DNA of 64,000 nt, taken from Ruegeria sediminis (GTDB taxonomy: Bacteria; Pseudomonadota; Alphaproteobacteria; Rhodobacterales; Rhodobacteraceae). Made by a program: the position numbers and the translations under genes. The notes under the pieces are model-generated. The model searched no databases. It saw only the letters and a program-made list of their open reading frames with translations, and had not been told where the DNA came from. This document shows positions 1-64,000 of this stretch, piece by piece. How positions within the stretch are numbered: the stretch's first letter is position 1; each line of letters begins with the position of its first letter. The stretch lies in the NCBI RefSeq assembly GCF_005938215.1, contig NZ_VCPD01000004.1:434001-498000 (forward strand), given 5' to 3'.

Positions 1-695
1 GAAATCATCTTCATGTGCCGCATGACGCGCAGGATGCCGGCCAGACCGGCCCGAATCGAGATTTCGTCGAAGCGCAGCCCCTCGCCCGCCTCGTAGAGCA
101 GAATGTCCTTGCCGATGGCCTTCGCCGCCCCGCGCAGAGAACCGTCGCGCAGCGGCGACTGCATCACGATGGGCGCGCCGAACACCTCGGCCAGTTCGCG
201 GGTTCTGGGGTTGTCCGGGGAAATGCGGATCTGCGGATAGTTGATGCGGTGGATGGCGGCGGAATGCAGATCGACGCCGAGGTCGGACTTGGCCACGACT
301 TCGGTCATGAACAGGTTCGCCAGCCGCGAGGCCAAAGAGCCGTGCTCGCTGCCCGGAAAGGCGCGGTTCAGGTCGCGCCGGTCCGGCAGGTAGCGCGAGC
401 GGCTGATGAACCCGAAAGCGTTGACGATGGGCACGGCGATCAGCGTGCCCCTGAGCGTGGACAGGTTGGGCGCGCGCAACAGGCGGCGGATGATCTCGAC
501 CCCGATCACCTCGTTGCCGTGTACGCCGCCGCTGACAAAGACCGTCGGCCCGTCCTGCCGCCCATGCACGACATGCACGGACATGGTGACCGGCGTGTGA
601 TCCGACAGCACGCTGACCGGCAGATCGACGGTGCGCCGCGAACCGGGCGCCACCTTCACCGAGCCGATGGTGAATGGCGGGCGGCTTTTCATCAT
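1..695 (-). CDS. Succinylglutamate desuccinylase/aspartoacylase (AstE/AspA) family metallohydrolase, partial
   Basis: The reverse strand encodes about 231 residues beginning [15 protein letters not shown], and the frame runs off the window start, so the C-terminus is missing. The motif [10 protein letters not shown] near residue 55 is the HxxE zinc-binding motif of the M14-like AstE/AspA family, and a later D-L-H-S-A stretch supplies the expected third ligand. Members remove acyl groups from amino-acid amides or cleave related bonds; the substrate here is unknown. The start codon overlaps the rimK stop (ATGATGA), so it is probably translationally coupled as the last gene of mgtE-protease-rimK. 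It may act on RimK products or on a related glutamylated or N-acylated compound, but that is inference. An alternative start is three nucleotides further in. Confidence 0.85.
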
Positions 696-1597
696 CCCTT
701 GCCCCTGGTTCTCGTGGCGCCGGCCTTGGCGTTCTTTTCCAGAAATTCGATCATCTTGCCCGCGATGTCGAGACCGGTCGCCTTTTCCACGCCTTCGAGG
801 CCGGGCGACGAGTTGACCTCCATGATGACCGGGCCGTGATTGGCCCGCAGCATGTCCACGCCGCAGGCGTTCAGCCCCATGGTCTTCGCCGCCCGCAGCG
901 CGGTCGCGCGCTCTTCCGGGGTCAGCTTGACGACCTGGGCCGAACCGCCGCGGTGCAGGTTCGAACGGAACTCGCCCGCCGCGCCGGTCCGCTTCATCGC
1001 CGCCACCACCTTGCCGCCTATGACGATGGCGCGGATATCCGTGCCGCCCGCCTCCTTTATGAATTCCTGCAGCATGATGTTCACGCCCGCGCCCCGAAAC
1101 GCCTCGACCACGGATTTCGCCGACCGGTCGGTATCCGCCAGAACCACGCCGATGCCCTGGGTGCCCTCGAGCAGCTTGATCACGATTGGTGCGCCGCCGG
1201 CAAGCCGCAGCACCTCTTCCGTCTGCTTCGGATCATGGGCGAAGGTGGTGACGGGCAGACCGATGCCGTCGCGCGCCATCAGCTGCATCGACCGCAGCTT
1301 GTCCCGCGACCGGCCGATCGCCACGCTTTCGTTCAGCGGATAGACGCCCATCATCTCGAACTGGCGCAGCACCGCGGTTCCGTAGAACGTGACCGAGGCG
1401 CCGATCCGCGGAATCACAGCGTCGTATCCCGTCAGCTTTTCGCCGTTGTAATAGATCTCGGGACGGCGGCTGGCGATGTTCATGTAGCAGCGCAGGGTGT
1501 CGATGATATCCAGTTGGTGCCCACGTTCCTCGGCAGCGGCCTTCAGGCGCTGGTGGGTGTAAAGATTGGCGTTGCGCGCCAGCATGGCGATTTTCAT
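692..1597 (-). CDS. rimK: RimK family alpha-L-glutamate ligase
   Basis: 301-residue ATP-grasp ligase, the same length as E. coli RimK and closely similar along its length from memory ([72 protein letters not shown]). RimK adds glutamate residues to the C-terminus of ribosomal protein S6 and can make poly-alpha-glutamate. The ATP-grasp lysine and acidic magnesium ligands lie in the conserved [12 protein letters not shown] and [10 protein letters not shown] segments. It overlaps the upstream retropepsin-like gene and the downstream AstE-like gene by 4 nt each. In pseudomonads a protease of this retropepsin class (RimB) modulates RimK, which supports a functional rim module. The target in this organism cannot be read from sequence. 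Confidence 0.95.
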
Positions 1598-2085
1598 CGG
1601 TTTTCCTTTCCCTCTTTGCGCTTCGGTCTACCCCGCAAGAGGTGCGCGCGCATGGTATGGACGGCGATGGAGTGGTTTTTCAGCGCGGCGCGCCCCACGA
1701 TCATCTGGAATGTCATGTTTTTGCGATCGGTCAGTGAAAGATCCACGGGCCAGGACTGATCGCCCAGCCGGAAGGTCGTGCGGATCACGATCCGGTTCTC
1801 GGGAACGCCGCTGGTGTTCTTGATGTTCCGCTTTTCCTTCACCGGCGCTTCGATCCACACGTCCGGGCCGCCATCGGTCGATTCCGTCCGGAAGGACACC
1901 CAAACGTGCCCGTCGCGCGTGAACCGCCGGATATCCTCGGCATGCAGCGCCGAGGTGCGCGCGCCGGTGTCGATCTTGGCCTTGATGTCGTGCAGCGGCA
2001 GGTCCGGAAGATCGACATATTCCATCCAGCCGATGATCGTCGGCAAGGTTTTCAGCGGTTTCACCAATTTCCGTCTGTCGGTCAT
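1594..2085 (-). CDS. RimB-like retropepsin-type protease (ATP-dependent zinc protease family)
   Basis: 163-residue protein with the aspartic-protease-like motif [14 protein letters not shown] (D39-T40-G41), followed by [12 protein letters not shown] and [10 protein letters not shown], as in the small family usually named putative ATP-dependent zinc protease. The single D-T-G motif and short length suggest a homodimeric retropepsin fold. It sits directly upstream of rimK with an ATGA overlap, the arrangement of Pseudomonas rimB-rimK, so it probably regulates or processes RimK or its product. I chose the start at 2085 because its ATG overlaps the mgtE stop (ATGA). An in-frame ATG at 2097 (MADFMTD) is the alternative. 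Proteolytic activity is inferred from the motif only. Confidence 0.85.
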
Positions 2086-3473
2086 GAAATCAGCCATGGC
2101 ATCATCAGTGTCGCGAGGCTGAGCACGAAGAAAAAGCCCGCCATGTCGGTGATCGTGGTCAGAAGCGGGCCGCTTGCGGCGGCCGGGTCCTGGCCCATGC
2201 GCTTGAGCATCAGCGGCACGACGCCGCCGATCGACACGGCCAGCACCGTGTTGAGCGCCAGCGCCAGGCCGATCACGATGCCCAGCGCCGGGTTTCCCTT
2301 CCACAACCAGGCCACCAGCCCGATCAGGATGCCCAGCGCGATGCCGTTGATGACGCCGACCGAAACCTCCTTGACCCAGACCCGGAAGGCGTCGATGGGA
2401 CGGACCAGCCCCAGGCTCAGCTCGCGCATGGTCACGCCGACCGCCTGGTTGCCCGAACAGCCGCTCATGTCCGACACCATCGGCAGGAATATGGCCAGCG
2501 CGATGACCGCCGCCAGGGTTTCCTCGTAGGCCGAGATCACGCTGGCCGCGATGATGTTCAGAACGATGTTGGCGGCCAGCCACGCCAGACGCCGGCGCGA
2601 CCGCAGCCAGAGCGGCATCGACCGCAGCTCGTCACCGACGACGCCCTGCCGTTTCAGGCTTTCGCTTTCCGACCGCTCCAGCAGCGCATCGGTGAAGGCC
2701 GAGCGCATCACGACGCCGACGAGGACGCCATCGGCATCGACCACCGGCACGCTGAGGAACGGGTTTTCGTCAAATATGTCCTCGAGCTGCTCAAGCGGCA
2801 TGTCGACCGGCACGGTCAGTGGCGGCACCATGATCGAGGTCAACAGCTCGCTGCGCTTCGCGGTCAGAAGTCCGCGCAGCGAAACGACGCCCACCGGCCT
2901 GTTGTTCTGGTCCACGATGCAGGGATGCTGACCGCGATACTGTTCGAAGTCCTCGTCCTCGGCAGCCAGTTCACGCAGCACCTTTCCGACGGTCTGGGTA
3001 TCGGTGAACCGAAAGACCTCGGACATCATCAGGCCGCCGGCGGTATCGTCCGCATAGGTGGACAGGCGGCGGACATCTGCGGCCTCCTGTTCGTCCATTT
3101 CGGACAGGATGGCTTCGGCGTCTTCCTCGTCCAGCTCGCCGATCACGTCGGCCTGAATGTCCGACACCAGCTCTTCGAGGATTTCCGCCGCCCGCTCAGG
3201 CTCCAGCCGCTCGACCAGCTCAACCGCCATTTCGTTGGGCGCTTCCTCGACCAGCTCCGCGGCCAGTTCGACCGGGACGAGCTCAAGCACCCGGTCCCGT
3301 TCGTCCGGCACCAGCATCAGCAGTTCGCGCAGCGCCTCGCTGCTGGGCAGCGGATCCAGCAGCCCGGCCAGACGCTCGGCATCGCCTGCGCCCACGGCAT
3401 CCTTGATGCGCTGGGAAAGGTCGCCGCTTTCCATTGGCGGAGTTTGCGTCTCGTTCATGGCATCATCGCTCAT
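2082..3473 (-). CDS. mgtE: Magnesium transporter MgtE
   Basis: 463 residues in MgtE order: an acidic helical N domain (about 30-140), two CBS domains (about 150-275) and a five-helix membrane domain (about 300-463). The family signature MVSDMSGCSGNQAVGVTMRE lies in the membrane part. MgtE is a homodimeric Mg2+ channel of the inner membrane that closes when Mg2+ binds the N and CBS domains. It leads an operon with a 4-nt overlap to the RimB-like gene and then rimK. The start at 3473 (MSDDAMNETQ) is not backed by a strong Shine-Dalgarno site; an in-frame ATG at 3458 (MNETQTPP) is possible. A perfect palindrome lies 32-53 nt upstream of the start. Confidence 0.95.
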   Translation of the reverse strand: MSDDAMNETQTPPMESGDLSQRIKDAVGAGDAERLAGLLDPLPSSEALRELLMLVPDERDRVLELVPVELAAELVEEAPNEMAVELVERLEPERAAEILEELVSDIQADVIGELDEEDAEAILSEMDEQEAADVRRLSTYADDTAGGLMMSEVFRFTDTQTVGKVLRELAAEDEDFEQYRGQHPCIVDQNNRPVGVVSLRGLLTAKRSELLTSIMVPPLTVPVDMPLEQLEDIFDENPFLSVPVVDADGVLVGVVMRSAFTDALLERSESESLKRQGVVGDELRSMPLWLRSRRRLAWLAANIVLNIIAASVISAYEETLAAVIALAIFLPMVSDMSGCSGNQAVGVTMRELSLGLVRPIDAFRVWVKEVSVGVINGIALGILIGLVAWLWKGNPALGIVIGLALALNTVLAVSIGGVVPLMLKRMGQDPAAASGPLLTTITDMAGFFFVLSLATLMMPWLIS

Positions 3474-3504
3474 TCAGGTTGCCGCCGACTTATATACGTG
3501 ATAA

Positions 3505-3526
3505 TTTTTTGTCTATAGACAAAAAA
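3505..3526. promoter_or_regulatory. 22-bp perfect palindrome between divergent mgtE and a small gene, candidate operator
   Basis: The sequence is six T, then GTCTATAGAC, then six A: a perfect 22-bp dyad in an otherwise GC-rich genome. It lies 32 nt upstream of mgtE (minus) and 18 nt upstream of the GTG start of the small plus-strand gene. The centre contains a TATAGA that could be a -10 box for the plus gene. Unlike a terminator, the T-run comes before the stem and the A-run after it, and there is no loop. A dimeric regulator binding here could control both genes. The regulator is unknown. Confidence 0.55.
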
Positions 3527-3544
3527 CTACCACAAGGTATCCAG

Positions 3545-3832
3545 GTGTCCAGCTACGAAGCCGCTGCTGACGTGCTTGCCAGACTTTATGGCGAGGAATT
3601 CGGAGGGAAACCATCCGGCCGCTACAGAATTCCGCAGAAACTGCTCAGGGAACTGCTCGGACGCCGCAGGCTGTATGAAGAGGATGTCACTGCCCTGGGC
3701 AGGGCGTTGCTGGAGAGGGGATTCGTCCTGATCGACATGGACAGTTTCTTCGTCGTGATGAGCGCCAACGCCTTTGTCAACTACAGACGGGTAAGCAAAG
3801 AAGCCTTGCCCTCGGCCGCCGCATCTTGCTAG
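3545..3832 (+). CDS. Small conserved-looking protein of unknown function
   Basis: 95 residues if GTG at 3545 is the start (VSSYEAAADVLARLYG). That start has an AAGG Shine-Dalgarno at 3534-3537 with 7 nt spacing, whereas the longer frame from 3434 would run through the palindrome and mgtE start. The protein is charged and mostly helical, with segments RIPQKLLRELLGRRRLYEED, RALLERGFVLIDMDSFFVV and SANAFVNYRRV. It has no signal peptide or membrane helix. Basic residues and the helical pattern could fit a small DNA-binding or adaptor protein, but I do not recognise the family. It is divergent from mgtE and 75 nt upstream of pqiA. Confidence 0.7.
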   Translation: MSSYEAAADVLARLYGEEFGGKPSGRYRIPQKLLRELLGRRRLYEEDVTALGRALLERGFVLIDMDSFFVVMSANAFVNYRRVSKEALPSAAASC

Positions 3833-3907
3833 CGCAGTGCCGGACACTAGATCCACCGTGAACAACGAAAGCGGCGCCGTGCGCAAGGCCGCCCGGGACA
3901 TGACGGA

Positions 3908-4543
3908 ATGAGCAGCGCGACGACCATCGACCCCACCATGCTGACCGCCTGTCCCGTCTGCGACGCGCTGCACAGGGACCAAGAGGTGCCGCCGCACCGA
4001 ACCGCCCGCTGCGCGCGCTGCGGCACCGTGCTGGCCGCGCCGCGGTCGGGGGCGATGACCCGGATCACCATGCTGGCCGCCACCGCCCTGATCCTGATGA
4101 TCGCCGCCGTGCTGTTCCCGTTTCTGGAACTGAGCGCGCAGGGCCTGTCGCAGAGGGCCTCGGTGCTGGATGCGGTGCTGGCCTTTTCGACGGGCCTCAT
4201 GGCGCCGCTGTCCCTGGCGGTCGCGTTTCTGATCGTCCTGTTGCCGGCGGCGCGCTACCTGGCCATTCTCTACGCGCTTGCGCCGATGGCGCTTGGATGG
4301 CACCCCGCCCGCCATGCCATCGCCGCCTTTCGCTGGGCCGAACGCATCAAGCCCTGGGCGATGGCCGAGATCTTCATCATCGGGGTGGCGGTCGCGCTCG
4401 TCAAAGTGGCGGGTCTGGCGCGTGTCGAGCTGGGACCGGCATTCTGGGCCTTTGCGGCGCTCGTCGTCGTCACCATCATCAAGGACAACTACATTTGCAG
4501 GCCGACGGTATGGAAAACCCTGGAAGAACGCAGCCGGTCCTGA
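3908..4543 (+). CDS. pqiA: Paraquat-inducible protein A domain protein, first half
   Basis: 211-residue integral membrane protein. The N-terminus carries a zinc-ribbon pattern (CPVCDALHRDQEVPPHRT then CARCG), followed by about four transmembrane segments, which is one PqiA domain. Typical PqiA/YebS proteins join two such domains in one chain of about 420 residues; here the second domain is a separate overlapping ORF (4510-5148). PqiA is the inner-membrane partner of PqiB, an MCE protein that spans the periplasm, and PqiC, an outer-membrane lipoprotein. Together they are thought to move lipids between membranes. The weak upstream GACGGA is the only ribosome-binding candidate. Confidence 0.9.
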   Translation: MSSATTIDPTMLTACPVCDALHRDQEVPPHRTARCARCGTVLAAPRSGAMTRITMLAATALILMIAAVLFPFLELSAQGLSQRASVLDAVLAFSTGLMAPLSLAVAFLIVLLPAARYLAILYALAPMALGWHPARHAIAAFRWAERIKPWAMAEIFIIGVAVALVKVAGLARVELGPAFWAFAALVVVTIIKDNYICRPTVWKTLEERSRS

Positions 4544-5148
4544 CGGCCCGCGGCGCGGGCTTCGTGGGCTGCCGGGCCTGCGGGCGGGTCAATCCGCCGG
4601 ACGCCAGAACCTGCGTCCGCTGCCGCAGCGCCATCGAGCCCGACGACCCGGCCAGCCTGCAGCGGGTCTGGGCCTGGCTCGCCGCCGGTCTGATCGCCTA
4701 TGTCCCCGCCAACATCTACCCGATGCTGCGCACGACGACGCTTGGCCATACCTCGGAAAACACCCTGATCGGCGGCGTGGTCGAGCTTCTCAGCCACGGC
4801 GCCTATGGTGTCGGGCTGATCGTCTTCGTCGCCAGCATCGTGATCCCCGTCGCGAAATTCATCGCCATTGCCTATCTCGCCGTTTCCGTCCGCCGGCCCG
4901 CGGCGCTCGGCAGCCACGGGCGGCAGGTGCTTTTCGAAGTGGTCGAGTTCATCGGGCGCTGGTCGATGATCGACGTCTTCGTGGTCGCCATTCTCTCGGC
5001 CCTTGTCCAACTAGACTTCGCCGCCGCCATCAATCCCGGCGCCGCGGCGGTGAGTTTCGCACTTTCGGTTGCATTTACGATGCTGGCGGCGCAGAGCTTT
5101 GATCCGCGCCTGATCTGGAACGCCAACGAGCGAGTACAAGTCACATGA
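4510..5148 (+). CDS. pqiA: Paraquat-inducible protein A domain protein, second half
   Basis: 212 residues starting MENPGRTQPVL. A second zinc ribbon (CRACGRVNPPDARTCVRC) precedes four predicted membrane helices with conserved PqiA segments (ANIYPMLRTTTLG, SIVIPVAKF, FIGRWSMIDVFVV). It overlaps the first pqiA ORF by 34 nt in another frame and overlaps pqiB by 4 nt. The overlap shows a two-subunit PqiA, and both halves keep the expected motifs, so this looks like a natural split rather than decay. It belongs with pqiB and pqiC. Confidence 0.9.
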   Translation: MENPGRTQPVLTARGAGFVGCRACGRVNPPDARTCVRCRSAIEPDDPASLQRVWAWLAAGLIAYVPANIYPMLRTTTLGHTSENTLIGGVVELLSHGAYGVGLIVFVASIVIPVAKFIAIAYLAVSVRRPAALGSHGRQVLFEVVEFIGRWSMIDVFVVAILSALVQLDFAAAINPGAAAVSFALSVAFTMLAAQSFDPRLIWNANERVQVT

Positions 5149-7229
5149 GCCAACCCGAACCCGCCGAGATGAAGATCTCCGGTCCCCGGCCGTCCTTCTG
5201 GCGGAACCTGTCCTTCGTCTGGCTGGTCCCGGTGGCGGCGCTTGCCGTGTCGCTGGGGGTCGCCTGGAAGGCCTACAGCGACCGCGGCGTCCTGATCAGC
5301 ATCACCTTCGCCAACGCCGCCGGGATCGTCGAGAACGAAACCACGGTCCGCTACCGCGACGTAGTCGTCGGCCATGTCGAGCGGGTGGGCTTCGGCGACG
5401 ACCTTTCGCAGGTTGTTGTCTCGGCCCGGATCGACAAGGACATCGCTCCCTTCCTGGACGCGGACGCCACCTTCTGGGTGGTGCGCCCCGAGGTCAGCGC
5501 GCGCGGCATTTCCGGCCTCAGCACGGTTCTGTCCGGCGTCTACATCGAAGGCGCATGGGATCAGCAGGCCGGCAGCCCGCGCACCCAATTCGAAGGCGCC
5601 GACCGGCCGCCGCTGGTGCAGCCCGGGCGCGCCGGGCGTCGCATCACGCTCCGGACCGACGACGGCAGCCTGATCTCCGAAGGCGCGCCGGTGCTCTATC
5701 GCGGCATCGAGGTCGGCCGCCTGGAACAGCCGCGCCTGACGCTGACCGGCAGCAACATCGTGGTGGACGCCTTCATCGAGGCGCCGCATGACCGGCGCAT
5801 CAATTCGGCCACCCGGTTCTGGGACACGTCGGGTTTCTCGGTCTCGATCGGCGCAGGGGGCTTGTCGCTGGACGTGGACAGCCTCGCCTCGCTGGTCGCG
5901 GGCGGGCTCGAGTTCGACACGATCTTCGACGGCGGCCGCCCGGTCGGCGCGGGCGCGGTCTTCGACATCTATCCCGACGAGGCCACGGCCCGCCGCACCG
6001 CCTTCGCCCGGACACTGTCCGGCGGCGTGCCCGTAGCCGTCGCCTTCGACGAATCCGTGGCCGGGCTGACGAACGGCGCCGCCGTGCAATACGGTGGCAT
6101 CCGGGTCGGCGAGGTCAGCAGCCTGAACGCGATCGTGGACAGCGAGGCGGAAACTCCCGAGGTTCGGCTGGTCGCCAACCTGATGCTGGACCCGGTCCTG
6201 TTGGGACTGCCCGCCGGTTCCGGCGAGGCCGAAGTTCTAGAGTTCCTGGAACAGGCGGTCGCCACCGGCCTGCGCGCGCGGCTTGCGGCGGCGGGCCTGT
6301 TCAGTTCCGAACTGATCGTGGAACTGGTCCGCATCGATGACGCCGCGCCCGCCGCCTTCGACCGCAACGCCGAGCCGCTGCCGGAACTGCCCAGCGCGCC
6401 GTCCGATCTGCCCGATTTCACCGCCACGGCTGAAGGGGTGCTGGAGCGCATCAACGACCTGCCGGTCGAGGAGTTGCTTGAGCAGGCGATCCGCACCATG
6501 GCCAGCATCGAAAGCCTCGCCTCCGCCGAAAGCACGCGGCAGACGCCAGCGGCCGCCATCGCGCTGCTGGAGGAGACGCGGGCCCTGGTCGCCAACCCCG
6601 CCACCCAGGCGCTGCCCGGCGAATTGCGGGCAGTGGTCGCGGATCTGCAGGGCGCCGTTGCCGAGCTGCGCGAAAGCAGGGCGATCGCCACGCTGGCCGA
6701 GGCGCTGGAACAGGTCAACGTGACCGCGAACAACTTCGCGACCGCCTCCGAAGACGTGCCCGCACTGGTCGAGGAAATCCGAGCGTTGACCGCCAAGGCC
6801 AATTCGCTTGAGGCCGAAGAGCTTGTCCGGGCCGCGCATCAGCTGATGGACAGCGTCGGCGGGCTGATCGAAACCGACGACGCCCGCGCCCTCCCGGCGG
6901 CGCTGACCGGAGCGCTGGGCGAAGTGCAGACCACGCTGAGCGAGATGCGGCAGGGCGGGCTTGTGGAAAACGCGAACGCGACCATGGCCTCGACCCGCGA
7001 CGCCGCCGAAGCCGTGGCCGCGGCCACCGAAAGCCTGCCTGAACTCTCCGCCCGTCTCGACCAGCTGGTCGCGCAGTCCGAAGCCCTTCTCGCGGCCTAT
7101 GGCGACAGTTCGAGCTTCAATACCGAGACGCTGGACGCCCTGCGCGAAGTCAAGAGCGCGGCGCGGGCGATATCGCAGCTGGCCCGCCAGATCGAACGGA
7201 ATCCGAATTCCCTTGTTTTTGGAAAGTGA
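5145..7229 (+). CDS. pqiB: PqiB-type MCE/MlaD-domain lipid-transport protein
   Basis: 694-residue protein with one N-terminal membrane helix (about 20-42: LSFVWLVPVAALAVSLGVAW), then repeated MCE domains recognisable by the Y-R-D-V-V-V-G-H-V, Y-R-G-I-E-V-G-R-L and Y-G-G-I-R-V-G-E-V segments. A long Ala/Glu-rich helical C-terminal region (about 430-690) follows. E. coli PqiB has three MCE rings topped by a coiled-coil needle that spans the periplasm, and this architecture matches. It probably carries phospholipid between inner and outer membrane with the pqiA products and PqiC. Its ATG overlaps the preceding pqiA stop (ATGA), indicating translational coupling. Confidence 0.93.
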   Translation: MSQPEPAEMKISGPRPSFWRNLSFVWLVPVAALAVSLGVAWKAYSDRGVLISITFANAAGIVENETTVRYRDVVVGHVERVGFGDDLSQVVVSARIDKDIAPFLDADATFWVVRPEVSARGISGLSTVLSGVYIEGAWDQQAGSPRTQFEGADRPPLVQPGRAGRRITLRTDDGSLISEGAPVLYRGIEVGRLEQPRLTLTGSNIVVDAFIEAPHDRRINSATRFWDTSGFSVSIGAGGLSLDVDSLASLVAGGLEFDTIFDGGRPVGAGAVFDIYPDEATARRTAFARTLSGGVPVAVAFDESVAGLTNGAAVQYGGIRVGEVSSLNAIVDSEAETPEVRLVANLMLDPVLLGLPAGSGEAEVLEFLEQAVATGLRARLAAAGLFSSELIVELVRIDDAAPAAFDRNAEPLPELPSAPSDLPDFTATAEGVLERINDLPVEELLEQAIRTMASIESLASAESTRQTPAAAIALLEETRALVANPATQALPGELRAVVADLQGAVAELRESRAIATLAEALEQVNVTANNFATASEDVPALVEEIRALTAKANSLEAEELVRAAHQLMDSVGGLIETDDARALPAALTGALGEVQTTLSEMRQGGLVENANATMASTRDAAEAVAAATESLPELSARLDQLVAQSEALLAAYGDSSSFNTETLDALREVKSAARAISQLARQIERNPNSLVFGK

Positions 7230-7230
7230 C

Positions 7231-7788
7231 ATGAAAACGCACCTCATCCTTCTGGCTTGCTGCGCCGTGCTGCCCGCCTGCGCGTCGAACGAAGCCCTTT
7301 ACCTGATCGCCCCGACTCCGGGCGAAAAGGCCGTGCGGGTGCAGGCCAGGACCATCGAGATGCGTATGGTGTCGCTGCCCACCTATGCCGCGGCCTCCGA
7401 GATCATCGCCCAAACCCCGGACGGGGCCCTGCACGCGCAAGGCAACGCGCTGTGGGCCGACGACCCCGAGCGCGGCATGACCGCCGCACTCGCCCGCGGA
7501 CTGGGAGAGCGGACGGGGGCTTCGGTGACGATGGAGCCCTGGCCCCTGAGTGACGGCCCGGACGCCAGGGTCGATGTGCGCGTGGACCAGGTCTATGCCC
7601 GCGCCGACGGCAGTTTCGAACTGTCCGGACAATTCGCGGTTTCTTCGCCAGACGGCGTCATGCGTGAATTCGTGCGCCGCTTCGACATCCGCACCCCGGT
7701 TCAGGGCGAAGGGCCTGCGGCGATCTCCAACGCCCTGGCCGTCGCCCTGTCGCGACTGTCGAGCGATATTGCAGTTGCCATGCGATAG
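7231..7788 (+). CDS. pqiC: PqiC/YmbA-like outer-membrane lipoprotein
   Basis: 185 residues with a lipoprotein signal (MKTHLILLACCAVLPAC) whose lipobox L-P-A-C places the lipidated cysteine at residue 17. The start ATG is preceded by GGAAAG at 7221-7226. The mature part shows the ABC-type transport auxiliary (DUF330) character of PqiC: LYLIAPTPGEKAVRVQART early, then a beta-rich core. Directly downstream of pqiB, it is the expected outer-membrane anchor of the Pqi complex. The larger reading frame that starts inside pqiB is not credible because it would lose the signal peptide. Confidence 0.88.
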   Translation: MKTHLILLACCAVLPACASNEALYLIAPTPGEKAVRVQARTIEMRMVSLPTYAAASEIIAQTPDGALHAQGNALWADDPERGMTAALARGLGERTGASVTMEPWPLSDGPDARVDVRVDQVYARADGSFELSGQFAVSSPDGVMREFVRRFDIRTPVQGEGPAAISNALAVALSRLSSDIAVAMR

Positions 7789-7792
7789 GGCC

Positions 7793-7817
7793 GAAAAACC
7801 GGCTTGAACCGAACCGG
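7793..7817 (-). terminator. Putative Rho-independent terminator after mutT
   Basis: Read on the minus strand just past the mutT stop, CCGGTT pairs with AAGCCGG around a 6-7 nt loop and is followed by TTTTT. The stem is short and includes a G-T pair. It lies in the convergent gap between pqiC and mutT. Confidence 0.5.
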
Positions 7818-7831
7818 CCCGCCAACCGATG

Positions 7832-8230
7832 TCAGAGCCAGTCGCGCAGGATCGGGATCAGCGGAATATCCGCCGGCGGCATCGGGTAGTCGCGCAGTTC
7901 GGAAACGCGCGCCCATTTCAGCGCCTGGCCTTCGCGGGAATGGGGAATGCCCTCCCATTTGCGGCAGGCGAACAGCGGCATCAGCAGGTGGAAGTCGTCG
8001 TAGCCGTGGCTGGCGAAGGTCAGCGGCGCAAGGCAGGAAGCCCAGGTGTTGATCCCAAGCTCCTCTTCCAGTTCGCGGATCAGCGCGGCCTCGGGCGTTT
8101 CGCCCGGTTCCACCTTTCCGCCCGGAAACTCCCACAAACCGGCCATGGACTTGCCTTCCGGGCGCTGCGCCAGCAGCACCCGGCCGTCCACGTCGATCAG
8201 GGCGACCGCCGATACCAGAACGGTCTTCAC
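7832..8230 (-). CDS. mutT: 8-oxo-dGTP diphosphatase, MutT-type Nudix hydrolase
   Basis: 132 residues with a canonical Nudix box, GGKVEPGETPEAALIRELEE then ELGI, near residues 37-60. The short length, FPGG entry and LWEFPGGK context match MutT, which removes oxidised dGTP from the nucleotide pool to prevent A:T to C:G transversions. It is the last gene of a parvulin-argJ-mutT run and overlaps argJ by 4 nt. The exact oxidised substrate cannot be proven from sequence, but the genomic arrangement is the usual one in Rhodobacteraceae. Confidence 0.92.
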   Translation of the reverse strand: MKTVLVSAVALIDVDGRVLLAQRPEGKSMAGLWEFPGGKVEPGETPEAALIRELEEELGINTWASCLAPLTFASHGYDDFHLLMPLFACRKWEGIPHSREGQALKWARVSELRDYPMPPADIPLIPILRDWL

Positions 8231-9453
8231 GAGCGGTAATCCGCGTTGATCTCGATGTATCCGTGGGTCAGATCGCAGGTCCAGACGGTGGCCCTGCCCT
8301 CGCCCAGCCCCAGATCGACGGCGATAACCAGGTCCTGGCGCTTCATGTAGGCGGCGGCGTCCGCTTCGCTGTAGCTTGGGCTGACCCAGCCCTTTTCCGC
8401 CACAAGTATGTCGCCGAACGAGATGCTCAGCCTGTCCCGGTCGGCCGCGGCGCCGGATTTGCCGATCGCCATCACCACCCGGCCCCAGTTCGGATCCTCG
8501 CCCGCAATGGCGGTCTTGATCAGCGGCGAATTGGCGATGGCGAGCCCGTGCGCCTTTGCGTCGGCATCCGAAGCCGCGCCGGTCACGCGGATTTCGACGA
8601 ATTTCGTGGCGCCCTCGCCGTCTTTCACCACCTGTTGCGCCAGATCCAGCATCACCGCCTCAAGCGCCTCGGCAAAGGCGGCGTTCCCGGTCGCATCCAC
8701 CCCTGACGCCCCGGTCGCGCCCATCAGCAGCGTATCCGATGTCGAAGTGTCGCTGTCGACCGTGATGCAGTTGAAGGTACGGTCGGTGAGCTCGCCCAGC
8801 AACTGCTGCAGCGCGCCCTGCTCGACCCGGGCGTCGGTGAAGATGTAGACCAGCATCGTCGCCATGTCCGGCGCGATCATGCCGGATCCCTTGGCGATCC
8901 CCGAAATGGAAACCGTCTTGCCGCCGATCTCGACCCGGGCGCTGGCGCCCTTGGGGAAGGTGTCAGTGGTCATGATGGCCTGCGCCGCCTCTTTCAGCGC
9001 ATCCGCCTTCAGGGCGGCATTCAGGTCGTCCAGCTTGGCCACGATGCGTTCATGCGGCAGCGGCTCGCCGATCACCCCGGTGGACGACGTGAAAACCCGT
9101 TCGACCGGCACGCCGGTCGCGGCCGAAACGGCCCTGGTCACCTTGGCCACCGAAGTCTGGCCATGATGCCCGGTAAAGGCGTTGGCGTTGCCCGAGTTCA
9201 CCAGGATCGCCGCCGCACCGTCGCTGGGTCCGCCGATCTTGGCCTGGCAATCCAGCACCGGCGCCGAGCGGGTGGCCGATCGCGTGAACACGCCGGCCAC
9301 CGATGTGCCCGGGTCCATCACGGCCAGCATCACATCCGTCCGGCCCTGATAGCGCACACCCGCCGCCACGGTGGCGAAGCGCACGCCGTCGATCACGGGC
9401 AGATCGGGAAAGCCGGCCGGAGCCAGCGGAGACACCTTGGTAATCTTAGCCAT
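8227..9453 (-). CDS. argJ: Bifunctional glutamate N-acetyltransferase / ornithine acetyltransferase
   Basis: 408 residues, full length for ArgJ. The enzyme transfers acetyl from N-acetylornithine to glutamate in arginine synthesis and, in bifunctional forms, also uses acetyl-CoA. The KGSGMIAPDMATML segment contains the Ala-Thr self-cleavage site, with Thr becoming the N-terminal nucleophile of the beta chain. CITVDSDTSTSDT and the C-terminal CDLTHGYIEINADYRS are typical. It lies between the parvulin gene (6 nt upstream) and mutT (4-nt overlap). argG at 50984 is another arginine gene but is not linked. Confidence 0.96.
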   Translation of the reverse strand: MAKITKVSPLAPAGFPDLPVIDGVRFATVAAGVRYQGRTDVMLAVMDPGTSVAGVFTRSATRSAPVLDCQAKIGGPSDGAAAILVNSGNANAFTGHHGQTSVAKVTRAVSAATGVPVERVFTSSTGVIGEPLPHERIVAKLDDLNAALKADALKEAAQAIMTTDTFPKGASARVEIGGKTVSISGIAKGSGMIAPDMATMLVYIFTDARVEQGALQQLLGELTDRTFNCITVDSDTSTSDTLLMGATGASGVDATGNAAFAEALEAVMLDLAQQVVKDGEGATKFVEIRVTGAASDADAKAHGLAIANSPLIKTAIAGEDPNWGRVVMAIGKSGAAADRDRLSISFGDILVAEKGWVSPSYSEADAAAYMKRQDLVIAVDLGLGEGRATVWTCDLTHGYIEINADYRS

Positions 9454-9459
9454 CCGGCC

Positions 9460-10311
9460 TCACTCCTGAACCAGATCCAGCTGCCGCAGTACTTCGGGGC
9501 CGACCCCTTCCAGTTCCGGGCGCTCGATCTCGCCTGCCTTGGTCAGCTCGTCCACGCGCGCCTGGATGGCCTCTTGCTGGAGTTGCTGGGCAAGTTCGCC
9601 GCGCACCTGCTCCAGCTCGGGGGCCGTGGCCTTGCGCTTGTCGTTCAGGATCACCACGTGCCAACCGAACTGGGTTTGAACCGGTTCCGAGATCTGCCCT
9701 TTTTCAAGCGCCACGACCGCCTGTTCGAATTCGGGCACCATCGCGCCCAAGCCGAACCAGCCCAGCTCGCCGCCGTTCGGGCCGGACGGGCCGGTGGATT
9801 TCTCCTTGGCGGTTTCGGCGAAATCGGCGCCGCCGTCCAGATCGGCCTTGATCGCCTTGGCTTCCTCTTCGGTCTCGACCAGGATGTGCGACGCATTGTA
9901 TTCGTCGCCGCCGAAACCGTCCGCGTATTTCTCGTCATAGGCGGCCTGCAGCGCCTCTTCGGTCAGGGCCTCGCGCAGGATGGCTTCGATCGTCTCCGCC
10001 GCCAGCAACGACCGCGACTCGTTCTCCAGCGCCAGCGCCACATGTTTCGGCATCTCGCCGCCCTGAACCTGTTTCAGCAGGCTCTGCTGGATGAGCTGGT
10101 CCAGAATGGCGTCATAAAGAACCTTGTCTTCGATCTCCTGATATTGCGGCGGCAGGGAGGCGCGGGCGATGATCATGTGACCCAAAGTGATCTCGTCCCC
10201 GTTCACGCGGGCCACCACCGTGTCGGCGTCGGCGTTGGTCTCGGCGGCCAGCGGCAGGGCCATCCCGATGGCAAGCGCCAGCGATGGCAGAAAAGTGAAG
10301 CCTTTGGGCAT
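9460..10311 (-). CDS. Periplasmic parvulin-type peptidyl-prolyl isomerase
   Basis: 283 residues with a Sec signal peptide (MPKGFTFLPSLALAIGMALPLAA, cleavage after about residue 23). A helical chaperone-like N-domain is followed by a PpiC parvulin domain at about 137-230, with ASHILVETEEEA, GGELGWFGLGAMVPEF and TQFGWHVVILND. This resembles PrsA or the PpiD/SurA group of folding factors acting on exported proteins. It is divergent from secA, so an export motor and a periplasmic folding factor share the 175-nt intergenic region. The specific client proteins are unknown. Confidence 0.92.
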   Translation of the reverse strand: MPKGFTFLPSLALAIGMALPLAAETNADADTVVARVNGDEITLGHMIIARASLPPQYQEIEDKVLYDAILDQLIQQSLLKQVQGGEMPKHVALALENESRSLLAAETIEAILREALTEEALQAAYDEKYADGFGGDEYNASHILVETEEEAKAIKADLDGGADFAETAKEKSTGPSGPNGGELGWFGLGAMVPEFEQAVVALEKGQISEPVQTQFGWHVVILNDKRKATAPELEQVRGELAQQLQQEAIQARVDELTKAGEIERPELEGVGPEVLRQLDLVQE

Positions 10312-10349
10312 TGATTCATCCTATTCTCAGGCCGCGACCGGGCGCGGCG

Positions 10350-10378
10350 TTGACACTCTATGGCCTGCCGCTTACATC
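10350..10378 (+). promoter_or_regulatory. Sigma-70-type promoter for secA
   Basis: TTGACA at 10350-10355 is a perfect -35 hexamer. It is followed by a 17-nt spacer and TACATC at 10373-10378, which matches the -10 consensus at three positions including the first T and A. The predicted transcript starts about 100 nt before the secA ATG, leaving a long leader with no clear structure noticed. Confidence 0.6.
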
Positions 10379-10486
10379 GCTTGAAGCCTTGGACAGGACC
10401 GCCTTTCACCCCCCGTATCTATGGGTTGTGCGCTGGGCGGGCAAGCCTGTCGGAACCTCGACACGAACTGATCCGCTGGAGTGAAC

Positions 10487-13192
<2,706 letters not shown>

Positions 13193-13224
13193 TCAACCAA
13201 AAGGCGAGTGACACAATGACTCCC

Positions 13225-13253
13225 AAAGGCGGCCACATATTGGCCGCCTTTTT
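13225..13253 (+). terminator. Rho-independent terminator of secA
   Basis: A perfect 11-bp stem, AAAGGCGGCCA / TGGCCGCCTTT, closes a 5-nt loop (CATAT) and runs into a T-tract. It lies 33 nt past the secA stop. Confidence 0.9.
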
Positions 13254-13294
13254 CTCGGATCGTCACAATTCCTCCTGCGACTGGGGTGGGTGTG

Positions 13295-14239
13295 ATGATG
13301 AACTTTGGAAATATTCTGACGATAGGCGGCACGCTCGGCTGCGCATTGGGCATTGGCTATCTGATGCAGAACGGCGCCTCGGGTCCCGCATCCCTGGATT
13401 CCGCTTCGGTAGATGTGGCATCGGCGTCCCTGGAAGTCACGGACGTGGAAGTGACCGTTCTGACCGATCTGCGGGATATCACCCTGACGTCGTCATTGGC
13501 GCCGGAACCCGAACAGAAAGGCGCAATCGACGTCAGCAAGCGTATTCCCCCGCAACTGCCCGGTCCTGCCGACCGCGCCAATTGCCGGGTCTCCGCCACC
13601 GCAACCGCGGCGCCGATGGCCAGCGCCGATCTTTCGGTCAGCGCGCCATGCCACAAGAACCAGCGGGTGACGGTGCATCACAGCGGCCTGGCCTTCACCG
13701 AGACCACGGACCCGGAAGGCCGTCTCGACATCACGATCCCGGCTCTCACTGAAAGCGCGGTGTTCGTCGTGGCCCTTGACGACGGCAACGGCGCGGTCGC
13801 CGCGACCCGCGTTCAGGACCTTGGCGCCTATGACCGCATCGCGCTTCAATGGGCCGGGGATGCCGGGTTCCAGATCCACGCGCTCGAGTTCGGCGCCAGC
13901 TACGGCGAGGACGGCCATGTCTGGGCCGATGCGGGGGCCAGCGGCATGGGCCGGGTCACGCATCTGGGCCGGAACGATGTTCCGGCATCGCAGGTGGCCG
14001 AGGTCTATTCCTTTCCGTCGGACAAGGCCCGCAAGTCGGGCAGCGTGGCATTGACGCTCGAAGCGGAAGTGACGGCCAGCAACTGCGGCCGGGACATCAG
14101 CGCGCAATCGCTGGAACTGCGCGGGAACTCCGCCTTGCGGCTGCGCGATCTGACCCTGGCCATGCCGGATTGCGGCGAGACGGGCGAATTTCTGGTGTTG
14201 AATAATCTCGTCCAAGACCTGAAGATCGCCGCAAAATAG
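13295..14239 (+). CDS. N-terminally anchored or secreted protein of unknown function
   Basis: 314 residues if the start is ATG 13295, preceded by GGGG and GGTGGG; ATG 13298 and GTG 13286 are alternatives. An N-terminal hydrophobic segment (NILTIGGTLGCALGIGYLM) looks like a signal anchor. The rest is a Ser/Ala/Thr-rich, beta-type region with four cysteines (near residues 94, 117, 266 and 290) that could form disulfides in the periplasm. Nothing identifies an enzyme. It lies between secA and the PstS-like/OmpA fusion gene (25 nt downstream), so the two may be cotranscribed. Genes in this position in roseobacters are often just labelled translocase or hypothetical, which carries no functional information. 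Confidence 0.75.
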   Translation: MMNFGNILTIGGTLGCALGIGYLMQNGASGPASLDSASVDVASASLEVTDVEVTVLTDLRDITLTSSLAPEPEQKGAIDVSKRIPPQLPGPADRANCRVSATATAAPMASADLSVSAPCHKNQRVTVHHSGLAFTETTDPEGRLDITIPALTESAVFVVALDDGNGAVAATRVQDLGAYDRIALQWAGDAGFQIHALEFGASYGEDGHVWADAGASGMGRVTHLGRNDVPASQVAEVYSFPSDKARKSGSVALTLEAEVTASNCGRDISAQSLELRGNSALRLRDLTLAMPDCGETGEFLVLNNLVQDLKIAAK

Positions 14240-14263
14240 AACGCAGGCAATTTCGGGTTCCCC

Positions 14264-15823
14264 ATGACTTGGCTCCGTGCGGCCGCTTGCGCCGCGCTCA
14301 CTCTGTTCGTCTCGGCGTCATGGGCGCTCGCACAGGATACCACGCTGACGTCGCGCGACGGCAAGGTCGAGGTTTCCGGTTTTCTGCTGGGCTTTGACGG
14401 CGAGTTCTACCGAATCCGGACGCAATTCGGAGAATTGACCGTGGATGCCTCGGGCGTGAGCTGCGACGGGCCGGGCTGCCCCAGCCTCACCGACCACGTT
14501 GCCGAGATCAGGCTGTCCGGCTCCTCCACCATGGCCGAGGTGCTTTTGCCCGCCCTGATCGAAGCCTTCGCGCAGCAACGGGGAATGCATGTCCGGCGCG
14601 AGGCATTGACCGGCACCCGCACCGTTTTCAGCCTGCACCAGCCACGGCGCGCGCTGCCGCTGGCGCGGTTCACCATCCACGCCTCCGACACCGATCAAGG
14701 CTTTGCCGATCTGCTGTCGCATGATGCGGATGTGGTGATGGCCATGCGCGAGATCCGCACGCCCGAGCGGTCCGACGCCTTTGACGCCGGGATGGGCGAT
14801 CTGGCCGAGGCCAACCGCAGCCGTGTCCTGGCGCTGGATGCCATCGTGCCCGTGGTCGCGCAGGAAAACCCGATCCAGGGCATTTCCGCCGCCGATCTCG
14901 CCCGCGTCTTTGCCGGCGAAATCGCCAACTGGTCCGAACTGCAGGGGCCGGACGCGCCGATCGCCTTGCATCTGCCCGCCGCCGGCGCCGGTCTGTCGCA
15001 GGCGGTCGAGGATCGCCTGCTGGAACCCGCCGGCAAGTCATTGGCCGCGACCGTGACCCGCCACGCGCGCAGCAGCCAGGTTGCCCGGGCGGTCGCGGCG
15101 GATCCCTTCGCCATCGGCCTCGCGAGCTTTGCCGAAACCGGGGTCGCGCGGGCGCTCGCCCTGACCGGCCCATGCGGCTTTGCGCTTTCGGCCTCTCGCT
15201 GGACGATCAAGACCGAGGATTATCCCCTGACCTCGCCCATGTTCCTGTATCTGCCGGCGCGCCGCCTGCCCAAGATCGCACGCGACTTTCTTGCTTTCAC
15301 CCGAAGCGCCGAGGCTCAAAGCGTGATCCGGGGCGCCGGATTCGTGGATCAATCGCCCGAAACCATCCGTCTGGGCGTTCAGGGCGACCGGCTGGCCAAC
15401 GCCATCGCCGCCGCCGGCGAAGAGGTCGATCTGACCGAAATGCAGCGGTTGGTGAACACGCTGGCGCCGATGGCGCGCCTCACCACCTCGTTCCGGTTCG
15501 AAACCGGCTCCTCCCGGCCGGATGCGCAGTCGCGCTCAAACATCCTGCAGCTTGCCGAGGCGCTGGAAACCGGAGTGTACGACGCCCGAAAGCTGTATTT
15601 CGTCGGCTTCAGCGACGGCGAGGGCCAGGCCGACGGCAACGCGCGAATTGCCCAGCGGCGGGCCGAGGCCGTGCGCGACGCGGTGCTGGCGGCGGTCGAG
15701 ACCGCCCTGCCCGAAAGCGTCGAAATCGGTGTCGAAGCCTTTGGCGAGGCGCTTCCGATGGCCTGCGACGACAGCGACTGGGGCCGGCAGGTGAACCGCC
15801 GGGTCGAGGTCTGGGTCCGCTGA
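14264..15823 (+). CDS. Phosphate-binding (PstS-like) domain fused to an OmpA C-terminal domain
   Basis: 519 residues. A Sec signal peptide (MTWLRAAACAALTLFVSASW, cleaved near ALAQ) is followed by a small SH3-like region with two cysteines. A PstS-type periplasmic binding domain spans about 80-360: IRLSGSSTMAEVLLPALIEA, VPVVAQENPIQGIS and FAGEIANWSEL. The last 120 residues form an OmpA/MotB peptidoglycan-binding domain (TTSFRFETGSSRP, VGFSDGEGQADGN, RRAEAVRDAV, NRRVEVWVR). OmpA domains hold proteins to the cell wall, so this may be a wall-tethered anion sensor or scavenger. No transporter genes for phosphate lie nearby. The ligand is unproven. Confidence 0.85.
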   Translation: MTWLRAAACAALTLFVSASWALAQDTTLTSRDGKVEVSGFLLGFDGEFYRIRTQFGELTVDASGVSCDGPGCPSLTDHVAEIRLSGSSTMAEVLLPALIEAFAQQRGMHVRREALTGTRTVFSLHQPRRALPLARFTIHASDTDQGFADLLSHDADVVMAMREIRTPERSDAFDAGMGDLAEANRSRVLALDAIVPVVAQENPIQGISAADLARVFAGEIANWSELQGPDAPIALHLPAAGAGLSQAVEDRLLEPAGKSLAATVTRHARSSQVARAVAADPFAIGLASFAETGVARALALTGPCGFALSASRWTIKTEDYPLTSPMFLYLPARRLPKIARDFLAFTRSAEAQSVIRGAGFVDQSPETIRLGVQGDRLANAIAAAGEEVDLTEMQRLVNTLAPMARLTTSFRFETGSSRPDAQSRSNILQLAEALETGVYDARKLYFVGFSDGEGQADGNARIAQRRAEAVRDAVLAAVETALPESVEIGVEAFGEALPMACDDSDWGRQVNRRVEVWVR

Positions 15824-15834
15824 CCGCCCATCCG

Positions 15835-16590
15835 TCACAGATACCCCGCCGACCGGAAACTGAGTTCGGCGGATTTCCCGATGATCAGGTGATCGTGCAG
15901 GGTCAAACCCAGCGCGGAACAGGCATCCTGTATGCGGTTGGTCATGTCGATGTCCGACTGCGACGGTGTCGGATCCCCCGAAGGGTGGTTGTGCACCAGG
16001 ATCAGGGCCGAAGCGTTCAGTTCCAGCGCCCGCTTGGCCACCTCGCGCGGATAGACCGGCACGTGATCCACGGTGCCGCGCGCCTGCTCCTCATCCGCGA
16101 TGAGAACGTTCTTGCGGTCCAGGAAAAAGACCCGGAACTGCTCGGTCTCGCGATGCGCCATGGTCGTGTGGCAATAGTCCAGCAGGGCGTCCCAGCTGGA
16201 GATCACCTGCCGCTGCATCACCCGCGCCCGCGCCATTCGGTGCGCGCAGGCCTCGAGGATCTTCAAATCGGTGACGACGGATTCGCCGACGCCCTTGATG
16301 GCCTGCAACCGGTCTGCCGGTGCCGTCAGAACCCGATTGAAGTCCCCGAATTCGTCCATCAGCCGCCGCGCCAGCGGTTTCACGTCCTGCCGGGGGATCG
16401 AGCGGAACAGGACAAGCTCCAGCAGCTCGTAATCCGGCATCGCCGACGCCCCGCCGGACATGAACCGCTCGCGCAGCCGTTTCCGGTGGTCCTGGATGTA
16501 GGACGGCAACCGTCCCGACGGCAGCGGCATGGCCGGCGCTTCGTCGGTGTCGAACAGCATCGGGGCTTCGGCAAAAGCATCCTGGGTCAT
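15835..16590 (-). CDS. radC: RadC family (JAB domain) protein
   Basis: 251 residues, the usual RadC length. An N-terminal helix-hairpin-helix-like region contains LLELVLFRSIPRQDVK and AIKGVGESV. The C-terminal JAB metalloprotease-like domain keeps the zinc motif H-N-H-P-S-G-D-P-T-P-S-Q-S-D near residue 200. RadC was named for a presumed DNA-repair role that was later not supported; the biochemical role is uncertain. It lies 35 nt downstream of the thiX end on the same strand, so it could be read through from the thiamine operon, though there is no functional link. Confidence 0.92.
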   Translation of the reverse strand: MTQDAFAEAPMLFDTDEAPAMPLPSGRLPSYIQDHRKRLRERFMSGGASAMPDYELLELVLFRSIPRQDVKPLARRLMDEFGDFNRVLTAPADRLQAIKGVGESVVTDLKILEACAHRMARARVMQRQVISSWDALLDYCHTTMAHRETEQFRVFFLDRKNVLIADEEQARGTVDHVPVYPREVAKRALELNASALILVHNHPSGDPTPSQSDIDMTNRIQDACSALGLTLHDHLIIGKSAELSFRSAGYL

Positions 16591-16625
16591 GGCCGCAGCC
16601 TCGCCCCGAATCGGTTTCCGGACAG

Positions 16626-17360
16626 TTAACGCCGTTCACCCGCCATCCGCTTCGTCGCCAGCCTTACCGCGAGATGCAGCAGAACCGAGAACACGCCCAG
16701 CGTCAGCATGGCGGCGAACATCAGGTCGGTCTTGGCGCGGCCATTGGCCAGCAGCATCAGGTACCCCAATCCCTTCGATGCACCGACCCACTCGCCGATC
16801 ACCGCGCCGATCGGCGCATAGACGGCGGCCAGGCGCAGGCCCGAGGCCAGCGACGGCAGCGCGGCCGGAACGCGGATGTGCCAGAGGATCGCCCGTTTCT
16901 TCGCCTGCATCGTCTGCGCCAGATCCAGAAAGCCCCGCGGCGTCCGCATCAGCCCGTCGAAGAAGGACGAAGTGACCGGGAAATAGATGATCAGCACCGC
17001 CATGGCGATCTTGGACCACAGCCCGTAGCCCAGCCACAGGGTCAGGATCGGCGCCAGCGCAAAGACCGGCAGCGCCTGCGTGAACACCAGCATCGGCTGC
17101 ACCAGCACCCGCGCGACGCGCGAGGTCGCAAGCTGGATCGCCGTCACGAAACCCAGCATCGACCCCAGCGCAAGGCCGATCAGAACCTCGATCGCGGTGA
17201 TCATCGTGTGCTCGGCGATCACCGCGCGGTTCTGCCACCAGGCTTCGGCCACCGGCACCGGGCCCGGCAGGATGAACCGCGGCAGGCCCGTCAGGGTGAC
17301 CACCGCCTGCCACAGGGCAAGCGCAAAGGCGGTGGCGGCCAGGGCGGGAAGATATCTCAT
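16626..17360 (-). CDS. thiX: ABC transporter permease for thiamine precursor (ThiX-like)
   Basis: 244 residues with about six membrane helices and the binding-protein-dependent permease (BPD) fold of the SsuC/TauC/ThiX group. The EAA-type loop is seen as HIRVPAALPSLASGLRLAAV. It overlaps the ATPase gene by 4 nt and, with thiZ and thiY, forms an importer for a pyrimidine thiamine precursor such as formylaminopyrimidine. The assignment relies on its place in the TPP-riboswitch operon, because the permease sequence alone would only indicate an organic-substrate importer. Confidence 0.88.
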   Translation of the reverse strand: MRYLPALAATAFALALWQAVVTLTGLPRFILPGPVPVAEAWWQNRAVIAEHTMITAIEVLIGLALGSMLGFVTAIQLATSRVARVLVQPMLVFTQALPVFALAPILTLWLGYGLWSKIAMAVLIIYFPVTSSFFDGLMRTPRGFLDLAQTMQAKKRAILWHIRVPAALPSLASGLRLAAVYAPIGAVIGEWVGASKGLGYLMLLANGRAKTDLMFAAMLTLGVFSVLLHLAVRLATKRMAGERR

Positions 17361-18085
17361 GCCGCTTCCTCGCGCAGCAGGCGCAAAAGCGCGCCCTGGG
17401 TCGCCAGTGTTTCAAGGTCGTCCACCCGGCGCGGCGGCTTCTGCGCCGGTGGCGCGCAGTCGGTCAGGCCCATCTGCGTCATCACCACGATGGAATGGCC
17501 GAGGCGCGCCGCCTCGCCCGGATCGTGGGTAACCAGAAGCACCGTGCGGCCTGCCAGCAGTTCCACCGCCAGATCCTGCATGTCGGCCCGCGTGCGCGCG
17601 TCGAGCGCCGAGAACGGCTCGTCCAGCAGGATGATGGGCTTGTCTTCCATCAGGGTCCGCGCCAGGGCCACGCGTTGCCGCTGTCCGCCCGACAGTTCGT
17701 CGGGCTTCTTGTCCGCGTGATCGGCAAGGCGGACCCGTTCCAGCAGCCCGGACAGGCGGGCCTCGTCTGGCCGTTCGCCCCGCAGCCGCGCGCCCAGCGC
17801 GACGTTCTGCGTGACCGTCGCCCAGGGCAGCAGCAGATCGTCCTGCGCCATGTAGCCCACGCGCGGGATCACCTCCGCCCCGTCCGTCGCTGCGATCCGG
17901 CCGTCGAACTCGGCGCCGGTCGCCAAGCCCGCGATCAGGCGCAGCACCGTGGACTTGCCGACGCCGGAACCACCCAGCAGGCAGGTCCATTTTCCCGCCG
18001 CCATGGACAGGGTCAACGGCGCGAAAAGCAGGTCGCCATCGATGGTGGCCCGCCCTTCGAGCGTTATGCCGGGGGCCGGTGTCAC
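17357..18085 (-). CDS. thiZ: ABC transporter ATP-binding protein for thiamine precursor (ThiZ-like)
   Basis: 242-residue ABC ATPase with Walker A GGSGVGKST near residue 37, signature LSGGQRQRVALART, Walker B IILLDEPFSALD and the switch histidine in LLVTHDPGEAARLG. It powers uptake through the ThiX-like permease with the ThiY-like binding protein. It overlaps thiX and tenA by 4 nt each. Identity as a thiamine-precursor transporter rests on operon context. Confidence 0.9.
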   Translation of the reverse strand: MTPAPGITLEGRATIDGDLLFAPLTLSMAAGKWTCLLGGSGVGKSTVLRLIAGLATGAEFDGRIAATDGAEVIPRVGYMAQDDLLLPWATVTQNVALGARLRGERPDEARLSGLLERVRLADHADKKPDELSGGQRQRVALARTLMEDKPIILLDEPFSALDARTRADMQDLAVELLAGRTVLLVTHDPGEAARLGHSIVVMTQMGLTDCAPPAQKPPRRVDDLETLATQGALLRLLREEAA

Positions 18086-18804
18086 GGGGTCAGGCCCATC
18101 TGCCAGAAATTCACCTCAAGCTCCGTGGCGGTCCGGAACGTCCGGCAGAGACGCTCCCATCGTGGTGACGCCACGAAATCCGCCCCAAGCCGCCGTGTCA
18201 GAGCCGAATCCAGCAGGCCGCCCACGGCCCGGCATGCGGCCTGATACTCCTCGCCGGCATAGGTGTTGATCCAGCCGCGATAGGTGTCGGACCCCGATTC
18301 CGCCCCCAGCCTCACGCCGATCTCGCCATAGCCCAGAACGCAGGGCGCAAGCGCGGCCAGCAGATCCAACAGATCGCCGCTATAGCCCGCCTCCAGCACG
18401 AAGCGGGTATAGGCCAGGTTCTCGGCCCGTTCGGGCGTCGCGAACAGGTCCTCCTGCGAGATACCCGCCGCTTCGCAGATGCCGACATGAAGCTGCATTT
18501 CTTCGGCCACCAGCGCGTTGACCGTACCGACCGCCGTCAGCATCTCGGCATGGGTCTCCGATTTCACCACGGCCAGGGCCCAGGCGCGCGAGAAATGGAT
18601 CAGGAACACGTAGTCCTGGCGCAGATAGTGCAGGAACGTTTCGCGCGGCAACGTGCCGTCCTTCAGCCCCTCGACGAAGGCGTGGCGGGTATAGCGCCGC
18701 CACGCGTCGCCCGCGGCGTCGCGCATCAGGGCGAAGCCGCGGCCATAACCCGCCGCCGGGCTGAACGGCCGATCGAAGGCGCCGACATGATCAACCGTGT
18801 TCAT
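18082..18804 (-). CDS. tenA: TenA family aminopyrimidine aminohydrolase (thiaminase II)
   Basis: 240 residues, all-helical TenA fold. Recognisable segments are YLRQDYVFLIHFSRAWALAV, AEEMQLH and AALAPCVLGYGEIG, which contains the conserved active-site cysteine, plus a late TYAGEEYQ glutamate region. TenA of the cysteine class hydrolyses aminopyrimidines from degraded thiamine to give HMP, which ThiD then phosphorylates. Its position inside the ABC transporter genes supports a salvage role. It overlaps thiZ and thiY by 4 nt each. Confidence 0.92.
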   Translation of the reverse strand: MNTVDHVGAFDRPFSPAAGYGRGFALMRDAAGDAWRRYTRHAFVEGLKDGTLPRETFLHYLRQDYVFLIHFSRAWALAVVKSETHAEMLTAVGTVNALVAEEMQLHVGICEAAGISQEDLFATPERAENLAYTRFVLEAGYSGDLLDLLAALAPCVLGYGEIGVRLGAESGSDTYRGWINTYAGEEYQAACRAVGGLLDSALTRRLGADFVASPRWERLCRTFRTATELEVNFWQMGLTP

Positions 18805-19736
18805 TGCGCCGTCACGTCGATTGCGATGGCATCGACAGGGTTGATGCTGTCGATCAGGCCGCTGTCCTTGAGAAAGGCCTCGAACCGGGCATAGCGCCCC
18901 GCGTCGAATGCGGCGGGACGCAGCGCAAAACGCGGCAGGGTATCGACCCAGGCGCGGGCGTTCAGTTCGTCCTGCAATTCGGTCGATGTGGCCGCGAAGA
19001 TCTCCCAGCTTTGGTCCGGGTTGTTGATGATGTACTGGGTCGCCTTCTCGGTGGCAGCAAGGAAACGCGCCACCTTGTCGACATCCATGGTGTCGGGGTT
19101 GGCGACGTAGATCAGCTCGTCATAGGACGGCACGCCCTCTTCCTCGATGTAGAAGCAGCGGCCGGGGACGCCCTCGATGTCCATCTGGTTCAGTTCGAAA
19201 TTGCGGAATGCGCCGATCACCGCATCCACCTGTCCCGACATCAGCGCGGGCGAGAGCGAGAAGTTGACGTTGATCATCTCGATATCGTCGAGGGTGATGC
19301 CGTGCTGGCCCAGCATGGCGGTCAGGATCGCCTCTTCGACGCCGGCAACCGAAAAGCCGATCTTCTTGCCCTTGAGATCCGCCAGCGACTTGATCGGGCC
19401 GTCCTCGAGCACCAGCAGACAGTTCAGCGGCGTGGCGACCAGCGTGCCCACGCGTTTCAGCGGCAGGCCCTCGTGGATCTGCAGGTGCAGCTGCGGCTGG
19501 TAGGACACCGCCAGATCGGCCTGACCGGCAGCCACCAATCGCGGCGGGGCCGAGGGATCGGCGGGCGGCACGATCTCGACCTCAAGCCCCTGTTCGGCGA
19601 AATAGCCGTTCTCCTGCGCCACGATGATCGGGCCGTGGTCGGGGTTGATGAACCAGTCCAGCAGGACGGTCATCTTGTCCTGGGCCATGGCCGGCGCGGC
19701 GGCCAGCATGGCGATGGCGGCGATGATGTTTCTCAT
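18801..19736 (-). CDS. thiY: Periplasmic thiamine-precursor-binding protein (ThiY/NMT1-like)
   Basis: 311 residues with a clean signal peptide (MRNIIAAIAMLAAAPAMAQ). The NMT1/THI5-like solute-binding domain is visible in LLDWFINPDHGPIIVAQENG, VPPADPSAPPRLVAAGQADL and YIEEEGVPSYDELIYVAN. ThiY binds formylaminopyrimidine-type thiamine breakdown products for import by ThiXZ. An upstream in-frame ATG at 19757 overlaps the thiF stop (ATGA) and would extend the signal peptide by seven residues. I prefer 19736 for the conventional signal sequence, but the overlap makes 19757 possible. Confidence 0.92.
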   Translation of the reverse strand: MRNIIAAIAMLAAAPAMAQDKMTVLLDWFINPDHGPIIVAQENGYFAEQGLEVEIVPPADPSAPPRLVAAGQADLAVSYQPQLHLQIHEGLPLKRVGTLVATPLNCLLVLEDGPIKSLADLKGKKIGFSVAGVEEAILTAMLGQHGITLDDIEMINVNFSLSPALMSGQVDAVIGAFRNFELNQMDIEGVPGRCFYIEEEGVPSYDELIYVANPDTMDVDKVARFLAATEKATQYIINNPDQSWEIFAATSTELQDELNARAWVDTLPRFALRPAAFDAGRYARFEAFLKDSGLIDSINPVDAIAIDVTAQ

Positions 19737-19753
19737 GGTGCGCGTTTCCCTTG

Positions 19754-20719
19754 TCATGAGGTTGCGGCGGCGACGAGAACGATCTCGCCGGGCCATTCGG
19801 TTTGAATGCGTTCGGCCGTGCGCCAGGCGCGCAGGCCGGTGGCGCAGCACAGCGCCAGCCGGGTGGTCGGATCCGGCAGGTGATTTGCCAGTTGCTCGGG
19901 CGCGATGCGCCGGGCGCCGGGGTGGACCGCCTCGGGCGCTTCGGCCTCGTCCCGCAATTCGACGATCAGATCACGCTCCGACAGCTGCGTCGGCGCGGCA
20001 AAGCGGAATGCCGTTTCCGGCTCCGTGGCCGCGTCGAACCGGAAGCCCGTGGTGCGCAGGGTGCGGCCGTCGAACCGCACCAACTGGCCCAGCGGCGACG
20101 GCGTCAGCCCCAGCAGCACGGCCAGCGCCATCTGCGCCTGCGTCGCGCCGATGATGCCCACGACCGGGCCGAGCACTCCGGCGCTGGCGCAACTGGCGCC
20201 GCTGTCGGGCGCGTCCGGAAAAACCGCGCGCAGCGACGGGGCCGGACCGCAGAACCCGCCGACATATCCCGACAGGCCCAGCACCGACGCGCTGACAAGC
20301 GGCTTGCCCAGCACCAGGCAGGTATCGCTGAGAACATAGCTTGCCGCGTAGCTGTCGGCACAGTCCAGGACCAGATCCGCGCCGGTCACCAGATCGGGCG
20401 CATTCGCCGGTGTCAGAGCCTGATATCGCGCCTCGACACGGATGTCGCCGTTGATCCTTCGGCACCGATCGGCGGCCACATGCGCCTTGAGCTGACCGCA
20501 ATCCTCTTCGGTGAACAGGGTTTGGCGATGCAGGTTGCTGACGTCTACCGTGTCGCCATCGACGATCGTCAGATGCCCCACCCCTGCGCCCGCCAGCAAG
20601 GGCAGAACCGGTGCCGCCAAACCGCCCGCGCCGACGATTAGCACCCGGGCGGCGGCAAGGCGGTCCTGCCCGCCTGCTCCGACCTCCGGCAGAATCATCT
20701 GGCGGGAATACCGGCTCAT
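19754..20719 (-). CDS. thiF: ThiF/MoeB-type adenylyltransferase with C-terminal rhodanese-like domain
   Basis: 321 residues. The E1-like domain (about 1-230) has the nucleotide-binding VLIVGAGGLAAPVLPLLAGA and the YSRQ start, and keeps the aspartate D-C-A-D-S-Y. After a linker, the last ~80 residues resemble a rhodanese domain with a candidate persulfide cysteine in LALCCATGLRAW. ThiF adenylates the ThiS C-terminus so that sulfur can be attached to make thiazole. A fused rhodanese could deliver the sulfur. The start ATG overlaps the thiE stop (ATGA). The zinc CxxC pairs of MoeB are not evident. Confidence 0.9.
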   Translation of the reverse strand: MSRYSRQMILPEVGAGGQDRLAAARVLIVGAGGLAAPVLPLLAGAGVGHLTIVDGDTVDVSNLHRQTLFTEEDCGQLKAHVAADRCRRINGDIRVEARYQALTPANAPDLVTGADLVLDCADSYAASYVLSDTCLVLGKPLVSASVLGLSGYVGGFCGPAPSLRAVFPDAPDSGASCASAGVLGPVVGIIGATQAQMALAVLLGLTPSPLGQLVRFDGRTLRTTGFRFDAATEPETAFRFAAPTQLSERDLIVELRDEAEAPEAVHPGARRIAPEQLANHLPDPTTRLALCCATGLRAWRTAERIQTEWPGEIVLVAAATS

Positions 20720-21312
20720 CGCGTGACCTCGATCCACTCGCGGACCCGCGCCTCTGGGTCCGGGTTCAGCGTGATGTCGGTGACGACCGACACGATATCC
20801 GCCCCCGCCTCCAGCACGCCGGGCGCGCGCTCGACGCTCATGCCGCCGATGCCCACCAATGGTAATTCGCCCACGCGCCGCTTCCACTCGGTGACGCGCG
20901 GCAGGCCCTGCTGATGCCATTTCATCTTTTTCAGAATGGTCGGATAGACCGGTCCAAGGGCCACGTAATCGGGCGCGATGCACAAGACCCGCTCAAGCTC
21001 ATCGTCGTCATGGGTGGATACGCCCAGTTTCAGGCCCGCCTTGCGGATCGCCTTCAGATCGGCCTCGTCCAGATCCTCCTGTCCCAGGTGGACCCAGTCG
21101 CAACCGGCGTCGATCGCAGACTGCCAGTGGTCGTTGACCACCAGCACCGCGCCATGCCGGCGGCAAAGGTCGCGCGAGGCGGCGATCTGTTCATCGACTG
21201 CCTTCTGCGACTGATCCTTGATGCGCAACTGAACCAGCCGGACCCCCAGCGGCAGCATCCGCCGCAGCCAGTCGGAATGGTCGAAGATGGGATAGAACCG
21301 GTCCAGCGTCAT
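20716..21312 (-). CDS. thiE: Thiamine phosphate synthase
   Basis: 198-residue TIM-barrel protein joining HMP pyrophosphate and thiazole phosphate into thiamine phosphate. Typical segments are [56 protein letters not shown] and VGIGGMS. It overlaps thiF and thiG by 4 nt each in the thiamine operon. Length and motifs are complete. Confidence 0.95.
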
Positions 21313-22079
21313 GACAGGAACGCCTTTCCGATGACGGGGGTCGAAGGCGTGGCCATGTCGCGCGGCTCGATCGGGTCGGCCCGATGCGCCAGTTGCCCGG
21401 CCTCGACCGCCAGCGCCATCGCCCGGGCCATCGCCACCGGATCGCCCGCGCGGGCCACCGCCGTGTTCAGAAGCACGGCGTCATAGCCCAGCTCCATCGC
21501 ATGGGCCGCATGGCTGGGCAGGCCGATCCCGGCATCGACCACCAGCGGCACGTCGGGAAACTCGGCCCGCATCGCGCGCAGGGCGTATTCGTTGCTCAGG
21601 CCGCGCCCTGACCCGATCGGCGCGCCCCAGGGCATCAGCACCTCGCAGCCCGCCGCCAGCAGCCGTTCGCCCACCACCAGATCCTCAGTCGTGTAGGGAA
21701 AGACCTGAAACCCCTCGCCGGTCAGGATGCGCGCGGCCTCGACCAGTTGGAACACGTCCGGTTGCAGGCTGTCGGTATGGCCGATCACTTCCAACTTGAT
21801 CCACGGCGTGCCGAACACCTCGCGCGCCATGTGGGCGGTCGTCACCGCCTCCTTGACCGTGTGGCAGCCGGCCGTGTTCGGAAGGACCTGAACGCCCAGA
21901 TCCCGGATCATCGCCCAAAAAGTCTGCCCGGCGCCGCCGGCCCCCTCGCGGCGCAGCGAAACGGTGGCGACCCCGGCGCCGCTTTCGCGAAACGTACGCT
22001 CCAGGATCGCCGGGCTGGGATATTGCGCGGTGCCCAGCATCAGCGGGTTCGGCAATTCGGTTCCATAGAAACGCTTCAT
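21309..22079 (-). CDS. thiG: Thiazole synthase
   Basis: 256 residues, standard ThiG length. ThiG condenses deoxyxylulose 5-phosphate, dehydroglycine and the ThiS thiocarboxylate into the thiazole ring. The Schiff-base lysine lies in [10 protein letters not shown] near residue 95, with [20 protein letters not shown] and [17 protein letters not shown] as family hallmarks. The ATG at 22079 follows the thiS stop by 2 nt. The longer upstream frame crosses thiS and is not a real extension. Confidence 0.96.
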
Positions 22080-22081
22080 CC

Positions 22082-22276
22082 TCACCCCCCCTGCATCGGC
22101 GCCAGCACCTCGACGCGGTCGCCGTCCTTCAGCCTGTGGCCGTTCCGCAGCGGTGCCGGCACGAATTCCTCGTTCACCGCGGTGGCGACCCGGCCCGGGA
22201 ATTCGCATTCCGCAAGCAGGTCCGACAGGGTTTCGGCGCGAATTTCCGTGGTTTCCCCGTTAAGCACGATCTTCAT
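22082..22276 (-). CDS. thiS: Sulfur carrier protein ThiS
   Basis: 64 residues beginning [20 protein letters not shown] and ending in the obligatory Gly-Gly (MQGG). This ubiquitin-like carrier is adenylated by ThiF, loaded with sulfur and used by ThiG. The start overlaps the end of thiO by 17 nt. The C-terminal Gly-Gly is intact, so the carrier should be functional. Confidence 0.95.
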
Positions 22277-23237
22277 CGACCATCTCCGAATGTCTGTTCT
22301 CCAGCGCCAGATCGGCCACCCCCTGCGCCAGCGCGGGCGCCAGTAGGTAGCCGTGGCGGTATAGCCCGTTGGCATGGATCACCCGCCCAAGCCGCCGGAT
22401 CCGCGGCAGATTGTCCGGGAAGGCCGGGCGCAGATCGACGCCGATCTCCAGCACCTCGGCCTCGCCGAAGGCGGGGTTCAACGCGTATGCGGCGCTGAGC
22501 AGTTCCAGCATCGACCGGGCGGTGATGCGGCCACTGTCCTCGCTTTCGATCATCGTGGCGCCCAGCATGTAGATACCCTTGCCGCGCGGCACGATGTAAA
22601 GCGGGATGCGCGGATGCAACAGGCGCACCGGCCGCGTAAGGGTCACGTCCGGACAGCGGATCACCAGCATCTCGCCCTTCACCCCGCGCAGATCGTGGAG
22701 CAGGTCGCGGGCATGCAAACCCCGGCAGTCGATGGCGCTCGCAAGCCCCGAAGGCGCGAATTTGCGGTGGAACGCAACGCCCTTGTCCATCAGGCCGCGA
22801 TAGAGATCCTGCATGGCCTTGCGGGGATCGAGATGCGCTTCGTCCGCAAAGAAAAGTCCCGTACCGAATTTCTGAAAATCAGGCTCTAACTCTTTGATTT
22901 CGGCCTGTCCGACCTCAGAGAACCCTTCGGTCCGGCGCGCGAAGCGGCGCAGGTCGGGCAGGTCGCGGGTGCCGGCAACCACCAGCGTTCCGCGCCGCGT
23001 GACCTCGGTTCTGTCCGCCCACCAATCGATCGCCTGTCGGCCCAAACGCAACACCGGTTCCTCGGCGTTTTCGTACTCGCACCAGGGCGCCAGCATGCCT
23101 CCGGCCCACCACGAACAGCCATGCGGCCCCGGCGGGCCGCCGGGGTCGAACACCTGCACCCTGGCGCCACGGGCGACCAGTTCGGTCGCCACCGCCAGAC
23201 CGGCCACGCCGGCGCCTATGACGGAAAACAGCGTCAC
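22260..23237 (-). CDS. thiO: Glycine oxidase ThiO
   Basis: 325-residue FAD-dependent oxidoreductase of the DAO family. The N-terminal dinucleotide-binding motif is VIGAGVAGLAVATELVARGA, and the C-terminus has the FAD contact region (RRLGRVIHANGLYRHGYLLA). ThiO oxidises glycine to the dehydroglycine (iminoacetate) used by ThiG, the oxygen-dependent alternative to ThiH. This shows aerobic thiazole synthesis. It overlaps thiD by 4 nt. Confidence 0.94.
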   Translation of the reverse strand: MTLFSVIGAGVAGLAVATELVARGARVQVFDPGGPPGPHGCSWWAGGMLAPWCEYENAEEPVLRLGRQAIDWWADRTEVTRRGTLVVAGTRDLPDLRRFARRTEGFSEVGQAEIKELEPDFQKFGTGLFFADEAHLDPRKAMQDLYRGLMDKGVAFHRKFAPSGLASAIDCRGLHARDLLHDLRGVKGEMLVIRCPDVTLTRPVRLLHPRIPLYIVPRGKGIYMLGATMIESEDSGRITARSMLELLSAAYALNPAFGEAEVLEIGVDLRPAFPDNLPRIRRLGRVIHANGLYRHGYLLAPALAQGVADLALENRHSEMVDEDRA

Positions 23238-24037
23238 GCGGCCCAGACCCGGTAGAAGTGATGCACCGGCCCGTGCCCCTGCCCGACTTTCAGCCGGTCG
23301 GCCTCTGAAATCGCGCCTTGCAGATAGCCATGCGCCTCGGCAACCGCGTCCTGCAGCGCCAACCCTCGGGCCAGACCCGCCGCGATGGCCGAGGACAGGG
23401 TGCAGCCGGTGCCGTGCGTGTTGCGGGTATTCCGGCGCGGAGCCTGGAACTCAGCGATGATCCGGTCCCCGCCGATCAGCAGATCGCGGCAGATGTCGCC
23501 CTTTCCATGCCCGCCTTTCATCAGAACCACGCCCGCGCCCAGGCTGCACAACGCATGGCCCTGCGCCGCCATCTCGTCGGGCGTGTCCGCGACCATTCGG
23601 TCCAGCAGACAGGCCGCCTCGGGCAGGTTCGGGGTCAGCACCGTCGCGCGCGGCAACAGGAGGTCGCGCAGGGTCTGCACCGCATCCCGTGCCAGCAGGG
23701 CATCACCCGACTTCGCGATCATCACAGGGTCCAGCACCACCGGGCCGTCAAACCCGGCGATGCCATCCGCCACCGTCCGGATGATCTCGGGCGTCGCCAG
23801 CATCCCGATCTTGATCGCGCCCACGTCGAGATCGGTCAGCACCGCGTCGATCTGCGCCGCGATCACGTCCAACGGGATCCCATGCACCGCCGTGACTGCC
23901 CGCGTGTTCTGCGCGGTGACGGCGGTTATCACGCTGGCCCCGAACACACCCAGCGCCGACATCGCCTTGAGGTCGGCCTGTATTCCGGCGCCTCCTCCGC
24001 TGTCGGATCCCGCGATGGTCAGAGCGATCTGCGTCAT
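23234..24037 (-). CDS. thiD: Hydroxymethylpyrimidine / phosphomethylpyrimidine kinase
   Basis: 267 residues of the ribokinase-like HMP kinase family. The N-terminal GSDSGGGAGIQADLKAMSAL and the ATP/anion-hole region NTRNTHGTGCTLSSAIAAGL are diagnostic. ThiD phosphorylates HMP twice to HMP-PP for ThiE and accepts HMP made by TenA. It is the first gene of the operon, directly behind the TPP riboswitch, so its translation and that of the following genes should fall when TPP is abundant. Confidence 0.96.
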   Translation of the reverse strand: MTQIALTIAGSDSGGGAGIQADLKAMSALGVFGASVITAVTAQNTRAVTAVHGIPLDVIAAQIDAVLTDLDVGAIKIGMLATPEIIRTVADGIAGFDGPVVLDPVMIAKSGDALLARDAVQTLRDLLLPRATVLTPNLPEAACLLDRMVADTPDEMAAQGHALCSLGAGVVLMKGGHGKGDICRDLLIGGDRIIAEFQAPRRNTRNTHGTGCTLSSAIAAGLARGLALQDAVAEAHGYLQGAISEADRLKVGQGHGPVHHFYRVWAA

Positions 24038-24097
24038 GTCGTTGCTCCATTCGAGATGGGCAACGCGGCTGGGAAAACGTCTTGTCGATTTGAGACC

Positions 24098-24180
24098 GTT
24101 CCCTCCGCCGGAATTGCCCGGATCAGGTTCGATGGGTTGACGCAGCCGCGCCTCTCAGCCCCAAACGGAGCACCCCAACG
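24098..24180 (-). ncRNA. TPP (THI element) riboswitch
   Basis: Read on the minus strand, the conserved THI-box pieces appear in order: GGGGTGCTCC, then GGCTGAGAGG (the pyrimidine-sensing J3-2 core), then ACCCATCGAACCTGATCCGG, and GGCGGAGGGAA at the 3' end. These are the recognised helices of the thiamine pyrophosphate aptamer. It lies 60 nt upstream of thiD. The expression platform between aptamer and ATG is short with no T-run, so control is more likely at translation initiation than at termination. Confidence 0.95.
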
Positions 24181-24189
24181 GTAAGCGCG

Positions 24190-24218
24190 ACAATCTCAGG
24201 AGACGCGTCCGGAATCAA
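24190..24218 (-). promoter_or_regulatory. Candidate promoter of the thiamine operon
   Basis: On the minus strand TTGATT (24213-24218) and GATTGT (24190-24195) are spaced by exactly 17 nt, just upstream of the riboswitch. The -10 match is weak (three of six). Confidence 0.35.
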
Positions 24219-24272
24219 GCGCCAATCTAAGGGGTTTTACGGTCGGACATGGCAAATCCGTGCGGGCAAACG

Positions 24273-24304
24273 AAAAAAGCCGGCCCGATCGGACCGGCTT
24301 TGCT
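24273..24304 (-). terminator. Rho-independent terminator of dnaJ
   Basis: On the minus strand AGCCGGTCC pairs with GGGCCGGCT around the tetraloop GATC, with one G-T pair, followed by TTTTT. It lies 17 nt beyond the dnaJ stop. Confidence 0.85.
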
Positions 24305-24321
24305 TGCGAAATCTCGCGTGA

Positions 24322-25479
24322 TCAGCCCTTCATCCCGTCCCAGAAGGATTTCACCGACGAAAAGAAGCTCTTGGATTCCGGGTTGTTGTCGTCACCCAGT
24401 TCCTCGAACTCGCGCAGCAGTTCCTTCTGGCGGCTGGTCAGGTTCACCGGAGTTTCCACCGCAAGTTCGATGAACATGTCGCCGATGCCACCGCCGCGCA
24501 GGGCGGGCATGCCCTTGCCGCGCAGGCGCATCTGGCGACCGGACTGACTGCCTGCCGGAATCTGAACCCGGCCTCGGCCGCCGTCGATGGTCGGAACCTC
24601 GATCGCACCGCCCAGCGCCGCCTTGGTCATGCTGACCGGCACCCGGCAATACAGGTTCACCCCGTCGCGCTCGAACAGCTTGTGCTGCGTCACCTCGACG
24701 AAGATGTACAGATCGCCCGGCGGACCGCCGCGCATGCCGGCCTCGCCCTCGCCGGCCAGGCGAATGCGGGTGCCGGTCTCCACGCCGGCCGGGATGTTGA
24801 CCGACAGGGCGCGGTCCTTGTGAACCCGGCCCGCCCCCTGGCACGACTTGCAGGGGTTCTTGATGATCTGGCCCATGCCCGAGCAGGTCGGGCAGGTGCG
24901 CTCGACGGTGAAGAACCCTTGCTGCGCCCGGACCTTGCCCATGCCCGAGCAGGTCGGACAGGTGGCCGGTTCGACCCCGCTCTCGGCGCCGGTGCCGTCG
25001 CAGGCGGAACAGGCCACGGCCGTCGGCACGTTGATCGTCTTCTGCATGCCGGAATAGGCTTCTTCCAGCGTCACGCGCAGGTTGTAGCGCAGGTCGGATC
25101 CCCGCGCCGCGCGCCGGCCGCCGCCGCCGCCAGCCTGGCGCCCGCCCATGAAATCGCCGAAGAGATCGTCGAAGACGTCCGAAAAGGCACTGGAAAAATC
25201 GCCCGAGCCAAAGCCCGCGCCGCCGCCCGGCCGGCCACCGCCGCCCATGCCGCCTTCGAACGCGGCATGGCCGAACCGGTCATAGGCCGCCTTCTTGTCG
25301 GCGTCCTTGAGGACGTCGTAGGCCTCGTTCGCCTCCTTGAACTGCGATTCGGCGTCCGGATTGTCCTTGTTGCGGTCCGGGTGCAGCTCCTTGGCCTTCT
25401 TGCGGTAGGCTTTCTTGATTTCGTCCGCAGAAGCGCCCTTGGTCACGCCGAGCACATCGTAATAGTCACGTTTGGACAT
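24322..25479 (-). CDS. dnaJ: Molecular chaperone DnaJ (Hsp40)
   Basis: 385 residues with the full type I layout: a J domain with HPD in [11 protein letters not shown], a Gly/Phe-rich linker, four zinc-binding CxxCxGxG repeats ([32 protein letters not shown]) and two C-terminal substrate domains. DnaJ delivers unfolded proteins to DnaK and stimulates its ATPase. It lies 74 nt downstream of dnaK, separated by a strong hairpin and followed by its own terminator. Confidence 0.98.
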
Positions 25480-25502
25480 CAGTCATTCCTTCTGCCTCAA
25501 CG

Positions 25503-25539
25503 AAGGCGGGCCGGCCCGGCAACCGGACCGGCCCGCCTT
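25503..25539 (-). repeat. 17-bp-stem hairpin between dnaK and dnaJ
   Basis: AAGGCGGGCCGGTCCGG pairs with CCGGGCCGGCCCGCCTT around a 3-nt loop, with a single wobble position. No T-run follows, so it is not a classical terminator. It may stabilise the dnaK 3' end or reduce read-through into dnaJ. Confidence 0.7.
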
Positions 25540-25553
25540 GGCCCGGTTACCCG

Positions 25554-27461
25554 TCAGCTGCGCTTGTCATCGTCCAGGTCTTCGAACTCGGCGTCGACGA
25601 TGTCGTCATCGCCGGGGCCGGCATCCGCAGCAGCCGGTTCGTCCTCGGCTTCCTCGGCCTGCGCCTTGTAGATGGCTTCGCCCAGCTTCATGGCGGCTTC
25701 GGTCACGTTCTGGATGCCCGACTTGATCTTGGCCGCATTGTCCGATTCCAGCTCGTCCTTCAGGGCGGCGATCGCCAGCTCGATGGCTTCGATGGTGGTC
25801 GGGTCGACCTTGTCGGAATGCTCTTCCATCGATTTCTCGGTCGAATGGATGAGGCTTTCGGCCTGGTTCTTGGCCTCGACCAGCTCCTTGCGCTTCTTGT
25901 CCGCCTCGGCGTTCTCCTCGGCGTCCTTGACCATCTTTTCGATGTCCTCGTCGGAAAGGCCGCCCGAAGCCTGGATGGTGATCTTCTGTTCCTTGCCGGT
26001 GCCCTTGTCCTTGGCCGACACGGAAACGATGCCGTTGGCGTCGATGTCGAAGGTCACCTCGATCTGCGGCATGCCGCGCGGCGCGGGCGGGATGTTTTCG
26101 AGGTTGAACTGGCCCAGGATCTTGTTGTCCGCGGCCATTTCGCGCTCACCCTGGAACACGCGGATGGTCACGGCGTTCTGGTTGTCCTCGGCGGTCGAGA
26201 AGACCTGGGACTTCTTGGTCGGGATGGTGGTGTTGCGGTCGATCAGGCGGGTGAACACGCCGCCCAGGGTTTCGATGCCCAGGCTCAGCGGCGTCACGTC
26301 CAGCAGCACCACGTCCTTGACGTCGCCCTGCAGTACTCCGGCCTGGATGGCGGCGCCCATGGCGACGACCTCGTCCGGGTTCACGCCCTTGTGCGGCTCC
26401 TTGCCGAAGAACTTGGTCACCTCTTCGATGACCTTCGGCATCCGGGTCATGCCGCCGACCAGAACCACCTCGTCCACGTCCGAAGCCGAGATGCCGGCAT
26501 CCTTCAGCGCCGACTGGCAGGGCTTGAGCGATTTCTTGATCAGGTCGCCCACCAGCGATTCCAGCTTGGCGCGGGTCAGCTTCATGACCATGTGCAGCGG
26601 CTGACCGTTCGACCCCATCGAGATGAACGGCTGGTTGATCTCGGTCTGCGTGGTCGAGCTGAGCTCGATCTTGGCCTTCTCGGCGGCTTCCTTCAGACGC
26701 TGAAGCGCCATCTTGTCCTTGCTGAGATCGACGCCGTTTTCCTTCTGGAACTCTTCCGCCAGGTAGTTGACGATCCGCATGTCGAAGTCTTCGCCACCCA
26801 GGAAGGTGTCGCCGTTGGTGGATTTCACCTCGAACAGGCCATCGTCGATTTCCAGGATGGTCACGTCGAAGGTACCGCCGCCAAGGTCATAGACCGCGAT
26901 GGTCTGGCTGTCTTTCTTGTCCAGGCCGTAGGCCAGCGCGGCGGCAGTCGGTTCGTTGATGATCCGCAGCACTTCCAGGCCGGCGATCTTGCCGGCATCC
27001 TTGGTGGCCTGACGCTGCGCGTCATTGAAATAGGCCGGAACGGTGATCACCGCCTGCTTGACTTCCTCACCCAGGTAGGATTCGGCGGTTTCCTTCATCT
27101 TGCCTAGGGTGAAGGCCGAAATCTGGCTGGGAGAGTACTTTTCGCCGCGGGCCTCGACCCAGGCGTCGCCGTTGCCGCCATCGACGATGGCGTAGGGCAC
27201 CATTTTCTTGTCCTTCTCAACCTCGGCATCGTCGACCCGGCGGCCGATCAGGCGTTTCACGCCAAAGATGGTGTTGTCGGGGTTGGTGACCGCTTGGCGT
27301 TTCGCCGGCTGACCGACCAGTCGCTCGTTCTCGGTGAAGGCGACGATCGAGGGCGTGGTCCGCGCCCCTTCGGAGTTTTCGATGACCTTGGGCTGCGAGC
27401 CGTCCATGATGGCCACGCACGAGTTCGTGGTCCCGAGGTCAATACCGATTACTTTTCCCAT
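25554..27461 (-). CDS. dnaK: Molecular chaperone DnaK (Hsp70)
   Basis: 635 residues: an N-terminal ATPase domain starting [20 protein letters not shown] with [15 protein letters not shown] and [18 protein letters not shown], then the substrate-binding domain and a helical lid ending [17 protein letters not shown]. DnaK refolds and holds proteins together with DnaJ and GrpE; grpE is present at 61058. A heat-shock-type promoter lies about 110 nt upstream. Confidence 0.99.
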
Positions 27462-27571
27462 TTTTTCGATCCCTTTCTCTTCAAGGCGATGTCCCGAGGC
27501 CTGAACCCGTTATGGCATCCCGGCCCCGATCTATATGGCACGATGGCACTACACCATCGCGCGTCCCGGCG

Positions 27572-27601
27572 TATATAAGGACCAGATTGGGGGCCTGCAA
27601 G
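27572..27601 (-). promoter_or_regulatory. Candidate sigma-32 (RpoH) promoter of dnaK
   Basis: On the minus strand CTTGCAG (27595-27601) is followed after 14 nt by CCTTATATA (27572-27580), close to the heat-shock sigma pattern CTTGAAA - about 14 - CCCATNT. Downstream in the leader, CGATGG and CCATCG (27541-27559) form an inverted repeat around 7 nt. No CIRCE element (the HrcA operator) is seen here. Confidence 0.5.
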
Positions 27602-27674
27602 CATCGTGAAATGACGGTTTTCGGGAATCTGCGGCCTTTTTCGCAAGGTTTTGACAAGGAACGGGGCTTGACCG

Positions 27675-28277
27675 ATGACACGGCTGCTGTTGCGCGGTTT
27701 CGACATCCGCAAGGGATATCTGGATTCGCCCGCCCAAACGCGGTTGATCGCGGCCCTGCGCCCGGTCCTCAAGGCGGCGCCGCTGTTCCGCCCGACGACG
27801 GCCTCGGGCAAGGAGATGTCCGTGCGCATGACCTCGGCCGGGGCGCTGGGTTGGGTGTCGGACAAGGGCGGGTACAGGTATGAACCGGCGCATCCCAAAG
27901 GCATTGCCTGGCCGGCCATTCCGGATGACGTTTTGGCGATCTGGCGCGATGTCGCGGCGGCGGACCGGCTGCCAGACTGCTGCCTGATCAACTATTACGG
28001 CGAGGGCAGCCGCATGGGCCTGCACCAGGACAGGGACGAGGCCGATTTCTCCTGGCCGGTCGTCTCGATCTCGCTGGGCGACGACGCGCTGTTCCGCATC
28101 GGCAATCCGACCCGCGGCGGCAAGACCGAGTCGGTCTGGCTGAATTCGGGCGACGTCGTGATCATGGGCGGTCCGGCGCGCCTGACCTATCACGGCATCG
28201 ACCGGATCAGGTTCGGCTCGTCGCGGCTGCTGCCAAAGGGCGGTCGGCTGAACCTCACGCTGCGGGTCGCCACCTGA
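27675..28277 (+). CDS. alkB: Alpha-ketoglutarate-dependent dioxygenase AlkB
   Basis: 200 residues of the Fe(II)/2-oxoglutarate dioxygenase AlkB family, which removes methyl groups from 1-methyladenine and 3-methylcytosine in DNA. The iron ligands are H117 and D119 (GLHQDRDE) and H173 (YHGIDRI), and arginines in GGRLNLTLR bind 2-oxoglutarate. NYYGEGSRMG and VSISLGDDALFRIG are typical. It is divergent from dnaK and has no adaptive-response partner (ada) in the window. Confidence 0.95.
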   Translation: MTRLLLRGFDIRKGYLDSPAQTRLIAALRPVLKAAPLFRPTTASGKEMSVRMTSAGALGWVSDKGGYRYEPAHPKGIAWPAIPDDVLAIWRDVAAADRLPDCCLINYYGEGSRMGLHQDRDEADFSWPVVSISLGDDALFRIGNPTRGGKTESVWLNSGDVVIMGGPARLTYHGIDRIRFGSSRLLPKGGRLNLTLRVAT

Positions 28278-28288
28278 AGGACAGCGCG

Positions 28289-29182
28289 TCAGCGGCGGGC
28301 GAACCAGCTTTGCGACACCTGGCGGCGGGTGTAGAATTCGGCCATCAGGCCGATCATCAGCAGTACGATCCCGACCCAGACCGCGTATTCCCAGCTGGTC
28401 ACGCGCGGAAAGTAGTTCCGGAACACGAAGCCCCGGCACTGGTCGATGATATGGAACAGAGGGTTCCAGTCGAACATGACCAGCATGAATGGCGGCAGCG
28501 CGTTGGCCACGAACATCTTGCCCGAAAAGACCATGTTCATCCGCCGGTACACGGTGTTGAGAATGGTTGCGAATGTCGGAAACCACGGCTTGATCGCCAG
28601 GAACACCAGCCCGACGCCGCCGCCTGTGAACCAGGCGAGAAACATCATCGCCGACGCGCCGGCGGGATCCTCGATCACGACCGGCGTGACGGCCACGTGA
28701 TAGAGAAACAGGATGATCATGATCGACATCACCTGCGTGTAGAGCGTGCTCAGTCCCGCCGCCAGCAGCGTGACCATCATGTTCATCGGTGAATGCAACA
28801 TCATCGGATTGTTGCCGGTTCCGACCCCCGCTATGGCCGAAACGGTTTTGATGTGGCACTGGAACAGGAAAACGCCGGACAGCAGGAACAGAAAGAAATC
28901 GCCCCTCAGCTTGGCGACGCGCGCGCCCATGAGGGACAACATCAGGTAGAAGGCCGCAACCATCACCAGAACCTGCAGGATGTTCATGAGCAGCGAAACG
29001 ACCGCATTGCTGTGCTTGGACCGGATGCTGCGGACGACGGCGTGAAACACCAGTTCCGCCATCTTGAAGGCGCCGCCCAGAAGGGTGCTATGTCGTCTGT
29101 AGTGGAACACGTTCCGGGCTTTCCTGCATCGCTGCTCGGTTTCTGACACGGAAATCTTGCCGTTCCGTTTCCGGCAAAGCAT
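28289..29182 (-). CDS. ABC-2 type permease for polysaccharide export (KpsM-like)
   Basis: 297 residues from the ATG at 29182; the start is uncertain (29227 and 29062 are alternatives). After a basic cytoplasmic N-terminus with STLLGGAFKMAELVFHAVVR, about six membrane helices follow, as in the capsule/O-antigen exporter permeases KpsM and Wzm. Such permeases move lipid-linked polysaccharide across the inner membrane with an ATPase (KpsT/Wzt). No partner ATPase is encoded in this window, so it must be supplied elsewhere. The gene is divergent from the cysQ-kdsB polysaccharide block. Confidence 0.8.
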   Translation of the reverse strand: MLCRKRNGKISVSETEQRCRKARNVFHYRRHSTLLGGAFKMAELVFHAVVRSIRSKHSNAVVSLLMNILQVLVMVAAFYLMLSLMGARVAKLRGDFFLFLLSGVFLFQCHIKTVSAIAGVGTGNNPMMLHSPMNMMVTLLAAGLSTLYTQVMSIMIILFLYHVAVTPVVIEDPAGASAMMFLAWFTGGGVGLVFLAIKPWFPTFATILNTVYRRMNMVFSGKMFVANALPPFMLVMFDWNPLFHIIDQCRGFVFRNYFPRVTSWEYAVWVGIVLLMIGLMAEFYTRRQVSQSWFARR

Positions 29183-29231
29183 AAGTCCGTCGACCTTGCA
29201 GATCAACAAATCACACGATCGGAGCAATTTT

Positions 29232-30029
29232 GTGACCTACGAAGACCTCATCCCCGTCATCCGAAGACTGGCGCTCGAAGCGGGCGACAGCATCATGGAA
29301 ATCTACAACGCCGACGATTTCGGGGTGAAGGTCAAGTCGGACGCAAGCCCGGTCACCGAGGCGGACGAGGCGGCGGATGCGCTGATCTCGGCCGGTTTGC
29401 GCAAGGCTTTCCCCGACATTCTCCTGATCACCGAGGAACAGGCGGCCTCGCACGCGAAATCGGGCGACACCTTCCTGATCGTCGATCCGCTGGACGGCAC
29501 CAAGGAGTTCATCAACCGGCGCGGCGATTTCACCGTCAACATCGCCCTGGTGGAAAACGGCACACCGACCCGCGGCGTCGTCTATGCGCCCGCCAAGGGG
29601 CGGATGTTCTATACGCAGCCCGATGGCCGGTCGGTCGAGGAAACCGGTGCGCTGGACAAGGCAACCGCGGGCGACGTGACGCCGATGTCAGTCTCTGAAC
29701 CGGACAATTCCGCGCTGATGGTGGTGGCGTCGAAGTCCCACCGGGATCAGGCGACCGACGATTACATCGGCAAGTACCGCGTGCAGGACAGCAAGAGCGC
29801 CGGGTCCTCGTTGAAATTCTGCCTCGTCGCGACCGGCGAGGCCGACCTATACCCGCGCCTCGGCCGCACGATGGAATGGGACACCGCCGCGGGCCACGCC
29901 GTGCTTGCCGGGGCGGGCGGCCAGGTGATCCGGTTCGACGATCATGCGCCGCTGACCTACGGCAAGGCCGGCTATGCCAACCCCTTCTTCATCGCCTACG
30001 CCCCGGGCGTCGAGCTGAAGGGGGCGTGA
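29232..30029 (+). CDS. cysQ: 3'(2'),5'-bisphosphate nucleotidase CysQ
   Basis: 265 residues starting at GTG 29232, with GGAG at 29221-29224 seven nt upstream; the longer frame has no such site. The inositol-monophosphatase-fold metal motif D-P-L-D-G-T-K-E (about 85-92) and the preceding EE pair at 68-69 bind magnesium. CysQ hydrolyses PAP to AMP and so recycles the by-product of PAPS-dependent sulfation. It overlaps kdsB by one nucleotide. In this cluster, next to a sulfotransferase, that fits removal of inhibitory PAP. Confidence 0.93.
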   Translation: MTYEDLIPVIRRLALEAGDSIMEIYNADDFGVKVKSDASPVTEADEAADALISAGLRKAFPDILLITEEQAASHAKSGDTFLIVDPLDGTKEFINRRGDFTVNIALVENGTPTRGVVYAPAKGRMFYTQPDGRSVEETGALDKATAGDVTPMSVSEPDNSALMVVASKSHRDQATDDYIGKYRVQDSKSAGSSLKFCLVATGEADLYPRLGRTMEWDTAAGHAVLAGAGGQVIRFDDHAPLTYGKAGYANPFFIAYAPGVELKGA

Positions 30030-30829
30030 TGTCGGTCCTGATCGCAATACCCGCCCGCTACGCCTCGACCCGCTATCCCGGCAAGCCGCTGGTGCCGCTG
30101 GTGGGGGCCAACGGCGCCTCCATGACGCTGATCGAACGGTCGTGGCGCGCGGCCATGGCCGTTTCCGGCGTCGACCGGGTCGTCGTGGCCACCGACGACG
30201 ACCGGATCCGCGCGGTGGCCGAAGGCTTCGGCGCCGAGGTGGTGATGACCTCGGTCGACTGCGCCAACGGCACCGAACGCTGCGCCGAGGCGCATGAGGC
30301 GCTGGGCGGCGGCTACGAGATCGTGGTGAACCTGCAGGGCGACGCGCCGCTGACCCCAGCCTGGTTCGTCGAGGATCTGGTCACCGGCCTGCGCGCCGCG
30401 CCCGCGGCGGGCGTCGCCACTCCGGTCTTGCGCTGCGACGGCGGCGCGCTGAACAGCCTGCTGAACGACCGCAAGCATGGCCGCGTCGGTGGAACAACGG
30501 CAGTCTTCGGCGCCGATCACGGCGCGCTCTACTTCTCGAAGGAAGTGATCCCCTACACGTCGAAACTCTACGCCGATGCCGAGGAAACGCCGGTGTTCCA
30601 TCATGTCGGCGTCTATGCCTACCGCCCGGACGCGCTTGCCGCCTATCCCGGCTGGCCCACCGGCCCGCTGGAAACGCTGGAAGGGCTCGAACAGCTGCGC
30701 TTCATGGAAAACGGCCGCAAGGTGCTCTGCGTCGAGGTCGAAGCCAGGGGCCGCCAGTTCTGGGAGTTGAACAACCCGCAGGACGTGCCCAAGATCGAAG
30801 AGATGATGGCCGCCATGGGTTTGGATTGA
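30029..30829 (+). CDS. kdsB: 3-deoxy-manno-octulosonate cytidylyltransferase (KdsB-like)
   Basis: 266 residues, somewhat longer than classical KdsB. The nucleotide-binding start IAIPARYASTRYPGKPLVPL, VVVATDDDRIRAVAEGFGAE and VNLQGDAPLTP match CMP-Kdo synthetases, which activate Kdo for LPS core or for the poly-Kdo linker of capsules. The central LNDRKHGRVGGTTAVF segment departs from the E. coli type, so it may prefer a Kdo variant. The start overlaps the cysQ stop (TGATG). Confidence 0.85.
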   Translation: MSVLIAIPARYASTRYPGKPLVPLVGANGASMTLIERSWRAAMAVSGVDRVVVATDDDRIRAVAEGFGAEVVMTSVDCANGTERCAEAHEALGGGYEIVVNLQGDAPLTPAWFVEDLVTGLRAAPAAGVATPVLRCDGGALNSLLNDRKHGRVGGTTAVFGADHGALYFSKEVIPYTSKLYADAEETPVFHHVGVYAYRPDALAAYPGWPTGPLETLEGLEQLRFMENGRKVLCVEVEARGRQFWELNNPQDVPKIEEMMAAMGLD

Positions 30830-30900
30830 GCCAACTTGTCCCGTTCCAAAACCTGACGGGCATCTGCTAGCAACGCCAAAACGAACGCACGGAAACCCAA

Positions 30901-31884
30901 ATGACCAATATCCTTGTGACCGGCGGCGCCGGCTACATCGGATCACATGCCTGCAAGGCCCTCGCGGCGGCGGGATATACCCCGGTGACCTATGACAACC
31001 TTGTCACCGGCTGGCAGGATGCGGTGAAATTCGGCCCCTTCGAACGGGGCGACCTGTTGGACCGCGACCGGCTGGACGAGGTCTTCGCCAAGCATCAACC
31101 CGCAGCGGTCATGCATTTCGCGGCCCTCAGCCAGGTTGGCGAGGCGATGTCGCAGCCCGGCCGGTACTGGGCCAACAACGTCACCGGATCGCTGAACCTG
31201 ATCGAAGCGGCCACGGCGGCGGGCTGCCTGAATTTCGTCTTTTCCTCGACCTGCGCCACCTATGGCGACCACGACAACGTGGTGCTGGACGAGAACACGC
31301 CGCAGCATCCGTTGAACGCCTATGGCGCATCGAAGCGCGCGATCGAGGACATCCTGCGCGATTTCGAGGCCGCTCACGGGCTGAAACACGTGATCTTCCG
31401 GTACTTCAACGTCGCCGGCGCCGACCCCGAGGGCGAGGTCGGCGAGTTCCATCGCCCCGAAACCCATCTGGTGCCGCTGATGCTGGACGCGATCGACGGC
31501 AAGCGGGACGCCCTGACCGTGTTCGGCACCGATTACGACACGCCGGACGGCACCTGCATCCGCGACTACGTGCATGTCTGCGACCTGGTGGACGCGCATG
31601 TCCTCGGCCTGAAATGGCTGGAGCACGACAAGGGCAGCCGGGTGTTCAACCTCGGCACCGGGTCGGGCTTTTCGGTGATGGAGGTCATCGAACGTTCGAA
31701 ATCCGTGACCAACCGCGAAGTGCCCTACAACATCGGCCCGCGCCGCGCCGGCGACTGCACCAAGCTGGTGTCGGGATCGACCCGCGCCGAGGCGGAACTG
31801 GGGTGGAAACCGGGACGCTCAACCCTGCAGACCATGATCTCGGACGCATGGCGCTGGCACCAGAACGGGCACTATGACAGGTAG
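30901..31884 (+). CDS. galE: UDP-glucose 4-epimerase
   Basis: 327-residue extended SDR. NAD-binding GGAGYIGSH occurs at residues 8-16, the catalytic serine region is FSSTCATYGD and the YxxxK motif is NAYGASKRAIED. RDYVHVCDLVDAHVLG and FNLGTGSGFSVMEVI are GalE features. It interconverts UDP-glucose and UDP-galactose (or the N-acetyl forms) and supplies the glycosyltransferases immediately downstream (7 nt gap). Confidence 0.95.
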   Translation: MTNILVTGGAGYIGSHACKALAAAGYTPVTYDNLVTGWQDAVKFGPFERGDLLDRDRLDEVFAKHQPAAVMHFAALSQVGEAMSQPGRYWANNVTGSLNLIEAATAAGCLNFVFSSTCATYGDHDNVVLDENTPQHPLNAYGASKRAIEDILRDFEAAHGLKHVIFRYFNVAGADPEGEVGEFHRPETHLVPLMLDAIDGKRDALTVFGTDYDTPDGTCIRDYVHVCDLVDAHVLGLKWLEHDKGSRVFNLGTGSGFSVMEVIERSKSVTNREVPYNIGPRRAGDCTKLVSGSTRAEAELGWKPGRSTLQTMISDAWRWHQNGHYDR

Positions 31885-31891
31885 GCGCTGA

Positions 31892-32935
31892 GTGGTTTCC
31901 GTTTCCTCCGAACAGGCACGTCATCCCGGTCTGATCGACGCCTACAGGTTGCGGTGGAAACGGCGGCGGCTGTTGTGGCGTTCGTTCCGCAGCCGCCATC
32001 ACCTGACGGCGCTGGCCGACCGTACCGGGCGGATCGGACCGGGCGACATCCTCGCCGTCACGACCCTGCGGAACGAAATCACCCGCCTGCCCTGGTTCCT
32101 GCACCACTATCGCCGCCTGGGCGTCGACCATTTCCTCGTGGTGGACAATGGCAGCGACGACGGCTCGGCCGATTTGTTGGCCAGGCAACCGGACGTGTCG
32201 CTCTGGCAGACCGCGCACAGCTATCGCGAGGCGCGGTTCGGGCTGGACTGGATGACCTGGTTGCAGATGCGCCACGGGCACCGGCACTGGACCCTGATGG
32301 TCGATGCGGACGAGTTGCTGATCTACGCGCATCACGAGACGCGCTCGCTGCGCGACCTGACCGGATGGCTTGACCGGACGGGGCGCGATGTCTTCGGCGC
32401 TCATCTGCTCGACCTCTACCCCGAAGGGCCGCTTGGCGCGCAGACCCATGACCCGGGCACGGATCCGACGCAGGTGGTCAATTGGTTCGATGCCGGTCCC
32501 TGCCGGGCGCAGCGGCAGCGACCGATGGGCAATCTCTGGGTCCAGGGCGGCGTTCGCGAACGCGCCTTTTTCGCCGACCGGCCGCATCGGTCGCCCACGC
32601 TGAACAAGATCCCGCTGATCCGCTGGTCGCGCCGCTTCGCCTATGTCAACTCGTCCCATTCGGCCCTGCCGCGGCGTCTGAACTTCGGCTATGACGGGCC
32701 GGGCGGCGCGGCGCCGTCCGGCGTTCTGCTGCACACCAAGTTCCTGCCCGAAGTCGTCGGGAAATCGGAAATCGAGAAATCGCGCAGCCAGCATTTCCAC
32801 GACCCGGATCAGTTCGGCGGCTACTATGACGGCATCATCGGCCGGCCCACGCTCTGGACCCCGGACTCGGTACGCTACACCGGATGGCGGCAGCTCGAGC
32901 AGCTGGGCCTGATGAATTCCGGCGGCTGGACATAG
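31892..32935 (+). CDS. Glycosyltransferase family 2-like protein, first paralog
   Basis: 347 residues from GTG 31892, 7 nt after galE. The GT-A-like core shows TLRNEITRLPWFLHHYRRLG, VDHFLVVDNGSDDGSADLL and the metal-binding D-A-D-E in LMVDADELLIY. This is the PF13704-type glycosyltransferase (GT2/GT92-like) pattern in which a line of sugar-transfer enzymes work on surface glycans. A basic N-terminus (RLRWKRRRLLWRSF) suggests peripheral membrane binding. It is paralogous to the gene at 33081. Acceptor and donor are unknown. Confidence 0.85.
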   Translation: MVSVSSEQARHPGLIDAYRLRWKRRRLLWRSFRSRHHLTALADRTGRIGPGDILAVTTLRNEITRLPWFLHHYRRLGVDHFLVVDNGSDDGSADLLARQPDVSLWQTAHSYREARFGLDWMTWLQMRHGHRHWTLMVDADELLIYAHHETRSLRDLTGWLDRTGRDVFGAHLLDLYPEGPLGAQTHDPGTDPTQVVNWFDAGPCRAQRQRPMGNLWVQGGVRERAFFADRPHRSPTLNKIPLIRWSRRFAYVNSSHSALPRRLNFGYDGPGGAAPSGVLLHTKFLPEVVGKSEIEKSRSQHFHDPDQFGGYYDGIIGRPTLWTPDSVRYTGWRQLEQLGLMNSGGWT

Positions 32936-33006
32936 ACTGCGACCGCAGCCGAAGCGGTACCGGTATGTCACGGCCGCCGATGAAATCGGGAATGCGTTGT
33001 TAACCG

Positions 33007-33036
33007 TTGCCTCGCAGACTGCAAAAATGAGATAAA
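33007..33036 (+). promoter_or_regulatory. Candidate promoter before second glycosyltransferase
   Basis: TTGCCT (33007-33012), an 18-nt spacer and GATAAA (33031-33036) lie in the 145-nt gap between the two paralogs, 45 nt before the ATG. The match is moderate and A-rich relative to the surroundings. Confidence 0.3.
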
Positions 33037-33080
33037 ACGGGTATCGCCCGGCACCACTCAGGCACGGAACAGAACCGGGG

Positions 33081-34124
33081 ATGCGCAGGTTTCGCAGAGG
33101 ATTGAGCAGTCGCGTGAGCCTTTTGGACTCATATCGGATGAGACTGCGGCGCAAACGCCGCATCTTGCGCTGCCTGCGGAAAGCCCGCGAGCTGACCGTG
33201 GTCAGCGACAACACGGGCTCGATCCAGCCGGATGACATCCTGCTGACCAGCACCGTGCGCAATGAAAAGATCAGGCTGCCCTATTTCCTGAAATATTACC
33301 GCGACCTCGGGGTGAACCACTTTCTTTTCATCGACAACGACAGCGATGACGGAACGCTCGAATATCTGGCGGCGCAGCCGGGCGTCTCGGTCTGGAGAAC
33401 CGGCCACAGCTACAAGAAGGCGACCTACGGCGTCGACTGGACCAATTACCTGCTGCGCCGCCATGCCCATGGCCACTGGGTGCTGACCGTCGATCCGGAC
33501 GAGTTCTTCGTCTACCCCTTCTGCGACACGCGGCCGGTCAGGGCGCTGACCGATTGGCTCGACAGCACCGGCGTCCGCAGTTTCGGCGCGATGCTGGTCG
33601 ATGTCTATCCCAAGGGTCCGATCGACGAAGAACGCTATCGCGAAGGCCAGAACCCGCTGGAGATCGCGAGTTGGTTCGACACAGGCAACTACACGATCAC
33701 CCGGAACCCGGCCTACGGGAATCTCTGGATTCAGGGCGGCCCGCGATGCCGCATGTTCTTCCAGGACAACCCCCGAAAGGCGCCGGCGCTGAACAAGATA
33801 CCGCTGGTGCGCTGGAACCGCCGCTTTGCCTATGTCAGTTCCACGCATGCCCTGCTGCCGCGCGGGCTGAACCAGGTCTACGACGATTCCGGCGGCGAGA
33901 AGTCGAGCGGCGTTCTGTTGCACGCGAAACTGATCGACACGCTTGGCGCCAAGGCCGAAGAAGAGCTGACCCGGACCCAGCACTATGCGTCCTCGACGGA
34001 ATACAGGGCCTACGCGCAACACCTGCAGGACCGACCCTCGTTCTGGTGCAAATGGTCCGAGAAATACATCAACTGGCGGCAGCTCGAAATCCTGGGGCTC
34101 ATGTCGAAAGGGAACTGGGCATGA
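33081..34124 (+). CDS. Glycosyltransferase family 2-like protein, second paralog
   Basis: 347 residues, the same length as the preceding paralog and alignable throughout: both share TxRNE near residue 70, DNxSDDG, HSYxxAxxGxDW, VDxDE, LNKIPL then RW.RRFAYV, SSGVLLH-type segments and WRQLE-LGLM at the end. The DPDE motif would bind the nucleotide-sugar metal. The basic amphipathic N-terminus is again present. The start at 33081 lacks a well-spaced Shine-Dalgarno; GTG 33114 is an alternative. It overlaps the GT14 gene by 4 nt. The tandem copy suggests two successive or alternative transfer steps. Confidence 0.85.
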   Translation: MRRFRRGLSSRVSLLDSYRMRLRRKRRILRCLRKARELTVVSDNTGSIQPDDILLTSTVRNEKIRLPYFLKYYRDLGVNHFLFIDNDSDDGTLEYLAAQPGVSVWRTGHSYKKATYGVDWTNYLLRRHAHGHWVLTVDPDEFFVYPFCDTRPVRALTDWLDSTGVRSFGAMLVDVYPKGPIDEERYREGQNPLEIASWFDTGNYTITRNPAYGNLWIQGGPRCRMFFQDNPRKAPALNKIPLVRWNRRFAYVSSTHALLPRGLNQVYDDSGGEKSSGVLLHAKLIDTLGAKAEEELTRTQHYASSTEYRAYAQHLQDRPSFWCKWSEKYINWRQLEILGLMSKGNWA

Positions 34125-35821
34125 GCACGCTGGGTATCGTCATGCTGGTTCACACGGCGCTGGACCGCGCCGAGCAAGTTGCGCGGCACTGGACCGCGTC
34201 GGGCTGCCCGGTGGTGATCCACGTGGACCGAAAGGTGCCCGGCGGCGTGTACGAGACCTTCGTCAGATCCTGTTCCAGCGACCCGAAGATCCTGTTCTCG
34301 AAACGCCACTCCTGCGACTGGGGCGGGTGGGGCATCGTCGCGGCGTCGCAATCCGCAGCGCGAATGATGCTCGATCGCTTTCCGGATGTCCGCCACGTCT
34401 ACCTGGCCTCGGGCGCCTGCCTGCCGCTGCGGCCGGTCCAGGAACTGATCGACTATCTCGCCGCCCGGCCCCGCACCGACTTCATCGAAAGCGCCACGAC
34501 CGAAGATGTCAGTTGGACCGTCGGCGGCCTGGACATCGAACGCTTCACGCTGCGGTTCCCGTTTTCGTGGCGCAAGCAGCGCAAGCTTTTTGACGCCTAT
34601 GTCAAGTTCCAGCGCCGGATCGGTTACAAGCGGAAGATCCCCGAGGGGCTGGTCCCGCACATGGGCAGCCAGTGGTGGTGCCTGACCCGGCAGACCCTGT
34701 CGGCCGTTCTCGAAGATCCCAAACGCCGGACCTACGACCGCTATTTCCGCCGCGTCTGGATCCCCGACGAAAGCTATTTCCAGACCCTGTCCCGGCTCTA
34801 TTCCACCGATATCGAAAGCCGTTCGCTGACGCTGTCCAAGTTCGATTTCCAGGGCAAGCCGCATATTTTCTATGACGACCACCTGCAATTGCTGCGCCGG
34901 TCGGACTGTTTCGTGGCGCGCAAGATCTGGCCGCAGGCCGACCGCCTTTACCAGGCGTTTCTGACCGATCAGGCAACCGCGATGAAACCGGCCGAGCCAA
35001 ATCCGGCAAGGATCGACCGCGTCTTCGCCAAGGCGGTCGAGCGCCGGACCCGCGGGCGCGACGGTCTCTACATGCAAAGCCGCTTTCCAGGCCACGGGCG
35101 CGAGAACAAGCTGACCTCGGGGCCCTATTCGGTCTTCCAGGGTTTCTCCGAGCTGTTCGAGGATTTTGAGGCCTGGCTGGCCGGATCCACCGGGCTTCGG
35201 GTTCACGGCCATCTCTTCGCGCCGGATCGGGCCGAGTTCGCCGATGGCGAGACGATGATCAACGGCGGCCTCACCGATCATGCCGGTCTGCGCGATTACA
35301 ACCCGACCGCCTTCCTGTCGAACCTGATCTGGAACACCAGGGGGGAACGCCAGTGCTTCCAATACGGTCCCGCCGACAACCAGGACATCAACTGGTTCCT
35401 GGCCCGCGACATCAACGCGCAGATCTCGGTCGTCACCGGGGCCTGGGCCGTGCCGCTGTTCAGATCCAACCGCAATTTCTCCGAGATCCGGAAAGAGGCC
35501 GCCCGCCTTCAGCGCATAGAAACCGAACAGCTGGACATCCTGCGGTCGGTCTGGACCAAGGCCCGCGTCCGCATCTGGACGATGGCGGAGTTCATCGAAG
35601 CGCCGATGGAGCCGATACAGACGGTCATCGACGAGATCATGCCCGCCGGCCCCCGCCACATCGCCGAAGCGCCCAGGCTGGTGGATATCGCCGGGTTCGG
35701 GAAATTCCTGCAGAACCTGAAGAACCAGGGGATGCACCCCTATCTGATGGGCGACTTCCCGGTTGAAGAGCCGGGCGAGCAGACGCCGAAACCGATCCGG
35801 AAACCCTATCTGGTGCAATGA
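34121..35821 (+). CDS. GT14 (Core-2/I-branching type) glycosyltransferase fused to a large uncharacterised domain
   Basis: 566 residues. The first ~280 resemble the Branch family of beta-1,6-N-acetylglucosaminyl or xylosyl transferases: GIVMLVHTALDRAEQVARHW, VVIHVDRKVPGG, YLASGACLPLRP, MGSQWWCLTRQTL and a late PDESYFQTL. Residues ~290-566 form a second domain (VFQGFSELFEDFEAWLAGST, NGGLTDHAGLRDYNPTAFLS, DINWFLARDINAQISVVTGA) that may correspond to a DUF known in Rhodobacteraceae (DUF5928 from memory). The start ATG overlaps the previous stop (ATGA). It lies 6 nt before the sulfotransferase gene, so it is probably part of the same glycan assembly. Confidence 0.85.
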   Translation: MSTLGIVMLVHTALDRAEQVARHWTASGCPVVIHVDRKVPGGVYETFVRSCSSDPKILFSKRHSCDWGGWGIVAASQSAARMMLDRFPDVRHVYLASGACLPLRPVQELIDYLAARPRTDFIESATTEDVSWTVGGLDIERFTLRFPFSWRKQRKLFDAYVKFQRRIGYKRKIPEGLVPHMGSQWWCLTRQTLSAVLEDPKRRTYDRYFRRVWIPDESYFQTLSRLYSTDIESRSLTLSKFDFQGKPHIFYDDHLQLLRRSDCFVARKIWPQADRLYQAFLTDQATAMKPAEPNPARIDRVFAKAVERRTRGRDGLYMQSRFPGHGRENKLTSGPYSVFQGFSELFEDFEAWLAGSTGLRVHGHLFAPDRAEFADGETMINGGLTDHAGLRDYNPTAFLSNLIWNTRGERQCFQYGPADNQDINWFLARDINAQISVVTGAWAVPLFRSNRNFSEIRKEAARLQRIETEQLDILRSVWTKARVRIWTMAEFIEAPMEPIQTVIDEIMPAGPRHIAEAPRLVDIAGFGKFLQNLKNQGMHPYLMGDFPVEEPGEQTPKPIRKPYLVQ

Positions 35822-35827
35822 TCCGGC

Positions 35828-37261
35828 ATGACAGCCACGTTCGACTATTTCGTCATTTTCGCCGAGATGCGCACCGGATCCAACTTTCTGGAATCCAATC
35901 TGAACGCGCTGGACGGCGTTTCCTGCCTGGGCGAAGTGTTCAATCCCCATTTCATCGGGCATCCCAACCGGACCGAGGTTCTGGGGATCACCCAGCCGGA
36001 ACGGGACGCGGATCCGGCGGCCCTGCTGGATGCCATCCGCAAGATGCCGGACGGCCTGGCCGGGTTCCGGTTCTTTCACGACCATGATCCGCGCGTGCCG
36101 GACCTCGTTCTGGACGACCCGCGCTGCGCCAAGATCATCCTGACCCGCAATCCGCTGGACAGCTATGTCTCGTGGAAGATCGCGCAGCAGACCGGGCAGT
36201 GGAAGCTGACCAACATCAAGCGCCGGCGCGAAGCCCTGGCCGAGTTCGATGCCGACGAGTTCTGCCAGTATGTCGCGAACCTGCAGGACTTTCAGCTGCG
36301 CCTGCTGAACGCGCTGCAGCGGTCGGGACAGACGCCTTTCTACCTCGCCTACGAGGATCTGCAGGACATCGACGCGCTGAACGGCCTGGTCAAATGGCTC
36401 GGGCTGGACACGCGGCTTGCGCAGCTGGACGAAAGCCTCACCCGTCAGAACCCGGGACCGATCGAAGACAAGGTCGCCAACCCCGACCAGATCGCGGCGG
36501 GGCTTGCCGGGCTGGACCGGTTCAACCTGACCCGCACGCCGAACTTCGAACCGCGTCGAGGCCCCGCCGTGCCGACTTATGTCGCCGCCGCGGATACCGC
36601 CCTTATGTACCTGCCGGTCCGGGGTGGGCCAGAGGCGGAAATCGTACGGTGGCTGGCCGAACTGGACGGCGTCGAACCGGACGCCCTGATCACCGGCATG
36701 AACCGGAAACAGGCGAACCGCTGGATGCGCGCCAACCGCGGGCACCGCCGGTTCACCGTGGTGCGGCACCCCCTGTTGCGGGCGCATTCGGTGTTCTGCC
36801 GCCGGATTTTGAATACCGGACCGGGAAGCTATACCCGCATCCGCAACACCCTGCGCAGGCAGTTCAGGCTGCCGATTCCGGAAAAAGCGCCGGACCAGGA
36901 GTATTCCCTCGATCAGCACCGCGCCGCCTTTGCGGCGTTTCTCGAATTTCTCCGCATGAACCTTGCCGGTCAGACGCCGATCCGGGTCGATGGCAACTGG
37001 TGTTCGCAGTCGCAGACCCTGAGCAGCTTTGCCGATTTCGCCCCGCCCGATCAGGTGCTGCGCGAAGACGAGATGAAATCGGCCCTGCCCGACCTTGCGC
37101 GACAGCTGGGCCATCCCGATCCGCCGACGCCGCGCGACCCGTTGCCGGACTCACCGGTCTCGCTGTCGGACATCCATGACGCCGAACTCGAGGCGCTGGC
37201 AGCGGACATCTACCAGCGCGACTATCTTCTGTTCGGTTTCGAAAACTGGAAACCCGCCTGA
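35828..37261 (+). CDS. Two-module Stf0-like / Sulfotransfer family protein
   Basis: 477 residues. Module 1 (about 1-230) has a PAPS 5'-phosphosulfate loop in AEMRTGSNFLESNL (13-25) and a 3'-phosphate motif LTRNPLDSYVSWK (105-117), as in Stf0 glycolipid sulfotransferases. Module 2 (about 245-477) begins TYVAAADTALMYLPVRGG, where the loop residues are degraded, but keeps a 3'-phosphate-like FTVVRHPLLRAHSVFCRR (309-326). One module may be catalytic and the other structural or acceptor-binding. It follows the GT14 gene by 6 nt. Sulfation of a surface glycan is the likely role; the acceptor is unknown. Confidence 0.8.
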   Translation: MTATFDYFVIFAEMRTGSNFLESNLNALDGVSCLGEVFNPHFIGHPNRTEVLGITQPERDADPAALLDAIRKMPDGLAGFRFFHDHDPRVPDLVLDDPRCAKIILTRNPLDSYVSWKIAQQTGQWKLTNIKRRREALAEFDADEFCQYVANLQDFQLRLLNALQRSGQTPFYLAYEDLQDIDALNGLVKWLGLDTRLAQLDESLTRQNPGPIEDKVANPDQIAAGLAGLDRFNLTRTPNFEPRRGPAVPTYVAAADTALMYLPVRGGPEAEIVRWLAELDGVEPDALITGMNRKQANRWMRANRGHRRFTVVRHPLLRAHSVFCRRILNTGPGSYTRIRNTLRRQFRLPIPEKAPDQEYSLDQHRAAFAAFLEFLRMNLAGQTPIRVDGNWCSQSQTLSSFADFAPPDQVLREDEMKSALPDLARQLGHPDPPTPRDPLPDSPVSLSDIHDAELEALAADIYQRDYLLFGFENWKPA

Positions 37262-37268
37262 TCCCGGT

Positions 37269-37787
37269 TCAAGGTCTGAGCGTGATGGTCGTGCCGTCCT
37301 TGACCATGGCGTAGATCTCTTCGATCTCTTCGTTCTTGACGGCGATGCAGCCCGCGGTCCAGTCGTCGGTCTTGCGGGCGCGCTTGCGATCCTTGCGCTT
37401 GTTGGGCTGTCCGTGAATGAAGATGTCGCCACCCGGATCGACCCCTGCCGCCCTGGCTGCGGCGATATCCTGCGCATTGGGATAGGAAATTCCGATCGAC
37501 AGGTGGAACTGGCTTCGGGGGTTGCGGCGATCGATGACGTAGGTGCCTTCCGGCGTCCGCCCGTCGCCCCGCGCGCCCTTGGTGCCGTTGGGCGAAAAAC
37601 CCAGATCGACCTTGTATTCCTTCAGAACCTGGTCGTGGTGCATGAGATAGAGTTTTCGCGCACCCTTGTTGACGACCAATGAGGTCACCTCGGGTCCGCT
37701 ATAGCTCAGAAATCGCGGGCTGGCCGATGCGCATGCCGAAAGACTCAGCATCGCCAATGCCCCCATACCGAATGCTCGACGGTTCAT
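37269..37787 (-). CDS. L,D-transpeptidase (YkuD) family lipoprotein
   Basis: 172 residues. A lipoprotein signal (RRAFGMGALAMLSLSAC) gives lipobox L-S-A-C. The YkuD domain spans about 35-170, with GRTPEGTYVIDRRNP, IFIHGQPN and the catalytic cysteine in DDWTAGCIAV, where T-A-G-C replaces the usual S-x-G-C. L,D-transpeptidases crosslink peptidoglycan or attach proteins to it. The gene is convergent with the sulfotransferase (7 nt between stops). Confidence 0.9.
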   Translation of the reverse strand: MNRRAFGMGALAMLSLSACASASPRFLSYSGPEVTSLVVNKGARKLYLMHHDQVLKEYKVDLGFSPNGTKGARGDGRTPEGTYVIDRRNPRSQFHLSIGISYPNAQDIAAARAAGVDPGGDIFIHGQPNKRKDRKRARKTDDWTAGCIAVKNEEIEEIYAMVKDGTTITLRP

Positions 37788-37847
37788 TATTTCACTGCCC
37801 GTTGCCTGTTTTGCCTCCCATTATGCCAGAAAAATGGAAATCCAAAA

Positions 37848-38657
37848 TCACTTTTTCATGTCAGACCGGCCGGCCAGGCGCCGTTCGATCGACTCGAGCC
37901 GTTCCAGCACCTCGTCGCGATAGGCATCCGTCTTCACCTCGTCCTCGGCATGATGGGCGTCCTGCATCGAGTTCACGATGAGACCGACGAGCAGGTTCAC
38001 GACCGCGAAAGTGGTGATCATGATGAAGGGAACGAAGAACAGCCAGGCGTAGGGATAGACCTCCATCACCGGCCGCACGATGCCCATCGACCAGCTTTCC
38101 AGCGTCATGATCTGGAACAGGGTGTAGGCGGACAGGCCCAGATCGCCGAACCAGTCCGGAAAGGCGCTGGCGAACAGCTTGGTGGCGATCACCGCGCCGA
38201 TGTAGAAGATGATCGCCATCAGAAGGAACACGCTGCCCATGCCCGGCAGCGCCTGGATGAATCCCTCGACGACGCGCCGCAATCTGGGCGCAACCGAGAT
38301 GACGCGCAGCACCCGCAGGATCCTGAGCGCCCGCAGCACCGACAGGCCCTGCCCGCTTGGCACCAGGGCGATGCCCACGACGACGAAATCGAACAGGTTC
38401 CAGCCTCTGAGGAAAAAGCCGCGGCCCTGCGCGGTGATCTTCATCGCGATCTCGGCGACGAAGATGGCAAGGCACAGCCCGTCGAGAAACACGATCAGCT
38501 CGCCCCAGGACGCCATCAGCACCGGCGAGGTTTCCATGCCCAGAAGAACGGCGTTGAAAAGAATCACGCCGGTGATGAAATGCCCGAACAGCGGGGCTTC
38601 GGTGAATGCGCGCAAACGCTGCCTGAAGCCCATGGACATACTCTCCTGACTGCTCAT
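37848..38657 (-). CDS. Voltage-gated sodium channel, NaChBac/NavAb type
   Basis: 269 residues with one six-helix domain. The S4 sensor LSVLRALRILRVLRVISVAP has arginines every third residue (109, 112, 115, 118). The pore loop contains TLESWSMG (185-192), the sodium-selective filter sequence of NavAb-type bacterial channels. The tail DEVKTDAYRDEVLERLESIE has heptad spacing typical of the tetramerising coiled coil. Four subunits form the channel, which in marine bacteria may aid pH homeostasis or motility responses. The start could be the in-frame ATG eight codons inside (MGFRQRL). Confidence 0.93.
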   Translation of the reverse strand: MSSQESMSMGFRQRLRAFTEAPLFGHFITGVILFNAVLLGMETSPVLMASWGELIVFLDGLCLAIFVAEIAMKITAQGRGFFLRGWNLFDFVVVGIALVPSGQGLSVLRALRILRVLRVISVAPRLRRVVEGFIQALPGMGSVFLLMAIIFYIGAVIATKLFASAFPDWFGDLGLSAYTLFQIMTLESWSMGIVRPVMEVYPYAWLFFVPFIMITTFAVVNLLVGLIVNSMQDAHHAEDEVKTDAYRDEVLERLESIERRLAGRSDMKK

Positions 38658-38662
38658 CGATT

Positions 38663-39886
38663 TCAGATCTCCAGTTCGAAACGTGCTGCCAGCTCCACGT
38701 GGGAAGACCAGCGGAATTGGTCAACGACCTGAACCCAGTTCAGGCGGTATCCCGCCGCAACCAGCGTTTTCGCATCGCGCGCGAAGGTGACAGGGTTGCA
38801 GGATACATAGGAAACCAGGGGCCGCTTTGCCAAGGCCAGCTCCGCCACCTGCGCCTCGGCGCCGGCGCGGGGCGGGTCGAGCAGGACGGCGTCGAACTTC
38901 GCCAGTTCGTCCGGCATCAGCGGCCGGCGGAACAGATCGCGCGCCTCGGCCGTCACCTTTTTCAAACCCTGCGTCCTGCGCCATGCCTGCTCCAGCGCGC
39001 CCGTCATCGCGGCGTCGCCCTCGATCGCGTGCACCTCGGCGTCCTCCGCCAGCGGCAGCGAAAAGGTGCCGCAGCCGGCGAACAGGTCCGCCACCCGTTT
39101 CGCCCCCCGAACAGCCTCGCGCACCGCGCGCAACAGTGCCTCTTCGCCATCCCTGGTCGCCTGCAGGAATGCCCCCGGCGGCGGCACGACAGCGGCGCGC
39201 CCGAACCGCTGCACCGGCGGGCTGCCCATCGCGATCACCTCGTCCTCCCAGGTCAGCCGCGCCAGCCCGTGCGTCTCGGTCGCCTGCGCCAGCATCAGTT
39301 CCAGCGGCCCGTCCAGCGGCTTGCCGCCCCTGACCGCCACGTCCAGCCCCGCCTCGGACAGGGTCAGCGTCACCGCCAGAACCCCCTTCCGGCTTGCGCC
39401 CAGAACCGCCAGCGCCTCGGCCACGGGAATGGCGGCGACAAGCGCGGGGTCCAGCAGCAGGCAGCCCGGGATCTCGGTGATGATATCCGACGCGCGACCG
39501 TGGAAACCGGCCTGCGCGCCCTTCTTGGTCCGGCGCGCCGCGATCACGGCCCGCCGGCGCGAGCGTTCGGGCGAGGTGTGAACGGGCCGCATCGGCGCCT
39601 CGATCCCCTGGGCCGCCAGCGCGGTGCGGACCACTTCGACCTTCCAGTCCGCGACGAACGCGTCGGAGGCATGCTGCAGCTGACAGCCGCCGCACGCCTT
39701 GTAATGCCGGCAGGGCGCCTTCACCCGATGCTCGGACGGCGCCTCGACCCGGATGTCGGCCAGCTGGGTTCCGTCCAGAACACCGCTGACGATCTCGCCG
39801 GGCAGGGTGCGGGGCGCGTAGACCGGACCTTCGGCAATGCCGTCGCCCTGATGTCCGAGCCGGAGAATGGTATGGGTTTGCGTCAT
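38663..39886 (-). CDS. 23S rRNA (uracil-5-)-methyltransferase, RumA/RlmD family
   Basis: 407 residues: an N-terminal TRAM-like domain (TILRLGHQGDGIAEGPVYAP), a [4Fe-4S] site (CRHYKACGGCQLQH), a SAM-binding domain (VADLFAGCGTFSLPLA) and the catalytic cysteine in SYVSCNPVTFARDA. Family members methylate uracil-5 in 23S rRNA using SAM. Position specificity (RlmC, RlmD or tRNA TrmA) is not decided by these motifs, so I leave the symbol open. The start at 39886 is preferred to the longer frame. It is followed 5 nt later by the sodium channel gene. Confidence 0.93.
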   Translation of the reverse strand: MTQTHTILRLGHQGDGIAEGPVYAPRTLPGEIVSGVLDGTQLADIRVEAPSEHRVKAPCRHYKACGGCQLQHASDAFVADWKVEVVRTALAAQGIEAPMRPVHTSPERSRRRAVIAARRTKKGAQAGFHGRASDIITEIPGCLLLDPALVAAIPVAEALAVLGASRKGVLAVTLTLSEAGLDVAVRGGKPLDGPLELMLAQATETHGLARLTWEDEVIAMGSPPVQRFGRAAVVPPPGAFLQATRDGEEALLRAVREAVRGAKRVADLFAGCGTFSLPLAEDAEVHAIEGDAAMTGALEQAWRRTQGLKKVTAEARDLFRRPLMPDELAKFDAVLLDPPRAGAEAQVAELALAKRPLVSYVSCNPVTFARDAKTLVAAGYRLNWVQVVDQFRWSSHVELAARFELEI

Positions 39887-39926
39887 GGATGGCCTGATAG
39901 CGGTGCGCGCCGGTTGAAAAAAGCCC

Positions 39927-41759
39927 CTATTCGGCGGCTTCGGTGCGGATGAACCCGCCCGACTGGCGGTGCCAGAACCGGGCGTAAAGCCCGCCTTTGG
40001 CCAGCAGCCTGTCATGGGTGCCGCTCTCGACGATCCGGCCCTCGTCCAGCACGATGATCCGGTCCATCTCGCTGAGCGTGGACAAGCGGTGGGCGATGGC
40101 CAGAACCGTCTTGCCCTCCATCACCCGGTGCAGGGCGGTCTGGATCGACGCCTCGACCTCGGAATCCAGCGCCGAGGTCGCCTCGTCCAGAACCAGTATC
40201 GGCGCGTCCTTGAGAATGGCCCGCGCCAGCGCGATCCGCTGCCTTTGCCCGCCGCTCAGCTTGACGCCGCGCTCGCCGAGGTGGGCGTCATAGCCCTTGC
40301 GCCCCTGCGCATCCTCGAGATCCAGGATGAACTCATGCGCCTCGGCCTTCTTCGCCGCCGCCAGCAGCTCGTCCTCGGTGGCGTCGGGGCGGCCGTAAAG
40401 GATGTTCTCGCGCGCCGAGCGGTTGAACATCGCGGTTTCCTGCGTGACCATGCCGATCTGGCGGCGCAAACTGTCCTGCGTGACGGCCGTGACATCCTGT
40501 CCGTCGATCCGGATGGCGCCGTTTTCCCCGTCATAGAGCCGCAACAGCAGCGAGACCAGCGTCGACTTGCCCGCCCCCGAGGCGCCGACGATGCCCAGTT
40601 TCTCGCCCGGCCGCACGGTCAGCGACATGTCCTGCACGCCGCCCGTATCCCGGCCGTAGGCAAAGGACACGTCGTCGAATTCGATCTCGCCATCGGTCAC
40701 GACCAGGTCCGGCGCCGCCGCCCCGTCCTCGATCCGCCTGCGGACGGCCAGGGTCTTCATCCCGTTCTCCACCTCGCCGACATGCGCGTAAAGGCCCAGC
40801 AGGGTAAAGCTGACCCACCCGGTCATCTGCGAGATGCGGATCGACACGGTGCCCGCGGCCACGATGTCCCCGGCGGTCGCGCTGCCCGCCTGCCACAACA
40901 CCAGCGTTGCCGCCAGCAGCAGCACCGGCAGCACCCCGGCCAGCGTCATCAGGATGAAGCGGAAGCTGACAGAAAGCCGCCCGAACTCCAGCGCCCTCTC
41001 GCGCAGCTCGACCATCGCCCTCTGGGCGGCCTGGTCCTCGTGATCTGCATGGGCAAACAGCTTGACCGTCTTGATGTTGGTGATCGTGTCGACCACCTGA
41101 CCCGACACCATCGCCCGCGCCCCGGCCCGCGCCCCCGAGCGGATGCGGACCCGCGGCAGGTACCAGCGGATCAGCGCGAAATAGACGACCAGCCACAGCA
41201 CGAAAGGCAGCATCACCAGCGGATGGATCGAGCCCAGCAGGGCCAGCGACCCCACCAGCGACGCCAGCGCGAAGACGATGGCGCTGATGGTGTCCGACAC
41301 CACCGAGGCCAGCGCGTTCGAGGTCTGCATCTGCTTTTGCGCGATCCGGCCCGCGAAATCGTCGTCGAAATAGGTGACGGACTGGCCCAGCGTCCAGCGG
41401 TTCAGCTTGGACAGCACCAGCGGCGGGATGTTCGGCATCACGATGTAGTTGTTCGAAAGCGACGACAGCCCGAACAGGACCGGCCGCAGCACCATGAAGA
41501 AGAAGACCGCGCCGACGATCATCCACAGGTTCTGGGGCGACAGGAACGCGTCCGGCCCGCTGGCCGTCGCCACGTCGATGACCCGGCCCAGGATCCAGGC
41601 CGTCACCGCCTCCATCGCGCCGGCGGCGGCCGAGAAGAACGCCGCCAGGAACAGCATCGGCCAGGCCCCGGACAGGCACCAGCGGATGAAGGCGCCCAGC
41701 GTCCGCGGCGGCGGCGTCTCGCCGGGACGGAACGGGTCGATCAGGTCGGCGATCCTCAT
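39927..41759 (-). CDS. ABC exporter half-transporter, ATPase plus permease (subunit 2)
   Basis: 610 residues: a six-helix type I exporter domain (about 25-330) and a nucleotide-binding domain with Walker A GASGAGKST, signature LSGGQRQRIALARA, Walker B ILVLDEATSALD and H-loop AIAHRLST. It overlaps the upstream homologous gene by 4 nt, so the two probably form a heterodimer. Both keep the catalytic glutamate, unlike many heterodimeric exporters that have one degenerate site. Substrate is unknown; multidrug or lipid export are the usual roles. Confidence 0.92.
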   Translation of the reverse strand: MRIADLIDPFRPGETPPPRTLGAFIRWCLSGAWPMLFLAAFFSAAAGAMEAVTAWILGRVIDVATASGPDAFLSPQNLWMIVGAVFFFMVLRPVLFGLSSLSNNYIVMPNIPPLVLSKLNRWTLGQSVTYFDDDFAGRIAQKQMQTSNALASVVSDTISAIVFALASLVGSLALLGSIHPLVMLPFVLWLVVYFALIRWYLPRVRIRSGARAGARAMVSGQVVDTITNIKTVKLFAHADHEDQAAQRAMVELRERALEFGRLSVSFRFILMTLAGVLPVLLLAATLVLWQAGSATAGDIVAAGTVSIRISQMTGWVSFTLLGLYAHVGEVENGMKTLAVRRRIEDGAAAPDLVVTDGEIEFDDVSFAYGRDTGGVQDMSLTVRPGEKLGIVGASGAGKSTLVSLLLRLYDGENGAIRIDGQDVTAVTQDSLRRQIGMVTQETAMFNRSARENILYGRPDATEDELLAAAKKAEAHEFILDLEDAQGRKGYDAHLGERGVKLSGGQRQRIALARAILKDAPILVLDEATSALDSEVEASIQTALHRVMEGKTVLAIAHRLSTLSEMDRIIVLDEGRIVESGTHDRLLAKGGLYARFWHRQSGGFIRTEAAE

Positions 41760-43594
41760 TCTGCCGCCTCCGGGTTCAGGAAACCGCCCGATTGCCGCGC
41801 CCAGAACCGGGCGTAAAGCCCGCCATGCGCCAGCAGTTCGGCATGGCTGCCCTGTTCGACGATGCGCCCCCGGTCCATCACCAGGATACGGTCCATCTGG
41901 GCAATGGTGCTGAGCCGGTGCGCGATCGCGATGACTGTCTTGCCCTGCATCATGCCGTAAAGCGTGTCCTGAATGGCTGCCTCGACCTCGGAATCTAGGG
42001 CGGATGTCGCCTCGTCCAAGAGAAGGATCGGCGCGTCCTTCAGGATGACGCGCGCCAGCGCCACCCGCTGCCGCTGCCCGCCGCTGAGTTTCACGCCCCG
42101 CTCGCCCACATGCGCGTCATAGCCGCGGCGACCCTGCGGGTCCTGAAGATCAAGGATGAAGTCATGCGCTTCGGCCTGTTTCGCGGCGGCGATCATCTCG
42201 GCTTCGCTGGCCTCGGGACGGCCGTAAAGGATGTTGTCCCTGACCGACCGGTGCAGCAGCACGCTGTCCTGCTGAACCATGCCGATATGGCGGCGCAGGC
42301 TGTCCTGGGTAACCTTCGAGATGTCCTGACCATCGATCAGGATATCGCCGCGCTCGGCGTCGTAGAAGCGCAGCAGCAACTTGACCAGCGTCGATTTCCC
42401 CGCGCCCGAACGCCCGATCAGGCCGATCTTCTCGCCGGGTTCGATGGTCAGGTTGATCCGGTCCAGCCCGCCCGCCTCGCGCCCGTAGTGGTGCGACAGC
42501 TCGCGCAGTTCGATCCGGCCTTCGGTCAGGCGCAGGGGCCCGGCATCGGGCGCATCCACCAGGTCGATGGGCTGCGCGATGGTCTCCATCCCCTCGGCCA
42601 CCACGCCGAGCTGACGGAAAAAGCTGGTCAGCGCCCACATCATCCATTCGGTCATCGCGTTCAGCCGCAGCGTCAGCGCCGTCGCCGCCGCGACGATCCC
42701 GACCGACGCCTGCCCCTGCATCCAGAGCGCCACGGCCCAGCCGACGACGCCGACGATCAGGAAACCGTTCAGCGTCACCAGTATCACGTCCATGACGGTG
42801 AAGATCCGCATCTCGACCTGGAAGGTGCGGCGCGTGTTTGCGATGGCTTCGCGCGCATAGGCCAGCTCTTGATCGTCGTGGGCGAACATCTTGACCGAAT
42901 GGATGTTGGTATAGCTGTCCACCACCCGCCCCGTCACGGTCGAGCGCGCGTCGGACGCCGCCTGCGACGCCGGACCCACGCGCCGCACCGTCCAGCGCAC
43001 CAGCAGCGCGTAGAGGCCGAACCACAGCAGCAGCGGCAAAACCAGCCGCACATCCGCCGTCATCAGCAGGATCGCCGCGCCGATCAGATAGGCCAGCGAA
43101 AATGAAATCGCGTCGAAGACCTGAAAGATCACCTCGCCCGCCGCCGGGGGCGTCTGCATGATGCGGTTGGCGATGCGCCCGGCAAAATCGTTCTCGAACC
43201 AGCCCACGGACTGGCGCAGGACGTGCCGGTGCGCGCGCCACCGGATCAGCGTGCCAAAGTTCGGCAGGATCGCGTTGTTCAGAAGCAGCACGTCCAGCAG
43301 ATGCAGGATCGGCCGCAGGAACAGCACGAAACCCGCAACCAGCAGCAACTCGGTGCCATGCGCCTCCCACACCTCGGCCGGAGAGCCGGTCAGCAGATCG
43401 ACGACCCGGCCCATGTAGTAGATCAGGCCCAGTTCGACCGCGGCCACGACCGCCGATGTCACGGCGGTCCAGAAGAAGACCCGCAGGAACGGCCGCGAAT
43501 AGTCCAGCAGGAACGGCCACAGCCGGCCCGGCGGCGTATCCGCCTCGCGGTAGGGGACAAAGGGGTCTACGAGGTCTTCGAAAAATCGAAACAT
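41756..43594 (-). CDS. ABC exporter half-transporter, ATPase plus permease (subunit 1)
   Basis: 612 residues from the ATG at 43594 (MFRFFEDLVDPFVPYREADT). The long upstream part of the frame has no support. Six membrane helices precede an ATPase domain with Walker A GRSGAGKST, signature LSGGQRQRVALARV, Walker B ILLLDEATSALD and AIAHRLST. It is similar along its length to the 39927-41759 gene (shared LGERGVKLSGGQRQR-like NBD and HEFI/HDFILDL segments), so the pair arose by duplication. It probably leads a two-gene operon. Substrate is unknown. Confidence 0.92.
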   Translation of the reverse strand: MFRFFEDLVDPFVPYREADTPPGRLWPFLLDYSRPFLRVFFWTAVTSAVVAAVELGLIYYMGRVVDLLTGSPAEVWEAHGTELLLVAGFVLFLRPILHLLDVLLLNNAILPNFGTLIRWRAHRHVLRQSVGWFENDFAGRIANRIMQTPPAAGEVIFQVFDAISFSLAYLIGAAILLMTADVRLVLPLLLWFGLYALLVRWTVRRVGPASQAASDARSTVTGRVVDSYTNIHSVKMFAHDDQELAYAREAIANTRRTFQVEMRIFTVMDVILVTLNGFLIVGVVGWAVALWMQGQASVGIVAAATALTLRLNAMTEWMMWALTSFFRQLGVVAEGMETIAQPIDLVDAPDAGPLRLTEGRIELRELSHHYGREAGGLDRINLTIEPGEKIGLIGRSGAGKSTLVKLLLRFYDAERGDILIDGQDISKVTQDSLRRHIGMVQQDSVLLHRSVRDNILYGRPEASEAEMIAAAKQAEAHDFILDLQDPQGRRGYDAHVGERGVKLSGGQRQRVALARVILKDAPILLLDEATSALDSEVEAAIQDTLYGMMQGKTVIAIAHRLSTIAQMDRILVMDRGRIVEQGSHAELLAHGGLYARFWARQSGGFLNPEAAE

Positions 43595-43779
43595 GGAACG
43601 TGCTCCAATCGAGCAGACAAACGGAAATGCGAAACGTGGCAGCGCCGCGGCACCACCCTTACGGGTCGTATGCCACGGCCTCAGCCGAACCGGAGCCCGT
43701 AATACATTCGCATTCCTCCATCCATGTGACAGGCGACACCCTAGCCGCAAATCCATCGGCTTGTCACCCCCGCGGGGGA

Positions 43780-44940
43780 TCAGCCGGTTTCGGCCAGCAA
43801 TTCGCTTCGGTCCAGCGCGAAGCCGGACGCGATCCAGCGCGCTTCCAGTTCCGCCAGCTTGTCGCCCAGCGCGGGGCCGGAAAACCGCGGCAGAAGGTCC
43901 CTGGCCCTGACCGGGAAACGGGCCTGCGCGCCCTGCCGCAATTCCGCGGTCATGTCGGGGTTCCACGGCTGCTCGAGCAGCGCGTACCGCAACAGCACCG
44001 CGTCGAGCCCGCCATCGGCGCCCAGGCGGTAGCCGAGTTCCGGCGCCCCCGCCGTTCCGGCGGCGGCCTCGCGCATGTTTTCCACGCGCCGCAGCTGCGC
44101 CCGGCTCAACCGCAGGGTCGAGACGGTCTCGGCCCCGCCCAGCGCGGCGAGGCGGCGGACGGGATCCGCCACGGCGCCGGCCTGCGCCTCCAGCGCCACC
44201 AGCGGCGCCAGGGCCCCGTCGTCGGCACCGGGCAAGATCTGCGGCAGAACCCCGGCGGCCCGCATCGCGGCGACAGAGGGGGCCGGATCGGCCGCGCCGA
44301 GCAGCTTCAGAAGCTCCGCCCCCACCCGTTCGCGCGACAGCCTGGACAGCCCGTCCAGATTGGCCGCGATGGCCGACAGGGCGTCCGGATCGAACCCGGC
44401 CTCGTCGTCACCGTAAAAGGCGTGGAACCGGAAATAGCGCAGCGACCGCAGGTAATCCTCGCGGATGCGGTCCTCGGCGTGACCGATGAACCGGACCCGG
44501 CGGGCCCAAAGGTCGGGCAACCCGCCCAGCGGGTCCAGCACGGTTCCGTCGGGCCGGGCGTAAAGCGCGTTCATGGTGAAATCGCGGCGGGCGGCGTCCT
44601 CTTCGACCCGGCCGGAATAGGCGATCCTGGCGCGCCGGCCGTCGGTTTCCACGTCGCGGCGAAAGGTGGTGACCTCATGCGGCACGCCGCCGCTCACCAG
44701 CGTGACCGTGCCGTGGTCGATCCCGGTCGGAACCGCCTTGATGCCTGCCTTCTCGGCCAGTTCGACCACCCGTTCGGGGCGGGCGTCGGTGGCGATGTCG
44801 ATATCGGCCACATCCACGCCCAACAGCGCGTTGCGCACGCAGCCGCCGACGAACAGGGCCTGCGCGCCACCGCCGGTCAGGGCGGCGCAGACCTTCTGCG
44901 TATCGGGATCGGTCACCCAGGCATCTGTGATCCGCGTCAT
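43780..44940 (-). CDS. cca: CCA tRNA nucleotidyltransferase
   Basis: 386 residues of the class II poly(A) polymerase/CCA-adding family. The nucleotidyltransferase core shows LFVGGCVRNALLGVDVADID (catalytic D-x-D), HGTVTLVSGG, EVTTFRRDVETDGRRA and RRDFTMNALYA, and the C-terminal half is helical. It adds or repairs the 3'-CCA end of tRNAs. The ATG at 44940 overlaps the Nudix gene stop (ATGA), setting the start. Whether it adds all of CCA or only part cannot be told. Confidence 0.95.
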   Translation of the reverse strand: MTRITDAWVTDPDTQKVCAALTGGGAQALFVGGCVRNALLGVDVADIDIATDARPERVVELAEKAGIKAVPTGIDHGTVTLVSGGVPHEVTTFRRDVETDGRRARIAYSGRVEEDAARRDFTMNALYARPDGTVLDPLGGLPDLWARRVRFIGHAEDRIREDYLRSLRYFRFHAFYGDDEAGFDPDALSAIAANLDGLSRLSRERVGAELLKLLGAADPAPSVAAMRAAGVLPQILPGADDGALAPLVALEAQAGAVADPVRRLAALGGAETVSTLRLSRAQLRRVENMREAAAGTAGAPELGYRLGADGGLDAVLLRYALLEQPWNPDMTAELRQGAQARFPVRARDLLPRFSGPALGDKLAELEARWIASGFALDRSELLAETG

Positions 44941-45533
44941 CCGTTCACCCGCGCTGCAAGGCCCCGCAACATGCGCGCGGTGGCACCCCAAATATAGTAG
45001 GGGCCGAAAGGAACGGTGAAATAGAACCGCCTCTGCCCGCGCCACAGACGCGATTCTACAATGTAGTTGCCGGGGTTCAACACGTGGCTCAGCGGCACCG
45101 AGAAAACCTCGTCCACCTCGCCGGGTTCGGGCAGCGGATCGAACGCCTGCTCCAGCACCGCGACGACGGGCGTCACCAGAAAGGACGTCACCGTCTCGTG
45201 CGGCGGCAGATGCCCCAGGATGCGCGGCAGATGCAGCGGCAGCCCGATCTCTTCCTGCGCCTCGCGCAGCGCGGCGGCGGTCACGTCGGTATCGCCCTCG
45301 TCCTGCTTGCCGCCGGGAAAGGCGATCTGGCCGGGGTGATGCTTCAGCGCCGAGGACCGCTTGGTCAGGATCACCCGCGGCGCGCCCGAGACCAGCGAAA
45401 TCGGCACCAGCACGCCGGCCGGGCGCAGCTTGCGCCCTTCCGGCAGCACTGTGCCCGGGTTCAGGTCGAAATCGCTCGACCCGCCGCCCGGGCGGTTCAG
45501 CGCCGCCGTCAGCTCGGCGACCGGGTCACGCAC
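44937..45533 (-). CDS. CoA-pyrophosphatase-type Nudix hydrolase
   Basis: 198 residues. The extended CoA-diphosphatase signature LTKRSSALKHHPGQIAFPGG precedes the Nudix box (GGKQDEGDTDVTAAALREAQ then EEIGL), as in NudL/YeaB. Family members hydrolyse CoA or its oxidised derivatives to phosphopantetheine. It overlaps hslO by 8 nt and cca by 4 nt. The exact substrate is inferred from the family. Confidence 0.9.
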   Translation of the reverse strand: MRDPVAELTAALNRPGGGSSDFDLNPGTVLPEGRKLRPAGVLVPISLVSGAPRVILTKRSSALKHHPGQIAFPGGKQDEGDTDVTAAALREAQEEIGLPLHLPRILGHLPPHETVTSFLVTPVVAVLEQAFDPLPEPGEVDEVFSVPLSHVLNPGNYIVESRLWRGQRRFYFTVPFGPYYIWGATARMLRGLAARVNG

Positions 45534-46512
45534 CGTCTTGCGGGTCGGCGTCGAAACCGACCGTGCTGGGGTCGAGCACGTAATGCGCGCCGCAGAACTG
45601 GCAGTCGGCGGTCACGGTGCCTTCGGGCGTGGTCATCTTCGCGATGTCCTTGGCGGAATAGATCGACAGGCTTTGCCGCACGCGATCCTCGGAACAGGTG
45701 CAGCCGAACTGAACCTGCTGCGCGTCGTAGACGCGCGGCTGCTCCTCGTGAAACAGGCGCACCAGCAGATCGGTAAGCTGCACCGACGGCCCGATCAGCT
45801 CCAGGTCCTCGACCGTGTCCAGCAGAATGTTGACCCGGCCCCAGTTCTCACCCTCCTCGCCGTCCACCAGGTCTTCGGCGGTCAGGATTTCGCCGGTGCC
45901 CTCGTTGGTGGCGACGAAGGGAGACGCCTTGGGCAGGTGCTGCAGCATGACCCCGCCGGCCCGCCAGTGCTCGTCCGAACCGGGTTCGGTCGATTTGCCG
46001 TAGCTCAGCGAGAACCGGGTCGGCAGCTGCTCGGACTGGGCGAAATAGGCCTCGGCGCAGGCGCTGAGCGAGCCGCCCGCCAGCGGCGTGATCCCCTGGT
46101 AGGGTTGGGTGCCCTTGCCCTGGTCGATCAGGATGGCGAAATAGCCGTCGCCGACCTGGTCGAACGGCGCATCGTCGGTCAGGCGCTCGCGGTCGAAGCT
46201 GGCATAGGCGCGGATCTGCGCCGGCTGACCTTCCTGGCGCGGCGCGTAGTAGTCGGTGGCGATCATCCGCACCGCCCCGTTGGATTGCACCTGCAGAGAC
46301 AGTTTCCAGCGCAGCGCGATGGTCTGGCCGATCAGCGCCGTCAGCAGCGCCATTTCCGCAACCAGCGCCTCGACCTGGGCCGGATAGTCATGCTGCTTGA
46401 GAATGCCGTCCAGCACGCCGTCCAGACGCGCGACTCGGCCGCGCATGTCGGATACGTCCAGCTGGAAAGGCAGGACGGTGTCGTCCCACGCGATTTTTTT
46501 GCCGATAGACAT
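45526..46512 (-). CDS. hslO: Redox-regulated chaperone Hsp33
   Basis: 328 residues from MSIGKKIAWDDTVLPF. The C-terminal zinc/redox centre has C-T-C (FGCTCSEDRV) and C-Q-F-C (DCQFCGAH), the four cysteines that release zinc and form disulfides on oxidation. The core has LMA-type ALIGQTIALRWKLSLQVQ and the substrate-binding helix region. Hsp33 prevents aggregation under oxidative heat stress. The larger frame in the same direction is not supported upstream of 46512. Confidence 0.96.
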   Translation of the reverse strand: MSIGKKIAWDDTVLPFQLDVSDMRGRVARLDGVLDGILKQHDYPAQVEALVAEMALLTALIGQTIALRWKLSLQVQSNGAVRMIATDYYAPRQEGQPAQIRAYASFDRERLTDDAPFDQVGDGYFAILIDQGKGTQPYQGITPLAGGSLSACAEAYFAQSEQLPTRFSLSYGKSTEPGSDEHWRAGGVMLQHLPKASPFVATNEGTGEILTAEDLVDGEEGENWGRVNILLDTVEDLELIGPSVQLTDLLVRLFHEEQPRVYDAQQVQFGCTCSEDRVRQSLSIYSAKDIAKMTTPEGTVTADCQFCGAHYVLDPSTVGFDADPQDGA

Positions 46513-46587
46513 GGGTTTCCTTACACGCCACAGGTTGGCATACCGCCACCATAGTTGTCGAATACCTCGGGTTGAAGGGGGCCATAC

Positions 46588-47031
46588 ATGATCAGGCGTT
46601 TCGGTGAAAGCCCCGAACCGGGCCGGACCTACACGCGCCGCATCGGGGTCTATGCGCTGCTGCCGCGCGGGAAATCCCTGCTGCTGACCTGCCAGACCGA
46701 GCCGGGCCCCGACCTGCAGCTGCCGGGCGGCGGGATCGATCCCGGAGAATCGCCGGTATCCGCCCTGCATCGCGAGGTCTATGAAGAGACCGGGTGGATG
46801 ATCGCCGCGCCGCGCCGCATCGGCGCGTTTCGCCGCTTTGCCTACATGCCCGAATACGATCTCTGGGCCGAGAAGATCTGCCTGATCTACCGTGCCAGAC
46901 CGGTGCGCCGGATCGGCCCGCCGACCGAGGCGTTCCACGAAGCCCTGTGGATGCAGGCGGATGCGGCGGCGATGCGACTCGGCAACGCTGGCGACCGGCA
47001 TTTTGCGCATCTGCACGCGCGGGGCGTCTAG
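46588..47031 (+). CDS. Nudix hydrolase
   Basis: 147 residues with an intact Nudix box, GGGIDPGESPVSALHREVYE then ETGW, near residues 49-72. AAGGGGG lies 8 nt before the ATG. The context FAYMPEYDLWAEKICLIYRA suggests a nucleoside-phosphate or mutT-like substrate, but none is named by the motifs. It is divergent from hslO and overlaps the phosphatase gene at the 3' ends by 4 nt. Confidence 0.9.
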   Translation: MIRRFGESPEPGRTYTRRIGVYALLPRGKSLLLTCQTEPGPDLQLPGGGIDPGESPVSALHREVYEETGWMIAAPRRIGAFRRFAYMPEYDLWAEKICLIYRARPVRRIGPPTEAFHEALWMQADAAAMRLGNAGDRHFAHLHARGV

Positions 47032-48299
47032 TGGCCGTCGTATTCGAAGAAGACGGCTGAAACATCGTCCTCGAACCCCTGCTCGGGCGCCATGACCTGC
47101 GTCAGCCGCCAGAACAGATCGTCCAGAAACTCCTGCCCGCCGCGGTCCTTGTCGCATTGGCGTACCAGTTGCAGCAGGCCCTCGGGGTCCAGCATCTCGC
47201 CATCGGGCTGCCGGCATTCGCTGAAACCGTCGGAATAAAGCAGCAGGCGGTCCCCGGGCTGCAGATAGGTTTCGACGCGCTGATAGGTGACGTCGGGCAG
47301 CAGGCCGATGGGAACTCCGCCCTCGCCCAGGAACTCGGCGCTGCCGTCGCGGCGCAGCACCAGCGGATGCGGGTGGCCGGCCTGCACCATCCTCAGATGA
47401 CCGTTGCGCAGATCGACGACCGCATAGACCATGGTGAAATATTCCTCGATCCCTGTGTCGGCGATCAGGCGCGCGTTGAGGGTGGCGGCGACCTCCTCGG
47501 GCGGCAGCAGCGCGTAGAACCTGTCGAACCGCCGTTCCATGGCCACGTTCTGGTCGAAATAGGTGCTGGACAGGTATCCCCCCAGCCGCGCCGTCATCAT
47601 GGCCGAGGTGATCCCGTGGCCGGACACGTCGATGCTATAGAAGCCCAGCCGGTTCTCACCGGGCGAGAACATGCCCACAAGATCCCCGCCGATATGGCCG
47701 CAGGGCTTCAGCAACAGGCTGACCCGCGACCTGCCGAAGCGGCGCGTCAAATCCGGCACCAGCGATTCCTGGATCTTACGCGCCTGGATCAGGTCCTTGT
47801 CGATCGCGTCGTGGACGATCTTGAGCTCGTCCAGCGCCCTTTCGATGATGCGGTTCTTTTCGGACAGCTCCCGCTGCATGCTCAATATCCGCGCGCCGGC
47901 GGAGATCCGGGCGCGCAGCTCGTCCGCGCCAAGCGGCTTGACCAGGAAATCGTCGGCCCCCGCATCCAGCCCCTGCGCCACCTCGTTCTGTTCGCTTTTC
48001 GACGTGAGCAGGATGAAATAGGCGTAGTTGTCCGCCTCCAGCCGCCGGAACGCCTGGCAGAATTCCAGCCCGCTCATGCCGGGCATGACCCAGTCGCTCA
48101 GGACCAGATCGGGCGGATCGTCCCGGCACAGATCCAGAGCCGCCTCGCCGCAATCGGCTTCGATGACCTCGAACCCCCATTTCCTGAGCGAGCCCGTGAG
48201 AATCCGGCGCTGCAGGCGGCTGTCGTCCACGACAAGAACCCTGCGAATGGCTCCAAAATCCTGCTCCGCACGGGTCTGCGCGTCACCACCGATAAACAC
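47028..48299 (-). CDS. Response regulator with SpoIIE/PP2C phosphatase domain
   Basis: 423 residues from GTG 48299, chosen because AGGA sits 8 nt upstream; the longer ATG at 48341 has no site. An N-terminal REC domain has acidic residues D25-D26, phosphorylatable D69 (LVLSDWVMPGMSG) and K121. A short coiled-coil (about 140-175) links to a PP2C/SpoIIE domain with GGDLVGMFSPGENR, SIDVSGHGITSAMM and LLLYSDGFSEC. Such RsbU-like phosphatases dephosphorylate an anti-sigma-factor antagonist, switching a sigma factor or effector in response to phosphorylation of REC. The orphan Hpt gene opposite is a plausible phosphodonor. Confidence 0.93.
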   Translation of the reverse strand: MFIGGDAQTRAEQDFGAIRRVLVVDDSRLQRRILTGSLRKWGFEVIEADCGEAALDLCRDDPPDLVLSDWVMPGMSGLEFCQAFRRLEADNYAYFILLTSKSEQNEVAQGLDAGADDFLVKPLGADELRARISAGARILSMQRELSEKNRIIERALDELKIVHDAIDKDLIQARKIQESLVPDLTRRFGRSRVSLLLKPCGHIGGDLVGMFSPGENRLGFYSIDVSGHGITSAMMTARLGGYLSSTYFDQNVAMERRFDRFYALLPPEEVAATLNARLIADTGIEEYFTMVYAVVDLRNGHLRMVQAGHPHPLVLRRDGSAEFLGEGGVPIGLLPDVTYQRVETYLQPGDRLLLYSDGFSECRQPDGEMLDPEGLLQLVRQCDKDRGGQEFLDDLFWRLTQVMAPEQGFEDDVSAVFFEYDGH

Positions 48300-48461
48300 A
48301 ATGAAAGTCCTGCTGCCTGCATCCCGGCGAATTGGCTCCACGCTAGGCCGCAGCCCTTAACATCTTATGAAATCGAGAAGGCCGACGGTTTCGCATCCGC
48401 TTAACCGTCCGTTTACCCGCGCACTCCTACCAATGAACCGGGTACGGGCAGGCAGGGCGCC

Positions 48462-48788
48462 ATGATTCACTGGCCAACGGTTGAACAGCTGCGAAACGAA
48501 GTCGGCGCCGAGGAATTCGTCGAGGTGCTGCAGATCTTTTTCGAAGAGGTCTCGGAAACCTTCGCGCAGATGCGGGCCGACCCGGATCGTGCGCAGCTCG
48601 AGCGGAACCTGCATTTCCTGAAAGGCAGCGCCGTCAGCCTGGGGTTTCAGACCTTCTCGAGACTGTGCCAGGACGGAGAGCGAATGTCGGCGTCCGGCTC
48701 CGCAGGGGCAGTCGATCTGGACGCCATCGTCACGGCGTTCGAGGAATCGAGATCGGCGTTTCACGCCGATCTCGCGCGACACGTCTGA
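48462..48788 (+). CDS. Hpt histidine phosphotransfer domain protein
   Basis: 108 residues forming a single Hpt four-helix domain. The phosphoacceptor is H51 in NLHFLKGSAVSLGF. There is no kinase or receiver domain attached. It is divergent from the REC-PP2C gene across a 162-nt gap, which suggests a shared phosphorelay in which an unlinked histidine kinase passes phosphate through this Hpt to D69. The last part of the coding region contains a strong inverted repeat. Confidence 0.9.
   Translation: MIHWPTVEQLRNEVGAEEFVEVLQIFFEEVSETFAQMRADPDRAQLERNLHFLKGSAVSLGFQTFSRLCQDGERMSASGSAGAVDLDAIVTAFEESRSAFHADLARHV
48748..48774. repeat. Perfect 11-bp inverted repeat near the end of hpt
   Basis: CGAGATCGGCG and CGCCGATCTCG flank a 5-nt loop (TTTCA) within the last codons of the Hpt gene, in the convergent zone with ilvA. 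There is no T-run. It could act as an mRNA 3'-end stabiliser or attenuator on either strand. Confidence 0.6.
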
Positions 48789-48791
48789 GAT

Positions 48792-50018
48792 TCAGATGAC
48801 GAACTGCGCCAAAGTCTCGTCTTCGGTGATGTCGGTATAGGTGAAGCCCGCATCGTCCAGATGCGCGAACAGCCGCATGAAATTCTCCGGCCTGGTCGTC
48901 TCGATCCCGATCAGGACCGAGCCGAAGTTGCGCGCCGATTTCTTCATGTATTCGAAGCGGGCGATGTCGTCGTCGGGCCCGAGGAAGTTCAGAAACTCCT
49001 TCAGCGCGCCGGGACGCTGTGGCAGGCGCAGGATCAGGTATTTCTTCACCCCGGAATAGCGCTGGGCGCGCTCCTTGACCTCGGGCAGGCGTTCGAAATC
49101 GAAATTGCCGCCCGAGGTGACGCAGACGACGGTCTTGCCGCGGATGAAACTCTGCACATCCCGCACCGCCTCGATCGCCAAGGCGCCCGCGGGCTCGAGC
49201 ACGATGCCCTCGACGTTCAGCATCTCGAGGATGGTCGTGCAGATGCGGTCCTCGGGCAGGACGATCACATCCGACAGATGCCGGGATTTCAGCAGCTCAA
49301 AGGGCTTGTCGCCGATCCGCCCCACCGCGGCCCCGTCGACGAAGGTGTCCACCCGGTCCAGCGCCACCGGATGCCCCGCCGCCAGCGCCGCGCGCAGACA
49401 GGCCCCGCCCTTGGGTTCGACGAACAGGCAATGGGTCCGATCCCCGAACCAGGTCGCCACGCCCGCCGACATCCCGCCGCCTCCCACCGGCAGGATCACG
49501 TGGTCCGGCCGCTGGCCAAGCTGCGTCTCGATCTCGACCGCCAGCGAGGCCTGGCCCTCGATGACATCCGCATCGTCGAAGGGCGACAGGAAATGCCCGC
49601 CCTGCTCGGCGCACCATTTCTGCGCCGCGGCCAGCGTGTGGTCGAAATAGTCTCCGACCAGGTGAATCTCGACATTCTCGCCGCCGAACATCCGGGTTTT
49701 CTGGATCTTCTGCTGCGGCGTCGTCACCGGCATGAAGACCACGCCGCGCACGTTCAGATGCTTGCACATGTAGGCCACGCCCTGCGCGTGATTGCCGGCG
49801 CTGGCGCAGACGAACAGATCCTGCCCCTGCTGCTTGCGCATGGCGTTGAACGCGCCCCGGATCTTGTAGGACCGCACCGGGCTCAGATCCTCGCGCTTGA
49901 GCCAGATGTCGGCGTCGAAACGGTCCGACAGATGCGCATTGCGCTGCAACGGCGTTTCCGGAAAGACGGTGCGCATCGCCTGCTCGGCGGCGCGGGCGCG
50001 GGACATGAAATCACTCAT
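48792..50018 (-). CDS. ilvA: Threonine ammonia-lyase
   Basis: 408 residues from MSDFMSRARAAEQAM. A PLP fold type II core carries LKREDLSPVRSYKIRGAFNA with the Schiff-base lysine, SAGNHAQGVAY and VGGGGMSAGVATW. The C-terminal ~90 residues form an ACT-like regulatory domain (LILRLPQRPGALKEFLNFLG). It deaminates threonine to 2-oxobutanoate for isoleucine synthesis, with feedback by isoleucine likely. The longer upstream frame is out of line with the ATG at 50018. Confidence 0.94.
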   Translation of the reverse strand: MSDFMSRARAAEQAMRTVFPETPLQRNAHLSDRFDADIWLKREDLSPVRSYKIRGAFNAMRKQQGQDLFVCASAGNHAQGVAYMCKHLNVRGVVFMPVTTPQQKIQKTRMFGGENVEIHLVGDYFDHTLAAAQKWCAEQGGHFLSPFDDADVIEGQASLAVEIETQLGQRPDHVILPVGGGGMSAGVATWFGDRTHCLFVEPKGGACLRAALAAGHPVALDRVDTFVDGAAVGRIGDKPFELLKSRHLSDVIVLPEDRICTTILEMLNVEGIVLEPAGALAIEAVRDVQSFIRGKTVVCVTSGGNFDFERLPEVKERAQRYSGVKKYLILRLPQRPGALKEFLNFLGPDDDIARFEYMKKSARNFGSVLIGIETTRPENFMRLFAHLDDAGFTYTDITEDETLAQFVI

Positions 50019-50076
50019 GCCCGTTTCAGTGCCGCATCGCCGCGCCCGAGGCAAGGGATAGATCGGCGTGCAGGGC

Positions 50077-50844
50077 TCAGCCCAGCTCCCGCCCCTCGAC
50101 GAAAACGCCGTACATGGTGGTCAGGATGCTGACATTGATCAGCGGCAGGACAAGCGTGGTGGCGAACAGCACGACCAGCACCCCAAGAACCGGAACGATC
50201 ATCAGCGCCGCGCTGACCAGCTGAACCACAAACTGGAACAGTACGGACACGATGATGAGAACGCCCAGCGCGCCCGCGGTTCCGGCCGTGCTGTTCCACG
50301 CCTGCGCCAGCGTCAGATGCTGACCGACGGCGGCCGACGGCAGAATGATGGCGAGGCGCAGGAAACAGATGATCAGAAACGCCGCATAGGCGATCGTCAG
50401 GATCACCGACAGCCCGACCGACTGCTCGCCGATCGCGGCCAGCAGCAGGCCCAGAGGCAGGAAGCCGATCAGGGCCAGCACGCCCAGCATCAGGCCGCGG
50501 CCGAAATAGGCGAGGATCCGGTCGAAACGGAATTCGGGAAAGATGCCGGTCGGATATTCCTCGAGCAGGATGAACCTGTGCCACGCGACGGCGATCCAGA
50601 ACATGACGGTCCAGATGATGACCAGCAGCAGCGCGAGAAAGAGGAAAAACGTGCCCGGCGAAACCCCGGGCGGCAACCCTTCGGCGGTTTCGTCGAACGC
50701 CTCGAGCGGGATGCCGAGCGCAAGGAATATGCCCACGATGAGAACCGTCGCGACCAGCGACGGCCCGACTGTGATCTGCAGGACCTGTTTGAGATTGCCG
50801 AAAACCATCCGCACCGAATGCGCGAAAATACTCCACCCCATCAT
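50077..50844 (-). CDS. Polytopic membrane protein of unknown function
   Basis: 255 residues from MMGWSIFAHSVRMVFGNLKQ, preceded by GAGGGGG. Hydrophobicity suggests six helices in pairs, including TVGPSLVATVLIVGIFLALG and LVIIWTVMFWIAVAWHRFIL. It resembles DUF-type inner-membrane proteins that flank biosynthetic genes in Rhodobacteraceae, but no motif gives a function. It lies between ilvA (58 nt downstream) and divergent argG. Confidence 0.8.
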   Translation of the reverse strand: MMGWSIFAHSVRMVFGNLKQVLQITVGPSLVATVLIVGIFLALGIPLEAFDETAEGLPPGVSPGTFFLFLALLLVIIWTVMFWIAVAWHRFILLEEYPTGIFPEFRFDRILAYFGRGLMLGVLALIGFLPLGLLLAAIGEQSVGLSVILTIAYAAFLIICFLRLAIILPSAAVGQHLTLAQAWNSTAGTAGALGVLIIVSVLFQFVVQLVSAALMIVPVLGVLVVLFATTLVLPLINVSILTTMYGVFVEGRELG

Positions 50845-50983
50845 CCCGAACCGCCCCCTCAACCGTTTGTTGTAGCTTGCGGGATGTTTCGCCCGGATGA
50901 CCCCCGCCGTCAATGCACACCGCTTGCCCCCAGGTCCAAAAAACGTTAGGGGCCAAGCGTCATACGCATCAGAGGGAAGTCAG

Positions 50984-52206
<1,223 letters not shown>

Positions 52207-52210
<4 letters not shown>

Positions 52211-52650
52211 ACGAGGACGAATTCCCGGAAGACGACGAACTCGACATGTTCGTCGAGGCTCAGGACACCGTCTGGAGCGATGTCCTGAGCGAGCTGTCGC
52301 AAGGCCGCAAGACCAGCCACTGGATGTGGTTCGTGTTTCCGCAACTGGCCGAACTTGGCCGGTCGCACATGGCCCAGCTCTACGGGATCGAGGATCTGGA
52401 CGAGGCCACCGCCTATCTGAACCACCCGGAACTGCGCCGCCGTCTGGTCGAGGTCAGCAGCCTGATGCTGACCCACAAGGACAAGGACCCGGCGCAGATC
52501 CTCGGCAAGATCGACGCCAGGAAACTGCGCTCGTCGATGACGCTGTTCGCCGCGGTTCCCGGCGCACCGCCCGAGTTCCAGGACATTCTCGACAGCTTCT
52601 ACGGCGGCGCGCCCTGTCCGCTGACGCAGCAGTCCATCGGCCGGTCCTGA
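52207..52650 (+). CDS. DUF1810 family protein
   Basis: 147 residues starting [20 protein letters not shown], overlapping argG by 4 nt. The core [33 protein letters not shown] and EILGKID-type segments match the DUF1810 family (small alpha/beta proteins of unknown activity). Its coupling to argG is the only functional clue. An 8-bp GC hairpin overlaps its end. Confidence 0.85.
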
Positions 52651-52657
52651 CCGGCCG
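52638..52657. repeat. GC hairpin between convergent DUF1810 and sulfotransferase-like genes
   Basis: CGGCCGGT and ACCGGCCG pair around a CCTG loop without a T-run. It lies at the junction of two convergent genes and may limit read-through, but it is not a classical terminator. Confidence 0.4.
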
Positions 52658-52665
52658 GCCGCCGC

Positions 52666-53379
52666 TCAGAGCTTGGCCGCCTTCATCGTTTCGTAGAACG
52701 GCAGCGCCGCGTCCAGCACCGGCTGCAGGCTCTCCGGCACTTCCGGCAACGGTCCTTCCGGCCCGGCGAAACCGGTCGAGTTCCAGACCGCGCCATACCA
52801 GTGCGACGCCCAGACGCCGTCATCCTTGTGCCCGCCCTTCGGCCAGGTCAGCATCAGCGGCGACCACGGCACCCCGATCGCGTCGCAAAGCTTCTCTAGC
52901 ATGGCGGCGGGATTCTCGCGGATGTCATGGCTGTCGATCACGACCGGATCGCCGCCCCAACCCTGCACCTCGTCGAACAGCTCGGCCTGCTGCCGGAACC
53001 CGATGTCGTCCAGGGTCGGGTTCTCGCGCTTGGCCGCGTAGCTGGCGATGACGCGGGCCGGGTGGCGGATCAGGAACACGTTGCGGGTCGCGCGCATCCA
53101 GTCCCGCGGCACGCCGGGGATCATGTGCTGGGTCATGTGCTTCTGGTACCAGAACGGCCGCGCGCCGGGATTCGGGCCGGCCAGCTTGCGCGCCACCTCC
53201 TCGGGGTCCTGCGGCTGCGCGGCCAGGATCTCCTCGCGCATCGGATGGTTCAGCCCGGTCATCGCCAGGTAGGCGGCATAGAAGGGCTCGTCGATGATCG
53301 CGCAATCCGTGCGCGCCCCGAACGCGTACATCATGGCCGTCGACAGGTTCCGCGGCCCCGACCACATCGCGATCTTCAT
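52666..53379 (-). CDS. Sulfotransferase-like P-loop protein coupled to an aminotransferase
   Basis: 237 residues. SGPRNLSTAMMYAFGAR at residues 7-23 resembles a sulfotransferase 5'-phosphosulfate loop, and NVFLIRHPARVIASYAAKRE fits the 3'-phosphate motif. The remainder has RPFWYQKHMTQHMIP and a Trp-rich C-terminus. The start ATG overlaps the aminotransferase stop (ATGA), so the pair is translated together. The acceptor could be a small metabolite made by the aminotransferase. A nucleotide-binding but non-sulfating function is also possible. Confidence 0.85.
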   Translation of the reverse strand: MKIAMWSGPRNLSTAMMYAFGARTDCAIIDEPFYAAYLAMTGLNHPMREEILAAQPQDPEEVARKLAGPNPGARPFWYQKHMTQHMIPGVPRDWMRATRNVFLIRHPARVIASYAAKRENPTLDDIGFRQQAELFDEVQGWGGDPVVIDSHDIRENPAAMLEKLCDAIGVPWSPLMLTWPKGGHKDDGVWASHWYGAVWNSTGFAGPEGPLPEVPESLQPVLDAALPFYETMKAAKL

Positions 53380-54287
53380 GCCGAAACCTCCCGGTCGATC
53401 AGCGCCTTGTACAACTCGCGGATCCGCCGCGTCATCGGGCCCATTTCGCCGCTGCCGATCACCCGCCCGTCGATCTCGCCCACCGGGGTCTGCGCGCCGA
53501 ACGTGCCGGTCAGGAACGCCTCGTCCGCGCCATAGGTGTCGACCAGCGAATAGTTCCGTTCGTAAATCGGGATCCCGTGTTCCCGGCACAGGTCGATCAC
53601 CTTCGCCCGCGTGATCCCGTTCATGCAGTAATCGCCGGTCGAGGTCCAAACCTCGCCCTTGCGCACGATGAAGAAGTTGCAGGCGTTGGTGGTGTTCACG
53701 AACCCGTTCACGTCCAGCATCAGCGCCTCGTCCGCGCCCGCCTTCTCGGCCGCGATGCAGGCGAGGATGCAGTTCAGTTTCGAATGCGAGTTCAGCTTGG
53801 GATCCTGCGTCATCGGCAGCCCGCGCATGTGCGGCACCGTGGCCAGCCGGATCGGGCGCGGCAGGTCGGGGCGCGAATGCTCCATGATGATCACCATGGT
53901 CGGCCCCGAACGGCTGAGCGACGGATGCTGGAACGGGCGCACCTTGACCCCGCGCGTCACCATCAGGCGGGCATGGGCGTCGGTCGTCATCCCGTTGGCC
54001 TTCTGAGTCGCCGTCAGGGCGTCGATCACCCCCTGCCGGTCCAGGCCGATATCAAGGTCGATGGCCTTGGCCGCCTCGAACAGGCGGTCCACGTGTTCAT
54101 CCAGAAACGCCCATGTCCCGTTGTACAGGCGCAGCCCTTCCCACACCCCGTCGCCCAGCATGAAACCGCTGTCGTAGACGCTGACCGTCGCCTCGGCCTT
54201 GGGCACGATCCGGCCGTTCACGTAGATCAGGATCTGTTCGTTGCGCGCATCTTCCTGGGCCTGATGGGTGCTCATCTTCCGGGTCAT
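53376..54287 (-). CDS. Class IV PLP-dependent aminotransferase (branched-chain or D-amino acid type)
   Basis: 303 residues of fold type IV. ILIYVNGRIVPKAEATVSVY, SGFMLGDGVWEGLRLYNG, the PLP lysine in NSHSKLNCILACIAAEKAGA and EALMLDVNGFVNTTNACNFF are family hallmarks. It transfers amino groups between 2-oxoacids and branched-chain amino acids, D-amino acids or aminodeoxychorismate-type substrates; sequence does not separate these. ATGA overlap with the sulfotransferase-like gene suggests a shared pathway. The first in-frame ATG at 54287 is used; ATG at 54275 is an alternative. Confidence 0.92.
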   Translation of the reverse strand: MTRKMSTHQAQEDARNEQILIYVNGRIVPKAEATVSVYDSGFMLGDGVWEGLRLYNGTWAFLDEHVDRLFEAAKAIDLDIGLDRQGVIDALTATQKANGMTTDAHARLMVTRGVKVRPFQHPSLSRSGPTMVIIMEHSRPDLPRPIRLATVPHMRGLPMTQDPKLNSHSKLNCILACIAAEKAGADEALMLDVNGFVNTTNACNFFIVRKGEVWTSTGDYCMNGITRAKVIDLCREHGIPIYERNYSLVDTYGADEAFLTGTFGAQTPVGEIDGRVIGSGEMGPMTRRIRELYKALIDREVSA

Positions 54288-54430
54288 GGAGTCCTCCTGT
54301 TGGCGGCAAGCTAGACGCCTGTTCGCGCGCGGCCAAGAGGTAAACTCCGCTCACCTGAACGTGACCTCGGAGGAATGTGAATTGCCCGCAACGAATTCCG
54401 GCGTCAGCCTGCAGGCAAAGGAGATCGAAC

Positions 54431-55093
54431 ATGACCCGCATCGACTGCATCAAACCCAAGGCCCTCTTCGCGCTGATCGTCTTGGCCGCCCTGTTGCGCT
54501 GCTTTCCCGCCGCCGCCGGCGGCACCGAGTCGCTGACCGTCGCGGGCGGGTGCTTCTGGTGCGTCGAGGCGGATTTCGAGAAGGTGCCCGGCGTGACCGG
54601 GGCCGTGTCCGGCTATACCGGCGGCAAGGTCGAAAACCCCACCTACAAGCAGGTCGTGCGCGGCGGCACCGGCCATTACGAGGCGGTGCGGATCACCTTC
54701 GACTCCGGCAAGGTCTCGCGCGAAACGCTGTTGAACCTGTTCTTCCGCTCGGTCGATCCGACCGATGCGGGGGGCCAGTTCTGCGACCGGGGCGACAGCT
54801 ACCGGACGGCGGTCTTCGTCTCTGGTCCGGGCGACAAGGCCATCGCCGAACAAGCCAGGGCCGCGGCGCAGAGCGAACTGGGGCAAAGAATCGTCACCCC
54901 GATCCTGCAGGCGGCCACCTTCTATCCGGCCGAGGAGTATCATCAGGACTATTACAAGGGCTCCAAGCTGGTCCTGACGCGGTTCGGCCCGAAACGCCAA
55001 AGCAGCGCCTACAAGGCCTACCGCGCGGCCTGCGGCCGCGACAACAGGGTCCGGGAATTGTGGGGAGATGCCGCGCCCTTTGCCGGGGGCTAA
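54431..55093 (+). CDS. msrA: Peptide-methionine (S)-S-oxide reductase, exported
   Basis: 220 residues. The active-site motif is [17 protein letters not shown] with C41 catalytic, and a later cysteine (YRAACGRDN) can resolve. A hydrophobic N-terminus ([20 protein letters not shown]) is a signal peptide, so this enzyme should repair oxidised methionine in periplasmic proteins. AAGGAG lies 7 nt before the ATG. Its 3' end overlaps the sugar kinase gene by 4 nt on the opposite strand. Confidence 0.93.
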
Positions 55094-55965
55094 CCCAGCC
55101 GGGCCCGCTGCACCTCTGCAAGATCGGGAATGACATCCGCGGTGCCGTGGCGCGTCACCATGATGGCCGCGGCGCGCATCGCCAGGTCGATCGCCTGCGG
55201 CATCGGCATCCCGCGATCCATCCCGGCCAGAACGTAGCCGGTAAAGGTATCGCCCGCGCCCGTGGTATCGACCGCCTCGACCTTCAAGGCCGGAAAATCC
55301 GCGAATTCGCCTGATTCAGTGTCGAAATACCGCGCGCCCTTGGAGCCCAGCGTGACGATCACCTGCGTCACCGGCAACTCCGCGGGCGCAAGGCCGGTGG
55401 CCTGCTGCAACTGCTCCGCCTCGACCTCGTTCAGGATCAGGAAGTCCAGATATGGCAGCACCGCCTGCACCGCTTCGGCATCGAACGGCGCGGCGGCGTA
55501 GCAGACCGTCAGCCCCAGGTCGCGCCCCATGCGGGCGGCCTCGACCTGGGCGTTGGTTTCGTTCTGCATCACCAGCAGATCCCCCGCCCGCGCCTCGCCC
55601 AGCGCCCGCGTCAGGTGATCCGCACCGATCTCGCGGTTGGCGCCGGGGAACAGCAGGATCAGGTTCTCGCCCGAGCTTTCCACCGCGATGATCGCATGGC
55701 CGGTCGGAGCCTCGGCCTGCGCCACGTGCCGCGTGTCCACGCCGTAACCCGCCAGCCGTTTCGCCGCCCAAAGCCCGTCCGGCCCGACGGCGCCGATGTG
55801 GCGGACACCGGCGCCGGCCCGCGCGGCGGCGACGGACATGTTGGCGCCCTTGCCGCCCAGGAACCGGGACAGGTCCGACGCCGGCAGCGTTTCACCCGGC
55901 CGCGGCAGATGCGGCACGGCATAGACCATGTCCGCATTGATCGAACCGAGGTTCCAGATCGTCAT
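55090..55965 (-). CDS. PfkB family sugar kinase (ribokinase-like)
   Basis: 291 residues. The N-terminal [20 protein letters not shown] and [16 protein letters not shown] motif, and the C-terminal [12 protein letters not shown] catalytic motif (Asp as base), define the ribokinase group. It phosphorylates a sugar or nucleoside; ribose is the likeliest guess. It follows maeB by 3 nt, so the two may be cotranscribed, though the pathways are unrelated. Confidence 0.9.
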
Positions 55966-55968
55966 GGC

Positions 55969-58224
55969 CTAGCCGATCTTGGTCGAGGCCAGAACCGCCA
56001 TGTTCAGAATGTCGTTGGCGGTCGATACGGTCGAACAGACCTGGATCGGCTTGTCGATGCCGGTCAGGATCGGGCCGATCACCGTCGCCCCGGCCATTTC
56101 CTGCATCAGCTTGGTCGAGATCGAGGCCGAGTGCCGCGCCGGGACGATCAGGATGTTGGCCGGACCGGTCAGGCGCGAGAACGGGTAAGCCTCCTGCGCG
56201 CGGGCGTTCAGCGCCACGTCCACGGTCATTTCGCCCTCGAACTCGAAATTGGCGCCCCGCGCCTCGAGGACCCTGGGCGCCTTGTACAGCTTTTCGGTCC
56301 GCTCCGAGACCGGATAGCCGAAGGTCGAGAAGCTGACGAAGGCCACCCTCGGCTCCATGCCCATGTGGCGGGCCACGCTGGCGGCCCGCTCGGCGATGTT
56401 GGCCAGGTCGTTTTCGTCCGGCCATTCATGCACCAGCGTGTCGCCGATCAGTATGATCCGGCCCTTGTGCAGCAGCGCGGTGATCCCCGCCGCCCCATGC
56501 GCCGCGTCGGCGTCGAACACGTGGTTGATCTGGTCCAGCACATGCGCCGATTTCCGGGTCGCGCCGGTGACCAGACCGTCGCCGTGCCCATGCGCCAGCA
56601 TAAGCGCCGAGAACACGTGCCGGTCGCGCGCCGCCAGGCGGTGCACGTCCTTGCCGTCAAAGCCCCGGCGCTGCAGCCGCTGGTACAGGAAATCCTTGTA
56701 GGTCTGCAGATGCTGGGTGTTGGCGGCGTTGACCACCTCGATCTCGCGCACCGCGTCCTCCAGACCGGCGGCTTCGAGCTTGGCCTTCACGTCGTCCTGC
56801 CGCCCCACGACCAGGGCCTTGCCGAAGCCCGACCGCTGATACATCACCGCCGCGCGCAGCACGCGGGGATCGTCGCCTTCGGCAAAGATCATGCGGCTTT
56901 GCGCCGCGCGGGCCCGGTTGTTCAGGCCGCGCAGGATGCTGGCCGTGGGATCCATCCGGGATTTCAGGCTGACTTCATAGGCTTCCACGTCGATGATCGG
57001 CCGCCGCGCCGCGCCCGTGTCCATGCCGGCCCGGGCGACGGCGGGCGGAATGCGGTGGATCAGCCGCGGATCGAACGGAGTCGGGATGATGTAGTCGCGG
57101 CCGAAGGTCAGGTTGCGCCCATAGGCCATCGCCACCTCGTCGGGCACGTCCTCGCGCGCCAGCCGGGCCAGGGCATGGGCGCAGGCGATCTTCATCTCGT
57201 CGTTGATGGCGCGCGCATGGATGTCCAGCGCCCCGCGGAACAGGTAGGGAAAGCCCAGCACGTTGTTCACCTGGTTCGGATAGTCGGACCGCCCGGTCGC
57301 GACGATGGCGTCCGGACGCACCTCGTGCGCTTCTTCCGGCGTGATCTCGGGATCCGGGTTCGCCATGGCGAAGATCACCGGATTGTCCGCCATGCTAACC
57401 ACCATCTCCTGCGTCACCGCGCCCTTGACCGAGACGCCGAGGAACACGTCGGCCCCCTTCATCGCCTCTTCCAGCGTGCGCAGCTCGGTGCTGATGGCAT
57501 GGGCCGATTTCCACTGGTTCATGCCCTCGGTCCGGCCCTGGTAGATCACGCCCTTGGTGTCGCAGACGATGCAGTTCTCGTGCCGCGCGCCCATGGATTT
57601 CAGCAGTTCGATACAGGCGATCCCCGCCGCGCCCGCGCCGTTCAGAACGATCTTCACATCCTCGATCTTCTTGTCCGAGATATGCAGCGCGTTGATCAGC
57701 CCCGCCGCGCAGATCACCGCGGTGCCGTGCTGGTCGTCGTGAAAGACGGGAATGTCCATCTCTTCCTTCAGCCGCTGCTCGATGATGAAGCATTCCGGCG
57801 CCTTGATGTCTTCAAGGTTGATGCCGCCGAATGTCGGCCCCATCAGCCGCACGGCGCGGCAGAATTCGTCCGGGTCCTCGGTGTCCAGCTCGATGTCGAT
57901 CGAGTTGACGTCGGCGAACCGCTTGAACAGCACCGACTTGCCCTCCATCACCGGCTTAGATCCCAGCGCGCCCAGGTTTCCCAGGCCCAGAACCGCGGTG
58001 CCGTTCGAGATCACCGCAACGAGGTTGCCCTTGTTGGTGTAGTCATAGGCGGTTTCCGGTTTGGCGGCGATCGCCTCGCAGGGAACGGCCACGCCCGGCG
58101 AATAGGCCAGCGACAGATCGCGCTGTGTCGTCATCGGAACGGTGGCCTGCACCTCCCATTTGCCGGGGGTCGGTTCGAGGTGAAAGGCCAGCGCCTCTTC
58201 GGGGGTGATTTTCGCTTTGGGCAT
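55969..58224 (-). CDS. maeB: NADP-dependent malic enzyme with C-terminal phosphotransacetylase-like domain
   Basis: 751 residues, the MaeB length. Residues ~1-430 are malic enzyme: SLAYSPGVAVPCEAIA, DDQHGTAVICAAGLINAL and VLNGAGAAGIACIELL. Residues ~435-751 resemble phosphate acetyltransferase (RMIFAEGDDPRVLRAA, ANILIVPARHSASIS), which usually regulates rather than catalyses. The enzyme decarboxylates malate to pyruvate, giving NADPH. It is divergent from mutS across a 138-nt gap. Confidence 0.95.
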   Translation of the reverse strand: MPKAKITPEEALAFHLEPTPGKWEVQATVPMTTQRDLSLAYSPGVAVPCEAIAAKPETAYDYTNKGNLVAVISNGTAVLGLGNLGALGSKPVMEGKSVLFKRFADVNSIDIELDTEDPDEFCRAVRLMGPTFGGINLEDIKAPECFIIEQRLKEEMDIPVFHDDQHGTAVICAAGLINALHISDKKIEDVKIVLNGAGAAGIACIELLKSMGARHENCIVCDTKGVIYQGRTEGMNQWKSAHAISTELRTLEEAMKGADVFLGVSVKGAVTQEMVVSMADNPVIFAMANPDPEITPEEAHEVRPDAIVATGRSDYPNQVNNVLGFPYLFRGALDIHARAINDEMKIACAHALARLAREDVPDEVAMAYGRNLTFGRDYIIPTPFDPRLIHRIPPAVARAGMDTGAARRPIIDVEAYEVSLKSRMDPTASILRGLNNRARAAQSRMIFAEGDDPRVLRAAVMYQRSGFGKALVVGRQDDVKAKLEAAGLEDAVREIEVVNAANTQHLQTYKDFLYQRLQRRGFDGKDVHRLAARDRHVFSALMLAHGHGDGLVTGATRKSAHVLDQINHVFDADAAHGAAGITALLHKGRIILIGDTLVHEWPDENDLANIAERAASVARHMGMEPRVAFVSFSTFGYPVSERTEKLYKAPRVLEARGANFEFEGEMTVDVALNARAQEAYPFSRLTGPANILIVPARHSASISTKLMQEMAGATVIGPILTGIDKPIQVCSTVSTANDILNMAVLASTKIG

Positions 58225-58362
58225 CGGATGGGTCGTTTCTCTGATACTAGGGGCCTCTCGCCTCTTACCCTAGGGACCGGCGGGCCTCAACGGCAATGCG
58301 TTTTCGCCTTTCGCCGCGGTTGCCTGATTTGTAAGGTCGCGTCCGGAACACGCCGGGAGACG

Positions 58363-60999
58363 ATGATCTTGTCCACAGTCACGCCGATGATGGCGCAATA
58401 TCTCGAAATCAAGGAGGCCCATGCCGACGCCCTTCTGTTCTACCGGATGGGTGATTTCTACGAGATGTTTTTCGAGGATGCGGTCAACGCGGCCGAGGCG
58501 CTGGACATCGCCCTGACCAAGCGCGGCAAGCACGATGGCGAGGACATCCCCATGTGCGGCGTGCCGGTCCATTCCGCCGAAGGCTACCTGCTGACGTTGA
58601 TCCGCAAGGGCTTTCGCGTGGCCGTCTGCGAACAGATGGAAAGCCCGGCCGAAGCCAAGAAACGCGGCTCTAAATCGGTGGTAAAGCGCGATGTCGTGCG
58701 GCTGGTCACGCCCGGAACCCTGACCGAGGACGCCTTGCTCGAGGCGCGGCGGCACAATTTCCTCGCCGCCTATGCCGAGGTCCGCGACGAGGCCGCGCTG
58801 GCCTGGGCCGACATCTCGACCGGCGCGTTTCACGTGATGCCGCTGACTTCGGTCCGGCTCAGCCCGGAACTGGCGCGGCTGGCCCCTTCCGAGCTGATCG
58901 TGGCGGATGGTTCTGAACCTGCGCTCCGCGAGCTGACCGCCGATCTGGGGATCTCGCTCACGCCGGTCGGCCGCGCCAGCTTCGACAGCACCGCCGCCGA
59001 AAAACGCATCTGCAAGCTGTTCCATGTCGGTGCGCTGGATGCCTTCGGCAGCTTCGGCCGCGCCGAGGTATCGGCCATGGGCGCGCTGATCGACTATCTC
59101 GAGATCACGCAAAAGGGCAAACTGCCGCTCCTGCAAACCCCGCTGAAGGAATCCGAGGACCGCACCGTCCAGATCGACGCCGCCACCCGCCGCAACCTGG
59201 AACTGACCCGCTCGCTGTCCGGCGGCAGGTCCGGATCGCTTTTATCGGTGGTGGACCGGACCGTCACGCCCGGCGGCGCGCGGCTGCTGGAACAGCGGCT
59301 GTCCAGCCCGTCGCGAAACCTCGAGGTGATCCACAACCGCCTCGACGCGGTCTCCTTCGCGATCGACGACGGTCCGGCCGCCGCCGATCTGCGCGACGCG
59401 CTGCGCAAGACGCCCGACCTCGACCGCGCCTTGTCGCGCCTGTCGCTGGACCGGGGCGGGCCGCGCGACCTGGCCGCCATCCGCAACGGCCTGGCGCAGG
59501 CCCTGGCCATCGCCGAAATCTGCGACGACCGGGATCTGCCGGTGCTGCTGGCCACCGCCGTGCAGAACCTCACCGGCTTCGACGAGCTGCTGGCGCTGCT
59601 CGACGACGCGCTGGTGGCGGACCCGCCGCTGCTGGCCCGCGACGGCGGTTTCATCGCGCCCGGATTCGACGCCGAGCTTGACGTGGCCCGCACCCTGCGC
59701 GACGAGGGACGGTCGGTCATCGCGGGGTTCCAGCAGAAATACATCGAACATACCGGCATCGCGTCGCTGAAGATCAAGCACAACAACGTGCTGGGCTACT
59801 TCATCGAAACCACGGCCACCCATGCCGCCAAGATGCTCAACCCGCCGCTCAGCGAAACCTATATCCACCGCCAGACCACCGCCAATCAGGTGCGCTTCAC
59901 GACCGTGGAACTCAGCGAGATCGAGACCCGCATCCTGAACGCCGGGAACCTGGCGCTCGAGATCGAAAAGCGGCTCTATACAAGGCTATCTGGGGCGATT
60001 CTGGACCGGGCCGCGCGCCTCAACCAGGCCGCGCGGGGGCTGGCTGAACTGGATCTGACCATCGGCCTCGCGGATCTCGCGCGCGGCGAGAACTGGTGCC
60101 GGCCCACCGTCGACGGCAGCCGCGCCTTCGCGATCACCGGCGGCCGCCACCCGGTCGTCGAACACGCGCTGCGCCAGCAGGGCGGCGATGCCTTCGTCGC
60201 CAACGACTGCGACCTCAGCGCCGGGACCGGCGCGGCGATCTGGCTGCTGACCGGCCCCAACATGGCCGGTAAATCGACCTTCCTCCGCCAGAACGCGCTG
60301 ATCGCGCTGCTGGCGCAGATGGGCAGCTACGTGCCCGCCGACACCGCCCATATCGGCCTGGTCAGCCAGCTGTTCAGCCGCGTCGGCGCCTCGGACGATC
60401 TGGCGCGCGGGCGTTCGACCTTCATGGTCGAGATGGTGGAAACCGCCGCCATCCTGAACCAGGCGGACGAAAGGGCGCTGGTGATCCTGGACGAGATCGG
60501 CCGCGGCACCGCCACCTATGACGGGTTGTCGATCGCCTGGGCCACGCTGGAACATCTGAACACCTCGAACCGGTGCCGCGCGCTGTTCGCCACCCACTAC
60601 CACGAGCTGACGGCGCTGGCCGGCAAGCTGGAGGGCGTGGACAACGCCACCGTCGCGGTCAAGGAGTGGGAGGGCGAGGTGATCTTCGTCCACGAGGTCC
60701 ACAAGGGCGCCGCCGACCGCTCCTACGGGGTGCAGGTGGCGCAGCTCGCCGGGCTGCCGCGCTCGGTCGTCGAGCGCGCCCGCGTCGTCCTCGACCAGCT
60801 GGAGAGGAACGAGCGCGAAGGCGGCAAGCAGAAGGCCCTGATCGACGATCTGCCGCTGTTTTCCGCAGCACCACCCCCGCCGCCGCCCGCGAAGTCCTCG
60901 CCCGTGGCCGACATGCTCGAGAACGTCCTGCCCGACGAGCTTACCCCGCGCGAGGCGCTGGACCTGATCTACAAACTGAAAGAGGCGGCCAGAACCTGA
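58363..60999 (+). CDS. mutS: DNA mismatch repair protein MutS
   Basis: 878 residues. The mismatch-binding motif is YRMGDFYEMFFEDA (Phe-x-Glu), followed by connector and lever domains, then an ATPase with Walker A GPNMAGKSTFLRQN, signature FSRVGASDDLARGRSTFMVE and Walker B LVILDEIGRGTATYDGLSIA. The C-terminus holds the helix-turn-helix dimer region. The ATG at 58363 is used; a TTG at 58369 gives the more typical MSTVTPMMAQYLEIKE start, with GGGAG at 55-59 about 9 nt upstream of it. The huge upstream frame from 55615 is not real. Confidence 0.96.
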   Translation: MILSTVTPMMAQYLEIKEAHADALLFYRMGDFYEMFFEDAVNAAEALDIALTKRGKHDGEDIPMCGVPVHSAEGYLLTLIRKGFRVAVCEQMESPAEAKKRGSKSVVKRDVVRLVTPGTLTEDALLEARRHNFLAAYAEVRDEAALAWADISTGAFHVMPLTSVRLSPELARLAPSELIVADGSEPALRELTADLGISLTPVGRASFDSTAAEKRICKLFHVGALDAFGSFGRAEVSAMGALIDYLEITQKGKLPLLQTPLKESEDRTVQIDAATRRNLELTRSLSGGRSGSLLSVVDRTVTPGGARLLEQRLSSPSRNLEVIHNRLDAVSFAIDDGPAAADLRDALRKTPDLDRALSRLSLDRGGPRDLAAIRNGLAQALAIAEICDDRDLPVLLATAVQNLTGFDELLALLDDALVADPPLLARDGGFIAPGFDAELDVARTLRDEGRSVIAGFQQKYIEHTGIASLKIKHNNVLGYFIETTATHAAKMLNPPLSETYIHRQTTANQVRFTTVELSEIETRILNAGNLALEIEKRLYTRLSGAILDRAARLNQAARGLAELDLTIGLADLARGENWCRPTVDGSRAFAITGGRHPVVEHALRQQGGDAFVANDCDLSAGTGAAIWLLTGPNMAGKSTFLRQNALIALLAQMGSYVPADTAHIGLVSQLFSRVGASDDLARGRSTFMVEMVETAAILNQADERALVILDEIGRGTATYDGLSIAWATLEHLNTSNRCRALFATHYHELTALAGKLEGVDNATVAVKEWEGEVIFVHEVHKGAADRSYGVQVAQLAGLPRSVVERARVVLDQLERNEREGGKQKALIDDLPLFSAAPPPPPPAKSSPVADMLENVLPDELTPREALDLIYKLKEAART

Positions 61000-61009
61000 C
61001 CGCCCCTTC

Positions 61010-61057
61010 ATCTTTTCCCAAATACTCTCGCCGAAGGCGCGCGCCGCCAGGCGCGTC
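61010..61057. repeat. Possible intergenic repeat after mutS
   Basis: The gap holds CATCTTTTCCCAAATACT, then TCGCCGAAGGCG and GCGCGCCGCCAGGCGCG, a GC inverted repeat after an AT-rich box. From memory this pattern resembles short intergenic elements common in Rhodobacteraceae. It may be a REP-like element or a weak terminator between the convergent mutS and grpE. Confidence 0.35.
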
Positions 61058-61621
61058 TCAGCTTGCCGGCGTCGACGAAACGCCGACCTGCGCCGGGCGC
61101 AGCAGACGGTCATGCAGCATGAAACCCTCGGCCGACACCTGGATGATGTCGCCCGCCTTGGTGCCCGGCACTGGCGCCTCGAACATCGCCTCGTGCATCT
61201 GCGGGTCGAACCGGTCGCCGACCGCGGGCGAGATTACCTCGATCCCGTGTTTCTGGAACACGTCGCGTAGCATCCGCATGGTCAGCTCGATGCCCTCGAT
61301 CAGCCCGGCCGCCACTTCCTTCTGTTCGTCGGTCACCGCCTCGAGCGCGCGTTTCATGTTGTCGTAGACCGGCAGCATGTCGCGGGCGAGTTTCGAGCCG
61401 CCATACTGTTCCGCGTCGCGGCGTGCCTTTTCGCCCCGCTTGCGCGCATTCTCGGCATCCGCCAGCGCGCGCATGAACTTGTCCTTCATTTCGTCGCGTT
61501 CGGCGCGCAGCGCGTCCAGTTCCAGCGCCTCTTCGCTGATCTCCGCCAGTTCCTCGGCCAACTCCTCGGCCTCGGCCGTCGCGATATCGTCCAGAAATTC
61601 TTCGTTCTTCGGCTCTGCCAT
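61058..61621 (-). CDS. grpE: Nucleotide exchange factor GrpE
   Basis: 187 residues. A long N-terminal coiled coil (EEFLDDIATAEAEELAEELA onward) leads to the GrpE head with FRALADAENARKRGEKARRD-like helix and the beta domain (SPAVGDRFDPQMHEAMFEAP, GTKAGDIIQVSAEGF). GrpE releases ADP from DnaK. It lies 10 nt after hrcA on the same strand, so both are probably cotranscribed. Confidence 0.95.
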   Translation of the reverse strand: MAEPKNEEFLDDIATAEAEELAEELAEISEEALELDALRAERDEMKDKFMRALADAENARKRGEKARRDAEQYGGSKLARDMLPVYDNMKRALEAVTDEQKEVAAGLIEGIELTMRMLRDVFQKHGIEVISPAVGDRFDPQMHEAMFEAPVPGTKAGDIIQVSAEGFMLHDRLLRPAQVGVSSTPAS

Positions 61622-61631
61622 CTTTCTACCT

Positions 61632-62696
61632 CTAGCTCCGGTCGGAAATCAGCTTGCCGACCAGTTGTGCCGTATAATCCACGATCGGCACGATCCGTCC
61701 GTAATTCAGACGCGTCGGACCGATGACGCCGACCGCACCGATAATCTTTCGATCCGCGTTCATATATGGAGACACCACCAAAGAGGAACCCGAAAGTGAG
61801 AAAAGTTTGTTCTCCGAGCCGATAAAAATGCGCACGCCCTCGCCCTGCTCGGTCAATTCCAGGAATTCGGCGATGTCGCGCTTGCGTTCCAGGTCGTCGA
61901 ACAGGGTCCGGATCCGCTCCAGCTCTTCCTCCTGCCCGGTATCGCCCAGCAGATTCGCCCTTCCCCGCACGATCAGCCGGGCCGAATCCTCGCCCTCGCC
62001 GTCCCAGACGGCCAGGCCGCTTTCCACCATCTCGCGCGCCAGCACGTCGATCTCCTGCCGCCGCGCGGCGATTTCCGACTGCATGATCCGCCGCACCTCG
62101 GACAGCGTCCGCCCTTCGATCAGCGCGTTGAGGAAATTCGCCGCCTCGCGCATCGAGCTTGGCGTCTGTCCCGGCGGCGGCGTGAACAGGCGGTTCTCGA
62201 CATGGCCGTCGGAGAACACCAGCACCACCAAGGCCCGGTCATGGGCCAGCGACACGAACTCGATATGCTTGATTTCGGCCTCGTGCTTGGGGGTCAGCAC
62301 CAGCGACGCCCCATGCGTGACCCGCGACAAGGCCGAGCCGACCCGGTCCAGCATCCCGCCGACATCGCCGGCATTGGTGCCCAGCGTGGCATCCAGCTTT
62401 TCCCGGTCATCGGCGTTCAGATCCCCGACCTCGAGCAGCCCGTCCACGAACATGCGCAGCCCCATCTGCGTCGGAATCCGCCCGGCGCTGACATGCGGGC
62501 TGTTCAGCAGGCCCAGAAACTCCAGATCCTGCATCACGTTGCGCACGGTGGCCGCGCTGACCTTTTCGCTCATGGCGCGGGTCAGGGTGCGGCTGCCCAC
62601 GGGTTCGCCGCTGTCGAGGTAGCTCTCGACGATCAGCCGGAACACTTCGCGTGACCGGTCGTTCATCTCGTCCAGAATTTTGCTCGCTTCGCTCAT
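61632..62696 (-). CDS. hrcA: Heat-inducible transcription repressor HrcA
   Basis: 354 residues. An N-terminal winged helix (MNDRSREVFRLIVESYLDSG, EPVGSRTLTRAMSEKVSAAT) binds CIRCE operators, and the C-terminal GAF-like domain ends GVIGPTRLNYGRIVPIVDYT. HrcA represses chaperone genes, classically groESL. No CIRCE dyad is seen in the window, so its targets lie elsewhere. AAGGA lies 7 nt before the ATG. It is divergent from rph. Confidence 0.95.
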   Translation of the reverse strand: MSEASKILDEMNDRSREVFRLIVESYLDSGEPVGSRTLTRAMSEKVSAATVRNVMQDLEFLGLLNSPHVSAGRIPTQMGLRMFVDGLLEVGDLNADDREKLDATLGTNAGDVGGMLDRVGSALSRVTHGASLVLTPKHEAEIKHIEFVSLAHDRALVVLVFSDGHVENRLFTPPPGQTPSSMREAANFLNALIEGRTLSEVRRIMQSEIAARRQEIDVLAREMVESGLAVWDGEGEDSARLIVRGRANLLGDTGQEEELERIRTLFDDLERKRDIAEFLELTEQGEGVRIFIGSENKLFSLSGSSLVVSPYMNADRKIIGAVGVIGPTRLNYGRIVPIVDYTAQLVGKLISDRS

Positions 62697-62719
62697 CGGC
62701 AGGTCCTTGCTCGGGCGTC

Positions 62720-62747
62720 ATTAAATCCCAGGCCGCTCAAAGGTCAA
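62720..62747 (-). promoter_or_regulatory. Sigma-70-type promoter for hrcA-grpE
   Basis: On the minus strand TTGACC (62742-62747) and TTTAAT (62720-62725) are separated by 16 nt. The hexamers match the consensus at five of six positions each. The start of hrcA lies 24 nt downstream of the -10 box. Confidence 0.6.
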
Positions 62748-62808
62748 TCGGGGTTGCATCGCCCGGCCCGCGGGCGCTATCCCCAAGCCAGCAAACAAAG
62801 GATTTCCC

Positions 62809-63522
62809 ATGCGACCCTCTGGACGAGATTTAAGCGAAATGCGCCCGGTTTCAATCGATACCGGTTTCACCAAACATGCCGAAGGCTCCTGCCTGATCAG
62901 GATGGGCGACACTCATGTTCTGTGCACCGCCACCATCGAGGACCGGGTTCCGCCCTTCATCAAGGGCTCCGGCCTGGGCTGGGTCACCGCCGAATACGGG
63001 ATGCTGCCGCGCGCGACCAACACACGGATGCGGCGCGAGGCGGCCACCGGCAAGCAGGGCGGACGCACGGTGGAGATCCAGCGCCTGATCGGCCGCGCCC
63101 TGCGCGCCGGCGTCGACCGCGTGGCGCTTGGCGAGCGTCAGATCACCGTGGATTGCGACGTGATCCAGGCCGATGGCGGCACCCGCTGCGCCGCGATCAC
63201 CGGCGGCTGGGTGGCGCTGCGTCTGGCGGTGAACAAGCTGATGAAGGCGGGCGACGTGATCTCCGACCCGCTCCTGGACCCGGTCGCCGCCGTGTCTTGC
63301 GGCATCTATGCCGGGCAGCCGATCCTGGATCTGGACTATCCCGAGGACAGCGAGGCCGGCGTCGACGGCAATTTCATCCTGACCGGTTCCGGCAAGCTGA
63401 TCGAAGTTCAGATGTCCGCCGAAGGTTCGGTGTTTTCCCGCGACCAGATGGATCAGCTGCTGAACCTCGCCGAAAAGGGCGTCGGTGAACTGGTCGCCGC
63501 GCAAAAGGCCGCCACCGCATGA
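62809..63522 (+). CDS. rph: Ribonuclease PH
   Basis: 237 residues of the phosphorolytic RNase PH family. [40 protein letters not shown] and [20 protein letters not shown] are diagnostic. It trims the 3' ends of tRNAs using phosphate, producing nucleoside diphosphates. It overlaps rdgB by 4 nt and is divergent from hrcA across 112 nt, a conserved alphaproteobacterial arrangement. Confidence 0.97.
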
Positions 63523-64000
63523 CAAGGCGCTTTGACGGCGACAGGCTTCTGGTGGCCACGCACAACAAGGGCAAGCTCGACGAGGTGGCGCATCTGCTGG
63601 AACCCTTCGGGGTCACGGTCGTCGGCGCCGCCGAGATGGATCTGCCCGAGCCGGACGAGACTGAGGATACCTTTGTCGGCAACGCCCGGATCAAGGCCCA
63701 TGCCGCCGCCAGGGCCACCGGCCTGCCCGCCCTGTCGGATGACAGCGGCATCACCATCGACGCGCTCGACGGCGCCCCCGGCGTCTACACCGCCGATTGG
63801 GCGGAAACCGGTCAGGGGCGCGATTTCCTCAAGGCGATGACCCGCGCCCATGACGCGCTCGAGGCAAAGCGGGCCCCGCATCCCCGCACCGCACAGTTCC
63901 GCTGCACCCTGGTTCTGGCCTGGCCCGACGGCCATGACGAGGTGTTCGAAGGCGTCGCGCCCGGCCACCTGGTCTGGCCGATCCGCGGCGCCGAAGGGTT
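63519..64000 (+). CDS. rdgB: XTP/dITP diphosphatase RdgB/HAM1, partial
   Basis: 160 residues visible before the window end, about 80% of the usual length of roughly 200. The HAM1 family motifs [20 protein letters not shown] (substrate-binding T-x-N-x-x-K) and [20 protein letters not shown] are intact. The enzyme removes non-canonical purine triphosphates such as ITP and XTP. The start overlaps the rph stop (ATGA). Confidence 0.94.

Follow-up and report, generated by a model that had tools for sequence, protein, structure and literature searches.

Capsule loci are a textbook case of strain-to-strain variability. Cobetia marina KMM 1449 carries kpsETMD, kpsSC, cysN/C-cysD-cysQ and sulfotransferase genes, and its sulfated capsule has been proven by NMR (PMC11766843). 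For the sulfated capsule of Vibrio sp. KMM 8419, the authors reported the same or a similar locus in no public genome (PMC11641403). In the KpsMT-KpsE exporter of S. thermodepolymerans, replacement of the StKpsM canyon residues Arg35, Trp45, Arg89 and Arg94 stopped export (PMC11041684).

The window analyzed here is the whole stretch of 64,000 nucleotides of Ruegeria sediminis DNA. A preliminary description had proposed that one block in it builds a branched, sulfated, Kdo-linked glycan and that this combination was not a described locus. The latter statement was too strong, as C. marina KMM 1449 has a comparable gene mix (PMC11766843). In the one library of literature that we searched, we found no description of the locus, no mention of DUF5927, no text joining any three of cysQ, kdsB, sulfotransferase and roseobacter, and no glycan structure or mutant of any carrier. 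The capsule of R. capsulatus, which is the gene transfer agent receptor, was rejected as the same locus, because it is encoded by rcc01081-01086 with wza/wzb/wzc elsewhere (PMC10218006); in the literature on that capsule, the word "sulfotransferase" is absent from the main text of PMC9552610 and no "sulf" word occurs in PMC13420450. What is new is the depth of conservation, the scattering of the genes, the likely sulfotransferase ancestry of DUF5927 and an odd permease. From the observed gene content, conservation, co-occurrence and invariant PAPS-site residues, we conclude that the block is probably the serotype-like component of a sulfated capsule system whose genes are dispersed, whose polymer is primed with Kdo and exported by an ABC transporter, and which most sampled Rhodobacteraceae carry.

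Gene order of the block and its conservation

All eight genes were open frames at the positions given in the preliminary description. A KpsM-like ABC-2 permease gene (28289..29062, minus strand), for which the search of the genome gave no second member of this type, is divergent from seven genes on the plus strand and lies 169 nt from the first of them, cysQ (the start codons of both were chosen in the analysis). The product of cysQ (29232..30029, with an assumed GTG start), a 3'(2'),5'-bisphosphate nucleotidase, matched Inositol_P, TIGR01331 (263 bits; curated cut-off 228.8) and the CysQ structure 3b8b in PDB (1.9e-48). The CMP-Kdo synthetase gene kdsB (30029..30829; NF003950, 351 bits; cut-off 234) and the UDP-glucose 4-epimerase gene galE (30901..31884; TIGR01179, 419 bits; cut-off 262) follow. 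Next are two tandem paralogues of the Glyco_tranf_2_4 glycosyltransferase family, GT2a (31892..32935) and GT2b (33081..34124), whose products are 50% identical over 310 aa. The block ends with a GT14 gene (34121..35821), in which Branch (PF02485) is fused to DUF5927 (PF19349), and a two-module sulfotransferase gene (35828..37261). The proposed order was thus borne out by frames, family profiles and spacing. Tight spacing held for the overlaps of cysQ/kdsB (1 nt) and GT2b/GT14 (4 nt) and for the gaps of galE-GT2a (7 nt) and GT14-sulfotransferase (6 nt), but not for kdsB-galE (71 nt) or GT2a-GT2b (145 nt). Searches for defence systems and repeats found none.

The preliminary description would have been refuted by relatives carrying the genes separately; instead, synteny in other Rhodobacteraceae was very strong. 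We compared 117 de-duplicated loci, made up of 80 named and 40 hand-picked loci minus three duplicates. The named loci were the best 80 of 591 and therefore lean to near relatives; of the hand-picked loci, 26 came from a divergent set and 14 were the top DUF5927 matches of a survey of 295 genomes. The permease/cysQ divergent pair was present in 100 of 106 loci, cysQ-kdsB adjacency in 89/106 and GT2b-GT14 adjacency in 105/106, and the sulfotransferase gene adjoined GT14 in 110 of the 113 loci with enough flank (it was not found there in 3/113). GT2b held a conserved position (106/106 loci), whereas that of GT2a was variable (55/106). DUF5927 was detected in 37/37 genomes of the genus, in 246/295 genomes of the family and in 0/24 genomes from the class outside this family. 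In the family-wide surveys for DUF5927, PF05159 and the permease, genomes missing from the match lists were scored as lacking a match. The sampled family was taken to be Rhodobacteraceae from the named relatives among the matches; Ruegeria is now placed in Roseobacteraceae by NCBI. Thus, the block is conserved across most sampled genera of the family, and because of this conservation its arrangement is far beyond chance. Given this recurrence of the gene order, these bacteria may have had a sulfated coat in common for a long time, and it would then be no oddity of a single strain.

In the loci compared, the length of the middle of the block ranged between about 1.0 and 5.9 kb, and GT2, galU-, galE- and GT4-type genes (named by eye, galE excepted) differed between relatives, as would be expected of a variable, recently acquired, ordinary strain-specific capsule locus. 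However, the ends of the block were the same across the family, dnaK or alkB lay upstream in 74/106 loci, the GC content was within the range of the surrounding window, and none of the 17 plasmid records with a match covered the GT14 protein to 80%. Recent acquisition or plasmid origin was therefore rejected, and a strain-specific locus of this kind, already largely contradicted, is scarcely credible.

Downstream, on the other strand, lptB, ptsN and rnd were each present in 74/109 loci, lptA in 73 and a kdsD-type gene in 45. Further, kdsB was the only CTP_transf_3 match in the genome and must therefore serve LPS too. The preliminary description had assigned KdsB to CMP-Kdo supply for the glycan; the enzyme is indeed a CMP-Kdo synthetase but, as the only one, is not special to that glycan. 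These observations favor the alternative that the block modifies or builds LPS core or O-chain, with KdsB feeding LPS Kdo, the glycosyltransferases and the sulfotransferase acting on LPS and the permease being an unrelated neighbor. Against it, the permease and cysQ formed the divergent pair noted above in nearly all loci, and Ruegeria and close genera have other genes downstream (ykuD in 25/109 loci) with the block order unchanged. We consider an LPS role unlikely, also in view of the co-occurrence described below.

In one genome (G208), permease, cysQ, kdsB and galE were kept and GT2b, GT14 and the sulfotransferase gene were missing at that place. Two Salipiger loci (L096 and L106, from species other than S. 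mucosus) had permease, cysQ, GT2b, GT14 and sulfotransferase genes, with kdsB absent from that place. The exopolysaccharide of S. mucosus contains 0.9% w/w sulfate (PMC2953402), a point in favor of the sulfated capsule, although this sulfate may come from another locus. Taken over all loci, kdsB was not found in 16/106. The G208 arrangement, the loci without kdsB and the 71-nt gap before galE are consistent with two adjacent units, a housekeeping cysQ-kdsB pair for sulfur assimilation and LPS and an independent capsule glycosyltransferase block, sulfated or not. This division is improbable, since cysQ-kdsB adjoined the block in most loci (89/106) and there are two links between Kdo and kps genes, one of kdsB to the permease gene and one of kdsA to kpsT-kpsE.

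Partner genes, co-occurrence and the permease

The capsule system that we favor is spread over three places on three contigs of the Ruegeria genome, with KpsT-KpsE-kdsA-pmm at one further place and KpsC-KpsD-KpsS at another. PF05159 (KpsC/KpsS) was found at one place only, in a 445-aa protein and repeated in a 666-aa protein. The best solved match of KpsT was the same KpsMT-KpsE complex as that of the permease (1e-39), the one KpsE relative in the genome matched TIGR01010 at 2.7e-53, below the cut-off, and KpsD is a Poly_export protein (1.4e-17). KpsM, KpsT, KpsE, KpsD and KpsS all scored below NCBIfam cut-offs, and KpsC had no NCBIfam match at 1e-8. The genome holds the genes expected of a group 2/3 Kdo-primed capsule, namely KpsM with KpsT, relatives of KpsE and KpsD, and KpsS with KpsC. 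The Kdo linkage and KpsM-type export proposed earlier are thereby strengthened, as the exporter and Kdo-primer genes that the block lacks lie at other places of the genome. Exporter, primer and glycosyltransferase genes did not form a single cluster; they were partly joined only in a genome of a distant genus (G064), where kpsT-kpsE-kdsA-pmm adjoins the sulfotransferase gene of the block. No glycosyltransferase family was found in the 20 frames scanned beside the other kps genes, a set from which some shorter or overlapping frames were left out. A PIG-L deacetylase gene lies near kpsS.

DUF5927 followed KpsC/KpsS in the genome surveys and on a tree. Among the 295 genomes, 245 had both DUF5927 and PF05159, 1 had DUF5927 only (G272, 62% complete), 24 had PF05159 only and 25 had neither (Fisher p 1.2e-21). 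Among 260 good-quality genomes the counts were 220, 0, 17 and 23 (p 1.8e-22); DUF5927 was thus present in 0 of the 23 that lack KpsC/KpsS. The 24 genomes with PF05159 only indicate that the KpsC/KpsS machinery can exist without the block. The tree (DnaG+RpoD, 78 genomes, with 27 open forks and long rows for G119, G232 and G269) sampled all 49 genomes without DUF5927 and 31 of the 246 with it; G093 and G179, which had no dnaG, were left out. In 14 independent pairs differing in PF05159, DUF5927 changed the same way in 7.8 (mean), against in 0 and was unchanged in 6.2 (median p 0.0078). When weak PF05159 matches were counted as absent, 16 pairs gave 9.4 with and 0 against. The tree-based test thus speaks against shared ancestry alone as the source of the link. 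LPS is expected in nearly all sampled genomes, so that the tracking of KpsC/KpsS by DUF5927 counts against an LPS role.

The permease scored 35 bits against the KpsM model NF050053 (cut-off 300) and had no Pfam match at 0.01, whereas among solved structures its family profile best matched KpsM from the KpsMT-KpsE complex 8TSH (3.1e-17). At this level the alignment of 36 permeases to StKpsM may slip by a few residues, and the canyon residues were not conserved at the aligned positions: no Trp lay within 4 columns of Trp45, and Arg/Lys was present at Arg94 in 8% of the permeases, at Arg35 in 14% (but two columns earlier in 97%) and at Arg89 in 0% (but in the next column in 78%). The permease thus lacks, at the aligned positions, residues essential for export in StKpsM, which counts against the capsule reading, as do the scores of the kps products below the cut-offs.

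Putative sulfation genes and the GT14-DUF5927 fusion

In the sulfotransferase, Sulfotransfer_2 covered aa 301-471, and weak Sulfotransfer_1/Stf0 matches began in the N half. R15, G17, S18, N19, R107 and S115 of the NodH-like N module were present in 50/50 sequences. We take RxGS and R...S to be the 5' and 3' phosphate-binding motifs of PAPS sulfotransferases, and the N module thus carries a predicted PAPS site. Its best solved relative was 9vki (1.8e-16), labelled "LPS sulfotransferase NodH" by the depositor, which is a point in favor of an LPS role. The C module may hold a second active site: Sulfotransfer_2 was matched in 33/50 members, and H314 and P315 were invariant, but the stretch 264-268 varied. 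An internal duplication of the two modules was not supported by profile comparison (51 columns, 42%). A fusion of ATP sulfurylase with APS kinase is encoded in the genome and can provide PAPS. The preliminary description had linked CysQ to the PAP released by the sulfotransferase. However, cysQ stays in G208 where the sulfotransferase gene is missing, and PAP disposal for that enzyme is therefore unlikely to be its sole role.

The GT14 protein matched Branch at 1.6e-17 and DUF5927 at 2e-160. D216 and E217 of its PDE segment were present in 33/33 sequences, and the acidic residue of this segment is presumably catalytic. The term "branched" for the glycan came from the Pfam name alone, and the closest solved relative of GT14 was xylosyltransferase 1 (2.9e-12).

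The DUF5927 profile matched the N module of the sulfotransferase in hhalign at 81% with a score of 44.0, while 100 shuffles (60 of columns, 40 of blocks) reached at most 29.3. Every control, including one reversal and four unrelated profiles, scored far lower, and chance likeness was rejected. In the alignment, the RTGS and R...S positions were not kept in DUF5927. DUF5927 is thus likely of sulfotransferase ancestry, judged by profile comparison; this remains a lead, because Pfam (30 members) and PDB gave no independent support.

Proposed pathway and comparison with known systems

For a sulfated capsule of this kind we infer in what sequence the enzymes act, which sugars serve as acceptors, that the product is sulfated and Kdo-linked, and that KpsM pairs with KpsT. 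A group 2/3 polymer would be expected to have a phosphatidylglycerol-poly-Kdo end. CMP-Kdo would be made by KdsB with KdsA, encoded beside kpsT-kpsE, and a lipid would be primed with Kdo by KpsS/KpsC, encoded elsewhere. GT2a/GT2b would extend the chain from UDP-sugars of GalE (and of a GalU-type enzyme in relatives), and the GT14-DUF5927 enzyme may add a further sugar. Sulfate would pass from PAPS to the chain via the two-module sulfotransferase, with CysQ removing the resulting PAP. Export of the product would fall to the divergently encoded KpsM together with KpsT, KpsE and KpsD, whose genes lie far from it. This scheme predicts that the scattered kpsM, kpsT-kpsE-kdsA and kpsS-kpsD-kpsC form one machine, and gives DUF5927 a testable function. 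A more far-reaching version is possible, if doubtful: a sulfated Kdo-primed capsule would be an ancestral core-genome trait of Rhodobacteraceae with a fixed GT2-GT14-sulfotransferase module, a glycosyltransferase fused to a former sulfotransferase domain without PAPS binding would couple sugar addition and sulfation, and the KpsM lineage would read its glycolipid via R14, H70, K72, R174 and K182, unlike known capsule exporters.

A capsule-type module in 246 of the 295 sampled family genomes would mean a polyanionic coat common to widespread marine bacteria, which would bear on phage and gene-transfer-agent receptors, on algal attachment and on where the sulfated polymers of seawater come from.

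Xylosyltransferase 1 and core-2 GlcNAc transferase (GT14) are distant profile relatives of the GT14 module (2.9e-12), as are carbohydrate sulfotransferases (Sulfotransfer_2) of the C module (7e-4). On the Paracoccus plasmid pNSM5TCa, too, a GT14 gene codes for an additional domain at the C terminus. It is divergent from a Sulfotransfer_2 gene, and the protein encoded by the latter matches the Ruegeria C module (8e-8). However, the C-terminal domain there is DUF5928 and not DUF5927, the sulfotransferase has a single module, and no kps/kds genes occur among the annotated neighbors. The cluster of Vibrio sp. KMM 8419 shares ABC export, sulfotransferase and PAPS genes, but has kpsS without kpsC, and an undecaprenyl (wecA) start has been proposed (PMC11641403). 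Group 2/3 capsules and the S. thermodepolymerans KpsMT-KpsE complex (PMC11041684) are alike in providing the best solved match for permease and KpsT and in the presence of KpsE, KpsD, KpsC and KpsS relatives; they differ in the StKpsM canyon residues at the aligned positions and in that the Ruegeria parts fall below curated cut-offs. The C. marina system is alike in KpsM-type ABC export, KpsS/KpsC Kdo priming and the link of cysQ and sulfotransferase genes to a single polymer; GT14, DUF5927 and "branching" are absent from the main text on its cluster (PMC11766843). That cluster, from one genus, comprises about 70 genes, among them cysN/C, cysD and cysQ (PMC11766843), whereas the Ruegeria system occupies three places, occurs in most sampled genera of its family, and has one short glycosyltransferase-sulfotransferase operon and a diverged permease.

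Gene content and conservation of the locus

The locus lies on contig C13 of the 4.23 Mb R. sediminis genome. A KpsM-like permease gene (28289-29062, minus strand) is divergent from cysQ, which is followed by kdsB, galE, GT2a, GT2b, a GT14-DUF5927 gene and a gene for a two-module sulfotransferase (29232-37261, plus strand). The overlaps and gaps match the tight spacing given in the preliminary description, apart from two gaps of 71 and 145 nt. Upstream of the block lies dnaK, identified by eye, and between it and the permease gene an alkB-type dioxygenase gene (27675-28277) that has this position in many of the compared loci. Downstream, the block is followed by a YkuD-family L,D-transpeptidase gene. 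GT2a and GT2b (31892-34124) are tandem paralogues with 50% identity across 310 residues. Further downstream, two long consecutive frames of ABC exporter type (named by eye) occupy 39927-43966 on the minus strand.

DUF5927 (PF19349), which is C-terminal to GT14, was detected in 37/37 genomes of the genus, in contrast to 0/24 genomes from other families of the class. Within the family, it was present in 246 of the 295 genomes (245 of 294 genera), almost always as a single copy. Among the best 80 of 591 matches, the nearest named relatives of the GT14 protein were mostly from Ruegeria, the top ones with 77-80% identity.

When 120 loci were compared (117 once three duplicates were dropped), the divergent permease/cysQ pair was found in 100 of the 106 loci with sufficient upstream sequence. 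The adjacency of cysQ and kdsB was conserved in 89/106 loci and that of GT2b and GT14 in 105/106, and the sulfotransferase gene followed GT14 in 110/113. Permease, cysQ, GT14 and sulfotransferase genes occurred together in 95 of the 103 loci having both flanks, and together with kdsB in 84 of these. Further, dnaK or alkB was located upstream in 74/106 loci. GT2b was present at its position in all 106 compared loci, whereas GT2a was not in all. The distance from kdsB to GT2b ranged from approximately 1.0 to 5.9 kb, and in several relatives this interval contained a GT2, galE and genes of galU and GT4 type (all but galE named by eye). Constant ends with a variable middle are the pattern of capsule loci; what is unusual is that the ends are constant family-wide. 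Downstream of the sulfotransferase gene, most of the loci that do not belong to the Ruegeria group have a ptsN-hpf-lptB-lptA run and rnd, often with kdsD, in convergent orientation to the block (L078, L114, L195, L196, L198, L199). Downstream in Ruegeria and close genera there are instead genes for an L,D-transpeptidase (ykuD, 25/109 loci), an ion-channel-type protein, a methyltransferase and ABC exporters.

Association with KpsC/KpsS relatives and dispersed export genes

Among the 295 family genomes, 245 possessed both DUF5927 and the KpsC/KpsS family (PF05159), 1 DUF5927 alone, 24 PF05159 alone and 25 neither (Fisher p 1.2e-21). The single genome with DUF5927 alone (G272) was 62% complete. 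Restricting the count to the 260 genomes with a completeness of 90% or more and a contamination of 5% or less gave 220, 0, 17 and 23, in the same order (p 1.8e-22). Because related genomes are not independent, we used a tree-based test on a DnaG and RpoD tree of 78 genomes, in which PF05159 changed 16 times and DUF5927 21 times. In 14 independent pairs differing in PF05159, DUF5927 was concordant in 7.8 (mean), opposite in 0 and without difference in 6.2 (median p 0.0078). The permease profile matched in 262/295 genomes, part of these being weak matches to other permeases; among the 26 genomes without PF05159, a match below 1e-40 was detected in G272 only.

The permease of R. sediminis was the sole match to its own sequence in that genome. 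Relatives of KpsC, KpsD and KpsS were grouped on contig C12 amid riboflavin genes, and KpsT, KpsE, kdsA and a phosphoglucomutase/phosphomannomutase gene were on contig C1. Each of these two groups was examined over a 19-kb stretch, and 20 further frames scanned there contained no glycosyltransferase family; thus, of the three kps-bearing places seen in this genome, it is only the one in the window that also holds a cluster of glycosyltransferase genes. The kpsT-kpsE-kdsA-pmm operon of G064, a distant genome, directly adjoins the sulfotransferase gene (L193). This locus unites two parts that lie far apart in R. sediminis. Within a few kb of the kpsS relative, C12 also encodes a PIG-L (GlcNAc-PI de-N-acetylase) domain protein (L134, 17383-18762).

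The best solved match of the permease profile and of the KpsT sequence alike was the KpsMT-KpsE complex of S. thermodepolymerans, the entries being identified through PMC11041684. According to the same paper, replacement of Arg35, Trp45, Arg89 or Arg94 of this KpsM stopped export. Equivalents of these residues were not found at the aligned positions of the locus permeases: none of 36 had a Trp four columns or fewer from Trp45, and the Arg94 column was Arg or Lys in 8% of them. The permease family (window 28289-29062) has conserved charges of its own, R174 and K182 (36/36), R14 (34/36), H70 (33/36) and K72 (27/36). The mismatch may reflect either a slipped alignment or a permease that reads its glycolipid in another way.

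GT14, DUF5927 and sulfotransferase modules

The closest solved structure to the GT14 module was xylosyltransferase 1 (2.9e-12), followed by beta-1,6-GlcNAc transferases (7e-4), so that neither the sugar nor the branching proposed in the preliminary description can be deduced. The DUF5927 profile aligned with the sulfotransferase N module over 139 columns (hhalign probability 81%, score 44.0), whereas 60 column shuffles scored no higher than 29.3 and 40 block shuffles no higher than 28.9. Against the whole-sulfotransferase profile, the probability was 72%. PAPS motifs were not retained in DUF5927 in the alignment to the N module. We read DUF5927 as a one-time sulfotransferase domain, its likely origin judging from these profiles.

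In the N module, R15, G17, S18, N19, R107 and S115 were invariant in 50/50 sequences, which fits the PAPS-binding motifs. The N module matched the solved 'LPS sulfotransferase NodH' 9vki (1.8e-16). The C module was of Sulfotransfer_2 type in 33/50 members, and the stretch in which one might look for a P-loop was variable. R. sediminis encodes a Sat-APS kinase fusion (sulfurylase part named by eye), and PAPS can therefore, by prediction, be made. This bifunctional ATP sulfurylase-APS kinase gene is located on contig C1 near 366968 (L287).

On Paracoccus plasmid pNSM5TCa (L290, 6028-8569), a GT14-DUF5928 gene is divergent from a Sulfotransfer_2 gene, forming a paralogous pair. The sulfotransferase of this pair matched the C module of the locus sulfotransferase (8e-8); thus, GT14 and sulfotransferase genes occur as neighbours more than once. 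The annotated neighbours of this second pair include no kps gene. Shinella plasmid pgSHIWSC3 (L291) encodes a distant GT14 that matches DUF5927 weakly (2.3e-5). Alongside it are a same-family GT2, a gene for polysaccharide export and, approximately 6 kb off, a sulfotransferase gene.

Relation to LPS and to known sulfated capsules

Several findings, the unmatched KpsM residues among them, weigh against reading the block simply as a locus for a sulfated, Kdo-linked capsule. Because kdsB is the sole match to its family in R. sediminis, it must supply LPS as well as any Kdo-primed capsule. The location of lptB downstream of the sulfotransferase gene in 74/109 loci would suit a function of the block in LPS. 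Further, G208 (L289) keeps permease, cysQ, kdsB, GT2, galU-type and galE genes; GT2b, GT14 and the sulfotransferase are missing at the locus. A repeat-rich RTX-like frame follows there, so that this genome shows the sulfotransferase end lost in nature.

In the literature of one open library, we found no glycan chemistry for any carrier of the locus. The nearest concerns Salipiger mucosus: sulfate makes up 0.9% w/w of its exopolysaccharide (PMC2953402). Two other Salipiger species (L096, L106) have the cluster, with kdsB absent at that place, and by this analogy a link between the sulfate and the locus is only suggestive.

We saw the locus itself described nowhere in the same library. In Cobetia marina KMM 1449, kpsETMD, kpsSC, PAPS genes together with cysQ, and sulfotransferase genes lie in one cluster, and NMR proved the capsule to be sulfated (PMC11766843). 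This kind of system is therefore already known. What is new is that the locus is conserved throughout the family, that its parts are scattered, that its permease has diverged and that DUF5927 has a likely origin in a sulfotransferase domain.
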